Assembly (NCBI GenBank): GCA_027065385.1
Contig: JAMOOP010000043.1
Location: forward strand, 1 to 53,150
Source: Campylobacteraceae bacterium
GTDB taxonomy: Bacteria; Campylobacterota; Campylobacteria; Campylobacterales; Sulfurovaceae
Direction of reading: 5' to 3'
Length of the DNA: 53,150 nt
How positions within the stretch are numbered: the first letter of the stretch is position 1; every line of letters begins with the position of its first letter. Of the stretch, positions 1 to 53,150 are shown one piece after another. Made by a program: the position numbers and the translations under genes. The notes under the pieces were generated by a model. That model was not told where the DNA came from. It saw only the letters and a program-made list of their open reading frames with translations, and ran no database searches.

Positions 1-696
1 ACAGTATGTAGTAAGTTAATAGATAATGGAATTAAGGTTAGTAAGAATACATTAAAGAGATTTTTAAAAAAGTTAGGTTACTCTTACAAAAGAGCAAGAA
101 AAAGTATTAATAAATGTGATAAAGAAGTTTTTGATAAAGCTAAAGAGTATATAGCTACATTAAAAAAAGATATTTTAAAAACTAAAAATCAAAATCTATA
201 TTTTTTTGATGAAAGTTCTTTCTCTTTAACCCCGAATATTCCATATGGTTGGTCTCCTAAAAAAGAGACTATTAAAATTGAAAGTTCTCATTCAACTTCT
301 ATCAAAGTTTTAGGTTTTTTAGGGTTAGATAACACATTAAAAGCATATAAAACACACTCTTCTATTAATAGTGATATAGTTATTGAAACATTTGATAAGT
401 TTATTCAAGATTTACCAAAAGATGAAAAAGCAACAGTTATTTTAGATAATGCTCCTACTCATAGAAGCAATAAATTTAAAGATAAAATTAAAGATTGGGA
501 AGAGAAAGGATTAACTCTTTATTTTCTTCCTCCATACTCTCCTGAACTTAATAGAATTGAAATTCTTTGGAGATTTATAAAATATCATTGGATTGAAATT
601 AAGGATTATTCTTCTCTCAACTCTTTAGAAATATATATTGATAAAGTTCTTTGTTCTTATGGTTCAGATAAAGCTTATGAAATTAATTTTGGATAG
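1..696 (+). CDS. IS630-family transposase, 5' end cut by window edge
   Basis: The reading frame is open from the first base and ends at TAG, giving 231 residues of the C-terminal part of a DDE transposase. The three catalytic blocks of the IS630/Tc1-mariner superfamily are visible: FDESSF near residue 68, LDNAPTHRS near residue 149, and PPYSPELNRIEILWRFIK near residue 179, with Glu of the N-x-I-E motif as the third acidic residue. The N-terminal helix-turn-helix region is only partly inside the window. Such enzymes cut and paste the element at TA dinucleotides. The inverted repeats cannot be defined because the left end lies outside the window. Reading frame is intact in the visible part, so the copy may be functional. 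Confidence 0.88.
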   Translation, partial: TVCSKLIDNGIKVSKNTLKRFLKKLGYSYKRARKSINKCDKEVFDKAKEYIATLKKDILKTKNQNLYFFDESSFSLTPNIPYGWSPKKETIKIESSHSTSIKVLGFLGLDNTLKAYKTHSSINSDIVIETFDKFIQDLPKDEKATVILDNAPTHRSNKFKDKIKDWEEKGLTLYFLPPYSPELNRIEILWRFIKYHWIEIKDYSSLNSLEIYIDKVLCSYGSDKAYEINFG

Positions 697-700
697 GTAC

Positions 701-766
701 TTATTTTGCTATCTTATATTTCCTATAGTCTGGTAACTCTCTAAATCTTTCTAATAATGTTTTCAT
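701..766 (-). pseudogene. 5' fragment of a gene probably interrupted by the IS630 copy
   Basis: On the minus strand an ATG preceded by a purine-rich AAAAAGAATT and a TATAAT box (781-786 read on the minus strand) opens a 21-codon frame beginning MKTLLERFRELPDY. It stops just before the IS630 stop codon. The LLERFRELPDY pattern resembles the first residues of ISAs1/H-repeat transposases, which have a similar F-x-x-L-x-D start, but the stretch is too short to be sure. The last codons probably belong to the end of the IS630 element, with the rest of the broken gene on its far side. Alternative: a chance ORF. Confidence 0.3.
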
Positions 767-823
767 AATTCTTTTTGCGTATTATACTTAACTTTTATTT
801 GATTTTGAATTACCGTGCTCTTA

Positions 824-1597
824 TTATCTTATCTTTAGAACAGTATCAATATTTTTAAAAATATACTCTTTATATTCATGATTTTTCTCTATAATGGCTA
901 ACCCTGCCATTCTATCAGCCAATTCATTACCTTCAAAACCTGCATGACCTTTTATATACTCTACTGAAACTCTATCTTTAATTTTATCATAAAGAGAGTG
1001 AGACAGTTTAATAATATCAAGATTTTTAATCTCTCCACCTTTTCTACTCCAACCATTTTTTTTCCAACTATAAGCCCAATTTCTAATACAATCAATACTA
1101 TATTTAGAGTCTGAATAGATAGAGGCTCTTTTATGTTCAGATGCAATTAAAAGAGCTTTATATAAGGCTTTAAGCTCTGCTGTATTATTTGTGCCTCTCT
1201 TTTCATACTCTCCATAAAGAAGTATAGGTTTATTATTGTCTTCATAAATAGCAAGTCCACTACCTGCTTCACCTGGATTTCCTTTACATGCTCCATCACA
1301 ATATATTATTACTTCATTATCTTTTTTAATCTCTTCTTCTTTAGGTTCACTACTCTTTTTTTTATGAAAATTGGCAACAAGGTCATAATTTTTTATTATC
1401 TGTTCTTGAGCCTTTAGTGCTAATTTCCCTCTTAAAAATAAAAAGAGATTGGTCTCTTTTAAAGATAACTCTTTATCTACTTCTACCTCATCAATAGTTA
1501 CAGTTAATGGAAACTCCAATCCTAAAATTTGACACTGTGCTTTATTTAGAGTATTACTTGCTACTCCTAATTTTATAAACTCTTTAGTTACTTTCAT
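824..1597 (-). CDS. rnhA: Ribonuclease HI with N-terminal extension
   Basis: It hydrolyses the RNA strand of RNA-DNA hybrids in the cytoplasm, removing primers and R-loops. The RNase H domain spans roughly residues 95-235. The four metal-binding acids are visible: Asp101 in YCDGACKGNPG, Glu141 in TNNTAEL, Asp163 in YSDSKYS and Asp228 in GNELADR. The active-site His218 lies in KGHAGFEGN. At 257 residues it is about 100 residues longer than minimal RNase HI. The first ~95 residues form a charged, mainly helical extension with no hybrid-binding motif that I recognise. It is divergent from the flavoprotein gene at 1691 across a 93-bp gap. The active-site set is complete, so activity is expected. 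Confidence 0.9.
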   Translation of the reverse strand: MKVTKEFIKLGVASNTLNKAQCQILGLEFPLTVTIDEVEVDKELSLKETNLFLFLRGKLALKAQEQIIKNYDLVANFHKKKSSEPKEEEIKKDNEVIIYCDGACKGNPGEAGSGLAIYEDNNKPILLYGEYEKRGTNNTAELKALYKALLIASEHKRASIYSDSKYSIDCIRNWAYSWKKNGWSRKGGEIKNLDIIKLSHSLYDKIKDRVSVEYIKGHAGFEGNELADRMAGLAIIEKNHEYKEYIFKNIDTVLKIR

Positions 1598-1690
1598 ATT
1601 TAATTAATCTTTTTTAGAAATATTATCCTTTATTAAATAGTCTTCTACTTAATTTATGATAGGATTGATTTAAAAAAGCAGTAATAAAAT

Positions 1691-2920
1691 ATGAAAAAAA
1701 AAGTTATAGTAATAGGTGCAGGTGCATCAGGAATAATGGCTTCTATAAGCTCTGCTAGAAATGGTTATGATGTTACTCTTTTAGAGAAGTTACCTAAAAT
1801 TGGAACAAAACTTAAAGCTACAGGTGGAGGAAGATGCAATCTTACAAATAGAGTATCTAAAGATGAGTTTATGAACTCTTTTGGAAGAGAAGGCAGGTTT
1901 ATGGCTCCTGCTTTAGATAGATTAGATAATAAGGCTTTAGAGAATTTTTTTTATAATATTGGTGTAGATACTCACTCTCTTGATGGATTTAGAGTCTTTC
2001 CAGTAGGACATAGTTCAGTTACTATTATTAATGCTTTAAAAAATGAGATGAAAAGAGTAGGAGTTAAAATTAAAACATCTACAACAGTTAAAGCTTTAGA
2101 GATAAGAGATAAAAAGGTAATTGGAATAAAAACTAAAACAGAGACAATATTAGCTGATGCTGTAATTGTAGCTACAGGTGGATTAGGTTATCCAACACTT
2201 GGTTCAGATGGTGATGGATATAGGTTTGCTAAATTAATAGGACATAAAATAGTAGAGTTAAATCCTGCAATGATGCCACTAAAAACAAAAGAGAAATGGG
2301 TTTCTAATTGCCGGGCTAATACTATTGCAAAAGCCAAATTAAGAGTGAATATAAAAAAATATAAAAAACTCTCTGCTATTGGTGACCTTATATTTACAAA
2401 AGATGGTATTAGAGGACCTGTTGTTTTAGATTTTTCAAGAGAAATAACTCCACTACTCTCTAAATATAATGAAATCCCACTACTTGTAAACTTAACAAAA
2501 GGTATGAATGAAGAAGAGATAATAGTTCATATAAAAAAGATACTATCTAAAAATCCAAATTTAACTCTATTACAGATACTAGAGACACTTTTACCAACTT
2601 CTCTATCTATAGAGTTATGTAAATTGGCTAATGCCTCTTATACTATAACATTTGGAAAACTATCTGGAGGAGTTAAAGATAAACTTATTAAACTTTTAGC
2701 TTGGACACCATTAACTATAGTTGGTCATGATGGATTTAAAATGGCGATGATAACTCGTGGTGGAGTATCTCTTAAAGAGGTCAATCCAAATAGTATGATG
2801 AGTAAAAAAGTAGATGGACTATATTTTTGTGGTGAAGTCTTAAATCTTGATGGTCCTTGTGGTGGATATAATCTACAATGGGCTTTTTCTAGTGGATTTT
2901 TAGCAGGATATATTAGTTAG
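1691..2920 (+). CDS. BaiN/HI0933-family FAD-dependent oxidoreductase
   Basis: This is a 409-residue flavoprotein of the HI0933/YhiN/BaiN family. The N-terminal dinucleotide-binding fold VIVIGAGASGIMA (residues 5-17) binds the ADP part of FAD. The family motif TGGGRCNLTN follows at about residue 44, and the C-terminal FAD-contact signature GPCGGYNLQWAFSSG is at about residue 390. Length and motif order match complete members. The physiological substrate of most members is unknown; some reduce bile-acid intermediates in gut clostridia, which is not implied here. It stands alone between rnhA (divergent) and dut, 61 bp upstream of the latter. Confidence 0.85.
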   Translation: MKKKVIVIGAGASGIMASISSARNGYDVTLLEKLPKIGTKLKATGGGRCNLTNRVSKDEFMNSFGREGRFMAPALDRLDNKALENFFYNIGVDTHSLDGFRVFPVGHSSVTIINALKNEMKRVGVKIKTSTTVKALEIRDKKVIGIKTKTETILADAVIVATGGLGYPTLGSDGDGYRFAKLIGHKIVELNPAMMPLKTKEKWVSNCRANTIAKAKLRVNIKKYKKLSAIGDLIFTKDGIRGPVVLDFSREITPLLSKYNEIPLLVNLTKGMNEEEIIVHIKKILSKNPNLTLLQILETLLPTSLSIELCKLANASYTITFGKLSGGVKDKLIKLLAWTPLTIVGHDGFKMAMITRGGVSLKEVNPNSMMSKKVDGLYFCGEVLNLDGPCGGYNLQWAFSSGFLAGYIS

Positions 2921-2981
2921 GTTTTTCAAAAAGATTTATTATAGAATAAGATACAATTACGCATTAAAAAAAAGGTAAAAT

Positions 2982-3662
2982 ATGAATAAAATTCTACAAA
3001 TGCTAAAACTACAACAAGAGTTAAACGATGCTACAAATGGTTTAAATTGGGAAAATGGTATTACTAAAAATAGGAAAATAATTGATTGGAGAAGATGTAT
3101 ATATTTAGAGTGTGCTGAACTTATAGACTCTTACCCTTGGAAACATTGGAAAAATATTGATGCAAATCCTGATTATGATAATATTAAAATAGAAATTGTT
3201 GATATTTGGCATTTTGTTATGAGTGAAGCTTTGCGTATTTATAAGATAAATCATTTAGGAACTATAGAAAATATAGCATCTATGGTTACAAATATGTCTG
3301 AATTTGAAAACTTTAGTCAAGATGAAAATAGTAAAGTTTTAGATCTTTATAAACAGATGGAATTAGTTGAAGATGTAATTAAAACAGCATTTTGTAAAAA
3401 TGACATTAATGCTTTGGTTATCTCTTTTTTAACTATGTCATCAAAATTAAATCTAAAGTTACCTGAACTATATAATCTATATATTGGAAAAAATATATTA
3501 AATAAGTTCCGTCAAGAGCATGGATATAAAGATGGAACTTATATTAAAATTTGGAATGGAAAAGAGGATAATGTAGTAATGCAAAATATTTTAAATAGTA
3601 ATAGTAGTATTACACCTAATGAGTTATATAGAGAGTTAGAAGAGAATTATAAAAATGAGTAA
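2982..3662 (+). CDS. dut: Dimeric all-alpha dUTPase (MazG/dUTPase-2 type)
   Basis: It converts dUTP to dUMP and pyrophosphate, keeping uracil out of DNA and supplying dTMP synthesis. The helical NTP-pyrophosphatase signature is visible: LECAELIDS with the first metal-binding Glu pair near residues 45-48, and IEIVDIWHF with Glu/Asp near residues 71-75. The early WRRCIYLE and SYPWKHWKN segments are typical of the dimeric dUTPase used by Campylobacter instead of the trimeric enzyme. A TACAAT -10 box lies at 2952-2957, and AAAAAAGG precedes the ATG. The 3' end overlaps the TRAP gene by 8 bp, so the two are co-transcribed. Confidence 0.85.
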   Translation: MNKILQMLKLQQELNDATNGLNWENGITKNRKIIDWRRCIYLECAELIDSYPWKHWKNIDANPDYDNIKIEIVDIWHFVMSEALRIYKINHLGTIENIASMVTNMSEFENFSQDENSKVLDLYKQMELVEDVIKTAFCKNDINALVISFLTMSSKLNLKLPELYNLYIGKNILNKFRQEHGYKDGTYIKIWNGKEDNVVMQNILNSNSSITPNELYRELEENYKNE

Positions 3663-5508
3663 AACAATCGACACAATTACTAAAAATATAGGTTTTATAG
3701 CATCTATATTAACACTATTTTTAGCTCTATTAGTGAGTTATGATGCCATAATGCGTTATCTATTTTCAGAAGGGTCTATTGCTCTTCAGGAAGTAGAGTG
3801 GCATATATTTGATATTATATTTTTACTAGGGTTATCTTATGCTTTAAAGCATGATAAACATGTAAGAGTAGATATATTTTTTGTAAACTACTCATCTCAA
3901 ACAAAAGCTATTATACAGATAATATCTATGATATTTTTACTTATTCCATTTTCACTATTTTTCTTACAAGGCTCATTTGATATGACAGTTCAGAGCTTTT
4001 TACAAAATGAAATATCTAGTGACCCAGGTGGATTAAAATATAGATTTATTATTAAAGGTGTACTATTTTTAGCCTTTATACTACTTGTAACTCAAGCTAT
4101 ATCTGAAATTATTAAATCTTACTCCAAAATAAAAAATAAAAAACTACTCTTTACTCTAATTGGTGGAATTATTACTCTTTTTGCTATAATGTTTTTTCAT
4201 CTGCCTTTTTTTCTTGACCCTCTTTGGCTTATGTTTTTAATGACTCTATTTCTACTTATGAGTGGATTTCAAGTAGCTTTTGTATTTGCAGGGGTTGGGC
4301 TTATTTTTGCACTTATTAGTGAAGAGTTGGGTTTAGAGGTTTTAGAGATGTTGCCATATCGTGTTTATGGAATTATGGGCAATGTTACACTTATGGCTAT
4401 ACCACTATTTATCTTAATGGGATTGATTTTAGAAAAGTCCAAAATAGCTGAAGATTTACTTATTTCAATGGGTAAACTTTTTGGTGGAATTCGTGGAGGG
4501 TTAGCAATATCTGTGGTAATTGTCGGGGCAATACTCGCAGCTAGTACAGGAATTGTTGGAGCTAGTGTTGTTATGATGAGTCTAATTGCCTTGCCTCTTA
4601 TGCTTAAAAACAACTATAAACCTGAATTAGCAACAGGTTCAATAGTAGCTAGTGGAACACTAGGGCAGATTATTCCTCCATCTATAGTTTTAATTGTTTT
4701 AGGTGACCAGATGCACTTAAGTGTTGGAGATTTATTTAAATCTGCTGTTGTTCCTGGAATTTTGCTTATTATTTTATATATAATCTATATTCTTATATAT
4801 GCAAGATTAAACCCTAAAGTAGCCCCTGCTATTGAAAGTGATGAAGAGTATAGCAAGATGTTAAAAGATGCTTTAAAAGTAATTACTCCTCCACTTATTT
4901 TAATATTAGCAGTTTTAGGCTCTATCTTTGCAGGGGTTGCAAGTCCCACAGAATCAGCATCTATTGGAGTGGTTGGAGCTTTAATCTTAACAGCTATTAA
5001 TAGAGAGTTCTCTTTTGAGCTTCTTCGTTACTCATCTATTGAGACTGTAAAACTTACTGCTATGATATTTATGATACTAATAGGAGCTACTGCTTTTTCA
5101 CTTGTATTTAATGAGTTGGGTGGACAAGATATGGCATTAGAGTTTTTTGCTCATGATATGGGTAGTAAATGGGGATTTATTCTTTTTGCTATGCTTGTTA
5201 TATTTATTTTAGGTTTTTTTATAGATTTTATAGAGATAGCTTTTGTAGTTGTGCCTATATTAGTTCCAATAGTTCACGCATTTGGCATTGACCCTATTTG
5301 GTTTGCTATATTAATAGCTCTAAATCTTCAAGCCTCATTTCTAACTCCTCCTTTTGGATTTGCACTATTTTATCTAAAAGGGGCTTCTGGTGATTTAGTA
5401 ACGACTGGGGAGATATATAGAGGGGTTATTCCTTTTATTGTATTACAGATATTAGCTCTAATAATTATTTTACTATTTCCTGATTTAATTTATATATTTG
5501 GAGAATAA
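3655..5508 (+). CDS. TRAP transporter, fused small and large permease (DctQM)
   Basis: The product has 617 residues and joins both membrane subunits of a tripartite ATP-independent periplasmic transporter. Residues 1-150 hold the four-helix DctQ part (LEVEWHIFDIIFLLG-like segment with the usual ALQEVEWH motif). From about 165 onward is the 12-helix DctM ion-coupled channel with GAILAASTGIVGASVVMM and LTPPFGFALFYLKG. Transport is driven by a Na+ or H+ gradient in the inner membrane. A periplasmic binding protein (DctP) is needed to define substrate, and none is encoded in the window, so the substrate is unknown. The gene overlaps dut by 8 bp and is followed 1 bp later by an RHH gene. Confidence 0.85.
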   Translation: MSKTIDTITKNIGFIASILTLFLALLVSYDAIMRYLFSEGSIALQEVEWHIFDIIFLLGLSYALKHDKHVRVDIFFVNYSSQTKAIIQIISMIFLLIPFSLFFLQGSFDMTVQSFLQNEISSDPGGLKYRFIIKGVLFLAFILLVTQAISEIIKSYSKIKNKKLLFTLIGGIITLFAIMFFHLPFFLDPLWLMFLMTLFLLMSGFQVAFVFAGVGLIFALISEELGLEVLEMLPYRVYGIMGNVTLMAIPLFILMGLILEKSKIAEDLLISMGKLFGGIRGGLAISVVIVGAILAASTGIVGASVVMMSLIALPLMLKNNYKPELATGSIVASGTLGQIIPPSIVLIVLGDQMHLSVGDLFKSAVVPGILLIILYIIYILIYARLNPKVAPAIESDEEYSKMLKDALKVITPPLILILAVLGSIFAGVASPTESASIGVVGALILTAINREFSFELLRYSSIETVKLTAMIFMILIGATAFSLVFNELGGQDMALEFFAHDMGSKWGFILFAMLVIFILGFFIDFIEIAFVVVPILVPIVHAFGIDPIWFAILIALNLQASFLTPPFGFALFYLKGASGDLVTTGEIYRGVIPFIVLQILALIIILLFPDLIYIFGE

Positions 5509-5509
5509 T

Positions 5510-5728
5510 ATGGAAGATAAGATAAATTTTACACTTAAAAGTGATACTATTGATAACCTAACAACATTCTCCCAACTTCTTAAAAAAGATGTAAGTTGGG
5601 TTCTTGAACAAGCATTAGAGGAGTATTTTGCAAAAGTACAAAAAGAGTTGTTAGAGAAAAATCTAGCAGATGAGAATGCTATGACAAATCTTGATTTTGA
5701 TGAGTTTTGGGACGGAATTGATATTTAA
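5510..5728 (+). CDS. Ribbon-helix-helix (CopG-type) small protein
   Basis: The product is a 72-residue protein with an N-terminal beta strand (KINFTLKSDT) and two helices including SWVLEQALEEYFAKVQ, the layout of CopG/Arc/RelB-like DNA-binding antitoxins and repressors. The C-terminal part is acidic and could be a partner-binding tail. An in-frame TTG at 5498 would add four residues, but the ATG at 5510 has GGAGA five bases upstream and is preferred. It begins 1 bp after the TRAP stop codon, so it is probably translated in the same mRNA. No toxin gene follows; the next 430 bp hold only decayed sequence. It may be an orphan antitoxin or an autoregulator. Confidence 0.65.
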   Translation: MEDKINFTLKSDTIDNLTTFSQLLKKDVSWVLEQALEEYFAKVQKELLEKNLADENAMTNLDFDEFWDGIDI

Positions 5729-5827
5729 TCATTAATTTCTTTTATTATTTATTGGTTTATTTAGAAACAGCCATACCAACTGTACTTCTAAATGAACCTT
5801 TTTTTATAATTTTTCTTACATTTTTAG

Positions 5828-6076
5828 AAAAATTATATTTATGCTCTCCCGAATTTAAATCCAAATTTTACACACCAAAGCAATAATAATGAAGCTAGAG
5901 TAAACTATCAATTTAAAAACTCTTTAGGATATATGGTTGAGTATATATTTCCTGCAAAAAAAGGTAAAACATCTTTGGGTTTTAGAGCTAATTTTATAAA
6001 TTATAGAAATCAATACAATACATCTAAAGTTGAAAATGCTAATAACATAGGATTATTTTTAACATTTCCATACTAA
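5828..6076 (+). pseudogene. C-terminal remnant of an outer-membrane beta-barrel protein
   Basis: The 430-bp gap 5729-6158 has no intact gene. From 5828, directly after an in-frame TAG, an open frame of 82 codons ends in GLFLTFPY-stop. It alternates polar and hydrophobic residues (ARVNYQFKNSLGYMVEYIF, TSLGFRANFINYRNQY) and finishes with an aromatic residue, the signature of the last strands of an outer-membrane beta barrel. It has no start codon or ribosome-binding site in a usable place. I read it as the 3' remnant of a deleted gene. On the opposite strand, 5757-5867 holds a second 36-codon open fragment ending GSFRSTVGMAVSK, possibly the end of another lost gene. Confidence 0.45.
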
Positions 6077-6126
6077 AAAGATATTATAGAATTGATTTAT
6101 AACAAAAAATTTTAATATCGTTTGAC

Positions 6127-6132
6127 TATAAT
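6127..6132 (+). promoter_or_regulatory. -10 box for the 6159 membrane-protein gene
   Basis: TATAAT preceded by TTTGAC lies 26 bp before the start codon, with an A-rich stretch and AAGGGG ribosome-binding site following. There is no clear -35 box, as is usual in Campylobacterota. Confidence 0.4.
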
Positions 6133-6158
6133 TACATAAAATTTTACAAGGGGTTATT

Positions 6159-6575
6159 ATGATATTTATTATAGTCAAAACTATACATCTTTTTGCTGTA
6201 TTTATTTATGGAGGTTTTTTAATTACAGACAATCTTTTTCTAAATAAAATTAAAAGAAGTTTTAATGAAGAGGAACATACAAAAATACGAGAGTCATTTA
6301 TGATGTATGTAAGAAAAGTAGTTCCACCTAGCCTTTTAGTTGCTGTTGCAACAGGATTATATCTTATCTCACAAGTATTTGGAGAGATAGGTGAAGATGG
6401 ATTAACTACATTCCAAACACTTCTATCAATAAAAGCATTTTTAGGTATTTGGCTTGGAATAAGAGGATTTAACCAAGTATATCTAAAGATACAACCTTTA
6501 GTATTTAAAAGCCATATTTTACCATTTGCTTTTGTAATTACTATTATATTTTTATCTCAATTTATGCATATATAA
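6159..6575 (+). CDS. Four-helix inner-membrane protein, CopD/HemJ-like layout
   Basis: The product is a 138-residue hydrophobic protein with four predicted transmembrane helices (about residues 3-24, 52-73, 85-103, 115-137). His10 in KTIHLFAVFIYGG in helix 1 and a His in FKSHILPF before helix 4 could be haem or metal ligands, as in CopD- and HemJ-type four-helix proteins. I do not recognise a precise family. AAGGGG precedes the ATG at a good distance. It is a single-gene unit with a -10 box at 6127 and is convergent with ftsK. Confidence 0.55.
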   Translation: MIFIIVKTIHLFAVFIYGGFLITDNLFLNKIKRSFNEEEHTKIRESFMMYVRKVVPPSLLVAVATGLYLISQVFGEIGEDGLTTFQTLLSIKAFLGIWLGIRGFNQVYLKIQPLVFKSHILPFAFVITIIFLSQFMHI

Positions 6576-6584
6576 ATTAAAATC

Positions 6585-6664
6585 CCAAGAGAACCTATAT
6601 AGTATAGGATAACACATCTTGGACTGATTTATCAAAATTATCTTTTAAATAACTTGATAATTTT
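6585..6664. terminator. Two hairpins between convergent genes
   Basis: Two inverted repeats separate the 6159 gene from ftsK: CCAAGA(6585)...TCTTGG(6622) enclosing CCTATA/TATAGG (6594-6608), and AAAATTATC (6634-6642) with GATAATTTT (6656-6664). Neither is followed by a long T run, so bidirectional termination is likely but not certain. Confidence 0.4.
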
Positions 6665-6666
6665 CA

Positions 6667-8859
6667 TTACAACAAAATCTCCCTCTGCCCCTTACTATTT
6701 GGACTAGATAAAACTCCCATCTCCTGAAGTTGCTCTATAATATTAGCTGAACGATTATAACCTATTTGTAGTTTTCTTTGCAAATAAGATATTGATGTTT
6801 TTTGGTCTGTTAAAATTACCTCTTTTGCTTGATTATATAGCTCATCAAGCTCACCTACAACTCCACCACTTCCACTGCTATTTGTATCATCAGATAGTAA
6901 ATATTTTTCATCATAAAATGGCTCTCTTTGTGCTTTTAAAAACTCTACTATCTTTTCAATCTCATCTTCACTATTCCATGGGGCATGAAGTCTTACTAAA
7001 CCATTAGTAGCTGGAGGGGTAAATAGTGCATCTCCTCTACCTAATAAAGAGTCAGCTCCAAGTGCATCTAAAATAACTTTTGAGTCTATTCTCTGTCCTA
7101 CTCTATAACTAAGTCTTGATGGTAGATTGGCTTTAATAAGTCCTGTTACAACATCTACACTTGGTCTTTGAGTTGCTATTATTAGGTGTATTCCACTAGC
7201 TCTTGCCATTTGGGCAAGTCTTGCTATAGAGTACTCAACATCTTTTCCCCCTGTCATCATAAGGTCTGCCAACTCATCAATAATAACTACAATATATGGC
7301 ATAGTCTCTATTGAACTATTTTTAACCTTTTGATTATACCCTTCTATATTTTTTGTTTTATTTCCTGCCATTAGTTTATATCTTCTCTCCATCTCTGCTA
7401 CCATATTAGCTAAAGCTACTATTGCTTTATTGGCATCTGTAATAACTGGTGTTAGTAGATGAGGAATATCATTATATATAGAAAACTCTAGCATTTTAGG
7501 GTCTATTAGCATAAGTTTTAAGTTATCTGGGTCATTTCTATATAGTAAAGATAGTATCATAGCATTTATACCAACTGATTTTCCAGAACCTGTTGTTCCT
7601 GCTATTAATAGGTGAGGTAGTTTTTTTAGGTCTGTTACAAAAGGGTTTCCTACTATATCTTTTCCTAATGCTATCGTAAGGGGAGATTTTGAAGAGGTAA
7701 AAATATCACTCTCTAATATATCTCTTAAATAGATTATATCAAAACTATCATTTGGTATCTCAATACCTACAACATCTCTACCTGGTATTGGAGCTTGTAT
7801 TCTAATTGTCTCTGCACTTAAAGCCATAGCTAAATCATCTTGCAGACCCATAATTTTAGATACTTTTACATTTGGTGCTGGTCTAAACTCAAAAGTTGTA
7901 ACAAGTGGACCACTATATGTTCTATAAACATCTCCCTCTATTTTAAACTGTTTTAACTTATCTAATAGTCCATATATCTTTCTATCTATCTCTGCTTCAT
8001 TTATTTTCCTAGAACTCTTAGGTGGCTTTTTTAGAAAATCTAATTTAGGTAAATTAAAGTTTTGAGGTTTATCAATCTTCCCTTTTTCCATTTGATTAAG
8101 CAGTTCTCTATTTTCTTCTAACTCTTCTACTAAATTAACTTTTGCTTTTGACTTTGTTTTTTCTGCTTTTACTATTGGAGTATCTATCTTCTTTTTTGGT
8201 ATCTTTTTTTTAGGAACACTCTTTTTATGTGTAATCTTTTTTAATCTCTCATGAGCTATAATATGACTATTGCTCTTTGGCTTTTCCTCTTCATTTGTAT
8301 GAGTAAACTTATTTTTTAATACCATAGTAGTCATAACTTCTGTACTTTGCTTATCAAAAAATGGATTTTCAAATTTAGATATAAACTCTTTAACCTTTTT
8401 TACTATAAACTCTTTTGCTAAAAAAGCGTATCTTCTAGCAGAAGATAAATCAGGAATATCATCTAATATAAGTACAAGCGATACCATAAAGGTTAAGAGC
8501 CAAAGAAGCCATAATCCAGCTTTCCCTATATATGGTAGAAGAAATAGTTTTAGAGTAATTCCTACACTACCTATTGCACGAAACTCTAAAACTAAAGACT
8601 CTAAAAGAATTAGAGATATAAAAAATATTATCCACCCAACATAGAAATCTACCTTTTGTGATAAGTCTCTATTATGATATAGTTTATATAGTGGATAGAG
8701 AATAATTAATAAATCAATATAGGCCAAATAACCAAATAGATTTAAATTTGCCTCTCCGTAGCTTCTGCCTATATTTCCCACCATATCGGTAGAGTGAAAG
8801 ATAGTTGAAAATGCCCCATAGACAAAGAATATCAAAGCTACAATAATATATATATACAT
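6667..8859 (-). CDS. ftsK: DNA translocase FtsK
   Basis: FtsK/SpoIIIE-type hexameric ATPase of the division septum, which pumps chromosome DNA and helps resolve dimers at dif. The 730-residue protein has four or more N-terminal membrane helices (residues 1-150), a lysine-rich linker (about 190-260), the translocase motor with Walker A GTTGSGKS and a Walker B-like IVVIIDELADL. A C-terminal winged-helix gamma domain follows (about 665-730: SYLQRKLQIGYNRSANIIEQL) and reads orienting DNA sequences. The linker is short compared with E. coli. All domains are present. The gene is divergent from hup across 186 bp of AT-rich sequence that must hold both promoters. Confidence 0.95.
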   Translation of the reverse strand: MYIYIIVALIFFVYGAFSTIFHSTDMVGNIGRSYGEANLNLFGYLAYIDLLIILYPLYKLYHNRDLSQKVDFYVGWIIFFISLILLESLVLEFRAIGSVGITLKLFLLPYIGKAGLWLLWLLTFMVSLVLILDDIPDLSSARRYAFLAKEFIVKKVKEFISKFENPFFDKQSTEVMTTMVLKNKFTHTNEEEKPKSNSHIIAHERLKKITHKKSVPKKKIPKKKIDTPIVKAEKTKSKAKVNLVEELEENRELLNQMEKGKIDKPQNFNLPKLDFLKKPPKSSRKINEAEIDRKIYGLLDKLKQFKIEGDVYRTYSGPLVTTFEFRPAPNVKVSKIMGLQDDLAMALSAETIRIQAPIPGRDVVGIEIPNDSFDIIYLRDILESDIFTSSKSPLTIALGKDIVGNPFVTDLKKLPHLLIAGTTGSGKSVGINAMILSLLYRNDPDNLKLMLIDPKMLEFSIYNDIPHLLTPVITDANKAIVALANMVAEMERRYKLMAGNKTKNIEGYNQKVKNSSIETMPYIVVIIDELADLMMTGGKDVEYSIARLAQMARASGIHLIIATQRPSVDVVTGLIKANLPSRLSYRVGQRIDSKVILDALGADSLLGRGDALFTPPATNGLVRLHAPWNSEDEIEKIVEFLKAQREPFYDEKYLLSDDTNSSGSGGVVGELDELYNQAKEVILTDQKTSISYLQRKLQIGYNRSANIIEQLQEMGVLSSPNSKGQREILL

Positions 8860-9008
8860 AAATACTCCTAAAATAATAAAAATTAATATTTTTGCAAAAT
8901 TATAACTAATTTTTGGCTTAGGTGAGATTTTTTTATATTTTAAATGCCTATTTTTAGTGGTTTACCCTTTTTTTAATACAAATACTTGTTTTTTTAAAAA
9001 AATAATTG

Positions 9009-9014
9009 TAGAAT
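9009..9014 (+). promoter_or_regulatory. -10 box for hup
   Basis: TAGAAT preceded by TTG sits 32 bp before the hup start. A poly-T/poly-A tract (8990-9003) lies at the upstream position where Campylobacterota promoters usually show AT periodicity. Confidence 0.4.
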
Positions 9015-9045
9015 TGAGAGTATATATTTTTAAAAGGAACTATTA

Positions 9046-9318
9046 ATGAAAAAAGCTGAGTTTATTGATGCTGTAGCAGAGAGAGCAGGTTTATCAAAGA
9101 AAGATGCTAATGAGGCACTGAATGCGATACTAGATACAATTACTGATGCACTAAAAAATGGCAAGACTGTAAGTTTTATTGGTTTTGGTTCATTTTCTAC
9201 TGTAAAAAGAGCTGCAAGGGAGGCTAGAGTTCCTTTAACTGGAAAAACTGTAAAAATTCCAGAGAGAAATGCTGTTAAATTTAAAGTTGGTAAATCTTTA
9301 AAAGATGCAGTAGCGTAG
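9046..9318 (+). CDS. hup: HU-family DNA-binding protein
   Basis: The product is a 90-residue nucleoid protein that bends and compacts DNA as a dimer. The N-terminal helical body begins MKKAEFIDAVAERAG, and the DNA-binding beta arm carries FGSFSTVKRAAREARVP and the conserved TGKTVKIPERNAVKFKVGK segment. Length equals the family norm. It is the only HU/IHF gene in the window. AAAAGGAAC precedes the ATG. It is followed by a hairpin and tRNA-Leu. Confidence 0.95.
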   Translation: MKKAEFIDAVAERAGLSKKDANEALNAILDTITDALKNGKTVSFIGFGSFSTVKRAAREARVPLTGKTVKIPERNAVKFKVGKSLKDAVA

Positions 9319-9354
9319 TTTAACAACTATTTAAGTTTCATAATTGTATAATTT

Positions 9355-9376
9355 CATTCCAATTTTTATTGGAATG
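9355..9376 (+). other. Perfect 9-bp hairpin directly upstream of tRNA-Leu
   Basis: CATTCCAAT (9355-9363) pairs with ATTGGAATG (9368-9376) over a TTTT loop, ending one base before the tRNA. It could end hup transcription, but no T run follows. It could equally be the 5' leader structure of the tRNA precursor. Confidence 0.5.
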
Positions 9377-9377
9377 T

Positions 9378-9462
9378 GCCACAGTGATGGAACTGGTAGA
9401 CTTGGTAGACTCAAAATCTTCTGCCTTAGGGCGTGTCGGTTCGAATCCGACCTGTGGTACCA
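9378..9462 (+). tRNA. tRNA-Leu (anticodon CAA)
   Basis: The 85-nt sequence folds as a class II tRNA. Acceptor arm GCCACAG pairs with CTGTGGT (first pair G-U), discriminator A, and CCA is encoded (9460-9462). The anticodon loop reads CTCAAAA, giving CAA for UUG codons. A variable arm with CTGCCTTAGGGCGTG-like sequence and the T arm GTCGGTTCGAATCCGAC follow. The anticodon stem has a T-T mismatch at its second pair. Confidence 0.93.
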
Positions 9463-9519
9463 TAAAGCTTATCTATTTTTTCTTTTAACAATATTAAACC
9501 TATTTTTTTTAAAATAATG

Positions 9520-9528
9520 TGTTATACT
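9520..9528 (+). promoter_or_regulatory. Extended -10 promoter of the Crp/Fnr gene
   Basis: TG-T-TATACT is an extended -10 element. Transcription should start near 9535, leaving a leader of about 13 nt with AAAAAAGG as ribosome-binding site before the ATG at 9548. Confidence 0.5.
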
Positions 9529-9547
9529 TACCATAAAAAAGGTCATT

Positions 9548-10225
9548 ATGAAACATTACGGTATTGAAATATTCAATAAATTAGACCAAGGGTTTGAACA
9601 AGAGTTTATTAAATATGGTAAAATAGTCTCTTTTAAAAAAAAAGATATACCTTTTAATGGAAATGAATTATCCTCTTTTTTCTATATTGTATTAAAAGGT
9701 AAAATCAAAAGCTACCAAATCAATTTTAATAATGATAGAGAACAGACTCTTTTTATATATCGTCAAGGTGATATGTTTGATACTATAACTCTATTAGATG
9801 GGAAACCTCATGAGGTTTTATATGAGGTATTAGAGTCTATAGAATTACTAGAATTACCAATAGAAAAGGTGCGTGAGTGGCTTAGAACAAATGAGCAGTT
9901 TAATAGACACTTTTTTCCTTATATTGCTTCGCAAATGCGTCATACAGAAGAGTTAGCTAGTGACCTATCACTATTTTCAACTTCAGAACGACTCTCTAAA
10001 CTACTACTACAAAATATAAATCCAAATGATAAACACTACTTTCAACTTCTCCAAAATCTATCTAAAACAGAGATAGCGAAACTTTTAGGAACAGTTCGGC
10101 ATGTTGTAGAGAGACATTTAAAAGAGTTGGAAAAAAATAATACTATAGAGACAAGTCGTAAAAATATATTTATAAAAGATGTAAATAGACTTATTAATCA
10201 GACAAAAAATCTACTTTTAAATTAA
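9548..10225 (+). CDS. Crp/Fnr-family transcription regulator
   Basis: The product is a 225-residue activator or repressor with an N-terminal cyclic-nucleotide-binding-like beta barrel (about 15-120), a dimer helix (about 125-150) and a winged helix. The recognition helix segment is LSKTEIAKLLGTVRHVVERHLKELEKN at about residues 168-194. The FNR iron-sulphur cysteines are absent; there is no Cys in the protein, so it is not an O2-sensing FNR. The phosphate-binding cassette of cAMP receptors is not evident either, so the signal is unknown. It lies upstream of the Hsp20 genes but is separated by a strong terminator. The palindrome at 10292 could be its operator (inference). Confidence 0.85.
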   Translation: MKHYGIEIFNKLDQGFEQEFIKYGKIVSFKKKDIPFNGNELSSFFYIVLKGKIKSYQINFNNDREQTLFIYRQGDMFDTITLLDGKPHEVLYEVLESIELLELPIEKVREWLRTNEQFNRHFFPYIASQMRHTEELASDLSLFSTSERLSKLLLQNINPNDKHYFQLLQNLSKTEIAKLLGTVRHVVERHLKELEKNNTIETSRKNIFIKDVNRLINQTKNLLLN

Positions 10226-10235
10226 AAAATCTTAC

Positions 10236-10262
10236 AAAATGCTACTTTAGTAGCATTTTTTT
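10236..10262 (+). terminator. Rho-independent terminator after the Crp/Fnr gene
   Basis: AAAATGCTAC pairs with GTAGCATTTT (10-bp stem, TTTA loop) and runs into a T tract at 10256-10262. It is the clearest intrinsic terminator in the window. Confidence 0.85.
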
Positions 10263-10276
10263 CTTCTAATATTTTA

Positions 10277-10282
10277 TATAAT
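10277..10282 (+). promoter_or_regulatory. -10 box of the Hsp20 operon
   Basis: TATAAT lies 54 bp before the first Hsp20 start. The predicted transcription start, near 10289, is just before the palindrome at 10292-10310. Confidence 0.45.
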
Positions 10283-10291
10283 TCCAATATA

Positions 10292-10310
10292 TTTAGTCAA
10301 TAAGACTAAA
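10292..10310 (+). promoter_or_regulatory. Palindrome TTTAGTC-N5-GACTAAA, possible operator
   Basis: A perfect 7-bp inverted repeat with AATAA spacer lies between the -10 box and the ribosome-binding site of the first Hsp20 gene. It is not CIRCE (TTAGCACTC-N9-GAGTGCTAA) nor a consensus FNR or CRP site. It may bind a repressor or form a leader hairpin. Confidence 0.4.
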
Positions 10311-10335
10311 GTAGTTTAAAAAAAAAGGATAAATT

Positions 10336-10773
10336 ATGTTAGTAAAAAGATATGAACCATTTAATGATATTAGAAGAAGTTTTGATTTAGTAAATCAAAT
10401 AATTAATTCAGTTGAGAGAAGAGCAGAAACAAGCTCAAATATAGTTGATTTTATTCCTAAAGTTAATACTAGAGAGGGTAAAAATGCTTATCATATAGAG
10501 GTTGAATTACCTGGTATTAAAAAAGAGGAAGTTGATGTTAAAGTAGATGGTAATGTTCTTACTATTTCAGGTGAGAGAACTTTAAGAGATGAAGTAAAAG
10601 AGGAAGATTATCATAAAGTAGAAAGTAGATATGGAGTGTTTTCAAGAAGCTTTACTTTACCTGAAAAAGTAGATGTTGAACATATTCATGCTGAAAGTGA
10701 AAATGGTATTGTAGAGATAATTATTCCAAAACTAACTATAGATACAAGTAGCAGAAAAATTGAAATTAAATAA
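10336..10773 (+). CDS. Hsp20 small heat-shock protein 1, cytoplasmic
   Basis: The product is a 145-residue alpha-crystallin-type holdase that binds unfolding proteins without ATP. The alpha-crystallin domain spans about residues 40-135, with YHIEVELPGIKKEEVDVKV, the HKVESRYGVFSRSFTLPE strand and ENGIVEIIIPK. The C-terminal extension is short and ends in IEIK. No signal peptide. AAAAAGGAT precedes the ATG. It is first of three Hsp20 genes spaced 10 bp apart, apparently one operon. It is about 40 percent alike by eye to the second copy, so an old tandem duplication is likely. Confidence 0.92.
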   Translation: MLVKRYEPFNDIRRSFDLVNQIINSVERRAETSSNIVDFIPKVNTREGKNAYHIEVELPGIKKEEVDVKVDGNVLTISGERTLRDEVKEEDYHKVESRYGVFSRSFTLPEKVDVEHIHAESENGIVEIIIPKLTIDTSSRKIEIK

Positions 10774-10783
10774 GGAGGAGATT

Positions 10784-11212
10784 ATGAGCAGTATTAAAGA
10801 GAAAACAAAAGAGTTACTAGAAAATGTTGAAGAGAAAGTAGAACAAGGTGTAGAGGTAGTTAAAGAGACATTTGATAATGTAGCAAGACATCTACCTTTA
10901 GCAAACTTTGCAAAACATAGCAGTGATACTTATGATATTGAGATAGATTTACCAGGTGTAAAAAAAGAGGATATTGAACTAAAAATTGAAGATGACTATT
11001 TAACAGTTAATGCTGTAAGAAAAACTAAAAATGAGATTAAAAAAGAGGATTACTATCTATGTGAAAGTAACTTTGGACTAATCTCAAGAAGCTTTATTCT
11101 TCCAAAAGATATAGATAGAGATAAAATCTCTGCTAATTTAGAGAATGGAAGATTATATATCTCTTTGGAAAAAGAGGAAAAAAGAAAAGCAAAAAGTATT
11201 TCTATTAAATAA
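10784..11212 (+). CDS. Hsp20 small heat-shock protein 2, cytoplasmic
   Basis: The product is a 142-residue alpha-crystallin-domain chaperone. The N-terminal 45 residues are a charged helix (SIKEKTKELLENVEEKVEQG) unlike copy 1, followed by YDIEIDLPGVKKEDIELKI and CESNFGLISRSFILPK. An in-frame TTG at 10760 would overlap the preceding gene, but the ATG at 10784 has a strong AAGGAGGAG four bases before it and is chosen. The C terminus ends SISIK, a possible I-x-I oligomerisation motif. Separate N-terminal arms suggest it forms mixed or distinct oligomers with copy 1. Confidence 0.9.
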   Translation: MSSIKEKTKELLENVEEKVEQGVEVVKETFDNVARHLPLANFAKHSSDTYDIEIDLPGVKKEDIELKIEDDYLTVNAVRKTKNEIKKEDYYLCESNFGLISRSFILPKDIDRDKISANLENGRLYISLEKEEKRKAKSISIK

Positions 11213-11222
11213 AGGAGATAGT

Positions 11223-11741
11223 ATGTTTAAAAAAATTATAACAACGGCACTTTTGGCATCTTTGCCAATAGTGACACTTAATGCTGATAGTAATATTACA
11301 AAAAATCCATTTGCTAATGACCCTATGTTTAAAGATTTTCAAAAACTTCAAGCAGATATGAATAAGATTTTTGAGAACTTTCATAAAGAGTTTTTTAATA
11401 ATATAACAATTCCAAAAATTCCAATTAATTTGGATAGTGGATTTTCAGTATCGGTCAAAACAGATGTTATAGATAAAGGTGATTATTATGAAGTAAAAGC
11501 TGATTTACCTGGTGTAGAAGAGAAAGCTATTAAAGTTAATGTAAAAGATAATATCTTATCAATAGAGGCAAAAACTGAAAAGAGTAAAGAGGATAAAAAA
11601 GATAATAAAATTATAAAACAAGAGAGATTTGTAGGAAATTTCTATAGAGCTATGAGTCTGCCTAGTGATGCCAATAGTGATAAAATGACAACGAGTTATA
11701 AAAATGGTGTTTTAACTGTAAATATTCCTAAGAAAAAGTAG
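11223..11741 (+). CDS. Hsp20-family protein with Sec signal peptide, predicted periplasmic
   Basis: The product has 172 residues. Residues 1-21 (FKKIITTALLASLPIVTLNA then DS) form a classical signal peptide with two Lys, a hydrophobic core and an A-x-A-like cleavage site after Ala21. The mature protein has a helical stretch (FKDFQKLQADMNKIFENF) and then an alpha-crystallin domain (YYEVKADLPGVEEKAIKV, ERFVGNFYRAMSLP, NGVLTVNIPKK). An upstream in-frame start at 11145 lies inside the previous gene and lacks a ribosome-binding site; ATG 11223 follows AAAGGAGATA. It is the third gene of the Hsp20 operon, so cytoplasm and periplasm may be protected together. Confidence 0.88.
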   Translation: MFKKIITTALLASLPIVTLNADSNITKNPFANDPMFKDFQKLQADMNKIFENFHKEFFNNITIPKIPINLDSGFSVSVKTDVIDKGDYYEVKADLPGVEEKAIKVNVKDNILSIEAKTEKSKEDKKDNKIIKQERFVGNFYRAMSLPSDANSDKMTTSYKNGVLTVNIPKKK

Positions 11742-11749
11742 ATAATAGA

Positions 11750-11758
11750 TGTTATAAT
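11750..11758 (+). promoter_or_regulatory. Extended -10 promoter of pfkA
   Basis: TG-T-TATAAT is a consensus extended -10 element, 32 bp before the pfkA start. It indicates that pfkA is transcribed separately from the Hsp20 operon. Confidence 0.55.
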
Positions 11759-11790
11759 CTCCACTAAAAAATTAATAGGAAATTAAATAT

Positions 11791-12768
11791 ATGGCTGCTA
11801 TAGCAATTATGACTTCTGGTGGAGATTGTGCAGGTATGAACCCTGCTATTAAATATTTTGTAGAGCATGTAATTTTACACAATTTAGAGCCATACTTAAT
11901 ATATGATGGATTAAAAGGTTTAATTGATAATAATATTAAAAAAGTTACCTTAAATGATGTTCAAGGAATTATCCATTTAGGTGGTACTATTATTGGTAGT
12001 TCTCGTTCTAAACGATTTTTTGAGTATAAATATAGAGAACAGGCTTTTAATAATTTAAACGAGTTAGGTATAGATAAAATTATAGTTCTAGGTGGAGATG
12101 GTTCATTTAGGGCTATGAATACTTTTTATAAAGATTTTGGAGTAAAATTTATTGGAATTCCTGCTACTATTGATAATGATATTTATGGAACAGAGTACTG
12201 TTTAGGGGTTGATACAGCCTTAAATATAATTAGAAGTGCAATAGACTCAATACGAGATACAGCATCATCATTTAAAAGAGCATTTGTTATTGAGACTATG
12301 GGACGAGAGTCTGGATATTTAGCTCTGATTTCTGCCATAACTTCAGGTGCAGAGATATGTGTAATACCTGAAATGCCTTATGATTTAGACTTTAAAGAGA
12401 AACAGATAAAAAAAGATGTTGCCAATGGAAAAAGATATGTTTTAGCAGTAGTAGCGGAGGGAACCAATAAAACGAAAGAGATTTATAACTTTTTAAGAAA
12501 TGAGGTTGGAATGGATACACGAGTAACTGTTCTAGGACATATTCAAAGAGGAGGGAATCCAACTGTTTTTGATAGATTAATGGCTAGTAATTTTATTAAA
12601 CACTCAATTCAAAGAATTTTAGAAAAAGATTGTAAAGGAGAAGTTGTTGTTTATAAAAATTCAGCTATAGAATTTATTACAATAGACTATATTACATCAC
12701 ACAAATATAAAATATCTAATGCCTTAATGGGGCTTTATAGTATAGACTATTGTGGGAATAAGTGCTAA
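11791..12768 (+). CDS. pfkA: ATP-dependent 6-phosphofructokinase
   Basis: It phosphorylates fructose 6-phosphate to fructose 1,6-bisphosphate, committing sugar to glycolysis in the cytoplasm. Its 325 residues fit bacterial PfkA. GGD of the nucleotide loop is at residue 10. GGDGS is at residues 101-105, with Gly104 marking an ATP enzyme (pyrophosphate enzymes have Asp). PATIDND is at 124-130 without the Lys of pyrophosphate enzymes, and GHIQRGGNP is near 250. PfkA is absent from most studied Campylobacterota, which run this step only backwards. Its 3' end overlaps the converging PTS gene by 4 bp, and the pair forms a sugar-use locus. Confidence 0.93.
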   Translation: MAAIAIMTSGGDCAGMNPAIKYFVEHVILHNLEPYLIYDGLKGLIDNNIKKVTLNDVQGIIHLGGTIIGSSRSKRFFEYKYREQAFNNLNELGIDKIIVLGGDGSFRAMNTFYKDFGVKFIGIPATIDNDIYGTEYCLGVDTALNIIRSAIDSIRDTASSFKRAFVIETMGRESGYLALISAITSGAEICVIPEMPYDLDFKEKQIKKDVANGKRYVLAVVAEGTNKTKEIYNFLRNEVGMDTRVTVLGHIQRGGNPTVFDRLMASNFIKHSIQRILEKDCKGEVVVYKNSAIEFITIDYITSHKYKISNALMGLYSIDYCGNKC

Positions 12769-14138
12769 GTTAAACTCTTTATAGCCTCAGCCACCTTTTC
12801 AGCTCTAGTTCCTAAAACTATCTGAATGGTGGTATCACTTGGTCTAATTACACCTTTAGCTCCAAGTTTTAAAAACTTTTCATCTTTTAAATCTTTAGAT
12901 GATTTTACCTCCATTCTAAGCCTTGTAATACAAGCATCTGTTGAGATAATATTATCCTCTCCTCCTAATGCTTCTATAAAAGCTAAGGTTTCATTTGATA
13001 CTTTAGACTCTTGATTTTCTACCTCATCAGCTCCAAAAATATTTAGTTTAAATAGTTTAATTGTATAGTAAGAGATAATAAAATAGATAACTCCAAAAAC
13101 TGCTCCAATAGGTAAAATTAATATTGGATTTTTTGCCAATTTATAGTTAATAATATAATCAAATAGTCCTGCTGAAAAACCAAAACCGTGATGAATATCC
13201 ATAAATTGAGCTGTAGCCAAAGCGACCCCTGTTAATATTGCATGGATTAAATAGAGCAAGGGTGCTTCAAACATAAATAGAAACTCTAAAGGCTCTGTAA
13301 TTCCTGTTAAAAAAGAGGTAAAAGCTACACCTCCTAAAATAGCTCCTACTCTTTTTCTTGCCTCTTTAGGGGTTGTAAGATAGATAGATAGTGCCATTGC
13401 TGGAAGTCCAAACATCATTACAATATAAAAGCCTGACATATAAGCCCCTGCACTCTCATCTCCTGCAAAAAAACGGTTTAAATCTCCATTTGCTACAACT
13501 GTAACCCCATCTTTAACATAGCTATAGTCTCCTAACTGAAACCAAAAAACAGAGTTTAATATATGGTGAAGACCTAGAGGAATAAGCAGTCTATTTAATA
13601 CCCCATAGATAAAAGTTCCTATCTCATTTAAAGATATAATATAGTGTGAAAAGGCATCTATTCCACTTTGAGCATAGTGCCAAAAGTAACCTGCTACTAT
13701 TCCTATAATAATAGCTGATATAGAAGTAATAATAGGAACAAATCTTTTTCCTGCAAAAAAACCTAAAAATTCAGGTAGTTTAATATTATGGAAACGGTTA
13801 TATAGTGTTCCTGCTAATACTCCTATAATTATACCAATAAAAACACCCATATTTAAATCTTTATCTATTTGCAGATATACAGCTTTAGATATTAAAAGTC
13901 CAACTCCAGCAGATAGTGCTGCAGCCCCATCACTATTTTTAGCTAGTCCATAAGCTATTCCAATAGCAAAGAGTAAATCAAGGTTTGAAAATATAGCCTC
14001 TCCTGATACTTTCATAATATTTGCTATATCACCTGTAAATATATCACCAAATCCAAGCCGAAGTAGAATAGCAGCTATTGGAAGAACTGCTATTGGAGTC
14101 ATTAGAGCTTTACCTATTTTTTGTAAGAAGTTAAACAT
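12765..14138 (-). CDS. PTS glucose/N-acetylglucosamine-type permease, EIICB
   Basis: The product is a 457-residue inner-membrane sugar permease that phosphorylates its substrate during uptake. The EIIC domain (about 1-360) is polytopic and contains GITEPLEFLFMF, the sugar-site GITEP motif of the glucose superfamily. The EIIB domain (about 385-457) carries the phospho-cysteine in STDACITRLRMEV. No EIIA domain is fused, so it depends on a separate EIIA; one is encoded at 37005. Substrate could be glucose, N-acetylglucosamine or maltose-like sugar and cannot be fixed by eye. Stop is TAG, overlapping pfkA by 4 bp. EI and HPr are not in the window. Confidence 0.9.
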   Translation of the reverse strand: MFNFLQKIGKALMTPIAVLPIAAILLRLGFGDIFTGDIANIMKVSGEAIFSNLDLLFAIGIAYGLAKNSDGAAALSAGVGLLISKAVYLQIDKDLNMGVFIGIIIGVLAGTLYNRFHNIKLPEFLGFFAGKRFVPIITSISAIIIGIVAGYFWHYAQSGIDAFSHYIISLNEIGTFIYGVLNRLLIPLGLHHILNSVFWFQLGDYSYVKDGVTVVANGDLNRFFAGDESAGAYMSGFYIVMMFGLPAMALSIYLTTPKEARKRVGAILGGVAFTSFLTGITEPLEFLFMFEAPLLYLIHAILTGVALATAQFMDIHHGFGFSAGLFDYIINYKLAKNPILILPIGAVFGVIYFIISYYTIKLFKLNIFGADEVENQESKVSNETLAFIEALGGEDNIISTDACITRLRMEVKSSKDLKDEKFLKLGAKGVIRPSDTTIQIVLGTRAEKVAEAIKSLT

Positions 14139-14215
14139 TTTTGTGCCTATATATTTTTTAATAGAATATTATCATACCACCTCTTCTATTGACTTTGAAA
14201 TTAGGTGATATAGGC

Positions 14216-14221
14216 TATAAT
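14216..14221 (+). promoter_or_regulatory. -10 box of nspC
   Basis: TATAAT lies 31 bp before the nspC ATG, in the 113-bp gap divergent from the PTS gene; TTAGGAG serves as ribosome-binding site. Confidence 0.4.
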
Positions 14222-14251
14222 TTGAGATTATTATTAGGAGAATAAAATTAT

Positions 14252-15367
14252 ATGAAAACACCATATTGGTTATTAGAAGAGGAGCTATTAGAGAGAAATT
14301 TAAAAATACTATCCTCTGTAAAAGAAAGAACAGGGATTAAAATACTATTAGCACTAAAGGGTTACGCTTTATGGCAAAGTTTTGATTTAGTATCTAAATA
14401 TCTTAATGGGTGTTGTGCTAGTGGATTGCATGAGGCTATTTTATCTCATGAGGAGTTTAAAAAAGAGACACATACATACTCTCCTGCTTTTAAAGATGAA
14501 GATATAGAAGATATTGCTAAAATCTCAGACCATATAGTATTTAACTCACCAAATCAGTTTAAAAGATTTTACTCTTTAGTAAAAGAGATTAATCCTAATA
14601 TCTCAATAGGGCTTAGAGTAAATCCAGAATATTCAGAAGCTCCTGTTGAGATATATAATCCTTGTGGATTATACTCAAGACTTGGAACAACTCTAAAAAA
14701 TTTTGATAACTCTATAGTAGAAAATCTTAATGGTTTACACTTTCATGCACTTTGTGAACAAGACTCTATAGCTTTAGAGAAGGTTTTAGAGATCTTTGAA
14801 GATAAGTTTGGAGAGTATTTTAAAAACTTAAAATGGGTAAATTTTGGAGGTGGACACCATATTACAAAAAAGGGTTATAATATTGAAAAACTTATAGATA
14901 TTTTAAATAGATTTAAAGATAAATATCCACATTTAGATGTCTATTTAGAGTTGGGTGAAGCTGTTGGTTGGGAGACAGGGGTTTTGGTATCCTCTATATT
15001 GGATATTGTGCATAATGAGATAGATATAGCAATTCTTGACACATCAACAGAGGCACACATGTTAGATACCGTAATTATGCCATATCGCCCTAGCGTAAGA
15101 GGAGGTGGAAAGGCAGGGGAGGAAAAATATACCTATAGATTAGGTGGGAATACATGTTTAGCAGGTGATATTATGGGAGATTATAGTTTTAATAAACCTT
15201 TAAATATAGGAGATAAAATTATATTTGAAGACCAAATGCACTACACTATGGTAAAAGCTACTACTTTTAATGGAATTGCCCTACCCTCTATTGCTATAAA
15301 AAGAAAAAATGGTAAAATAGAGGTAGTTAAAGAGTTTGGATATAAGGAGTTTAAAAATAGACTTTAG
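14252..15367 (+). CDS. nspC: Carboxynorspermidine/carboxyspermidine decarboxylase
   Basis: This is a PLP enzyme of the alanine-racemase-fold decarboxylases that makes spermidine or norspermidine by the carboxy- route used by Campylobacterota. It has 371 residues. Lys36 in LLALKGYAL binds PLP; FGGGHH at about 201 binds the phosphate; ELGEAVGWETG (about 240) and NTCLAGDIMGDY (about 302) hold active-site acid and Cys. The partner dehydrogenase (carboxyspermidine dehydrogenase) is not in the window. The 3' end overlaps the converging RCK gene by 4 bp. Confidence 0.92.
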   Translation: MKTPYWLLEEELLERNLKILSSVKERTGIKILLALKGYALWQSFDLVSKYLNGCCASGLHEAILSHEEFKKETHTYSPAFKDEDIEDIAKISDHIVFNSPNQFKRFYSLVKEINPNISIGLRVNPEYSEAPVEIYNPCGLYSRLGTTLKNFDNSIVENLNGLHFHALCEQDSIALEKVLEIFEDKFGEYFKNLKWVNFGGGHHITKKGYNIEKLIDILNRFKDKYPHLDVYLELGEAVGWETGVLVSSILDIVHNEIDIAILDTSTEAHMLDTVIMPYRPSVRGGGKAGEEKYTYRLGGNTCLAGDIMGDYSFNKPLNIGDKIIFEDQMHYTMVKATTFNGIALPSIAIKRKNGKIEVVKEFGYKEFKNRL

Positions 15368-16062
15368 TATGTAGTCTTTACATATTTTTCAAATCTATCT
15401 AAATCATCATTATATCCAATACATACCATCATATCGCCTCTATCTAGGCGATGTTCTAATCCACTTGTTACAAATAAAAATTGATTACTAAGTCTTCTAT
15501 CTATCATACCAACTAAAATAACACCATGTTGTGAAAAATCAAAATCATCAACCATAATATTATCTAAAAGAGAGTCTTCTGGAATATCTATCTCTCGTAT
15601 AGAGAGGTTCTCTTCTGGAGAGAGTAGATTTCCTATTAATTTTGTGGCTATTGGTTTATTTAAAATATTATATATTCTATTTGCACTTACTTGATAGAGG
15701 TCTATAACTTTTGATGCCCCTGCCATTTTTAATTTTTGGGTTACATGAAAAGAGTCTGATAGTGCAATAATTTTACTTATTGGAAAGAGAGACCTTAAAG
15801 ATAGCGTTAAAAATACATTAAAATGGCTGTCCTCCATAACACAAACTAAATAGTCATCTTCCGTAACTTGTAAATTTTCTAAAGCATTATCATCTGTCAT
15901 ATCTATTTTTATAACATCTAAATATCCATGCTCTTTTGCTTTTTCAAAAGATTGAGTATCGGATACTATAATTATAATATCAAAACCATTTTTTCGTAAC
16001 TCTTTAGTTATAAAAGTACTCCGTTTACTATATCCAAATAAAAATGCTTGTCTATTAGCCAT
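15364..16062 (-). CDS. Soluble RCK (TrkA N + C) potassium-channel regulator
   Basis: The product is a 232-residue cytosolic protein with an N-terminal Rossmann RCK domain (AFLFGYSKRSTFITKELR; ligand-binding acid in IVSDTQS) and a C-terminal TrkA-C domain (SIREIDIPEDSLLDN, RGDMMVCIG). It lacks membrane helices. An upstream in-frame ATG at 16098 would overlap the channel gene by 44 bp. The ATG at 16062 has GGAGAG six bases before it and overlaps by only 8 bp, so it is preferred. Placed directly behind a channel that already has its own RCK module, it probably supplies extra subunits of the gating ring. Another role with a Ktr/Trk transporter is possible. Confidence 0.75.
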   Translation of the reverse strand: MANRQAFLFGYSKRSTFITKELRKNGFDIIIIVSDTQSFEKAKEHGYLDVIKIDMTDDNALENLQVTEDDYLVCVMEDSHFNVFLTLSLRSLFPISKIIALSDSFHVTQKLKMAGASKVIDLYQVSANRIYNILNKPIATKLIGNLLSPEENLSIREIDIPEDSLLDNIMVDDFDFSQHGVILVGMIDRRLSNQFLFVTSGLEHRLDRGDMMVCIGYNDDLDRFEKYVKTTY

Positions 16063-17611
16063 AAAAAATCTCTCCATACTGCTGTTTAAAATACTCAATA
16101 CTCACTTTATGTCCCATAACTAAAAGAATATCTCCTACTCTAATATCTATTTTTTTAGGAGGATTAAATACAAACTCCTCTTTTCGTCCACATTGAAAAC
16201 CAATAAAAAGTAGTTTATGTCTTTTAAAATCAATCTCCTCAATCTTTTTACCAACCAATTTATAATGAGTAATTGTTGATATTTCATCAAGTTGAGATAG
16301 ATTTTGCCCTGTTAACATAGAGTATATAGCACGATACATAGCAGGTTGAGTAATAGCAAAAAGTAACATTCTATTTGCCACCATACTAGGTAAAACCACA
16401 TGGTCAACCCCTGCTAATTTAAATTTCTTCTCCATCTTTTCATCACTTGCCCTTGCTATAACTTTAATATTTTTAGATAAAGCTTTAGCATTTAGTGTTA
16501 TATATATATTATTTACATCACTTCCAGTTAGTGCTAAAAGTGTAATATTAGAGTAATCAATATTAAATTTTGCAATAACATCATGCCGACTTGCATCTTC
16601 ATTAATAATATTATATCCCTCTTTAATTCCTATCTCTACTCTTTTTGTATCTTCTTCTATAATAACATACTCATAAGAGAGCAGAGAGTTATTTTTTAAA
16701 AACATTCGTGTCATCTGTCCATAACCGCATATTATTATAAAATCTTTATTTTTATTAATTCTCTCCACTATACGGTTCTCTTTTAACTCACTTAGTTTTT
16801 CAGAAAATGCAGAAACAATAATAGAAGTTACAAATGAAATCATAGCTATACCACTAATAATAATTATCATAGATACAACTCGCCCTGCTGAAGTAATTGG
16901 TGAAATATCTCCATAACCAACAGATGATATAGTAATTAATGCCCAATACATAGCATCAAATAGAGAGTTTATATTTGGATTTGTTCTCTCTTCAAATACA
17001 TATATAGCAATTCCTGCTGTACTTACAATAAATACAAGTAAAAAAAGAAGAGTCATAAGTTCAAATCGTTTAGTAGCTAAAACCTCAACAAACTGATGAA
17101 TACTTTTTGTATATCTAAGTAATTTAAATACACGAAATAGTACAAATATACGCAAAACTCTTAATGGTCTATATGCAGGAAGAATTGCCAATAGATCAAC
17201 AATAGCTGAAGGTGATAACATATATGCTAATTTACCTTTTATAGTTCTTTTAAAAGGAAGCCAAGGTTTAAAAGATTTCTTTAGAAATTTAGCCTCTTCA
17301 TACTCTTTTACAATCTCTGTATGTAAATCATTATAAACCCAAAATCTAAGAATATACTCTAAAGAAAAAATAGCAGTAACTGCATATACATCAAAATCAT
17401 CAACCCAAATAGGAACAGGATTTTTTACCTCATAAACTAAAATAACTACAGATATTAAAATAAGAAAAATCATAAAAGAGTCAAAATATCTCTTATATAT
17501 AAAATCTGGATTTTGTAAAAAATTATAAAAAAGCTTTTTTGTATCTTTATATCGTTTAGAACGATGCAGAAAAAAAGCTATTTTTAGTATATATTTTATA
17601 AACATTATCAA
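16055..17611 (-). CDS. Voltage-sensor-type potassium channel with RCK domain
   Basis: The product is a 518-residue six-helix channel. The S4-like helix RPLRVLRIFVLFRVFKLLRY (about residues 145-164) has Arg or Lys at every third position, as in voltage sensors. The pore has ALITISSVGYGDISP with the K+ filter VGYGD (about 226-230). Cytosolic RCK-N (FIIICGYGQMTRMF, about 288-301) and TrkA-C (about 440-518) domains gate the pore in response to nucleotide or ions. It probably sets K+ balance in the inner membrane. The start could be Met1 or Met3. The gene overlaps the downstream soluble RCK gene by 8 bp, so translation is coupled. Confidence 0.88.
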   Translation of the reverse strand: MIMFIKYILKIAFFLHRSKRYKDTKKLFYNFLQNPDFIYKRYFDSFMIFLILISVVILVYEVKNPVPIWVDDFDVYAVTAIFSLEYILRFWVYNDLHTEIVKEYEEAKFLKKSFKPWLPFKRTIKGKLAYMLSPSAIVDLLAILPAYRPLRVLRIFVLFRVFKLLRYTKSIHQFVEVLATKRFELMTLLFLLVFIVSTAGIAIYVFEERTNPNINSLFDAMYWALITISSVGYGDISPITSAGRVVSMIIIISGIAMISFVTSIIVSAFSEKLSELKENRIVERINKNKDFIIICGYGQMTRMFLKNNSLLSYEYVIIEEDTKRVEIGIKEGYNIINEDASRHDVIAKFNIDYSNITLLALTGSDVNNIYITLNAKALSKNIKVIARASDEKMEKKFKLAGVDHVVLPSMVANRMLLFAITQPAMYRAIYSMLTGQNLSQLDEISTITHYKLVGKKIEEIDFKRHKLLFIGFQCGRKEEFVFNPPKKIDIRVGDILLVMGHKVSIEYFKQQYGEIFYG

Positions 17612-17791
17612 ATAAACCTTTCCCTTGAATTTATTTATTAAAATTTTTGTCTATTCTATCTGTTGTATGATTTATCTACAATTAAATTAAACTTTTTATA
17701 TAATAAATATATATCTTTGGTGGGAATTATAGAATTATAAATTTAATTAATAAAAAATATTAGAGGTAAATTGATTATAAAAATAAGAAAG

Positions 17792-17818
17792 ATAGGGACA
17801 ATCTATTGTAGTCCCTAT
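17792..17818 (-). terminator. Terminator of the 51-residue ORF
   Basis: Read on the minus strand, ATAGGGAC (17818-17811) pairs with GTCCCTAT (17799-17792) around an 11-nt loop and is followed by a T-rich run. It begins inside the stop codon of the small ORF. Confidence 0.55.
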
Positions 17819-17973
17819 TATTTGAAAGCTGATATATATACTAACTCTTTTGCTCTGTCATTGAATACTATTTCGGGGTTATACTCTCTTAGAAATCTTG
17901 CTAAATCTTTTGCTGTTTGACACCCATACTCAATTGCAATTTTTAATAAATTATTTTTATGTCCCATTTTCAT
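17818..17973 (-). CDS. Small protein of 51 residues, function unknown
   Basis: The frame starts MKMGHKNNLLKIAIEYG, ends VYISAFK, and is mainly helical with mixed charge. AAAAGGAT lies six bases before the ATG and a hairpin terminator begins at its stop codon, so it has all the marks of a small transcription unit. A second ATG two codons later is possible. I recognise no domain; the KIAIEYGCQTAKDLARFL segment could be one helix-turn-helix-like unit, which is weak evidence. It sits alone in the 618-bp gap between the K+ channel and dnaE. The rest of the gap (17612-17790 and 17974-18229) is AT-rich and shows no other gene. Confidence 0.5.
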   Translation of the reverse strand: MKMGHKNNLLKIAIEYGCQTAKDLARFLREYNPEIVFNDRAKELVYISAFK

Positions 17974-18229
17974 AATATATCCTTTTAAAAATTTTGTTTT
18001 ATTAAATAACTAATTTAATTATAGAGTATAAGATATAATATATAACTTAAAAATAAATAAAAGTATATTTTTAGTTATTATTTTTATCTAATGTTAAATA
18101 TATAAAAACAAATTTAAATATAAGAGAATAAATATAAAACAACATATAGAAAAATTATGCTTTTTTTAACAATAAGTTTGATATATTTAATAAAATATAT
18201 AAGAATTAAAAAATTTTAAAAGGCAATAT

Positions 18230-21200
18230 ATGTCCAATGTCAAATATACCCATCTACATCTTCACACTGAATACTCTATGCTTGATGGGGCAAATAAGAT
18301 TGATGTTTTAGCATCTAAAATTAAAGAGTTAGGTATGGACTCTGTAGCCATGACAGACCATGGTAATATGTTTGGAACAATTACTTTTTATAATACTATG
18401 AAAAAAGCAGGTATTAAACCTATTATTGGAATGGAGGCTTATATTCATAATGAGGCTGATATTGGTGATAAGAGTACAAGACAGAGATTTCACTTGTGTC
18501 TATATGCAAAAAATGATATAGGCTATAAAAATCTTATGTTTCTATCTTCACAAGCATATATTTATGGATTTTATTATTATCCTAGAATAAATTGGGAATT
18601 ACTTAAAAACCATTCAGAGGGACTTATCTGCTCTAGTGCTTGTCTGCAAGGTGAAATAAATTGGCATTTGAATTTAAGTGAAAAAAATATTAAAAATGGA
18701 GCAAAGGGGTATGAAGAGGCAAAAAGGGTAGCTTTGCGTTATAAAGAAGTGTTTGGAGATGATTTCTATATGGAGATTATGCGTCATGGAATTGACCATC
18801 AATACAATATAGATAAACAGATTATCCAACTCTCACAAGAGACAGGAATTAAAATAATAGCTACAAATGATACACACTACACTCTAAAAAAAGATGCAGA
18901 TGCACATGAAGCTTTTATGTGTATAGCTATGAATAAACTATATGATGACCCAAATAGAATGAGACACTCGGTGCATGAGTTTTATATTAAATCTCCCCAA
19001 GAGATGGCAAGACTATTTGCAGATATTCCAGAAGCTATTAGTAATACACAAGAGATAGCCAATAAGTGTAATTTGGAGATAAAACTAGGAAACCCAACCC
19101 CACCAAACTTTAAATTTACAATAGAGAGAGCTAAAAAGGCAGGAATTATATTACCTTTTCCTAATAAAGAGTACTCTTTAGAAAACGATAAAGCCCTATT
19201 TATTCATGAGTCAAAAAAGGGTTTAGAGGAGAGATTAAAAATAGTTCCAAAAGAGAAACATCAAGAGTATAGAGATAGACTTCAAGTTGAGATGGATATT
19301 ATAAACTCTATGAAATTCCCTGGTTATATGCTTATTGTTTGGGAGTTTGTTGACCAAGCTAAACAGATGGGTATTCCTGTAGGGCCAGGGCGTGGGTCCG
19401 CTGCAGGTAGTTTAGTAGCCTATTCTCTTAAAATCACAGATATAGACCCACTACCCTATGGATTACTTTTTGAGAGATTTCTAAATCCTGAAAGGGTATC
19501 TATGCCCGATATTGATATGGATTTTTGTCAAGCAAGACGGCAAGAGATATTAGATTATGTTATTGACAAATATGGAAGATATAATGTGGCTCAAATTATA
19601 ACTTTTGGTAAGCTTCAAGCTAAAGGGGTTATAAGAGATGTAGCAAGGGTATTAGATATGCCATACTCTCAAGCTGATGCTATGGCAAAACTTATTCCTG
19701 ATGAGTTGGGTATTAATTTAAAGAAATCTTTTGAAAAAGAGCCAAAGATAAAGGCTTTAATAGATAGTAATCCTCAAGCTAAAAGAGTTTGGAATTATGC
19801 TTTAGCACTAGAGGGATTAAATAGAAATGCAGGAACACATGCAGCGGGAGTTGTAATATCTAATGAAGAGCTTTGGAAAAAGACACCTATTTTTAAACCA
19901 ACAGGACAAGATACTTTAGCTACTCAATATAATGGTAAGTATGTAGAAGATGTTGACCTCATCAAATTTGACTTTTTGGGTTTAAAGACTCTAACTGTCA
20001 TTGAGGAAGCTAATAAACTTGTAGAGAAAAGAACAGGTAAGAGGATAGATTTTATTCATGAAGATATTAATGATAGAGGGGTTTATGATTATATCTCAAC
20101 AGGGGATACACTAGGACTATTTCAGATAGAATCAGCAGGTATGCAAGATTTAGCCAAAAAGTTAAAGCCTAGTGGATTTGAAGATATTATTGCTATGTTA
20201 GCTTTATATAGACCTGGTCCTATGGAGTCAGGAATGCTTGATGATTTTGTTGAGCGAAAACATGGAAGAGCAGAGATTACATATATGTTTCCCGAACTTG
20301 AACCAATTTTAAAACCAACCTATGGGGTTATTGTATATCAAGAGCAAGTTATGCAGATAGTTCAAACTATTGGTGGATTTAGTCTTGGTGGGGCTGATTT
20401 AGTTCGTCGTGCTATGGGAAAAAAGATTAAAGAGGAGATGGATAGATTAAAGGGTGAATTTGCTGAAGGTGCTAGTAAAAAAGGGTTTAATAAAGATAAA
20501 GCAGAAGAGTTATTTGATTTAATTGTAAAATTTGCAGGGTATGGTTTTAATAAATCCCATTCTGCAGCTTACGCTATGATTACATTTTATACCTCATTTT
20601 TAAAATACTACTACCCAACCGAATTTATGTCTGCTATCTTAACACTAGAGAAAAATAATACAGATAAGGTTGTAAAGTATGTAGATGAGCTAAAAAGGCT
20701 TGGAATTGAGCTTAGACCACCAAATATTAACCGTTCAGATTTAGTTTTTCAAGCTGATAATATTAATGGGAAAAATATTGTATTTTTTGGTATGGGTGCT
20801 TTAAAAGGTGCTGGAGATGTGGCAATTAACTCTATTATAGAGACTCGTAATGAGAGTGGTGAGTTTAAGGATATGAGTGATTTTATATCACGAATTGATG
20901 CTAGTAAAGTTAATAAAAGAGTAATAGAAACTTTAGCAAAGGCAGGGGCATTTGATGAGTTTGGATATACAAGAAAAGCCATAATTACCCAAATAGAGTA
21001 TATTGTAGAAATGGCTTCAAAAGCAATGTTAGCTAGAAAACAGGCTGTTGGTTCTCTTTTTGGAGATAGTGAAGAGATGACAACTGTTAGAGTTGATATT
21101 AAACATATAGAAGAGTATGATTTATTAGAACTTTTGGCAATAGAGAAAGAGTCTTTAGGATTTTATGTATCAGGTCACCCACTAGATAAATATAGAGAAC

Positions 21201-21787
21201 AGTTAGATAATATAAATTATACTCTAAGTTCAGAGATAGAGGATTTAGCAGATGGTTCACAAGCTCTTATTGTTGGTAAAATAGAAGGAATTGTGGAAAA
21301 AATCTCTAAAAAAGGTAATAAGTTTGGAATAGCCAATATTATGGATTTACATGGAAATATTGAACTTATGCTATTTGAAAATAGATTAGAAGAGTTAGAA
21401 GAGGATTTCGATTTATCTAAACCTATTGCTTTTAAAGTTAGAATTAGTAAAGATGGTGATTTTACTAGAATGAATATACTTAAAATTGAGTCTTTAAAAG
21501 ATGCAAAAAAAGAGAAAGTTAAGATAAAAAAAGAGGTAAAACATACACCAGAGCCGACTCTTCCTCCAATCATATTATCTATTAATCTTATGCCAGATAG
21601 TAAAGTTATAGAAGATTTATACTGTTTAGCACAAAAATACAGAGGAAACCACCCACTACAACTTGCTATTAAATCTAAACTATCTGATGTAATTATCGAG
21701 TCTAATATGAGAGTATCTCAAATGATAATAGAAGAGGCTAAAAGACTTGGTGTTTATATAGAAGAAAAATTAGTTAAGGTATCTTAA
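18230..21787 (+). CDS. dnaE: DNA polymerase III alpha subunit
   Basis: This is the catalytic subunit of the replicative polymerase, 1185 residues. The N-terminal PHP domain begins TYLHLHTEYS-like (HLHLHTEYSMLDG, residues 8-20). The C-family polymerase palm has GPGRGSAAGS (about 385-394) and catalytic PDIDMDF with Asp427 and Asp429. The helix-hairpin-helix and OB domains (about 990-1080: GSQALIVGKIEGIVEKI) and a C-terminal tau-binding region follow. Length matches the family. No proofreading exonuclease is fused. AAAAGGC precedes the ATG. Downstream, a 7-bp hairpin separates it from glgA. Confidence 0.97.
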   Translation: MSNVKYTHLHLHTEYSMLDGANKIDVLASKIKELGMDSVAMTDHGNMFGTITFYNTMKKAGIKPIIGMEAYIHNEADIGDKSTRQRFHLCLYAKNDIGYKNLMFLSSQAYIYGFYYYPRINWELLKNHSEGLICSSACLQGEINWHLNLSEKNIKNGAKGYEEAKRVALRYKEVFGDDFYMEIMRHGIDHQYNIDKQIIQLSQETGIKIIATNDTHYTLKKDADAHEAFMCIAMNKLYDDPNRMRHSVHEFYIKSPQEMARLFADIPEAISNTQEIANKCNLEIKLGNPTPPNFKFTIERAKKAGIILPFPNKEYSLENDKALFIHESKKGLEERLKIVPKEKHQEYRDRLQVEMDIINSMKFPGYMLIVWEFVDQAKQMGIPVGPGRGSAAGSLVAYSLKITDIDPLPYGLLFERFLNPERVSMPDIDMDFCQARRQEILDYVIDKYGRYNVAQIITFGKLQAKGVIRDVARVLDMPYSQADAMAKLIPDELGINLKKSFEKEPKIKALIDSNPQAKRVWNYALALEGLNRNAGTHAAGVVISNEELWKKTPIFKPTGQDTLATQYNGKYVEDVDLIKFDFLGLKTLTVIEEANKLVEKRTGKRIDFIHEDINDRGVYDYISTGDTLGLFQIESAGMQDLAKKLKPSGFEDIIAMLALYRPGPMESGMLDDFVERKHGRAEITYMFPELEPILKPTYGVIVYQEQVMQIVQTIGGFSLGGADLVRRAMGKKIKEEMDRLKGEFAEGASKKGFNKDKAEELFDLIVKFAGYGFNKSHSAAYAMITFYTSFLKYYYPTEFMSAILTLEKNNTDKVVKYVDELKRLGIELRPPNINRSDLVFQADNINGKNIVFFGMGALKGAGDVAINSIIETRNESGEFKDMSDFISRIDASKVNKRVIETLAKAGAFDEFGYTRKAIITQIEYIVEMASKAMLARKQAVGSLFGDSEEMTTVRVDIKHIEEYDLLELLAIEKESLGFYVSGHPLDKYREQLDNINYTLSSEIEDLADGSQALIVGKIEGIVEKISKKGNKFGIANIMDLHGNIELMLFENRLEELEEDFDLSKPIAFKVRISKDGDFTRMNILKIESLKDAKKEKVKIKKEVKHTPEPTLPPIILSINLMPDSKVIEDLYCLAQKYRGNHPLQLAIKSKLSDVIIESNMRVSQMIIEEAKRLGVYIEEKLVKVS

Positions 21788-21790
21788 TTA

Positions 21791-21810
21791 TTTAGCCTTA
21801 TTTGGCTAAA
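21791..21810 (+). other. Hairpin between dnaE and glgA
   Basis: TTTAGCC pairs with GGCTAAA over a 6-nt loop just after the dnaE stop. No T run follows, so it may be a weak terminator, letting some transcription pass into glgA. Confidence 0.35.
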
Positions 21811-21841
21811 ATATCTTAAATAAAATTTAAAAAGGAAAGAA

Positions 21842-23308
21842 TTGAATATACTATTTGTAGCAAGTGAAGTGGCAGGATATGCTAAGAGTGGTGGTTTAGC
21901 AGATGTCTCATCTGCTCTTCCTAAAGCTTTAAAAAAATTGGGACATAATATAAAAGTTGTAATGCCTAGATACTACAGCATAGATAAAAAAGAGTTAAAA
22001 TCTTTAGGTGAAATGGCTGTTCCTATGGGTAGTTTAGGTGAATTTTGGTGTGAAGTTTTTATTGGTAATATGGGTGGTGTTGAGATATATTTTATAGATT
22101 ATGAACTTTACTTTGGTAGAGCAAATCTATATACAGATAGCAAAGGTTTAGCTTATGGAGATAATGATGAGAGATTTATATTTTTAAGTAAAGCATCATT
22201 TGAACTTGCTAAAAAAATAGATTTTATAGTAGAGATTATTCATGCTAACGATTGGCATACAGCTATTATGCCACTTCTACTAAAAGCAAAATATCAATAT
22301 AACAAATATTTTAAAAATAGCTCTACAGTTTTAACTATACACAATATGCAACATCAAGGAAAATTTACAACTAAAATAATAGATATAGCAGAGGTTGGTT
22401 GGGAGAGTTTTACATCTGATAACTTAGAAGAGTTTGGAATGGTTAATCTCTTAAAATCTGGAATAACTCAAAGTGATGTAATAAATACAGTAAGTCCAAC
22501 TTATGCCAAAGAGATTAAAACAGCTCAATTTGGTTGGGGATTAGATAGTTATTTAAGGGGTAGAGAGTTACTTTTTGGTATTTTAAATGGAGTAGATTAT
22601 AGAGAGTGGAGTCCAAAAGAGGATAAATATATAGTTAAAAACTATAGTTTAGAGACTATAGAAGATAAACTAATATGCAAAAAAGATTTACAAAAACTCT
22701 TTAATCTACCCACAAATCCCAATATACCAATAATCGGATTTGTAGGAAGATTTGCAACTCAAAAGGGAATTGAGCTTATATCTCAATCTATTTGGGAACT
22801 ATTGGAACTTGATATTCAAATAGTAATATTAGGAAGTGGTGAAAAGTGGGCAGAGGGATTTTTTAGCGACATAGCAAAAAGATACCCAACTAAAATTGCA
22901 TCGTTTATAGGTTATAGTGAAGAGTTAGCACATAAAATAGAGGCTGGTTCAGATATCTTTTTAATGCCTAGTCTATTTGAACCTTGTGGATTAAATCAGA
23001 TATACTCTTTAGCTTATGGAACTTTACCAATAGTTAGGGCTGTTGGTGGATTAGATGATACTATTAGAAATTTTGATAAATATACTAAAAGTCCTAATGG
23101 ATTTAAATTTTATGATGCCTCAAAAGATGCTCTAGTTGGAACTGTAAAATGGGCAGTTGATACATACTATAATAATAGAGATGGTTTTAATATATTAATA
23201 AAAAATGGTATGAAAGATAGATTTGATTGGGATATTTCAGCTAAAAAATATGAAAAGTTATATAAGGTAGCAGTGTATAAAAAGGAGTTAGAGAGTGATA
23301 AACTATAG
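21842..23308 (+). CDS. glgA: Glycogen synthase (ADP-glucose type)
   Basis: It extends alpha-1,4-glucan from ADP-glucose in the cytoplasm. The 488-residue GT5 enzyme has KSGGLADV at residues 15-22 (ADP-glucose contact, Lys15), HANDWHT at about 138, GFVGRFATQKG at about 301 and the EPCGLNQIYSLAYGT nucleotide-sugar motif near 381. The start is TTG at 21842, with AAAGGAAAG directly upstream; it gives the canonical MNILFVASEVAG start and no ATG fits. It overlaps glgB by 14 bp. ADP-glucose pyrophosphorylase (GlgC) is not in the window. Confidence 0.95.
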   Translation: MNILFVASEVAGYAKSGGLADVSSALPKALKKLGHNIKVVMPRYYSIDKKELKSLGEMAVPMGSLGEFWCEVFIGNMGGVEIYFIDYELYFGRANLYTDSKGLAYGDNDERFIFLSKASFELAKKIDFIVEIIHANDWHTAIMPLLLKAKYQYNKYFKNSSTVLTIHNMQHQGKFTTKIIDIAEVGWESFTSDNLEEFGMVNLLKSGITQSDVINTVSPTYAKEIKTAQFGWGLDSYLRGRELLFGILNGVDYREWSPKEDKYIVKNYSLETIEDKLICKKDLQKLFNLPTNPNIPIIGFVGRFATQKGIELISQSIWELLELDIQIVILGSGEKWAEGFFSDIAKRYPTKIASFIGYSEELAHKIEAGSDIFLMPSLFEPCGLNQIYSLAYGTLPIVRAVGGLDDTIRNFDKYTKSPNGFKFYDASKDALVGTVKWAVDTYYNNRDGFNILIKNGMKDRFDWDISAKKYEKLYKVAVYKKELESDKL

Positions 23309-25085
23309 ACTATATAATAAATTAGGTTGTTTTATTAAAGAGAATGGTGTTACTTTTAAAGTGTATGCACCTAATGCTAAGTCAGTATCTGTTATTGGTG
23401 ATTTTAATAACTATAATAAAAGCAAAAATAGACTTAAAAAAAATAAGACAGGTATTTGGAGTGGAAAAGTTAAAAACGCTAAAATTGAAGACTCCTATAA
23501 ATATTTTATTGAGACTAAAGATGGTAGAGAGTTTCTAAAAGCAGACCCTTATGCTAGGTATGCAGAGGTTAAACCAAATTCGGCATCTATTATCTTTAAT
23601 AGTGAGTATAAGTTCAAGTATGATAAGCCTAAAAGAGATGAGGCTATATCTATATATGAGGTTCATTTAGGCTCATGGAGACGAAAAAATGGTGAATATT
23701 TAACATATAAAGATTTTGGTAAAAGTTTAGTTAAATATGTAAAAAAAATGGGTTTTACACACATTGAGCTACTTCCTGTTATGGAACACCCTTATGATGG
23801 CTCTTGGGGTTATCAAGATACAGGATATTTTGCACCAACTTCACGGTATGGAACACCTGATGAGTTTAAATATTTTATAGATATATGCCATAAACATAAT
23901 ATTGGTGTAATTTTAGATTGGGTTCCCTCTCATTTTGCTACAGATGGTCATGGATTGATTGCTTTTGATGGAACAGCTCTTTATGAACACCCTAATCATC
24001 AAAAAGGTTACCACCCACAATGGAAAAGTAATATTTTTAACTATGATAATGATTATGTTAAGTCTTTTTTAATTAGTAGTGCTTTATGGTGGGTTGAGGA
24101 GTATAATATAGATGGAATTCGTGTTGATGGTGTGGCTTCTATGTTATATTTAGATTATGTAAGAGAAGATGGTGAGTGGAGTCCAAATGAGTATGGAGAT
24201 AATTTAAATCTTGGAGCTATAGATTTTTTAAAAAAATTAAATAGAACCATTCATAAAAAAGATAAAAATGTTTTAATGATAGCAGAAGAGTCCACCACAT
24301 TCTTAGGCGTAACCGATAAAAAAGAGGGATTAGGATTTGATTATAAGTGGAATATGGGTTGGATGAATGATACAATCTCATATTTTAAACTAGACCCCAT
24401 TAATAGACAATATCACCATAATGATAAATTAAACTTTATGTTCTCTTATGCTTTTAATGAGAATTTTATATTGCCATTAAGTCATGATGAGGTGGTACAC
24501 ATGAAAGGTAGTATGATAAATAAGATGAGTGGGCTTTATGATTGGCAATTTGCTAATTTAAGAAGTTTATATAGTTTTATGTACTCTTTTATGGGTAAAA
24601 AGTTACTATTCATGGGTAATGAGATAGCACAATTTAATGAGTGGCACTATGAGGGTAGTTTAGATTGGGAAGTTTTAGAGTATCCAGCCCATAAGGGTAT
24701 TCAGAAAATGATACAAGAGTTAAATAGATTATATAAGGAGCAAAAACCACTTCAATATGATAAAGAGGATAATTTTGAGTGGTGTAATGCAGATGATGCA
24801 AGTAGAAATATTATTGTATTTGAAAGAGTTTATAGAGAGGAGAGAATAGTTATAGTTTGTAACTTTTCAGGTGCTACATATAGAGACTACTTTACTCCTG
24901 TAACAAAAGAGGGGAAATATAGACTTATTTTCAATTCAGATAGTACAAAATTTGCAGGAGTTGATACAAATAGAAAAAGAGTTTTTAATACAACTCATTT
25001 TGTAATTGGAAAAAAAGAGAATATGATAGAGCTAGATTTAACTCCACTTAGTGTTAGGTTTTTTAAGCTTGATAGTAAGCTGTAG
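23295..25085 (+). CDS. glgB: 1,4-alpha-glucan branching enzyme
   Basis: It makes alpha-1,6 branches in glycogen. The 596-residue GH13 protein has a CBM48 module (about 10-100: VTFKVYAPNAKSVSVIGDFN), then the barrel with GIRVDGVASM (nucleophile Asp278), MIAEESTT (acid Glu331) and LSHDEVVHMKGS (transition-state Asp). A C-terminal beta domain ends it. It lacks the extra N-terminal module of the E. coli enzyme, which explains the shorter length. The start is GTG at 23295 inside glgA, with AAAGGAG eight bases before it, so translation is coupled. Glycogen made by this pair would be fed from sugar entering through the PTS or from gluconeogenesis. Confidence 0.95.
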   Translation: MINYRLYNKLGCFIKENGVTFKVYAPNAKSVSVIGDFNNYNKSKNRLKKNKTGIWSGKVKNAKIEDSYKYFIETKDGREFLKADPYARYAEVKPNSASIIFNSEYKFKYDKPKRDEAISIYEVHLGSWRRKNGEYLTYKDFGKSLVKYVKKMGFTHIELLPVMEHPYDGSWGYQDTGYFAPTSRYGTPDEFKYFIDICHKHNIGVILDWVPSHFATDGHGLIAFDGTALYEHPNHQKGYHPQWKSNIFNYDNDYVKSFLISSALWWVEEYNIDGIRVDGVASMLYLDYVREDGEWSPNEYGDNLNLGAIDFLKKLNRTIHKKDKNVLMIAEESTTFLGVTDKKEGLGFDYKWNMGWMNDTISYFKLDPINRQYHHNDKLNFMFSYAFNENFILPLSHDEVVHMKGSMINKMSGLYDWQFANLRSLYSFMYSFMGKKLLFMGNEIAQFNEWHYEGSLDWEVLEYPAHKGIQKMIQELNRLYKEQKPLQYDKEDNFEWCNADDASRNIIVFERVYREERIVIVCNFSGATYRDYFTPVTKEGKYRLIFNSDSTKFAGVDTNRKRVFNTTHFVIGKKENMIELDLTPLSVRFFKLDSKL

Positions 25086-25110
25086 AGTTTTTAACTCTAT
25101 AGTTTATTTT
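25083..25110 (+). terminator. Terminator of the glg operon
   Basis: TAGAGTT pairs with AACTCTA (7 bp, TTT loop) and is followed by TAGTTTATTTT. The stem starts at the glgB stop codon. Confidence 0.55.
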
Positions 25111-25166
25111 AGAATTACCTTATATAATCATAAACTTATAATAATGAATAATTAAAAATAAATAGC

Positions 25167-25172
25167 TATAAT
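25167..25172 (+). promoter_or_regulatory. -10 box of dapD
   Basis: TATAAT lies 37 bp before the chosen dapD start. Confidence 0.4.
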
Positions 25173-25208
25173 CCCAAAACTATAAATTAAATAAAAAAGG
25201 TGATATAT

Positions 25209-26393
25209 ATGGCAATAAATACAACAGAAGATTTTAAAGCATTAGTAGCAGAAGTAACAGCACAAGATGAATATAGAGAGCCTATAGCATTTGGTATAGC
25301 AAGGGTTGATAGAGGGCAAAAAAATGCAGATAAAGTTCTTCAAGCAAACTTTCCACTTATTAATTGGAAAGAGAATTACGGTTCAGGTGCTGTTTTTATA
25401 AAAGCTCTTCAAGATGCAAGATTTGAGATTGATTTTACTCAAAGTGAATTTGTAGCTACAATTAATGATAACTTTTTAAATAGTGCAATGGACTCTTTTG
25501 CTCCATATTTAGGTGAAGCTATAGGAGAGAATCATAAAAATGTTCAAGTAATAAAAGCTCTATCAGCAATGAAAGATGTAGCTAAAAACTTTAGAATTGT
25601 ATTTCTATTTGAAGAAGATGCACCAAAAAGTGTAGAAGCTGTTTACCTTAAACTATATGCTCTATCTCTTCAAAAAGCTCCTCTTAGAAGTTTAAATCTT
25701 AATGGTGCATTTGGAATTTTAACAAATGTGGCATGGGTTGGAAATACCCCTTATGAGCTTGATTATCTAAGAGAAAATGAAATAGAGATGAAACTAAATG
25801 GAACATTCCCAACTATTGATAGTGTTGATAAGTTCCCAAGATACCTACAACATGTAATTCCTGCTGATAATACAAGAATTTTAGATAGTGGTAAAGTTAG
25901 AATGGGTGCTAGTTTAGCTGGTGGTACTACTGTAATGCCTGGTGCTAGTTATATTAACTTTAATGCAGGAACTTTGGGTTCTGTTATGGTTGAGGGTAGA
26001 ATTTCAAGCTCTGCTATTGTTGGAAGTGGTAGTGATGTTGGTGGAGGAGCTAGTATTTTAGGAGTCTTAAGTGGAACAGATGGAAACCCTATCTCTATTG
26101 GAGAAAATACACTTCTTGGTGCAAACTCTGTAACTGGTCTTCCTTTAGGTGATGGGTGTATTGTTGATGCTGGAGTTACCATTTTAGCAGGAACAAAAGT
26201 TAAAATTGCAAATAGTGAGTTAGCTAAAATAAAAGATGCAAATCCTAATGCAAATCTAGCTGATAAAGAGATATTTCAAGGGCAAGAGCTTCAAGGATTA
26301 AATGGTATTCATTATAGACAAAACTCAACAACTGGCGAGATTATAGCTAGAAGAAGTACTAGAGAAGTTAAGCTTAATGAAGAGTTGCATTAA
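25209..26393 (+). CDS. dapD: Tetrahydrodipicolinate N-succinyltransferase
   Basis: It succinylates tetrahydrodipicolinate in the lysine and diaminopimelate pathway, feeding peptidoglycan. The 394-residue protein is the long form found in Campylobacterota, with ~220 residues before the left-handed beta helix. The helix shows hexapeptide-like repeats (RMGASLAGGTTVMPGASYINFN, SAIVGSGSDVGGGASILG, SIGENTLLGANS). An in-frame GTG at 25200 adds three residues, but ATG 25209 has AAAGGTG at a better distance and is preferred. The next gene begins 3 bp after the stop. Confidence 0.93.
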   Translation: MAINTTEDFKALVAEVTAQDEYREPIAFGIARVDRGQKNADKVLQANFPLINWKENYGSGAVFIKALQDARFEIDFTQSEFVATINDNFLNSAMDSFAPYLGEAIGENHKNVQVIKALSAMKDVAKNFRIVFLFEEDAPKSVEAVYLKLYALSLQKAPLRSLNLNGAFGILTNVAWVGNTPYELDYLRENEIEMKLNGTFPTIDSVDKFPRYLQHVIPADNTRILDSGKVRMGASLAGGTTVMPGASYINFNAGTLGSVMVEGRISSSAIVGSGSDVGGGASILGVLSGTDGNPISIGENTLLGANSVTGLPLGDGCIVDAGVTILAGTKVKIANSELAKIKDANPNANLADKEIFQGQELQGLNGIHYRQNSTTGEIIARRSTREVKLNEELH

Positions 26394-26396
26394 TCT

Positions 26397-26630
26397 ATGA
26401 AAGAGCTAGATATTTTTAAAAAAGTTTTTCTTTTAGCAGTAGCTAAAAGAGAAAATGGTGAAAGTATGCAAACAACTATGGAGAGTCTGGTAAATACTGG
26501 TATGTTTGATATGAATGAAGCTAAAAAGGTATTAGAAGAGCTTAGAGATGAAAAGTATTTAATAGGTGATAATCTATCTATGACAGGTGTAATGGTTGCA
26601 AATAGTGCAGAAAAAGAGTTTAAACAGTAA
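26397..26630 (+). CDS. Small conserved-looking helical protein downstream of dapD
   Basis: The product is a 77-residue soluble protein with two or three predicted helices (LDIFKKVFLLAVAKRENG, MNEAKKVLEELRDEKYLIGD) and a short C-terminal strand region (SMTGVMVANSAEKEF). The order helix-helix-helix-hairpin could be a winged-helix fold, but no recognition motif stands out. It starts 3 bp after the dapD stop and is surely co-transcribed. I do not recognise the family. Confidence 0.65.
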   Translation: MKELDIFKKVFLLAVAKRENGESMQTTMESLVNTGMFDMNEAKKVLEELRDEKYLIGDNLSMTGVMVANSAEKEFKQ

Positions 26631-26661
26631 ATTAAATTATATTTTATAAAAAAGGAATAAT

Positions 26662-27117
26662 ATGCTACCAGATATTTTAACAAAAACGAAAACAACTAAA
26701 AAAGGTAAACAAGAGACATCTCTTAGATGGTGGGTAACCATGCTTATGTCAATAGGTTTAGCTTTAGGAACATGGAACCCTACAGGACATCACTTTATTC
26801 ACTATATCTCTCAACAAGATATACTATCAGGATTTACACCATTTGCTATTATTATAATGTTTGGTCTTTGGATACTTGCTTTAAAATCTATTTTCCAAAG
26901 TATTGGGTGGATTGGAATAGTTTTTATTTTAATAATTATTGGTACATTCCTTTGGGGTCTTAACTCTTATAATTTAATTGAATTTAATAATCTAAAACAG
27001 ATGGGGTGGGCAGGAACATTGTCTGTTGCATTAATTATTTGGATAGGTCTTAATGCTTCTATTATATGGAAAACCATAACAGGTGTTTATGCTACAGATA
27101 GAGTTGATAACGAATAA
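26662..27117 (+). CDS. Four-helix membrane protein (DUF6524-like)
   Basis: The product is a 151-residue integral membrane protein with a basic N-terminus (KTKTTKKGK), placing it inside, and four predicted helices at about 25-42, 58-76, 82-102 and 113-133. WWVTMLMSIGLALGTWNPTGHHFIHY, with the TWNPTG motif after helix 1, resembles the uncharacterised DUF6524 family (recalled, not searched). AAAAAGGAATA precedes the ATG. It is 31 bp behind the small dapD-linked gene and may share its transcript. Function unknown. Confidence 0.65.
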   Translation: MLPDILTKTKTTKKGKQETSLRWWVTMLMSIGLALGTWNPTGHHFIHYISQQDILSGFTPFAIIIMFGLWILALKSIFQSIGWIGIVFILIIIGTFLWGLNSYNLIEFNNLKQMGWAGTLSVALIIWIGLNASIIWKTITGVYATDRVDNE

Positions 27118-27184
27118 TAAAAAGTACCATTAATTTTTTTTAGGTAGAATTACAAAAATAAAAGTTAATTGGATACTATATATA

Positions 27185-28447
27185 ATGGATTATTTACAAA
27201 TAATAGGTGGTAGCAAACTAAAAGGTGCTATCACAATCTCTGGTGCAAAAAATTCAGCTCTTCCTGTAATTGCATCTACAATTTTATCTGACAAACCTGT
27301 CAAACTTACAAACCTTCCAAATGTTGTTGATATAAGAACTCTTTTAAAACTACTTACTATGCTTGGTGGAGAGGTTAAACATAATAAAACCGAAGCTATA
27401 ATAGATAATAAAAATATGAACTCAACCAAAGCTGTATATGAGATAGTTTCTCAAATGAGAGCCTCTATTTTAGTTTTAGGACCTCTTTTAGCACGGTTTG
27501 GAGAGTGTGAAGTGAGTCTGCCAGGTGGTTGTGCAATAGGTCAAAGACCAATAGATTTACACCTTAAAGCACTTGAAGCTATGGGTGCAAAGATAGAGAT
27601 AAAAGGTGGATATGTAAGAGCAGAAGCTCCAAATGGATTAAAGGGTGCTAAAATAGTATTTGATAAAATTACAGTTGGTGGAACTGAAAATATTATTATG
27701 GCAGGAGCTTTAGCACATGGTGTAACAACAATTATAAATTCAGCTAAAGAGCCTGAAGTTGTGCAACTTTGTGAGATTATAAGAGATGCAGGTGTAGAGA
27801 TTAGTGGTATTGGAACAAGCACAATTACTATTAAAGGAACAAGTCAAAAACCTTTAGAATTTAAAGATATAGAGATAATACCTGATAGAATAGAGGCAGG
27901 TACATATCTCTGTGCAGGAGCAATTACAAACTCATCTATTACTCTAAAAAAAGCAAATGCTACACATATTCAATCATCTATAGATAAATTAGACGCTATG
28001 GGGTGTAATTTTGATATTAAAGATAATGAGATAACTATATATCCAACAGATAGATTAAGACCTATTAATATTACAACAACAGAGTACCCAGGGTTTCCAA
28101 CTGATATGCAAGCTCAATTTATGGCAGTAGCTACAATGGCTATTGGTGATAGTTTAATAGAAGAGAGACTATTTGAAAACCGTTTTATGCATGTAAGTGA
28201 GCTTAATAGATTAGGAGCTGATATTTGGTTAAAAGGTAGTATAGCATCTGTTAAACCAGTAGCCAAACTATATGGAGCTAATGTAATGGCAACCGATTTA
28301 AGAGCTAGTTCAGCACTTGTTTTAGCAGGACTTGTAGCAGAAGGTGTAACAAATGTTAGAAGAATATACCATCTTGATAGAGGATATGATAATTTAGAGG
28401 GTAAGCTTTTGGCTTTGGGGGCTAATATTAAGAGGTTAAGTGAATAA
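27185..28447 (+). CDS. murA: UDP-N-acetylglucosamine 1-carboxyvinyltransferase
   Basis: It transfers enolpyruvate from PEP to UDP-GlcNAc, the first committed step of peptidoglycan synthesis. Its 420 residues form the two-domain EPT fold: SGAKNSALP at 20-28 and the mobile loop [10 protein letters not shown] with catalytic Cys116, the residue targeted by fosfomycin, so this copy is of the sensitive type. [13 protein letters not shown] near 233 and [15 protein letters not shown] near 370 are also conserved. Lys22 is retained. It has its own TAGAAT -10 box at 27145-27150. The ribosome-binding site is weak. Confidence 0.96.
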
Positions 28448-28500
28448 TAACTTTGACAATAGATAGAAAACAGTGCATCACTCTTTAAAAGGATAACAGA

Positions 28501-28557
28501 TTGATTGTACCATTAAGAAAATGGGGTAACTCTCTGTTAACTCTCACAGTAATTTAG
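28501..28557 (+). pseudogene. Remnant of a MazE/AbrB-type antitoxin
   Basis: A TTG preceded by AAAAGGATAACAGA opens an 18-codon frame reading LIVPLRKWGNSLLTLTVI before TAG. The R-K-W-G-N-S-L core is the hallmark of the swapped-hairpin AbrB/MazE DNA-binding fold at the start of many antitoxins. The rest of the antitoxin and any toxin are missing. It is probably a decayed toxin-antitoxin locus in the 166-bp gap after murA. Confidence 0.4.
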
Positions 28558-28619
28558 CCGACCACCTCCACACACCAACCCCTTTTTACTTAATTTAAAA
28601 GATATAAAGGGGAATGGAA

Positions 28620-28985
28620 ATGTTTAGTTTTTTTTCAAAAACAAAAAAAAGTGACAAGATTATTAAACGATATATAGATGGAATTGTTAATCAAGAGAAG
28701 TTTGATTATAATAATTGGAATACAGAACATAAAACATATAAAAATATTCTCATTTCAAGACTTAATAAAGCTGTAAAAGATTTTATAGAAAATGCATATA
28801 TACATAAATCAAATGAAAATAGAAATAGAAAAGAATTTGAGGTTTTTGCAAATGCTCATGAATTAACTATGAAAAGAAGTCATGAAATATTTGCAGAAAT
28901 TTTAGAACTTGTTATTAGTAATAAAACTATTATCTCAGAATATGAATACAAACAAGAAAAACCAAAAAATTTAATAGAAAAATAA
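28620..28985 (+). CDS. Hypothetical helical protein, 121 residues
   Basis: The product is soluble and strongly charged (Lys/Glu-rich), with predicted long helices, for example NILISRLNKAVKDFIENAYI and HELTMKRSHEIFAEILELVI. There is no signal peptide or membrane segment beyond the first FSFF. Two ATG codons are possible; the second (28620) has AAAGGGGA at a proper distance, while the first (28614) sits too close to it. No family recognised. It stands alone after the antitoxin remnant, convergent with acs, so it may be part of an inserted segment. Confidence 0.55.
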   Translation: MFSFFSKTKKSDKIIKRYIDGIVNQEKFDYNNWNTEHKTYKNILISRLNKAVKDFIENAYIHKSNENRNRKEFEVFANAHELTMKRSHEIFAEILELVISNKTIISEYEYKQEKPKNLIEK

Positions 28986-29017
28986 TTATTAATTTTATAA
29001 ACTTTTACATAGTCCAC

Positions 29018-29044
29018 AAACCCAAATTAAATAAATTCAGGTTT
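29018..29044. terminator. Weak bidirectional hairpin before acs
   Basis: AAACC-C-AAATT pairs imperfectly with AATT-CA-GGTTT in the 75-bp gap between two converging genes. The position is right for a shared terminator but the stem is imperfect. Confidence 0.3.
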
Positions 29045-29060
29045 ATAAAATATTATTAAA

Positions 29061-31028
29061 TTAAGCCCCCCTAACAATCCCCTCAATAGTAGATACAATA
29101 CTTGGGTCTTCAAGTGTAGATATATCTTGTGTAATTGCTTCACCTTTTACTATACTTCTTAGAATTCTTCTCATAATTTTACCACTTCTAGTTTTTGGTA
29201 GGTCTGGAACAAATGCCATATCATCACATAATGCTATAGCTCCAATATCATTTTTAATAATTGCATTTATCTCTTTTATTGTCTCTAAATCATCAGCAAC
29301 CTCATCTTTTTGAGATACTGGAGTAGATTTTAATACAATATAGGCAAAAATTCCTTCACCTTTTATCTCATGAGGTTTTCCAACAACTGCAACTGATGCT
29401 ACATTTGGGTGTTTTTTAATAGATGCTTCAACCTCTGCTGTTCCCATTCTATGACCACTTACATTTATAACATCATCTGTTCTTCCTGTAATAGTAATAT
29501 ATCCATCTTTATCTATCATTGCACCATCACCTGTAAAGTAAACAGCTTTTCCATCTTTTTTACAATCTCCAAAATATGATTTAACAAATCTATCAGGGTC
29601 ATTCCATATAGTTCTTATCATACTAGGCCAAGGTTTAGTAATACACATAAATCCTTTTTCTCCAACTGGTGTTGGTGTTCCGTCCTCTTCTATAATTTCA
29701 GCTTTAATACCAGGTAGTGGGAAAGTAGCACAAGCAGGTTTAATTGGTGTAGCACTTGGAATTGGTGAAATCATGTGTCCTCCTGTTTCTGTTTGCCAAT
29801 AGGTGTCAACTATAGAGCATCTACTTCCTCCAACCTCTTCGTAGTACCATTTCCATGCAGGTGGGTCAATAGGCTCTCCAACAGTTCCTAAAACTCTAAG
29901 TGAGCTTAAATCATATTTACTAGGTTCATCTGCACCCATTTTATGAAGTAGTCTTATAGCAGTTGGAGCTGTATAAAATTGATTTATTTGATACTCTTCA
30001 ACCATTTTCCAACATCTTCCTGCATCTGGAAAAGTTGGAACTCCCTCAAACATTACAGTTGTAGCTCCACACGCTAAAGGTCCATATACTATATATGTGT
30101 GTCCTGTAATCCAACCAATATCTGCCGTACACCAATATGTATCATTATCTTTAATATCAAATACCCACTCCATAGTCATTTGAGCCCATAAAATATATCC
30201 AGCCGTTGAGTGTTGAACACCTTTTGGTTTTCCTGTACTTCCACTTGTATATAATAAAAATAGTGGCTCTTCTGCCTCCATTGGTTCAGGCTCACATTTA
30301 GAAGATTGAAATTTAATTAGCTCATTATAGGCATAATCTCTACCCTCTACCCAATTAATATCTTCTCCATTTCTCTCAACTATACACACCTTTTCAACAC
30401 ATTCACACCCCTCTTCTAAAGCTTTATCAACTACAGATTTTAACATATAAGGTTTACCTTTTCTAAAAGCTCCATCAGAAGTTACAACAAGTTTTGCATT
30501 GGCATCAATAATTCTATCTCTTAAAGCTTCAGCAGAAAATCCACCAAATACAATAGAGTGAATAGCTCCTATTTTTGCACAAGCTAACATAATAACAGCA
30601 GACTCAGGTATCATTGGCATATAGATAACTACTCTATCACCCTTTTTTACACCAAAATTATTTTTAAACATATTAGCAGTTTTATTTACTTCATAAGCTA
30701 ACTCTCTATATGTTAAAATTCTTTGGTCTCCATTATCTCCCTCAAAAATAATAGCAGCTTTATTTTTTTTAGTAGAGAGATGTCTATCTACACACTGATG
30801 TGCTACATTTAACTCTCCTCCACTAAACCATTTATAAAATGGAGCATTAGAGTCATCTAAGATTTTATTATAAGGTTTAAACCAATCTATCTTTTTATTA
30901 GCAAATTTTGCCCAAGTTCCCTCATAATCCCTTTCAAACTCATCTACTAAAGCATAGTAACTCTCCATATTAGGAATTGGTGAGTTTGGGAATAGCTCTC
31001 TGTTTGGATTGAATATCTCTTTTGTCAT
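29061..31028 (-). CDS. acs: Acetyl-CoA synthetase (AMP-forming)
   Basis: It activates acetate to acetyl-CoA through acetyl-AMP in the cytoplasm. Its 655 residues match the family. [18 protein letters not shown] near 258-275 is the AMP-binding P-loop; [15 protein letters not shown] near 408 is the acyl/adenylate motif; [12 protein letters not shown] near 520 is the hinge. Lys617 in [10 protein letters not shown] is the adenylation lysine whose acetylation usually switches the enzyme off. AAGGAAA precedes the ATG. It is a single-gene unit. It allows growth on or recovery of acetate. Confidence 0.96.
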
Positions 31029-31139
31029 TATGTTATTTCCTTTTATTTGTTGAAATTATAAAAGTAAGTTTATCATAAAAATAAGTAAAATTGAATATAA
31101 AATAGAAATTTCTTTTAAATAGGAGTAAAATAGTCCGAT

Positions 31140-31158
31140 TTGATACAGCAGGTATCAA
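31140..31158 (+). other. 7-bp hairpin upstream of the 31244 gene
   Basis: TTGATAC pairs with GTATCAA around AGCAG in the 215-bp gap divergent from acs. A second short palindrome, TAGAAT-TCAA-ATTCTA, lies at about 31192-31207. Either could be an operator; neither matches a site I know. Confidence 0.3.
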
Positions 31159-31243
31159 TAAATATTAATTGAGATAAAGAAAAAAAGAGTAGAATTCAAA
31201 TTCTAATAAAAAAGAGCTGGAGCAAAAGAAATAATATAATATT

Positions 31244-32401
31244 ATGACATCAAACCCAAAAATAAAAAAGAAAAAAACAGATACTATTTTAGAAAATTTA
31301 GGTAGTAGATATTTTAACTATATATCTAAAAAGGTAAAATATAAAGATGAGATAAAAATTAAAAATATTCCATCTGATAAAATCTTACAAGTAGTATCTA
31401 GTAATATATCAACCTATACAGTAATTATTGCTTTTTTAGTTGGTGCATTAACCACAATTCCAACTGTTCTATTTGAGATATATTATAAAAATAGCTATAC
31501 TCCATTTTATTACTATTTAATTTTAGGAGCAATTACTATAATTTTACTAATTATAGAGATTTCCATATTATATTGGCTAGGAATGAGAAGTAGTTATACA
31601 TTAACAGAGCTTATTGGTTATGATGAGACAAATAAAGATAATTTGCCTCCTGAATATGATATAAAAAAGATAATGGTTCGTTCTGCTTTAGAATTAGATG
31701 ATTTGACTATTCAATATTTAGGGCTTGATTTAGAAAAACATGTCTCTAAAAAATGGGTACTATTTAGTAGTTTACTCTATAAAGCAAAAATAGTTCTAAC
31801 AAGTGCTATTGCTAGAATTCTTTTAGCTAAACTGTTTGCTAGAGAGACTTTAAGGTTTGGTTTTGTTTGGGTCTCTGTTCCTGTTACAGCTTTTTGGGAC
31901 GCTATTGTTATGTATAGAGTAATAAAAGATACTCGATTGCGTCTATTTGGGTATCATCTATCTAAATATATTATTGATGAGATTTTAACTGATAAGGTTT
32001 TAGATAAATACTCTCCTCATACAGTAGAAGGAACAATTCGAGCAGTCTCTACTATGATAGTTTTAGCTAAGAATTATCACCCAAATAATATAATTTTGCT
32101 TATTAGATTAAGTAACCACTTAAATATTAATGAAGCTAAAGATTATGATGATTTGGATAAGTTTTTAGAATATCTGAAAAATTCCTCTAAAGAGGAGAGA
32201 CATCTTTTAAGAACTCTATCTGGAATTTCAGCAGTTTTTGATGGAAAACTTAATAAAAAAGAGAAAAAAGCTTTAATTTTGATATTTGGAGATGAATATA
32301 ATGGATATATGAGCTTTACTAAAGAGTTAAAATCACTACTTTTAAAGAGTAGATTACATCAATCGGCAAATTTATGCTCTAAAAATTTGCTTTTAAAATA
32401 G
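31244..32401 (+). CDS. Membrane protein with helical C-terminal region, unknown function
   Basis: The product has 385 residues. A basic N-terminus (NPKIKKKKTD) precedes two strong membrane helices (about 62-82 and 88-110). A third weaker hydrophobic region lies at about 175-215 (KIVLTSAIARILLAKLFARE, GFVWVSVPVTAFWDAIVMY). The C-terminal 100 residues are helical and soluble; ISAVFDGKLNKKEKKALILIFG looks like a TerB-type motif (D-G-K-L-x-x-x-E), which hints at a tellurite-resistance-like helical domain but is weak. Family not recognised. It starts a run of five same-strand genes up to 35375. Confidence 0.55.
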   Translation: MTSNPKIKKKKTDTILENLGSRYFNYISKKVKYKDEIKIKNIPSDKILQVVSSNISTYTVIIAFLVGALTTIPTVLFEIYYKNSYTPFYYYLILGAITIILLIIEISILYWLGMRSSYTLTELIGYDETNKDNLPPEYDIKKIMVRSALELDDLTIQYLGLDLEKHVSKKWVLFSSLLYKAKIVLTSAIARILLAKLFARETLRFGFVWVSVPVTAFWDAIVMYRVIKDTRLRLFGYHLSKYIIDEILTDKVLDKYSPHTVEGTIRAVSTMIVLAKNYHPNNIILLIRLSNHLNINEAKDYDDLDKFLEYLKNSSKEERHLLRTLSGISAVFDGKLNKKEKKALILIFGDEYNGYMSFTKELKSLLLKSRLHQSANLCSKNLLLK

Positions 32402-32412
32402 TAAAAAAAGAG

Positions 32413-32418
32413 TATAAT
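32413..32418 (+). promoter_or_regulatory. -10 box before the small-protein/permease operon
   Basis: TATAAT lies 31 bp before the 32449 start, just after the end of the 31244 gene, so the four genes 32449-35375 probably have their own transcript. Confidence 0.4.
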
Positions 32419-32448
32419 TAGATTATATTATAGAAAAAGGAAAAAATC

Positions 32449-32643
32449 ATGAAAAAAAAATTAGATACAATAAAAGATACAATTAGCAGTTCAGATAAAT
32501 TAACCGAAGAACAAAAGAGTTCAAGTTTTAAGATTATTGAAGAGTGGTCAGCTGAAGATAAAGCTTTTGGAATTTTATTTGAAAAGTTAACAGAGATTTC
32601 AAAAGATATAGAACCTATTTTAGTAGAATTAGGTCTTGCATAA
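32449..32643 (+). CDS. Small helical protein, 64 residues
   Basis: Soluble, acidic and almost entirely helical (KKKLDTIKDTISSSDKLTEE, FGILFEKLTEISKDIEPILV). No signal peptide, no known motif. AAAAAGGAA precedes the ATG. It lies 13 bp before a second tiny gene, and both precede an APC permease by short gaps. They may be accessory or regulatory partners, but this is only inferred from position. Confidence 0.6.
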   Translation: MKKKLDTIKDTISSSDKLTEEQKSSSFKIIEEWSAEDKAFGILFEKLTEISKDIEPILVELGLA

Positions 32644-32656
32644 AAGGAGATAGATT

Positions 32657-32866
32657 ATGGATATGGTAGAAAAAGAGTTAGAGAGTAGAAAAGAGAATAT
32701 AAAAAAAGAAGTTAAATTTCTATTTAAAGCAAATATGAAATTTACAGATTGGGATGTTCCAGAAGCTGATGATGAAAAAGCATCTAAGATTTTACTTGAT
32801 ATTATTAAAGAGGCTGTAGCCGAAATTGAGCAAGATATAAATAATGGGAAATATAAAAATTATTAA
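32657..32866 (+). CDS. Small charged helical protein, 69 residues
   Basis: Highly charged, with two helices (MVEKELESRKENIKKEVKFLF and EKASKILLDIIKEAVAEIEQD) joined by a short WDVPEADD segment. AAAAGGAGAT is a strong ribosome-binding site. The stop TAA overlaps the ATG of the permease by one base (TAATG), a sign of coupled translation. Family unknown. Confidence 0.6.
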   Translation: MDMVEKELESRKENIKKEVKFLFKANMKFTDWDVPEADDEKASKILLDIIKEAVAEIEQDINNGKYKNY

Positions 32867-34164
32867 TGGCTAAAAATTTAGGCTTTAAGGAGATATTAGC
32901 AATAGCTATTGGTGGAATGGTAGGTGGTGGAATTTTTACCATTTTAGGTATTTCTGTATCTATGATTGGAGCATTAGCTCCATTTGCTATTGCTTTAGGT
33001 GGTGTTGTGGCATGGTTTGCAGCTTACTCTTATGTTAAGTTAGGACTCTATTATAAAGATGAGGGTGCAACTTATGCCTTTTTTAAAAGAACTTATCCCA
33101 ATTCACATATGGCAGCCTCATTTATAGGGTGGTACACTATCTTTGGATATATTAGTACCTTAGCTCTATATGCTTATACCTTTTCATCTTATGGAATTAG
33201 TGGTTTTGCATTTGGTGATAGTGAATTAATACGAAAAATAGTAGCTATTGGAATTATTTGGTTATTTACTTTTATAAATATTTGGAGTGTTAAAGGTATG
33301 GGTAAAATAGAGGATATAATGGTATATATAAAATTAGTTATTTTACTTATTATCTCTTTAGCTCTTATATTTTTTGCTAAAACTGATATAAATACCTTTA
33401 GTTCCATGATTATTAAAGATTTTCATACAACACCGATTATGAGTATATTAATTGTATCTTCAGTTACATTTGTAGCTTATGAGGGATTTCAATTAGTTAT
33501 AAATGCAGTTAATGAGATGGAAAAGCCTAATATTAATATACCAAAAGCTATATATTCGGCTATATTTTTAGTGGCATTAATCTATTTTATTATTGCATTA
33601 AGTGCAGTATTAGCAATTCCTGCCGAAGATTTAATAAGAAATAAAGAGTATGCACTAGCTTCAGGAGCTAACGATATTATGGGAAATTTTGGTAGTAATT
33701 TAGTAGTTTTTGGAGCAATATTAGCTACAAGTAGTGCTATTAATGGGACTTTATTTGGTTCATCTAGGCAAATGGCTAGAATTGCAGATGATGGGTATTT
33801 ACCATCTATTATATCTAAACGAAAAGGTAGCATTCCTAAAATGGCTATTATAGCTATGGCTACAATAGCTTCACTACTTATTGGAATTGGTGGACTTCGT
33901 TTAATTTTAGAGTTTGGAAGTATTACATTTTTGTTGGTATCTCTATTAATGGCGATTGCCAATTTTAAAATAAGAGTTAAAACAGACTCATCAAATATTA
34001 TTACTATAATATCCATAATAGGGCTACTATTAGGAACTATATTAATTTTATATTATGAATATATATTTAATTTACAACAACTAATATTTATTTTAATATT
34101 ATATATAGTTTTATCTATAGGTGCTTGGGGTTATGGTAAAATCAATATTAAGCTTTTAAAATAA
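32866..34164 (+). CDS. APC-family amino-acid permease
   Basis: The product is a 432-residue inner-membrane transporter with about 12 helices of the LeuT fold. The first helix carries the broken-helix substrate motif AIGGMVGGGIFTILG (residues 13-27), and FVAYEGFQLVINAVNEMEKP in helix 6 is the usual second substrate segment. SSAINGTLFGSSRQMARIADDG near 289 is typical of cationic/amine APC members. The substrate cannot be told; amino acids or polyamines are usual. TAATG overlaps at both ends couple it to the 69-residue protein and the NosD-like gene. Confidence 0.82.
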   Translation: MAKNLGFKEILAIAIGGMVGGGIFTILGISVSMIGALAPFAIALGGVVAWFAAYSYVKLGLYYKDEGATYAFFKRTYPNSHMAASFIGWYTIFGYISTLALYAYTFSSYGISGFAFGDSELIRKIVAIGIIWLFTFINIWSVKGMGKIEDIMVYIKLVILLIISLALIFFAKTDINTFSSMIIKDFHTTPIMSILIVSSVTFVAYEGFQLVINAVNEMEKPNINIPKAIYSAIFLVALIYFIIALSAVLAIPAEDLIRNKEYALASGANDIMGNFGSNLVVFGAILATSSAINGTLFGSSRQMARIADDGYLPSIISKRKGSIPKMAIIAMATIASLLIGIGGLRLILEFGSITFLLVSLLMAIANFKIRVKTDSSNIITIISIIGLLLGTILILYYEYIFNLQQLIFILILYIVLSIGAWGYGKINIKLLK

Positions 34165-35375
34165 TGAGATTTATTTTTGTACTGTTTTTATTTATGCAGA
34201 TAGTATTGGCTAATTCTTTACAAAATGCTATAGATAAGGCATCTGCTTATGATACAATAAAATTATATAGTGGAGTATATAAAGGAGATATTACTATAAA
34301 TAAACCTCTAACTATTTTAGGAATTGAGAAAGGCGTAGAGATTAAAGGTAATGGTAATGGAACAGTTATTAAGATAAATAGTTCAGATGTTATTTTAAAA
34401 AATCTTATTATTAGTAATAGTGGGGATAAATTTTATGATATAGATTCAGCTATAAAAATAAAAAACTCTAAAAGATGTCTAATAGATAGATGCACCATAA
34501 AAAATACACTCTATGGCATAGATATGAGTATGGTAAGTGACTCTAATATTACAAATAATAAGATTACCTCAAATGGCAAAAATATAGAGTTTAGAGGAAA
34601 TGGTCTAAAACTATACTACTCCTCCAATAACCTTTTTTTTAAAAATATTATCAAAGATGTAAAAGATATAACACTAAACTACTCACACAATAATATTTTT
34701 AAAGAGAATAGATTTTTAAATAGTAGATTTGCTACACATTTAAGTTTGAGCCATTCTAATATTTTAGAAAATAACTTCTATCAATATAACTCGGTATCTA
34801 TTATGATTATGGGTGCAAAAAACACTAAAATAGTAAAGAATAAGATATTAAGCTCAAAAGGAAGTGCTGGAATAGGTGTTGTTATTAAAGGTGTATCTAA
34901 TTTTAAATTTAAGAGAAATATTGTTAAATTTAATGCTAAAGGTTTATATATAGAGGGTGGAGAAAAGGGTAAAGGTATAAAAAGAGAGATTATAGGAAAT
35001 GAAATCTCATATAATAAAGAGGCATTACATTTTCATCAAAGTATAAAAGATAATATTATAATAGACAATCGAATATTTGGAAATATAGATGATGTAGTTA
35101 AAGATTTACCAAGTAAAATAAATAGTTCAAATATTATAAAAAGAAACTATTGGGATAGATATAAGGGGTTTGATAGAGATGGAGATAATATAGGAGATAG
35201 ACCATATAGAGTCTATCAATATTTTAGTAGATTATGGGAATATAATAATAAGGTTAAATTCTTTTACGCTTCTCCTATTATGAGTGCTTTAAACTTTATT
35301 TCAGAGTTAGCACCATTTATTGAACCAAATTTATTAATAGAAGATAGTGAGCCAATTTTAAAAAAAGAACTATAA
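34164..35375 (+). CDS. NosD-like periplasmic right-handed beta-helix protein
   Basis: Residues 1-16 (RFIFVLFLFMQIVLA) form a signal peptide. The mature ~387 residues form parallel beta-helix coils with frequent Asn (SNNLFFKNIIKDVKDITLN, SNILENNFYQYNSVSIMI). The end shows the NosD-type NYWDRYKGFDRDGDNIGDRPYR segment with a DxDGDxxGD acidic loop. True NosD helps build the copper site of nitrous-oxide reductase. No nosZ or other nos gene is in the window, and the neighbour is an amino-acid permease, so its role may differ. Its 1-bp overlap with the permease indicates co-expression. Confidence 0.75.
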   Translation: MRFIFVLFLFMQIVLANSLQNAIDKASAYDTIKLYSGVYKGDITINKPLTILGIEKGVEIKGNGNGTVIKINSSDVILKNLIISNSGDKFYDIDSAIKIKNSKRCLIDRCTIKNTLYGIDMSMVSDSNITNNKITSNGKNIEFRGNGLKLYYSSNNLFFKNIIKDVKDITLNYSHNNIFKENRFLNSRFATHLSLSHSNILENNFYQYNSVSIMIMGAKNTKIVKNKILSSKGSAGIGVVIKGVSNFKFKRNIVKFNAKGLYIEGGEKGKGIKREIIGNEISYNKEALHFHQSIKDNIIIDNRIFGNIDDVVKDLPSKINSSNIIKRNYWDRYKGFDRDGDNIGDRPYRVYQYFSRLWEYNNKVKFFYASPIMSALNFISELAPFIEPNLLIEDSEPILKKEL

Positions 35376-35410
35376 ATCTAACATTTTCACACATTTTGGA
35401 CACTTATTCT

Positions 35411-35419
35411 TGATATAAT
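35411..35419 (+). promoter_or_regulatory. Extended -10 promoter in the nosD-argH gap
   Basis: TG-A-TATAAT is a perfect extended -10 element, 185 bp upstream of argH, too far for a short leader. The predicted start is near 35426, exactly at the base of the stem of the candidate small RNA. Confidence 0.55.
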
Positions 35420-35425
35420 TCCCCC

Positions 35426-35492
35426 ATAAGAGTCATAACATTCTCCTCCTTTTAAATTTTTGAAAGGCTCTTATTCATTAGCTTTTATTTTA
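35426..35492 (+). ncRNA. Candidate small RNA with anti-Shine-Dalgarno loop
   Basis: From the predicted start, ATAAGAGTC (35426-35434) pairs with GGCTCTTAT (35466-35474, one G-U) around a 31-nt loop containing CTCCTCCTTTT, complementary to strong ribosome-binding sites. An inner CCTTT/AAAGG pairing (35448/35463 region) could close part of the loop. T-rich sequence follows to 35492. Architecture recalls Campylobacterota small RNAs that act through C/U-rich loops. The 3' end is uncertain. It could instead be a long argH leader. Confidence 0.45.
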
Positions 35493-35534
35493 TATTTTAT
35501 TCCACCACTAACCATTAAGGTTAAAATAAAAGCT
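35480..35534. repeat. 13-bp perfect inverted repeat upstream of argH
   Basis: AGCTTTTATTTTA (35480-35492) and TAAAATAAAAGCT (35522-35534) face each other across 29 bp. It may terminate transcripts entering from either side, or act as leader structure for argH. Confidence 0.5.
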
Positions 35535-35564
35535 GATTCTATTTCTACTTATTCTAAAATACGA

Positions 35565-35570
35565 TACAAT
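35565..35570 (+). promoter_or_regulatory. -10 box of argH
   Basis: TACAAT preceded by TACGA lies 34 bp before the argH start codon. Confidence 0.35.
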
Positions 35571-35603
35571 ACCATTTAACAATTATAATATTAGGATTTT
35601 ATA

Positions 35604-37001
35604 GTGTCAAAGAAAATTGCATCAGCAAGAATTACAGAAAAAAGTTCAAAACTACTTCAAGAGTTAAATAACTCTCTTCCATTTGATAAAATACTCTATA
35701 AAGAAGATATAGAGGGTTCTATAGCTCACGCTTTTATGTTATCAGAACAAGGTATTATCTCTAAAGAGGATTATAAAGAGATAAATAGAGGTTTAAATGA
35801 AATATTAGAAGAGATAGAGAGTGGAGAGTTTAAGCTTAATGGAGATGATGAGGATATTCACATGGCTATTGAGGGGAGACTTACAGAGAAGATTGGAGAT
35901 GCAGGTAAAAGACTTCATACTGCAAGAAGTAGAAATGACCAAGTTGCATTAGATTTTAGACTATATGTTCAAAAAAATACAAAAAAGATTGCTAAATTAC
36001 TACTTAAAAATATAGAGACTCTTATTAATCTAGCAAAAGATAATACCTCTACTCTTTTACCAGGTATGACACATCTTCAACATGCTCAACCTATTAATTT
36101 TGGGTATCATTTAATGGCTTATGCTAGTATGTTTAAAAGGGATTATGAGAGATTTATAAGCTCTTTCCATAGAAACAATCTATCTCCAATAGGTTGTGCA
36201 GCATTAGCAGGAACACCACACCCTATTAATAGAGAGATAACTTCATCTAAACTTGGATTTAAAGAACCAACTTTAAACTGTTTAGATACTGTAAGCGATA
36301 GAGATTTTGCTTTAGAAGTTCTATTTAATATATCAACAATGCTAATGCACATTAGTAGATTTAGTGAAGAGATTATTTTATGGTCTTCTAGTGAGTTTAA
36401 ATTTATAACTCTAAGTGATAGACATGCTACAGGTTCTTCTATTATGCCACAAAAGAAAAACCCAGATATTCCAGAGCTACTTCGTGCAAAAACAGGTAGA
36501 GCAAATGGAAATTTAATTGCACTATTAACTGTTATGAAAGGACTTCCATTAGCATATAATAAAGATATGCAAGAGGATAAAGAGGGAGTTTTTGACTCAA
36601 TTAAAACAGCTCTATTATCATTAGAAGTTTTGGAAGAGATGGTATCGCAAATGAAAGTAAATAGGCAAAATATGGAAAAGGCTTGTATGATAGGACACCT
36701 TAGTGCTACAGATTTAGCAGACTATTTAGTAAAAGAGATAGGAATTGCTTTTAGAGATGCTTATCATATAACAGGAGGTGTTGTAAATTTAGCAGAAAAT
36801 AAAGGTTTAGATATATCTGAATTATCTTTAGAAGACTTACAAAGTGTTGATAGTAGAATAGGAGAGAGTGTTATAGAGTTACTAGATAATAGAGCCTCAA
36901 TGAATGCAAGAAATTCAGAGGGTGGAACAAGTAGTGCTAGAACAAAAGAGCAAATAGAGAAAATGAGTCTTTGGATAGAATTACAGAAAGAGGAGATTTA
37001 G
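35604..37001 (+). CDS. argH: Argininosuccinate lyase
   Basis: It splits argininosuccinate into arginine and fumarate, the last step of arginine synthesis, in the cytoplasm. Its 465 residues match the fumarase/aspartase superfamily. [17 protein letters not shown] near 111 and [14 protein letters not shown] near 152 (catalytic His) are present. The signature [12 protein letters not shown], with catalytic Ser at 278/279, is at 277-288. The start is GTG at 35604, with AGGAT eight bases upstream. The EIIA gene begins 3 bp after the stop. Confidence 0.96.
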
Positions 37002-37004
37002 AGT

Positions 37005-37478
37005 ATGTTTGGATTTTTTAAAAGTAAGCCAGTAGAATTAAAAGCTATATCTAGTGGTGATATTGTAGAGTTAGAAGATGTTAAAGATGAAGTATTTTCA
37101 CAAAAATTAGCAGGTGATGGAGTAGCAATTATTCCACTAAATGGAACTATTTTATCACCAATAGATGGAAACTTATCAAAAATATTCCCAACAAATCATG
37201 CCTTTTTAATTACTGCAAAAGATATAGAGGTTATGGTTCATATTGGATTAGATACTGTGGAATTAAAAGGAGAGGGATTTAAAAGATTAATAGAAGAGGG
37301 AGAGAAAATTAAAGCAGGAGATGCTATTATAGAAGTTGATTTAGACTATTTAAAAGAAAAAGGAAAAGATACTATTACACCTATTTTAGTAAATAGCCAA
37401 AAGAGTATAACTATTGAAAATAAAAAAATTGGTTCTATTAAAGAAAAAGAAGCTCTTTTTGAAGTAAAATTTAAATAA
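37005..37478 (+). CDS. crr: PTS glucose-type EIIA protein
   Basis: The product is a 157-residue soluble phospho-carrier of the sugar PTS. The duplicated hybrid-motif fold shows VAIIPLNGTILSPIDG (40-55), NHAFLITA with His65 and VMVHIGLDTVELKG with His79; His79 takes the phosphate from HPr and gives it to EIIB. It is a free-standing single domain, so it is the natural partner of the EIICB at 12765, which has no EIIA. It sits in the argH operon 23 kb away, a surprising place. Whether it also regulates (inducer exclusion) cannot be told. Confidence 0.9.
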   Translation: MFGFFKSKPVELKAISSGDIVELEDVKDEVFSQKLAGDGVAIIPLNGTILSPIDGNLSKIFPTNHAFLITAKDIEVMVHIGLDTVELKGEGFKRLIEEGEKIKAGDAIIEVDLDYLKEKGKDTITPILVNSQKSITIENKKIGSIKEKEALFEVKFK

Positions 37479-37505
37479 CCAAATTTTGGTTATTTAAAAT
37501 ATAAT
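37473..37505. terminator. Bidirectional terminator between EIIA and RND genes
   Basis: AAATAACCAA pairs with TTGGTTATTT (10 bp, ATT loop) between convergent genes. The flanks are A-rich on one side and T-rich on the other. It begins inside the EIIA stop region. Confidence 0.6.
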
Positions 37506-37508
37506 CTT

Positions 37509-40500
37509 TTAAGAACTTTTTACATCTTTTACTCTATAAATAACAGCATACATTAAAGGTACAAAATATAAATTTAAGATAGTAGCCCAAGCTACACCAA
37601 AACCTAAACTAATTGCCATTGGTTGTAGTATTAGAGCTTGACCTGATGCAAAAAACATAAGTGATGATAATCCAATTACAGTTGTAATTGATGTTAATAG
37701 AATTGGTCTAAGCCTTTGAGTTGCTAACTCTACTAACTCTTTATAGTTTTTAGACCCTTTTATAAAACTTAGCATAATTAAACCATCATTTACAACAACT
37801 CCTGCTAATCCTATAATCCCCATAACACCTGGCATTGTAAGATTTATTCCCATTAATTTTGAACCAACCAAAACTCCAAATATAGAAAGAGGTATAATTG
37901 AAATAATAATTAGTGGGTCAATGGCTGAATTAAACATCCATACTAAAGTAATAAAAATTAAGAAAATTGCAATAATTCCTGCTTGACTCATCTCTCTTTT
38001 CATTTTACTATTCTCTTGTTCTTCACCTTTTATAAGAATTTTTATACCACTCTTTTTTAATTTCTCTAATAGTGGTTTTATTTTTTTCATAACCTCTGAG
38101 GCTACTATTTTTTTACTATCAACTCTTGCAAAAACAGAGTATAATTTATCTCCATCTTCTTTAAATATGCGAACAAAGCTCTTTTGATAGTAAAAATCAC
38201 ATACATCTTTTAAAGATACAACCTCTCCATTAGGTGTGGTTAATCTAAAGTTATTAATACTTCCCTTAGTATCTTTATATCTGTCTTCTACTTTAATTCT
38301 TACTAATCCATCACTACTAAATGCTTTTGCATATTCACCTTTAAAAAAAGAGCCTCTAAGAGATGATATTATATATCCCTCACTAAGTCCTAAAGATTGT
38401 CCATACTCATTAACTCTAAGTTTTAACTCTCTCTCTCCCTCATTAGCATTATTGGATATATCGTGTACTCCATCTATAGTAGATAGATTATTTTCCAATA
38501 AAGATATGGCTTTTAACATCTCTTTTTGATTATTAGCAGATACTCCTATCTCTATATCATGACCTACAATTCCTGTCTGTTGAGCAAAAATATTAAACTC
38601 TTCAAATATCTTTTGATTATTAATTGTAAGCTCCCCTACCCTATTTAAGATATTTTTTTGAATATTAGTTACAAGTTCTTGTGCTTTAATATGTCGTATC
38701 ATATCGCTACCATCATACTCTAATGAGAATATTGGATTTATATATTTATCAAAAAAGTTCTCTGGTGCTTTTTCATGAAGATTTACAAATATCTGAAATA
38801 GGTTCTCACCACTCTCTATACTCATATCAGAATTCATTCTAAATCCAATTACAGATGTAATTGAGTCAACAGTCTCTTTATCTATATTATCTAGTAGCTC
38901 TTTTTCTACTTTGGTTACAAACTTTTCTGTCTCTTCTAATTTATTATTAATATTAACTTTTCCATTAATATATATCTGTTGCACATCAAACTCTGGAAAT
39001 AGTTGAAATTTAGTAATTTTTATCATACTAATTGTTCCAAATATAATAAGTCCTACTAATGTAAATAGAGATACCCACTTTACTTTTAATAATGTAGCTA
39101 AAATCTTTCTATATAGACCATACATTATACCCCAAAATGAGTTTTCCCCCTCTTGAAGTCTATGGATTTTTCCTATTGAGAAAAACTCTTTTGCATGAAG
39201 TGGCAGAAAATAAAAAGCTTCAAATAGAGAACTAATTAGTAAAATAGAAATCATAACTGGTAATACTTTCATAAACATTCCCATCTTTCCACTCATAATT
39301 AGAAGTGGTAAAAAAGCAAATACAGTAGTAAGTGTAGAGGCTAAAACAGCAGGGAACATTTCAATAGCACCATCAATAGAGGCTTCTCTTGGACTTTTAC
39401 CCATTTCTATATGTCTATATATATTTTCAGCCACAACAATAGCTTCATCTACTAACATTCCTAAAGCTATTAATGCACCAAGAAGTGTTAACATATTTAG
39501 ACTATATCCTATCATATCAGCAAATACAAGTGTAACCATAAATGATGTAGGGATACCAAGTCCTACAACAAGTGCTATACGAAAGTTTAAAGTTAAAAAT
39601 AGAGAAAACATAACCAATATTAGACCAAAGAGTATATTTGAAGATACTAAATTTAGACGATTTTTAATCCAAACAGAGGTGTCAGTATAGCTTTCAAAAA
39701 CTATTTCACCTTTATAATTTTCACTATACTCTTTTAGTACCTCTTTAACCTCTTTTACTAAAGCTATTGCATTACCCTCTTTTGTCTTTTTTATATCTAA
39801 AGATAGGTTTGGTTTTCCATTAAAATGTGATAACTGTTTAGGTGTAGCTAAACCAATATATACAGAGGCTATATCCTTTAAATAAAATCGTTTACCATTA
39901 ATGCCAATTATAGTATCTTCTAATTTCTCCTTACTCTTTTCACCATTAATTGTAGATATATATAGGTGGTTTCCCTGCTCTTTTACTGTTCCTACAGGAA
40001 AAATAGATGATATATTACTAATAGCCTTATATATAGCACTTTTAGATAATCCATAAGCATCTATCTTTTTTTGGTCTAGTGTTATAAGTATCTCTTCATC
40101 CGATTTTCCACGAATATCAATACCACTTAAATCATCAATTAAGGCTAATCTACTCTTTAAATTATCTGCAACATCAACAAGTTTCTTTTTAGATACATCT
40201 CCAGAGATAGCCACCATTACAAGAGGATACTCTTGAATAGCCACCTTTGCAATAGGTTCGTCCATATCTGATGGTAAATCTTTTCTAGTATTTGAGATAA
40301 TATCTTTTACATCACTTAAAACAAGTTGTGGGTCATTTCCTCTTTTTATATCAGCTCTAATCATAAAAAGACCATTTTGGATAGTTGTATCTATAGTATC
40401 AATTTCAGATAGAGATTGAAGCTCATCTTCAAGAGTTTTAACTACCATTTTATCCAATACATCACCACTAGCACCCACATATCCACCACTAATAGATATT

Positions 40501-40637
40501 TGGTCAAGTTGAGATGGTGGAAAAATCTCTTTAGGAATATTTTTATAGGCAAATATAGACATTATTATCATAAAGAGCATAAATATATGGTTTAGTGCTG
40601 GTCTATCAATAGAAAACTCTAAAAACTTTTTAATCAT
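37509..40637 (-). CDS. RND-superfamily efflux transporter (AcrB-like)
   Basis: The product is a 1042-residue proton-driven pump of the inner membrane. It shows the twofold RND layout: TM1 near 12-32, a large periplasmic loop (33-330), helices 2-6, then the same again. The TM4 motif is GMLVDEAIVVAEN, where the second acid of the AcrB Asp pair is Glu. GVVVNDGLIMLSFIKG marks TM10. The substrate is unknown: drug, solvent or lipid. No membrane-fusion protein or outer-membrane channel lies nearby, so it borrows partners or works alone. A single-helix protein gene lies 10 bp upstream in the same direction. Confidence 0.88.
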   Translation of the reverse strand: MIKKFLEFSIDRPALNHIFMLFMIIMSIFAYKNIPKEIFPPSQLDQISISGGYVGASGDVLDKMVVKTLEDELQSLSEIDTIDTTIQNGLFMIRADIKRGNDPQLVLSDVKDIISNTRKDLPSDMDEPIAKVAIQEYPLVMVAISGDVSKKKLVDVADNLKSRLALIDDLSGIDIRGKSDEEILITLDQKKIDAYGLSKSAIYKAISNISSIFPVGTVKEQGNHLYISTINGEKSKEKLEDTIIGINGKRFYLKDIASVYIGLATPKQLSHFNGKPNLSLDIKKTKEGNAIALVKEVKEVLKEYSENYKGEIVFESYTDTSVWIKNRLNLVSSNILFGLILVMFSLFLTLNFRIALVVGLGIPTSFMVTLVFADMIGYSLNMLTLLGALIALGMLVDEAIVVAENIYRHIEMGKSPREASIDGAIEMFPAVLASTLTTVFAFLPLLIMSGKMGMFMKVLPVMISILLISSLFEAFYFLPLHAKEFFSIGKIHRLQEGENSFWGIMYGLYRKILATLLKVKWVSLFTLVGLIIFGTISMIKITKFQLFPEFDVQQIYINGKVNINNKLEETEKFVTKVEKELLDNIDKETVDSITSVIGFRMNSDMSIESGENLFQIFVNLHEKAPENFFDKYINPIFSLEYDGSDMIRHIKAQELVTNIQKNILNRVGELTINNQKIFEEFNIFAQQTGIVGHDIEIGVSANNQKEMLKAISLLENNLSTIDGVHDISNNANEGERELKLRVNEYGQSLGLSEGYIISSLRGSFFKGEYAKAFSSDGLVRIKVEDRYKDTKGSINNFRLTTPNGEVVSLKDVCDFYYQKSFVRIFKEDGDKLYSVFARVDSKKIVASEVMKKIKPLLEKLKKSGIKILIKGEEQENSKMKREMSQAGIIAIFLIFITLVWMFNSAIDPLIIISIIPLSIFGVLVGSKLMGINLTMPGVMGIIGLAGVVVNDGLIMLSFIKGSKNYKELVELATQRLRPILLTSITTVIGLSSLMFFASGQALILQPMAISLGFGVAWATILNLYFVPLMYAVIYRVKDVKSS

Positions 40638-40647
40638 TAACTATCCT

Positions 40648-40902
40648 CTACTCTTGGTTTAAAACATTCTCTTGATATTTAACATTTTCAAGCTTATGTT
40701 GTATAATTTTTTGCTCTTCTCTAAGAGTTTGAGCAATAGACTCATAGTGTGCTATCTCTCTGCTCTCATAATATATATTATTATCTAAATATATATTAGG
40801 AAGAGTTAAAAGCATAACCAATAGAAATGAAACTATAGTAATAATTATCATACTTCCAGTTACACCATTCTCTTTTATTTGTGGTTTTAAACTTCTTGGC
40901 AT
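40648..40902 (-). CDS. Single-helix membrane protein with short coiled coil
   Basis: The product has 84 residues. A basic N-terminus (PRSLKPQIKENG) is inside, one membrane helix spans about 17-38 (MIIITIVSFLLVMLLTLPNIYL), and a periplasmic helix of about 40 residues rich in Glu, Gln and Lys follows. The layout resembles FtsL/DivIC-like or small pump-accessory proteins, but no family is recognised. AAAAGGATACTCT precedes the ATG. The 10-bp gap to the RND gene indicates one operon, so it may be a pump accessory subunit (inference). Confidence 0.6.
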   Translation of the reverse strand: MPRSLKPQIKENGVTGSMIIITIVSFLLVMLLTLPNIYLDNNIYYESREIAHYESIAQTLREEQKIIQHKLENVKYQENVLNQE

Positions 40903-40973
40903 AGAGTATCCTTTTTATATGTATTATAATATTTTTTGATAGAATAAGAACTTATATTGATTATAGCAAATTT

Positions 40974-40982
40974 TGTTACAAT
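40974..40982 (+). promoter_or_regulatory. Extended -10 promoter of metH
   Basis: TG-T-TACAAT lies about 90 bp before the metH start. The leader shows no conserved cobalamin or SAM riboswitch elements. Confidence 0.45.
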
Positions 40983-41071
40983 TCGATTTATAGAAGTTTT
41001 ATTTTAAGAAAAAAATAGTAGTTTAACTAAAAAAATTTATAATTTTTTGATAAGAAAGGATACTGAAAATA

Positions 41072-44000
41072 TTGAATAATAGAGATAAGATAAAAAAGAT
41101 ATTAGAGAGTAGAATATTAGTAATTGATGGTGCAACAGGTACACAGATACAAAATTTAGATATTCCAAAAGAGGCTTGGCTTGATGAGAGTGGAGAGGAG
41201 CAAGAGGGGTGTAATGAGCTTTTAAATGCAACAGCTCCCCACCTTATGCAAGAGGTTCATAACGGTTATGCTAAAGCAGGGGCTGATTTAATTAAAACTA
41301 ATACCTTTGGAACTATGCCTTGGGTTTTAGATGAGTATGGAATGGGAGATAGAGCATATGAGCTATCGAAAAAAGGAGCAGAAATTGTAAAAGAGATTTG
41401 TAACAGATACTCAACCCCAACTAAACCTAGATTTGTATTAGGTTCAATAGGACCGGGAACTAAACTTCCATCATTAGGACACATTCACTATGATGAGATG
41501 TTTCAAGGATATACAACTACAGCTTTAGGATTAATTGATGGTGGGTGTGATGTTTTTTTACTAGAGACTTGTCAAGACCCACTACAGATAAAATCAGCAA
41601 TTCACGCTTGTGAAGAGGCAAATAGAGAGAGAGGCACTGATATACCTATTATGGTTTCGGTTACTATTGAACTTAGTGGAAGTATGTTAATTGGAACAGA
41701 TGCTACGACTATTGTAACTATTTTAGAGCCATTTAATATTTTATCTTTAGGCTTTAACTGTGGAACAGGGCCTGACCAAGTTAAAAAACATCTAAAAACT
41801 CTATCTGAACTATGCTCAATACCAATTTCAGTACATGCCAATGCAGGATTACCTCAAAATAGAGGGGGCTACACCTATTATCCAATGGGACCAGATGAGT
41901 TTACCAATAAACAGTTAGAGTTTACTAAATTTGATGGAGTTAGTTTTTTAGGTGGTTGTTGTGGAACAACTCCTCAACATATTTACGCTCTACAAAAAGC
42001 AGTTAAAGATATTAAACCAAAGACTCCAAAAGGTAAAATAGAACCATCTATTGCTTCACTATTTAATACAACAGAGTTATTTCAAAAACCAGCCCCTTTG
42101 CTTATTGGTGAAAGAAGTAATGCCACAGGTTCAAAAGCCTTTAGAGAGCTTATTTTAGCTAGTGATTATGAGGGAACACTAACTGTAGGACAAGCACAAG
42201 TAAGAGATGGTGCACACTGTTTAGATGTAAATGTGGAGTTTGCAGGTAGAGATGGTGCTAGAGATATGAGAGCTGTTATGGAGATGTATAATCAAAAAAT
42301 TCCTCTTCCTCTTATGCCTGATGCTACTAGAGTAAACACTATGGAGGAGGGTTTAAAATGTATTGGTGGAAAACCTATTATAAACTCTGTTAACCTTGAA
42401 GATGGTGAAGAGAAGCTTGATGCTATATGTAAATTGGCTAAAAAGTACGGTACTGCTTTGGTATGTTTGACTATTGATGAGAAAGGAATGGCAAAAACAA
42501 CCGAAGATAAGTTACGAATTGCTGAAAGAATTTATGATTTAGCAGTCAATCGCCATAAGATAAATCCTAGAGACCTTATTTTTGATATGTTAACATTTAC
42601 AGTAGGTTCTGGTGATGAAGAGTATAGAGATGCTGGAATTCAGACAGTAGAAGCTATTAGAGAGCTTCATAAAAGACACCCTGAAGTTGGTTCAACTTTA
42701 GGGTTATCTAATATCTCATTTGGTTTAAGTATGAATGCTAGAAAGTTCTTAAACTCTGTATTTCTTCACCACTGCTTAGAGGCAGGAATGACAAGTGTTA
42801 TTATTAATGTTAAACATATTGTGCCTCTATCTAAAATGGATAAAGAGGATATTGATATATGTGAAAAGCTACTTTTTAATCCTAATGACCAATCTCTATT
42901 TAAATTTATTGAACACTTTTCAGATAAGAGTGTAGAAGATGACCAAACAGATGAGGAGTATGAGGCATTAAGTACTAAAGAGAAAATTGCTAAACTCTTG
43001 CTTGATGGTGATAAAGAGAGAATGATACCTTTAGTTGAAAAGGCAAGGAGTGAGATAAATCCTGATACTATAGTAAATGAGATTTTAATAGATGCTATGA
43101 AAGTGGTAGGAGAGCTATTTGGTAGTGGACAGATGCAACTTCCATTTGTGCTTCAATCTGCTGAAACTATGAAAGCTACAGTTGATTATTTAAATCCATA
43201 CCTAACAAAGCAGGAGAAAGAGACAGATACAACTTTAGTAATAGGAACTGTCAAAGGTGATGTTCATGATGTTGGTAAAAATCTAGTTGATATAATTTTA
43301 TCCAATAATGGATTTAAAGTTATAAATGTAGGGATAAAAACCGATTTACAAGAGTATCTTGATGTTATGAAAGAGAGTAATATTCAAGCTATAGGCATGA
43401 GTGGACTTTTAGTAAAATCAACAGCCGTTATGAGAGATAACTTAGAGGTTATGGCAGAGATGGGAATTACAATTCCTGTACTTTTAGGTGGGGCAGCTTT
43501 AACTAGAAGTTTTGTAGATGATTTCTGTCGTCCTATATATAAGGGAGCTATATTTTACTGTAGAGATGCTTTTGATGGAGTTATTGCAATGAGTAGAATA
43601 GAGAAATATAACGAAGACCCATCGGTTGGACTTGATACAAGACTTGCAGGAGATATGAAAGAGAGGGAGAAAGTAGTAAAGAAAAAGGTTATCATTCCCC
43701 CATTTGAAGAGATAAAAATGCCTGAAAGTGTAGATATTCCAACTCCTCCATTTTGGGGAAGACGAGTTATGCAAAAAGATGACTTAGATTTAGATATGGT
43801 TTTTAGTTGGGTAAATAAGAGAACCGTTATTAAAATGCATTGGGGATATAAGAGCAAAGGAATGAGTAAAGAGGAGTATCAAAAACTCTTAGATACAAAA
43901 GTCTATCCAACCTATGAGAGACTAAAAAAAGAGTTTATAGAAAAAGAGTTATTTAAACCAACTATTATCTACGGCTACTATCCATGCAGAAGCAACGACC

Positions 44001-44578
44001 AAGAGTTACTTCTTTTTGATGAGAGTGAGGGGTGGAATGTAGATAGTAATGCTAGTAGAGAGAGATTTGATGAGGTAAAAGATAGAGTCAAAGTTAAATT
44101 TAGCTTTCCAAGACAAACAAGAAAACCTCATCGTGCATTAAGTGACTTCTTCAGACATAATAGACACGATGTTATAGCCTTAACCTGTGTTAGTGCAGGA
44201 GAAAAATTTTCAGCCTATGAAAAAGAGCTATATAATGCAGGAGAGTATTTAGAGTATAATATGGTTCATGGCTTTTCAGTTGAGTTGGCAGAGGCTTTAG
44301 CAGAGGTAGCACATAAACAGATTAGATTAGATTTAAATATAGCAAGAGAGGACGAAGGACATACACTAAGAGATGTGAGAATGAACCGTTATCACGGAGC
44401 TAGATACTCGTTTGGTTATCCTGCATGTCCTGATTTAGAGCAGAGTCGTGAACTATTTGATATGTTAAAACCTGAAGAATTTGGTATAGTTTTAAGTGAG
44501 ACTTTTCAAATTCACCCAGAACAGAGTACATCAGCACTTGTAGTTCACCACCCTAAGGCTACTTATTATGCCATTTAG
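41072..44578 (+). CDS. metH: Cobalamin-dependent methionine synthase
   Basis: It moves a methyl group from methyltetrahydrofolate to homocysteine. The 1168-residue protein has all four modules. The homocysteine domain has VIDGATGTQ near 17 and zinc cysteines in GFNC and GGCCGTTP. The pterin domain has LLIGERSNATGS near 343. The cobalamin domain has GDVHDVGKN, His732 being the lower Co ligand. The SAM activation domain ends with RYSFGYPACPDLE near 1112. The start is TTG at 41072 with AAAGGA 11 bases upstream; no ATG gives a proper N-terminus. Growth would need B12. Confidence 0.95.
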   Translation: MNNRDKIKKILESRILVIDGATGTQIQNLDIPKEAWLDESGEEQEGCNELLNATAPHLMQEVHNGYAKAGADLIKTNTFGTMPWVLDEYGMGDRAYELSKKGAEIVKEICNRYSTPTKPRFVLGSIGPGTKLPSLGHIHYDEMFQGYTTTALGLIDGGCDVFLLETCQDPLQIKSAIHACEEANRERGTDIPIMVSVTIELSGSMLIGTDATTIVTILEPFNILSLGFNCGTGPDQVKKHLKTLSELCSIPISVHANAGLPQNRGGYTYYPMGPDEFTNKQLEFTKFDGVSFLGGCCGTTPQHIYALQKAVKDIKPKTPKGKIEPSIASLFNTTELFQKPAPLLIGERSNATGSKAFRELILASDYEGTLTVGQAQVRDGAHCLDVNVEFAGRDGARDMRAVMEMYNQKIPLPLMPDATRVNTMEEGLKCIGGKPIINSVNLEDGEEKLDAICKLAKKYGTALVCLTIDEKGMAKTTEDKLRIAERIYDLAVNRHKINPRDLIFDMLTFTVGSGDEEYRDAGIQTVEAIRELHKRHPEVGSTLGLSNISFGLSMNARKFLNSVFLHHCLEAGMTSVIINVKHIVPLSKMDKEDIDICEKLLFNPNDQSLFKFIEHFSDKSVEDDQTDEEYEALSTKEKIAKLLLDGDKERMIPLVEKARSEINPDTIVNEILIDAMKVVGELFGSGQMQLPFVLQSAETMKATVDYLNPYLTKQEKETDTTLVIGTVKGDVHDVGKNLVDIILSNNGFKVINVGIKTDLQEYLDVMKESNIQAIGMSGLLVKSTAVMRDNLEVMAEMGITIPVLLGGAALTRSFVDDFCRPIYKGAIFYCRDAFDGVIAMSRIEKYNEDPSVGLDTRLAGDMKEREKVVKKKVIIPPFEEIKMPESVDIPTPPFWGRRVMQKDDLDLDMVFSWVNKRTVIKMHWGYKSKGMSKEEYQKLLDTKVYPTYERLKKEFIEKELFKPTIIYGYYPCRSNDQELLLFDESEGWNVDSNASRERFDEVKDRVKVKFSFPRQTRKPHRALSDFFRHNRHDVIALTCVSAGEKFSAYEKELYNAGEYLEYNMVHGFSVELAEALAEVAHKQIRLDLNIAREDEGHTLRDVRMNRYHGARYSFGYPACPDLEQSRELFDMLKPEEFGIVLSETFQIHPEQSTSALVVHHPKATYYAI

Positions 44579-44617
44579 TTTTTAAGTTAATTATACCTCT
44601 ATGCTAAGGTGTTAATT

Positions 44618-44695
44618 TCATCTTTATTATTTTAAGCAAGTTATTGTAATGTGGAGGGGGAGGAGATGTTGTGAAGTATTAAATAATAAAGATGA
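44618..44695. repeat. 15-bp inverted repeat with purine-rich centre
   Basis: TCATCTTTATTATTT (44618-44632) and AAATAATAAAGATGA (44681-44695) are perfect inverse copies 48 bp apart. The centre holds GTGGAGGGGGAGGAGATG, which is unusually G-rich here. It lies in the 323-bp gap after metH (44579-44901), where I see no gene. It could be a terminator, a small RNA or a mini mobile element. Confidence 0.55.
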
Positions 44696-44766
44696 TATGT
44701 AATTATATAGTTAAAGTGTTAGCAAAGTATTAGCAAATTATATTTTCATAACTTTTACTTCTCTAT

Positions 44767-44830
44767 ATCAGATAATACACAATCAATAACTAATTAAAAT
44801 CAGATAATACACAATCAATAACTAATTAAA
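44767..44830. repeat. Perfect 32-bp tandem duplication
   Basis: The unit ATCAGATAATACACAATCAA plus 12 more bases occurs twice without mismatch, at 44767-44798 and 44799-44830, ending about 70 bp before the ClC remnant. Identity between copies implies a recent event. Confidence 0.9.
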
Positions 44831-44901
44831 AAAAATAATAACCTAAAGGTATTCTTATAATTTTATATTTGTTATAATTAAATAAAAAATAGGGTACTAG
44901 T

Positions 44902-45306
44902 ATGCTTGGAAAATTGATTATAGCTTCACTATTAACGGGGATTATTAGTGGATTTTTTATCACTTTTTATGAGCTACTAATAACTTTATATGCAAATGCA
45001 GTAGGAGGGATATTTTTACCTCTTATGAGTATAGGTGCATTAATAGGTTATGGGTTTGGTGAGTTGATAATACAATTTAACTATTTTCCAACATTAGAAC
45101 CTTTCTATTTTGCGGCCGTTGGAGCTTCTGTATTTATGGGTGTTATTATGAAACTACCTCTTACTGCTGTTGTACTATCTATTGAGACAACTTTTGACTA
45201 TAATGTCGTTATTGCTACAGGCATTAGTGTTGTTTTAGTTAGTTACTTTTCTAATTTATATTTTAATATTAGAAAAAGATATATAACTAGAGCAGATAAA
45301 ATTTAA
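44902..45306 (+). pseudogene. ClC chloride-channel remnant with internal deletion
   Basis: The frame is intact (134 codons) but has only pieces of a ~400-residue ClC protein. The first ~30 residues look like its opening helix (LGKLIIASLLTGIISGFF). They are followed at once by the late selectivity segment VGGIFLPLMSIGALIGYGFGE and the C-terminal half with GVIMKLPLTAVVLSIETT. The GSGIP and GREGP filter segments and about ten helices are missing, consistent with an in-frame internal deletion. Neither pore nor dimer interface could form fully, so I call it a pseudogene, although a short peptide may be made. Confidence 0.6.
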
Positions 45307-45320
45307 AATAGGACTAATAA

Positions 45321-45886
45321 ATGATAATTTTTATTCACGGTTTTGGAAGTTCAGGAAAAGGTGGCAAGGCAGAGTTATTTAGAAGATATTTTAAAGAGAA
45401 AAATATCCCTTTTATAGCCCCATCACTATCTTATGTTCCAGAACTAGCAATCTCTACATTAGAGGAGTTAATAGACTCTTATACTAATGTATCGTTAATA
45501 GGTTCATCTTTAGGAGGTTTCTACTCAATATATCTATCAAATAGATATAATCTAAAAGCTGTTTTAATAAATCCTGCAGTTAAATCAGAAAAAACACTTA
45601 AAAGACATATAAAACAGAAAGGGTATTCTATTAATTATTATGATGAAAGTTCTTTTGAGTGGAGAGAGTCACATTTAGAGATGTTAAAAAGATATATAGT
45701 AGATAAACCAAATGAAAAAAATATATTTCTTTTATTGCAAAAAGGTGATAAGGTGATGAGGTCTTAGATTATAAAGATGCTTTAAAAAAGTTACCAAATG
45801 CAAAAAAGATAGTGGAAAATGGGGGAAACCATAGTTTTAGTGGAATTGAGAGATATTTTGATGAGATTAGAGAGTTTTTAGCGTAA
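45321..45886 (+). pseudogene. YqiA-type alpha/beta hydrolase, frameshifted by 8-bp duplication
   Basis: The first 142 codons encode a small esterase: IFIHGFGSSGKGGKAELF at the start and the nucleophile elbow GSSLGG near residue 64. The intact frame stops at 45767. Removing one copy of the AAGGTGAT duplication at 45742-45757 restores a continuous frame to 45886, continuing QKGDEVLDYKDALKKLP and ENGGNHSFSGIERYF. These supply the missing catalytic Asp (GDEVLDY) and His (GNHSF). The product as it stands has only the Ser of the triad and is surely inactive. Substrates of this family are short acyl esters; the biological role is unknown. Confidence 0.8.
45742..45757 (+). repeat. 8-bp tandem duplication that breaks the hydrolase
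   Basis: AAGGTGAT occurs twice head to tail. Loss of one unit would restore the reading frame, so the change is reversible in principle. Confidence 0.9.
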
Positions 45887-45892
45887 AATATT

Positions 45893-47032
45893 GTGAATTC
45901 TTTTTACTTTTTAATAAAACAGATAGAACTTATAAATTATAAGTACAAAAAGATAAATGAGATTAATGTAGATAAATTTAATATATTTTCTATTTTAAGA
46001 GATGAAAGAGATGAGGTTAATTTACACTCCAAATTTATCTATGAGCTTCTAAATCCTAAAGGTTCACATAATCAAGGTGATATTTTTTTAAAACTTTTTT
46101 TGGAAAAAATAGTATCTATCAATAATATGGAAACTTTTAAGGTATATAGAGAAAAATATAATATAGATATACTGATTTTATCTAAAAATAGAGCAATTAT
46201 AATAGAAAATAAGATAGATACAAAAGACCACTCAAATCAGCTTAGTAGATATATAGATATTATAAAAGGTATAGGTTATAAAAATATTTCAACTATATAT
46301 TTAACACTTAATGGAGAAGAACCAAATGAGTCTATAAACGATATTATCTGTTTATCTTACTATAAAGATATTAAGAAATGGATAGTAAAATCTATTGAAA
46401 AAGTGGCACAAAAACCTACGCTAAGGGAGACACTTATTCAATATCTAAATCTTATTAATAAAATAACATATCAAATAGATAATAGAGGATTTATAATGGA
46501 AGTTAAAGAATTACTTTTAGAAAAAGATAATCTAAAAACTATTTTAAATATAGAAGATGCAATTATCGAGGCGAAAATAGAAACGCAACTTATATTTTGG
46601 AATACTCTTTTAGAAAAATTACAAAATAAATATCAATTCAATTTTTATAGTATATATGGTGATAGTAGTATATATAGCAGTGTTCGTAAATATTATACTA
46701 AGAAAAAGAACAGAAAAGATTATGGTTTTGAATATAAAGTTGATATAAATCTATATTTTTTTATTGAGATAAAAGATAATATCTATTATGGATTTTACTT
46801 TAAAGAAGAGGATAATATAGAAAAAAAACAGTTAGATGCTTTAGATACCATAAATATTAATTGGCAAGATAAATATTGGAAATATCCAAATAAAAAATTG
46901 GATTTTGAAGACTTTAATAATGAAAATATTTTAGACCTACTAGATAAAGCTCAAAGAAAGATAGATGTGGATAAAATTTTAGATGAAATTATATTTTTAA
47001 TAGAAAATTATAAGAAAGGATTAAAAAAATGA
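45893..47032 (+). CDS. PD-(D/E)XK-superfamily nuclease-like protein
   Basis: The product has 379 residues. VNLHSKFIYELLNPKGSH near residue 43 and DILILSKNRAIIIENKIDTK near 93 form the nuclease core: catalytic Asp in DILIL and E-N-K as the (D/E)-x-K pair, followed by HSNQLSRYIDII with the usual Gln. This layout is that of the PD-(D/E)XK family found in defence islands and mobile regions. The C-terminal 200 residues are helical and charged, with IYYGFYFKEED-type strands, and have no motif I know. The start is GTG at 45893, 7 bp after the decayed hydrolase. It overlaps the next gene by 4 bp. Confidence 0.78.
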   Translation: MNSFYFLIKQIELINYKYKKINEINVDKFNIFSILRDERDEVNLHSKFIYELLNPKGSHNQGDIFLKLFLEKIVSINNMETFKVYREKYNIDILILSKNRAIIIENKIDTKDHSNQLSRYIDIIKGIGYKNISTIYLTLNGEEPNESINDIICLSYYKDIKKWIVKSIEKVAQKPTLRETLIQYLNLINKITYQIDNRGFIMEVKELLLEKDNLKTILNIEDAIIEAKIETQLIFWNTLLEKLQNKYQFNFYSIYGDSSIYSSVRKYYTKKKNRKDYGFEYKVDINLYFFIEIKDNIYYGFYFKEEDNIEKKQLDALDTININWQDKYWKYPNKKLDFEDFNNENILDLLDKAQRKIDVDKILDEIIFLIENYKKGLKK

Positions 47033-47343
47033 TTACTAAACTATCTTTTACTGTATTATTAAGTTCTATATCTCTCTTAGCTATGCCAATATCACAAGTT
47101 CAAACAGCAGATAAAAAAGTTTTGGGTTGTATAAAAGGTATTGGTGAAAAAAGATTAAATAATATTTTGATATACAGAAAAGAGCATAAACTTGAAAATA
47201 AGAGTGATTTATTAAATATATCAGGAATAGGAAAAGGCATTTTAAAAAATATTGAACAAGATATTAAAAAGAAAAGCTGTTTAGTAGATAAACAGAATTC
47301 ATTACCAAAAAAAGAGAATAAAAAGGCTATTGGGGCTAAATGA
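47029..47343 (+). CDS. Secreted helix-hairpin-helix protein, ComEA-like
   Basis: The product has 104 residues. Residues 1-18 (ITKLSFTVLLSSISLLA) form a signal peptide. Two helix-hairpin-helix units follow: VLGCIKGIGEKRLNNILIYR and LLNISGIGKGILKNIEQD, both with G-I-G hairpins that bind DNA backbone. The Lys-rich tail fits DNA binding. Similar periplasmic proteins (ComEA) pull in DNA during natural transformation. The ATGA overlap with the nuclease gene suggests a joint role in DNA handling; this is inference. The tail ends with KKENKKAIGAK. Confidence 0.72.
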   Translation: MITKLSFTVLLSSISLLAMPISQVQTADKKVLGCIKGIGEKRLNNILIYRKEHKLENKSDLLNISGIGKGILKNIEQDIKKKSCLVDKQNSLPKKENKKAIGAK

Positions 47344-47411
47344 AATTCTCATTTATATACTTCATTATAAATTTCCATTATTAAAGAAGCCACAACATAG
47401 TAAGCAAATAG

Positions 47412-47417
47412 TATAAT
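47412..47417 (+). promoter_or_regulatory. -10 box of the PP2C-kinase-SEDS operon
   Basis: TATAAT lies 36 bp before the PP2C start in the 97-bp gap after the HhH gene. No promoter-like sequence separates the three genes that follow. Confidence 0.45.
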
Positions 47418-47452
47418 TTCACAATTAATATATTATAATATTGAGTGGAATA

Positions 47453-48784
47453 GTGAATATAATAGAAGATATAAAAAAATACCTAAAGAGTTGGATTGAA
47501 AATGGTACTCCGACTACCAAATTTAAAGATATAAATTTTGATAATAAAATTAATGTAGCTAGAAAAATAGTTAAACTCTCTTATAAAGATAAAATTATAG
47601 ATGAGATATATAACTCTTTTAATAATCAGACTATAGTCTATATTTTAGGGCTGTATATGTATAACTCTTTAACCTTTAAAAAATATAATTTTAGTTTAGA
47701 TGATAGAGAGGTAAAAGAGCCAAGAGTTTATCAGTTTCTAAATATGGTTTTACAAGAAGAGAGAGAAAAAAGAGAGAGTGACCCTAAAATACTTCTATCT
47801 ATCTTTGATTTTGACCCAAGAGATATTATAGAAGAGAGTATTGAAAATAGTAATTATAGAGTAGAGCTTTTTTCAACTTTAGGTCTGACTCGTCTTACCA
47901 ATCAAGACTATTTAGGTTTTGTAGAGTTAGATAACGCTTTAGCTTTAATCGTAGCAGACGGTGTTGGTGGTGGTGAGAGTGGTGAGATTGCTAGTAAAAT
48001 AGCTATTGATTTTACTATTAGTAGTATTAAAAATTCTCTCTCTTCTCATACTTCAAATAGTAAATCTATTCAAAATTTTTTAAAAGATACAATTTTCCTA
48101 TCAAATCAAAAGATATTAGAGTATGCTAATAGTCATGATATTTCTATGATGGGGACTACTCTTAGTATAGCTTTAATTATAGATAAAATAAATTTATATA
48201 TTGCACATATTGGAGATAGTAGAATATATGAGTTAGATAGTAGTTTAAAAGTTGGACAGATTACACAAGACCACTCTGTAGTAGAGGTGCTATTTAGGTC
48301 AAATAAAATAACACAAGAGCAGAAAAGTGCCTATAAAAAAAATATTTTAGCTTTTGTTTTGGGAAAACGAAATCTAAAAAAAGATAATATCTTTGTTCAA
48401 CAATCTATTCTTTATGATAATAGTAAACTTCTTTTATGTAGTGATGGTTTTTGGGAAAAGATAAAAATTACTAAAGAGACATTTAATAAACCTTTTAATG
48501 ATTTAAAAGATGAGATATATAGTAGTGTCCCAACTGATAATGTAACTGTTATTAGATATTTTCCAAAAGTATCTAAAGTTGATATTAAAGATAATATATA
48601 TGAAGATTATGAAGAAGAGATAGATAATCATAAAGTAGAAAAAAAGATAAAATATAGAACAAATAGAAAAATTAGTAAAGGTGATATTATAGCAAATAGA
48701 TTAACCTATTTAAGAAATATGTTAATATTTGTTGTTATAATCTCATCTATAACTTTTTTTATTTTAAATTTTTTTACTTCATAA
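47453..48784 (+). CDS. PP2C-family Ser/Thr protein phosphatase with C-terminal membrane anchor
   Basis: The product is a 443-residue metal-dependent phosphatase. Residues 1-135 are a helical N-terminal domain without motif. The PP2C domain (about 138-370) shows LIVADGVGGGESG (Asp169), GTTLSIALI, IAHIGDSRIYEL (Asp255), LLLCSDGFWEKI (Asp331) and DNVTVI (Asp362), so all metal-binding acids are present. One membrane helix (LIFVVIISSITFFILNFF) ends the protein, placing the enzyme on the cytoplasmic face. A TTG at 47441 is possible, but GTG 47453 has GAGTGGA just before it and is preferred. It should reverse the kinase encoded 23 bp downstream. Confidence 0.88.
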   Translation: MNIIEDIKKYLKSWIENGTPTTKFKDINFDNKINVARKIVKLSYKDKIIDEIYNSFNNQTIVYILGLYMYNSLTFKKYNFSLDDREVKEPRVYQFLNMVLQEEREKRESDPKILLSIFDFDPRDIIEESIENSNYRVELFSTLGLTRLTNQDYLGFVELDNALALIVADGVGGGESGEIASKIAIDFTISSIKNSLSSHTSNSKSIQNFLKDTIFLSNQKILEYANSHDISMMGTTLSIALIIDKINLYIAHIGDSRIYELDSSLKVGQITQDHSVVEVLFRSNKITQEQKSAYKKNILAFVLGKRNLKKDNIFVQQSILYDNSKLLLCSDGFWEKIKITKETFNKPFNDLKDEIYSSVPTDNVTVIRYFPKVSKVDIKDNIYEDYEEEIDNHKVEKKIKYRTNRKISKGDIIANRLTYLRNMLIFVVIISSITFFILNFFTS

Positions 48785-48807
48785 AATATAGAGGAGGTGA
48801 GTAATTA

Positions 48808-50649
48808 ATGGTACCACAAAGCAATGAACATTTAGCTATAGGTTATAAAATAGGTGGGCATTACGAGATAACAAAAGTCCTAGGTCAAGGTGGCTTTGGA
48901 ATTGTATATTTAGTTAAAGATATACATAGATTAGATGCCTATTTTGTTATAAAAGAGCTGTTTTCAAGAGATTTCTCTTTTAGACATAGAGATGGAAAAA
49001 CGGTATATAACAAAGCCCAAGCTAAACAAATTTTTAAGAAAATAAAAGAGGATATTATATCTGAAGTTAATATATTAAGAAGAATTAGAAATAAAAATAT
49101 AGTTGAAGCTTATGGATATTTTGAAGAGAATAATACTCTCTACTCTGTTATGGAGTTTATTGATGGTGTTGATTTAGATAAGTATCTAAAAAAAGTTCCA
49201 CCATATACAGAAGATGAGGCAAAAGATTTACTTCTACAGATAATAAATGGAATAAAAGAGATACATGCACTGAATATTTTACATAGAGATATGAAACCAT
49301 CTAATATTATGAGAACTAAAGATGGTGTATATAAGATTATAGATTTTACAACCAATAGAACCTATGTAGATAATCAGATAACAACTGTAACAGCATTTCA
49401 AAGTCCTATCTATACACCACCTGAACTTAGTGGAAATAAAAGAGCTGTTATTGGTAAGTTTAGTGATATTTACTCTATTGGTATGACAATATGTAGAGTT
49501 TTAGCAGAAGATGAAGAGACTCTACCTAATATTACAGATAGACTTATTGACGATAGTGAATTTCAAGCTACTATAGATAATTTAAATATTAGTAGTGATT
49601 TTAAAGCAATTCTTATAAAAATGACAGAAATTGATGCAGAGGATAGATTTCAAGATTTAGAGGATATTGAAAAAGTTTTACATACCCCTTTTGATATAAG
49701 AATAGATGTAGATAATGAAAAAGAGTCCCATAAAATAGAAGAAGATAGACCTCCTAGAAAAAAGAAGAAAAAAAGAGAAGAGAAAGAAGAAGACAGTACA
49801 AAGTCTTGGTTTACAACTATAGCTATGCTTTTAGCAGTTGTATTTATAGCGTTAGGTGGATATGCTTATAAAATAATACAAGATGATAAAAAAGATGCAA
49901 AAATAGAGAAAAAAGATGAGGTCTCATCTTCAACTTATACTCCAAAACATTTACCAATATCTAAAGAGGAAGATAAAGAGGTACAAGAAGATGAGATTAA
50001 AAAAGAGATTAAACCACTTGAGATACCTGAAATAGAAGAGACCCCAACTCCCATACCTTCAAGTTTAGTTGAAGATGATGATGAAGAGATAATAGATGAG
50101 GGAGATGATAGCATAGAGATAGTAGCCACTCCAAAACCTATTATAACTCCACCTCTTTTTACACCTCCTCCAACTTTTAGACCAACTCCTACCCCAACAC
50201 ACCATATATCATTAGGAACAATGGTACAAGCTGGTAGAGGTGCAGGAACTCCTGCTAATCAATCTGTATTTAATAGAAGTAGTGTTCAAAACTTCTTATT
50301 AAGATTTTTAGATGTATCTCAAAGAGGTTCAGTTGATAATCTTTTATCTTATTATAACTATCGTGTAGATAGATATTTTAGATTAAGAAATATAACTCAT
50401 AGAGAGATATATAGAGATAAAGTAAGATACAATAGAAAATGGGTTCATAGAGAGTTTAGACTTATATCTTTTGATATTTTATATAGATATAAAAAGGGTG
50501 GAGTTGAGTATTGTGATATTAGAAAAACTATAAGTTATAGAGTTGTATCAAGAGACTCTAAAATAGCACAAGGAACAAGTACTGTTAGAATGACACTAAA
50601 AAATAGTCCTAGTGGCTTTAAAGTTACATCAATTTATAGTATTAAATAA
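48808..50649 (+). CDS. Transmembrane Hanks-type Ser/Thr protein kinase
   Basis: The product has 613 residues. The kinase domain (about 19-290) has VLGQGGFGIVY (glycine loop 24-34), FVIKEL with Lys49, LHRDMKPSNIM with catalytic Asp161, and IIDFTTNR with Asp179, where the usual D-F-G is D-F-T. The activation segment ends YTPPEL instead of APE. A Lys/Glu-rich stretch leads to one membrane helix (about 334-356), then an acidic and Pro-rich linker (370-480) and a folded C-terminal domain (about 490-613; VQNFLLRFLDVSQRGSVDNL), predicted periplasmic and NTF2-like in pattern. There are no PASTA repeats. GAGGAGGTGAG gives strong translation from ATG 48808. Confidence 0.88.
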   Translation: MVPQSNEHLAIGYKIGGHYEITKVLGQGGFGIVYLVKDIHRLDAYFVIKELFSRDFSFRHRDGKTVYNKAQAKQIFKKIKEDIISEVNILRRIRNKNIVEAYGYFEENNTLYSVMEFIDGVDLDKYLKKVPPYTEDEAKDLLLQIINGIKEIHALNILHRDMKPSNIMRTKDGVYKIIDFTTNRTYVDNQITTVTAFQSPIYTPPELSGNKRAVIGKFSDIYSIGMTICRVLAEDEETLPNITDRLIDDSEFQATIDNLNISSDFKAILIKMTEIDAEDRFQDLEDIEKVLHTPFDIRIDVDNEKESHKIEEDRPPRKKKKKREEKEEDSTKSWFTTIAMLLAVVFIALGGYAYKIIQDDKKDAKIEKKDEVSSSTYTPKHLPISKEEDKEVQEDEIKKEIKPLEIPEIEETPTPIPSSLVEDDDEEIIDEGDDSIEIVATPKPIITPPLFTPPPTFRPTPTPTHHISLGTMVQAGRGAGTPANQSVFNRSSVQNFLLRFLDVSQRGSVDNLLSYYNYRVDRYFRLRNITHREIYRDKVRYNRKWVHREFRLISFDILYRYKKGGVEYCDIRKTISYRVVSRDSKIAQGTSTVRMTLKNSPSGFKVTSIYSIK

Positions 50650-50664
50650 GAGATTGGAGAAGAT

Positions 50665-52803
50665 TTGTATTTTATTATATCATCAGCTATTTTAGCATTT
50701 TTAGTAGCATTTATACTATTTTTCGCAAAGATGTATTTAGATATTAAAAAGAGAACCAATACAAGTAAAAGTGCTTATGGTATATTAATAGCCATTCTTG
50801 TAGCTTTTGCATGGATTATTATATCTCTTATATATTTTGATTTAATTTTAAATAAAAAGGTAAGTTTTGTAGATTACTATAAATTTCCAATAGGACATCA
50901 AAAATCAATAACTATTGGTAGTGGAGATGAAGATGGTAAAAATACATACTTAACCAATAAATTAGCAGTTAGTAGTCATCTTTTACTAAAATTAGATAGT
51001 AAAAATAGTGATTATATAGGAACACTAGAGTTACTTACAGATAAAAGAAAAGCTATTGTAAATGGTACTCTTTTACAAAATATCTCTCCTACAGAAAATA
51101 GTATTAAAGAGCAGTTAGAACTTACTTCAAAAAAGAGTAGTAAATATATTAATAAAATAAGAGTAAAAAATGGAGATTTTATTAGAATTGGATACTCCAA
51201 CTATAAAATATATAGAGAAAAAAATAGTATTATATTAGATAATGTTTCCCTCAATCCACTCTCTCCTGTAAATATGTTCTATTTATATACTACTACAACC
51301 TACCCTGATATAGTTATTGGAGATAAAAAAGGTGTAGCTAAAAGTAATCTTATTTGGTTATGGGCAGTTACCTCATTTATATTTTTATCTTTTGCTACTA
51401 TTCTGTTTTTTATAGTTAAGAAGTTAACAACTTATGCAAGTGGAGATAACCATTGGGCTATTATTCACCCTATACTATATTTTACTATTATTTTGGCATT
51501 TCTATTTTTAGCATCTTATATAAACTTTACTATTATGTATTTTTATCAATTTAATGTTTATGAAAAGGGAAGTCTATTTACCGAAATGGTTGTTTATGGA
51601 ATGATACTACTATTTAGTATAGTTGTATATTTTCTATATCAAACTAGAGATGTCTTTAAATCATCTATTGTAGCCTCTATTATATATTTTATACTTCTAC
51701 TATTTTTTATGTTTTTCTTTAAAGATTATATATACTCATCAACACATATAGCCTCTATTCCTAAATCTATGGGTATATTTTTAGGAGAACAACTTTTTAT
51801 ATTTGCTATATTTATGCTATTTGCTAATTTCCTAAAAAATGGAAAAGAATATCTATTTATAGATAGTTCAAAAGAGCATGTAAATAATAATATCTATAAA
51901 CACTTTATATATGCAAGTATTGTGCTACTTGGAACTATATTTTTACTCTCTGTTGTTGGTCTTATTAAAGAGGGACAAGGAATGGTATTTATAGAGAGTA
52001 CTAAACTATTTATATTTTTACTTGTAACTTTGTTATTTCACCACTCTTTTGGTAGAAATAGGTGGGTTTATATGGGCTTTTTATCCCTATTTTTTATACT
52101 TCTTTTAGGAACTATTTTTATGGTAAAAGATAAAGGTTCTATTTTACAGGTTGCTTTAGCTTTAGGAATTTTATTTATTTTATTTAAAGATAATTTTATA
52201 ATAAAAAAGAGATATTTAATAGTTACAGCACTATTTATTGTAGCTCTTATGGTTGGCTTTTACCATTTGGAGTTAAAAGATAATGTAAGGTATGCCATGT
52301 GGACAAACCCTTTTGCCCAAGAGATAGAACCATCTACTCAATATTTTTTATATAGATATGAACAGGTGGCAAGAGGACTTTTCCTAATAAAAAATAGTAC
52401 TCTCTTCTCATCAGATTTTATAAATAATAGCTTTCTACCACTCCCTGCAATACATACAGACTTTATATTTGCATTTTTTAGTAATATATTTGGACATATT
52501 GGAGTTTTAAGTCTTCTATTTGCACTTATGTTACTATCTCTATCATTTAAAAAATCTATGACTCTATATACTAAAGAGAACGAAGTATTTAAATTTATAT
52601 ATGGAATTAATAGTGTATTTATAGCCTATATGCTCTCATATTTTATTATAAATATGGCATCAGTCCTACAAATTATTCCTCTAACAGATGTACCTTTACC
52701 TTTTTTAACATACTCTAAAGGTATTTTAGTTCTATTTTTAATGTTATATCTATTTGTAGTTCTATTTAATTTTAATTATATTAAATATATTAAAGCAAAA
52801 TAG
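50665..52803 (+). CDS. SEDS (RodA/FtsW-like) protein with FHA-like insert
   Basis: The product has 712 residues. Two N-terminal helices (2-21, 38-62) flank a soluble domain (about 70-195) and a polytopic part (about 225-705). The polytopic part ends with SEDS marks: LPAIHTDFIFAFF with the catalytic-type Asp599, and QIIPLTDVPLPFLTYSKG, matching the PPTGIPLPFISYGG motif. The Glu pair usually following is replaced by SNIFG. The soluble domain reads KSITIGSGD, LAVSSHLLLKL, AIVNGTLL and VKNGDFIRIG, the pattern of a forkhead-associated fold. Positive-inside signals (DIKKRTNTSKS) place it in the periplasm. The start is TTG 50665 after TTGGAGAAGA, 15 bp behind the kinase. Confidence 0.78.
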   Translation: MYFIISSAILAFLVAFILFFAKMYLDIKKRTNTSKSAYGILIAILVAFAWIIISLIYFDLILNKKVSFVDYYKFPIGHQKSITIGSGDEDGKNTYLTNKLAVSSHLLLKLDSKNSDYIGTLELLTDKRKAIVNGTLLQNISPTENSIKEQLELTSKKSSKYINKIRVKNGDFIRIGYSNYKIYREKNSIILDNVSLNPLSPVNMFYLYTTTTYPDIVIGDKKGVAKSNLIWLWAVTSFIFLSFATILFFIVKKLTTYASGDNHWAIIHPILYFTIILAFLFLASYINFTIMYFYQFNVYEKGSLFTEMVVYGMILLFSIVVYFLYQTRDVFKSSIVASIIYFILLLFFMFFFKDYIYSSTHIASIPKSMGIFLGEQLFIFAIFMLFANFLKNGKEYLFIDSSKEHVNNNIYKHFIYASIVLLGTIFLLSVVGLIKEGQGMVFIESTKLFIFLLVTLLFHHSFGRNRWVYMGFLSLFFILLLGTIFMVKDKGSILQVALALGILFILFKDNFIIKKRYLIVTALFIVALMVGFYHLELKDNVRYAMWTNPFAQEIEPSTQYFLYRYEQVARGLFLIKNSTLFSSDFINNSFLPLPAIHTDFIFAFFSNIFGHIGVLSLLFALMLLSLSFKKSMTLYTKENEVFKFIYGINSVFIAYMLSYFIINMASVLQIIPLTDVPLPFLTYSKGILVLFLMLYLFVVLFNFNYIKYIKAK

Positions 52804-52805
52804 AG

Positions 52806-52833
52806 TATCGCTATTTAGCGATAGTATCTTTTT
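52806..52833 (+). terminator. Terminator of the kinase-SEDS operon
   Basis: TATCGCT pairs with AGCGATA (ATTT loop) and runs into GTATCTTTTT just after the SEDS stop codon. Confidence 0.7.
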
Positions 52834-52914
52834 CAATGGAAAATCATAGAAAACAGGATTTTTAGCCCTATTTATGATTTTTCCATATCCCAAGTTTCAC
52901 CTCACCTAAAAATC

Positions 52915-53148
52915 CTAACTATTTTTTAGAAAATTACCATTTAGATAATTTGACATATAAGAATTTGAGGTTAAAGTGTTAGCTAAACTATTGTAGCATA
53001 AGTTGTTATTATACTTCATCTCTGATGAAGTATCTTTAATTTTAGATAAAGAAAAGTTCTTTTTTTCTAAAATATAAAGTAACACAACCAAATGTCGCTC
53101 AATAAAATTTAAAACAATTTTATCAAGAATAAACGATTTCTTAGCAAA
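52915..53148 (-). CDS. Possible 3' end of an unidentified gene at the window edge
   Basis: On the minus strand a frame is open from the window edge for 77 codons and ends in TAG. It contains a hydrophobic helix (KIVLNFIERHLVVLLYIL) and an Asn/Ser-rich tail. So long an open stretch is uncommon by chance at this base composition, but codons look unremarkable and a hairpin lies within it. No family recognised. The rest of the 347-bp tail of the window shows no plus-strand gene. Confidence 0.25.
   Translation of the reverse strand, partial: FAKKSFILDKIVLNFIERHLVVLLYILEKKNFSLSKIKDTSSEMKYNNNLCYNSLANTLTSNSYMSNYLNGNFLKNS
53011..53033. terminator. 10-bp hairpin near the window end
   Basis: ATACTTCATC pairs perfectly with GATGAAGTAT over a TCT loop and is followed by CTTTAATTTT. 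It could end transcription in either direction. Confidence 0.45.
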
Positions 53149-53150
53149 AA

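Follow-up and report, generated by a model that had tools for sequence, protein, structure and literature searches.

The window, that is, the whole stretch of 53,150 nucleotides that was analysed (contig C43 of genome G000, a Sulfurovum-like member of Campylobacterota), carries one copy of a previously uncatalogued multi-copy RNA family, approximately 115 nt in length and built of two hairpins. The structure of this RNA covaries among its relatives, its loops are conserved in composition across the family and its members share a promoter box. The trans-acting translational repressor put forward in the original prediction is still the best reading: these RNAs would be sibling sRNAs that repress translation through anti-Shine-Dalgarno (anti-SD) loops, a proposal to which we give a probability of roughly two in three (0.68).

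Structure and distribution of the RNA family

The RNA gene lies between a gene encoding a NosD/beta-helix protein, which ends at 35375, and argH, which starts at 35604 (Table 1). Transcription would begin at 35425–35426. The stem of hairpin 1 comprises 9 bp, including one G-U pair (fold z = -3.0), and is directly followed by the longer and stronger hairpin 2 (35477–35537), which is probably a weak intrinsic terminator, T accounting for 39–62 % of the 10 nt 3' of its stem in family members. The whole RNA of 117 nt folds at -26.1 kcal/mol (z = -6.0). The extended -10, the 9-bp stem, the 31-nt loop, its motif and the complementarity of that motif to a site ahead of hsp20, all described beforehand, are present in the sequence; the first hairpin stands as predicted, whereas the element does not end at 35500 but runs on to about 35540 with the second hairpin.

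Table 1. Parts of the RNA gene and its promoter in the window
Feature	Position	Strand	Basis
Promoter box CACATTTTGGACAC	35390..35403	+	1 mismatch to family consensus CACRATTNNNACAC
Extended -10 TGATATAAT	35411..35419	+	Sequence; TATAAT at 35414-35419
Small RNA gene, ~115 nt	35425..35540	+	Covariance-model match, whole-RNA fold
Hairpin 1, 5' arm ATAAGAGTC / AUAAGAGUC	35426..35434	+	Covariation
Loop 1, C/U-rich, 31 nt	35435..35465	+	Anti-SD 4-mer in 105/106 distinct relatives
Anti-SD-like motif CTCCTCCTTTT / CUCCUCCUUUU	35443..35453	+	Identical in type-A members L034, L039, L051
Hairpin 1, 3' arm GGCTCTTAT / GGCUCUUAU	35466..35474	+	Covariation
Hairpin 2, 5' arm	35479..35490	+	12 pairs, changes on both sides in 9
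Second exposed C/U-rich segment UUCCACC	35491..35509	+	Family loop 2: 1.5 % G, CC in 96/106
Small inner hairpin AACC/GGUU	35510..35522	+	Covariation at 4/4 pairs
Hairpin 2, 3' arm	35524..35535	+	Covariation; T-rich sequence after

Similar intergenic stretches in differing contexts were found in relatives by blastn, and nine of them were used to build a first covariance model, which found 1–8 copies in each of 32 among 34 genomes, mostly metagenome-assembled, of one genus. A second model, built on the collected loci, yielded 107 members. The genome of the window (contamination 5.83 %) holds copies on contigs C43, C170, C141 and C9 and a weaker match on C90; within it the window copy scores E 2.7e-15, a rough value, as are all E-values of the models built here. 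Outside the genus, no matches were obtained in samples of the order (399 genomes), the family (40) and the phylum (397), the order and phylum samples being filtered more strictly, so that more distant members could have escaped detection. Scanning 84,980 species for an exact pattern returned 32 stretches, in records titled Sulfurovum, Campylobacteraceae or Epsilonproteobacteria and one merely 'bacterium'. At the gathering threshold of Rfam 15 the window gives a tRNA only, the RNA itself having no family match, and its best sub-threshold matches in an E-value search are at chance level.

In an alignment of 54 members fitted to the covariance model, 94.8 % of the cells are paired and double changes occur at 21 of 25 base pairs, a figure reached by none of 500 shuffles; in the main helix of hairpin 1, both sides change at 7/8 pairs. 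The first nine members, aligned by MAFFT and not fitted to structure, likewise exceed shuffles and slid controls in both percentage paired and covariation score. The covariation of the stem that had been proposed as a check is therefore found on fitted and unfitted alignments alike and, together with constant promoter geometry, conserved C/U loops and 107 relatives, strongly supports a discrete small RNA with an anti-SD-like loop.

The gene contexts bear on whether the element might instead act in cis, as the 5' leader or terminator of a downstream gene. The same-strand argH lies 64 nt downstream in the window and 48 nt downstream in G005, and a gene encoding an AAA+ ATPase is the downstream neighbour of 18 members, mostly at 50–110 nt. 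On the other hand, for 53 of 104 members the closest gene downstream is encoded on the other strand, and the G015 RNA with the loop type of the window is followed by another gene in opposite orientation, which makes a cis element very unlikely. A leader of argH in particular was rejected, as contexts and orientations vary among members. The window copy itself is conserved from promoter to hairpin 2 at locus L003, where the adjoining genes differ. In the region 35604–37478, argH has a weak SD and a GTG start and precedes a gene of PTS EIIA type; at L050, L066 and L067, too, argH lies next to a PTS EIIA-like protein. The class II sRNAs that lack the promoter box (L060, L070, L071, L129 and other cluster-0 loci) usually stand 50–110 nt upstream of an AAA+ ATPase gene whose product carries a winged-helix domain.

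The copy number, with neighbouring pairs at G030:C23, G018:C9, G009:C59 and G011:C177, would also suit a mobile element or dispersed repeat that uses its hairpins to propagate itself. This is extremely improbable, given that copies group by conserved gene context and loop type across species and that those inside one genome are strongly divergent.

Conserved loops and the question of targets

An anti-SD 4-mer is found in loop 1 of nearly all distinct members, against 58.5 of 106 expected from shuffles. G makes up 4.7 % of loop 1 and an even smaller share of loop 2, compared with 11.5 % of the flanks. Paralogue types differ in loop sequence, and each type recurs in several species; the loop type of the window (type A, CUCCUCCUUUU) is shared unchanged by G015, G017 and G005, the last of which keeps it despite a largely different stem. 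Across the family, the C/U runs of loop 1 are predicted to be unpaired with a mean of 0.89, none falling below 0.5. The 31-nt loop of the window copy is predicted to be open only in part: AUUCUCCU is exposed, while in the minimum-energy fold (-9.9 kcal/mol, vs -7.8 kcal/mol for the fully open loop) the 3' motif half CCUUUU pairs with GAAAGG. Three other genomes have this loop, and in two of them, G015 and G017, the same half is predicted to be open.

One other explanation of such loops is that they titrate a pyrimidine-binding protein (cold-shock or S1-like, for example) or bind the ribosome, copy number setting the dose. The loops are indeed conserved for pyrimidine richness rather than for one fixed sequence, and there are many copies per genome. 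However, SD-complementary, CC-containing cores are kept beyond composition and loop types are conserved between species, so titration appears unlikely. Alternatively, the loop might simply mirror a genuine ribosome site on the other strand, the element being an antisense antitoxin (AapA/IsoA-like) or a small protein gene on the minus strand. In the window copy that strand reads AAAAGGAGGAGAAT followed by ATG-ACT-CTT-ATG, but the ORFs on it are dissimilar among members and short, with a median of 15 aa and only 10 codons in the window, and it is the plus strand that carries the conserved structure and promoter, leaving this explanation barely credible. A small protein on either strand was rejected, no conserved ORF being found among members.

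Under the proposal of sibling sRNAs, a promoter with a two-part box replacing the -35 would yield an RNA of ~115 nt, hairpin 2 of which probably doubles as terminator. Both hairpins would present nearly G-free, C/U-rich single strands able to pair with the G/A-rich Shine-Dalgarno regions of mRNAs, thereby blocking ribosome binding without Hfq, which was not detected in any of the 34 genus genomes by a model that recovers Hfq in 5/14 control genomes. With a common scaffold but different loops, the paralogues probably act each on a distinct set of targets. We infer transcription, repression, targets and regulator alike.

The second hsp20 gene had been suggested as a target. Its site, AAGGAGGAG at 10772, gives the strongest pairing (-17.2 kcal/mol) among 43 window genes. 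The same loop occurs in G015 and G017, but there hsp20 has just AAGGAGTTTAAA or AAGGAGTTAAAA as its site and pairing weakens to -7.7 kcal/mol; orthologous sites in relatives usually read AAGGAGT or similar, and the long match is thus specific to the genome of the window among those compared. Genome-wide, the type-A complement AAAAGGAGGAGAA shows no excess relative to a reversed control pattern. Accordingly, hsp20 was rejected as a conserved target, and neither hsp20 in relatives nor the type-A complement disclosed a conserved extended target. Target prediction is underpowered here, as anti-SD loops weakly match many ribosome sites. The second hsp20, one of three consecutive hsp20 genes followed by a phosphofructokinase gene (10336–11741), has an unusually strong ribosome site, which among the compared genomes occurs only in this one.

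Promoter box and candidate regulon

Most members share one promoter layout, consisting of CACRATTNNNACAC, 10 nt, TATAMT, 5 nt and the RNA start, and the -10 keeps its distance of 5 nt from the modelled RNA start across the family. In the window the box contains two ACAC elements 11 bp apart, standing where a -35 would be. By a loose criterion the box precedes 79/107 members, and its exact pattern occurs at 61 sites in 31 of the 34 genus genomes, compared with none for the reversed control pattern.

Apart from the sRNAs, box sites lie ahead of a ComEA-like gene, of soxY in three genomes (G009, G022 and G025) and of a small cytochrome c at nine of the loci read, including a cytochrome c553-like gene in the genome of the window (L195:2850-2879; G000:C105:13349-13378). 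Comparison with Pfam confirmed the first cytochrome and one SoxY; the other box-linked genes were named by reading the sequence, as were a cytochrome c gene and two thioredoxin-like genes that follow sites in other genera. These positions suggest a possible energy-metabolism regulon.

In Helicobacter pylori, the repeats bound by HP1043 have their centres 11 bp apart and replace the -35 element; cytochrome c553 and the RNA gene cncR1 are among its targets, and TTTAAG is the reported sequence of the repeats (PMC5253667). The geometry of those sites is similar to that of the box described here, but the sequence is different. The CosR/HP1043 orthologue, L275 (PDB 8uvx, 2hqr), has a DNA-binding domain nearly that of the solved orthologue; in view of this and of the reported TTTAAG repeats, it is no more than a possible regulator of the box. 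The OmpR-type regulator L276 (G000:C130, ~32137-32355) is a candidate for the box-binding protein. On reading, its receiver domain seems to lack the phosphorylation residues. In all, 16 regulators of the OmpR type were found in the genome of the window, and one that is linked to cytochrome c/Sox expression may drive most copies of the RNA. We put forward only tentatively, at somewhat less than even odds, that one regulator activates cytochrome c553, soxY and the sibling sRNAs, each loop silencing its own group of mRNAs without Hfq within a respiratory/sulfur-oxidation regulon.

Relation to known anti-SD RNAs

The 6C RNA, whose Rfam model is RF01066, is reportedly independent of RNA chaperones, to go by the title of a 2019 article by Mai et al. 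The family described here gives no gathering-level match to 6C, is multi-copy and is U-rich instead of carrying C6. In mycobacteria, the two C-rich loops of 6C (B11) pair with ribosome-binding sites, and either suffices (PMC10470900).

The streptococcal csRNAs depend on CiaR, occur as several related RNAs per genome, many with two stem-loops, and carry an unpaired anti-SD; their promoters carry a pair of repeats set 11 bp apart, the second lying ten nt ahead of TATAAT (PMC3091779, PMC9603419). Multiple copies with an unpaired anti-SD sequence are found here too, but the CiaR box is TTTAAG-N5-TTTAAG, whereas the present family has, in equal geometry, the ACAC-type CACRATTNNNACAC-N10-TATAMT. The anti-SD of csRNAs stands between stems, while here, in another phylum, it stands in hairpin loops. 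Each hairpin of the alphaproteobacterial cuckoo RNA/alpha-r14 family (NfeR1) presents an unpaired anti-SD motif (PMC10746234). That motif is the ultraconserved CCUCCUCCC, and alpha-r14 has three hairpins, whereas the two hairpins here have loops that vary by paralogue type, the core CCTCC occurring in 8/106 loops 1 and 9/106 loops 2. RepG of H. pylori, offered as an example in the original prediction, pairs its C/U-rich loop with a G-rich mRNA leader (PMC8295292). It shares the C/U-rich loop and the phylum but is one analogue among several; compared by description, its C/U loop is in the terminator and its target is a G-repeat rather than an SD, and the reported homologues of RepG come from gastric species of Helicobacter. 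As the defining sequence of each comparator tested is lacking, the RNA was filed as a new family; it would work like csRNAs, cuckoo/alpha-r14 and 6C, the proposed likeness being one of mode of action.

If the proposal is correct, Sulfurovum-like Campylobacterota without detectable Hfq possess an uncatalogued, covariation-supported sRNA family, and anti-SD sibling sRNAs arose in one more phylum. One scaffold with differing loops among paralogues makes loop-to-target rules directly testable, and the common promoter box would tie RNA control to sulfur-based energy metabolism.
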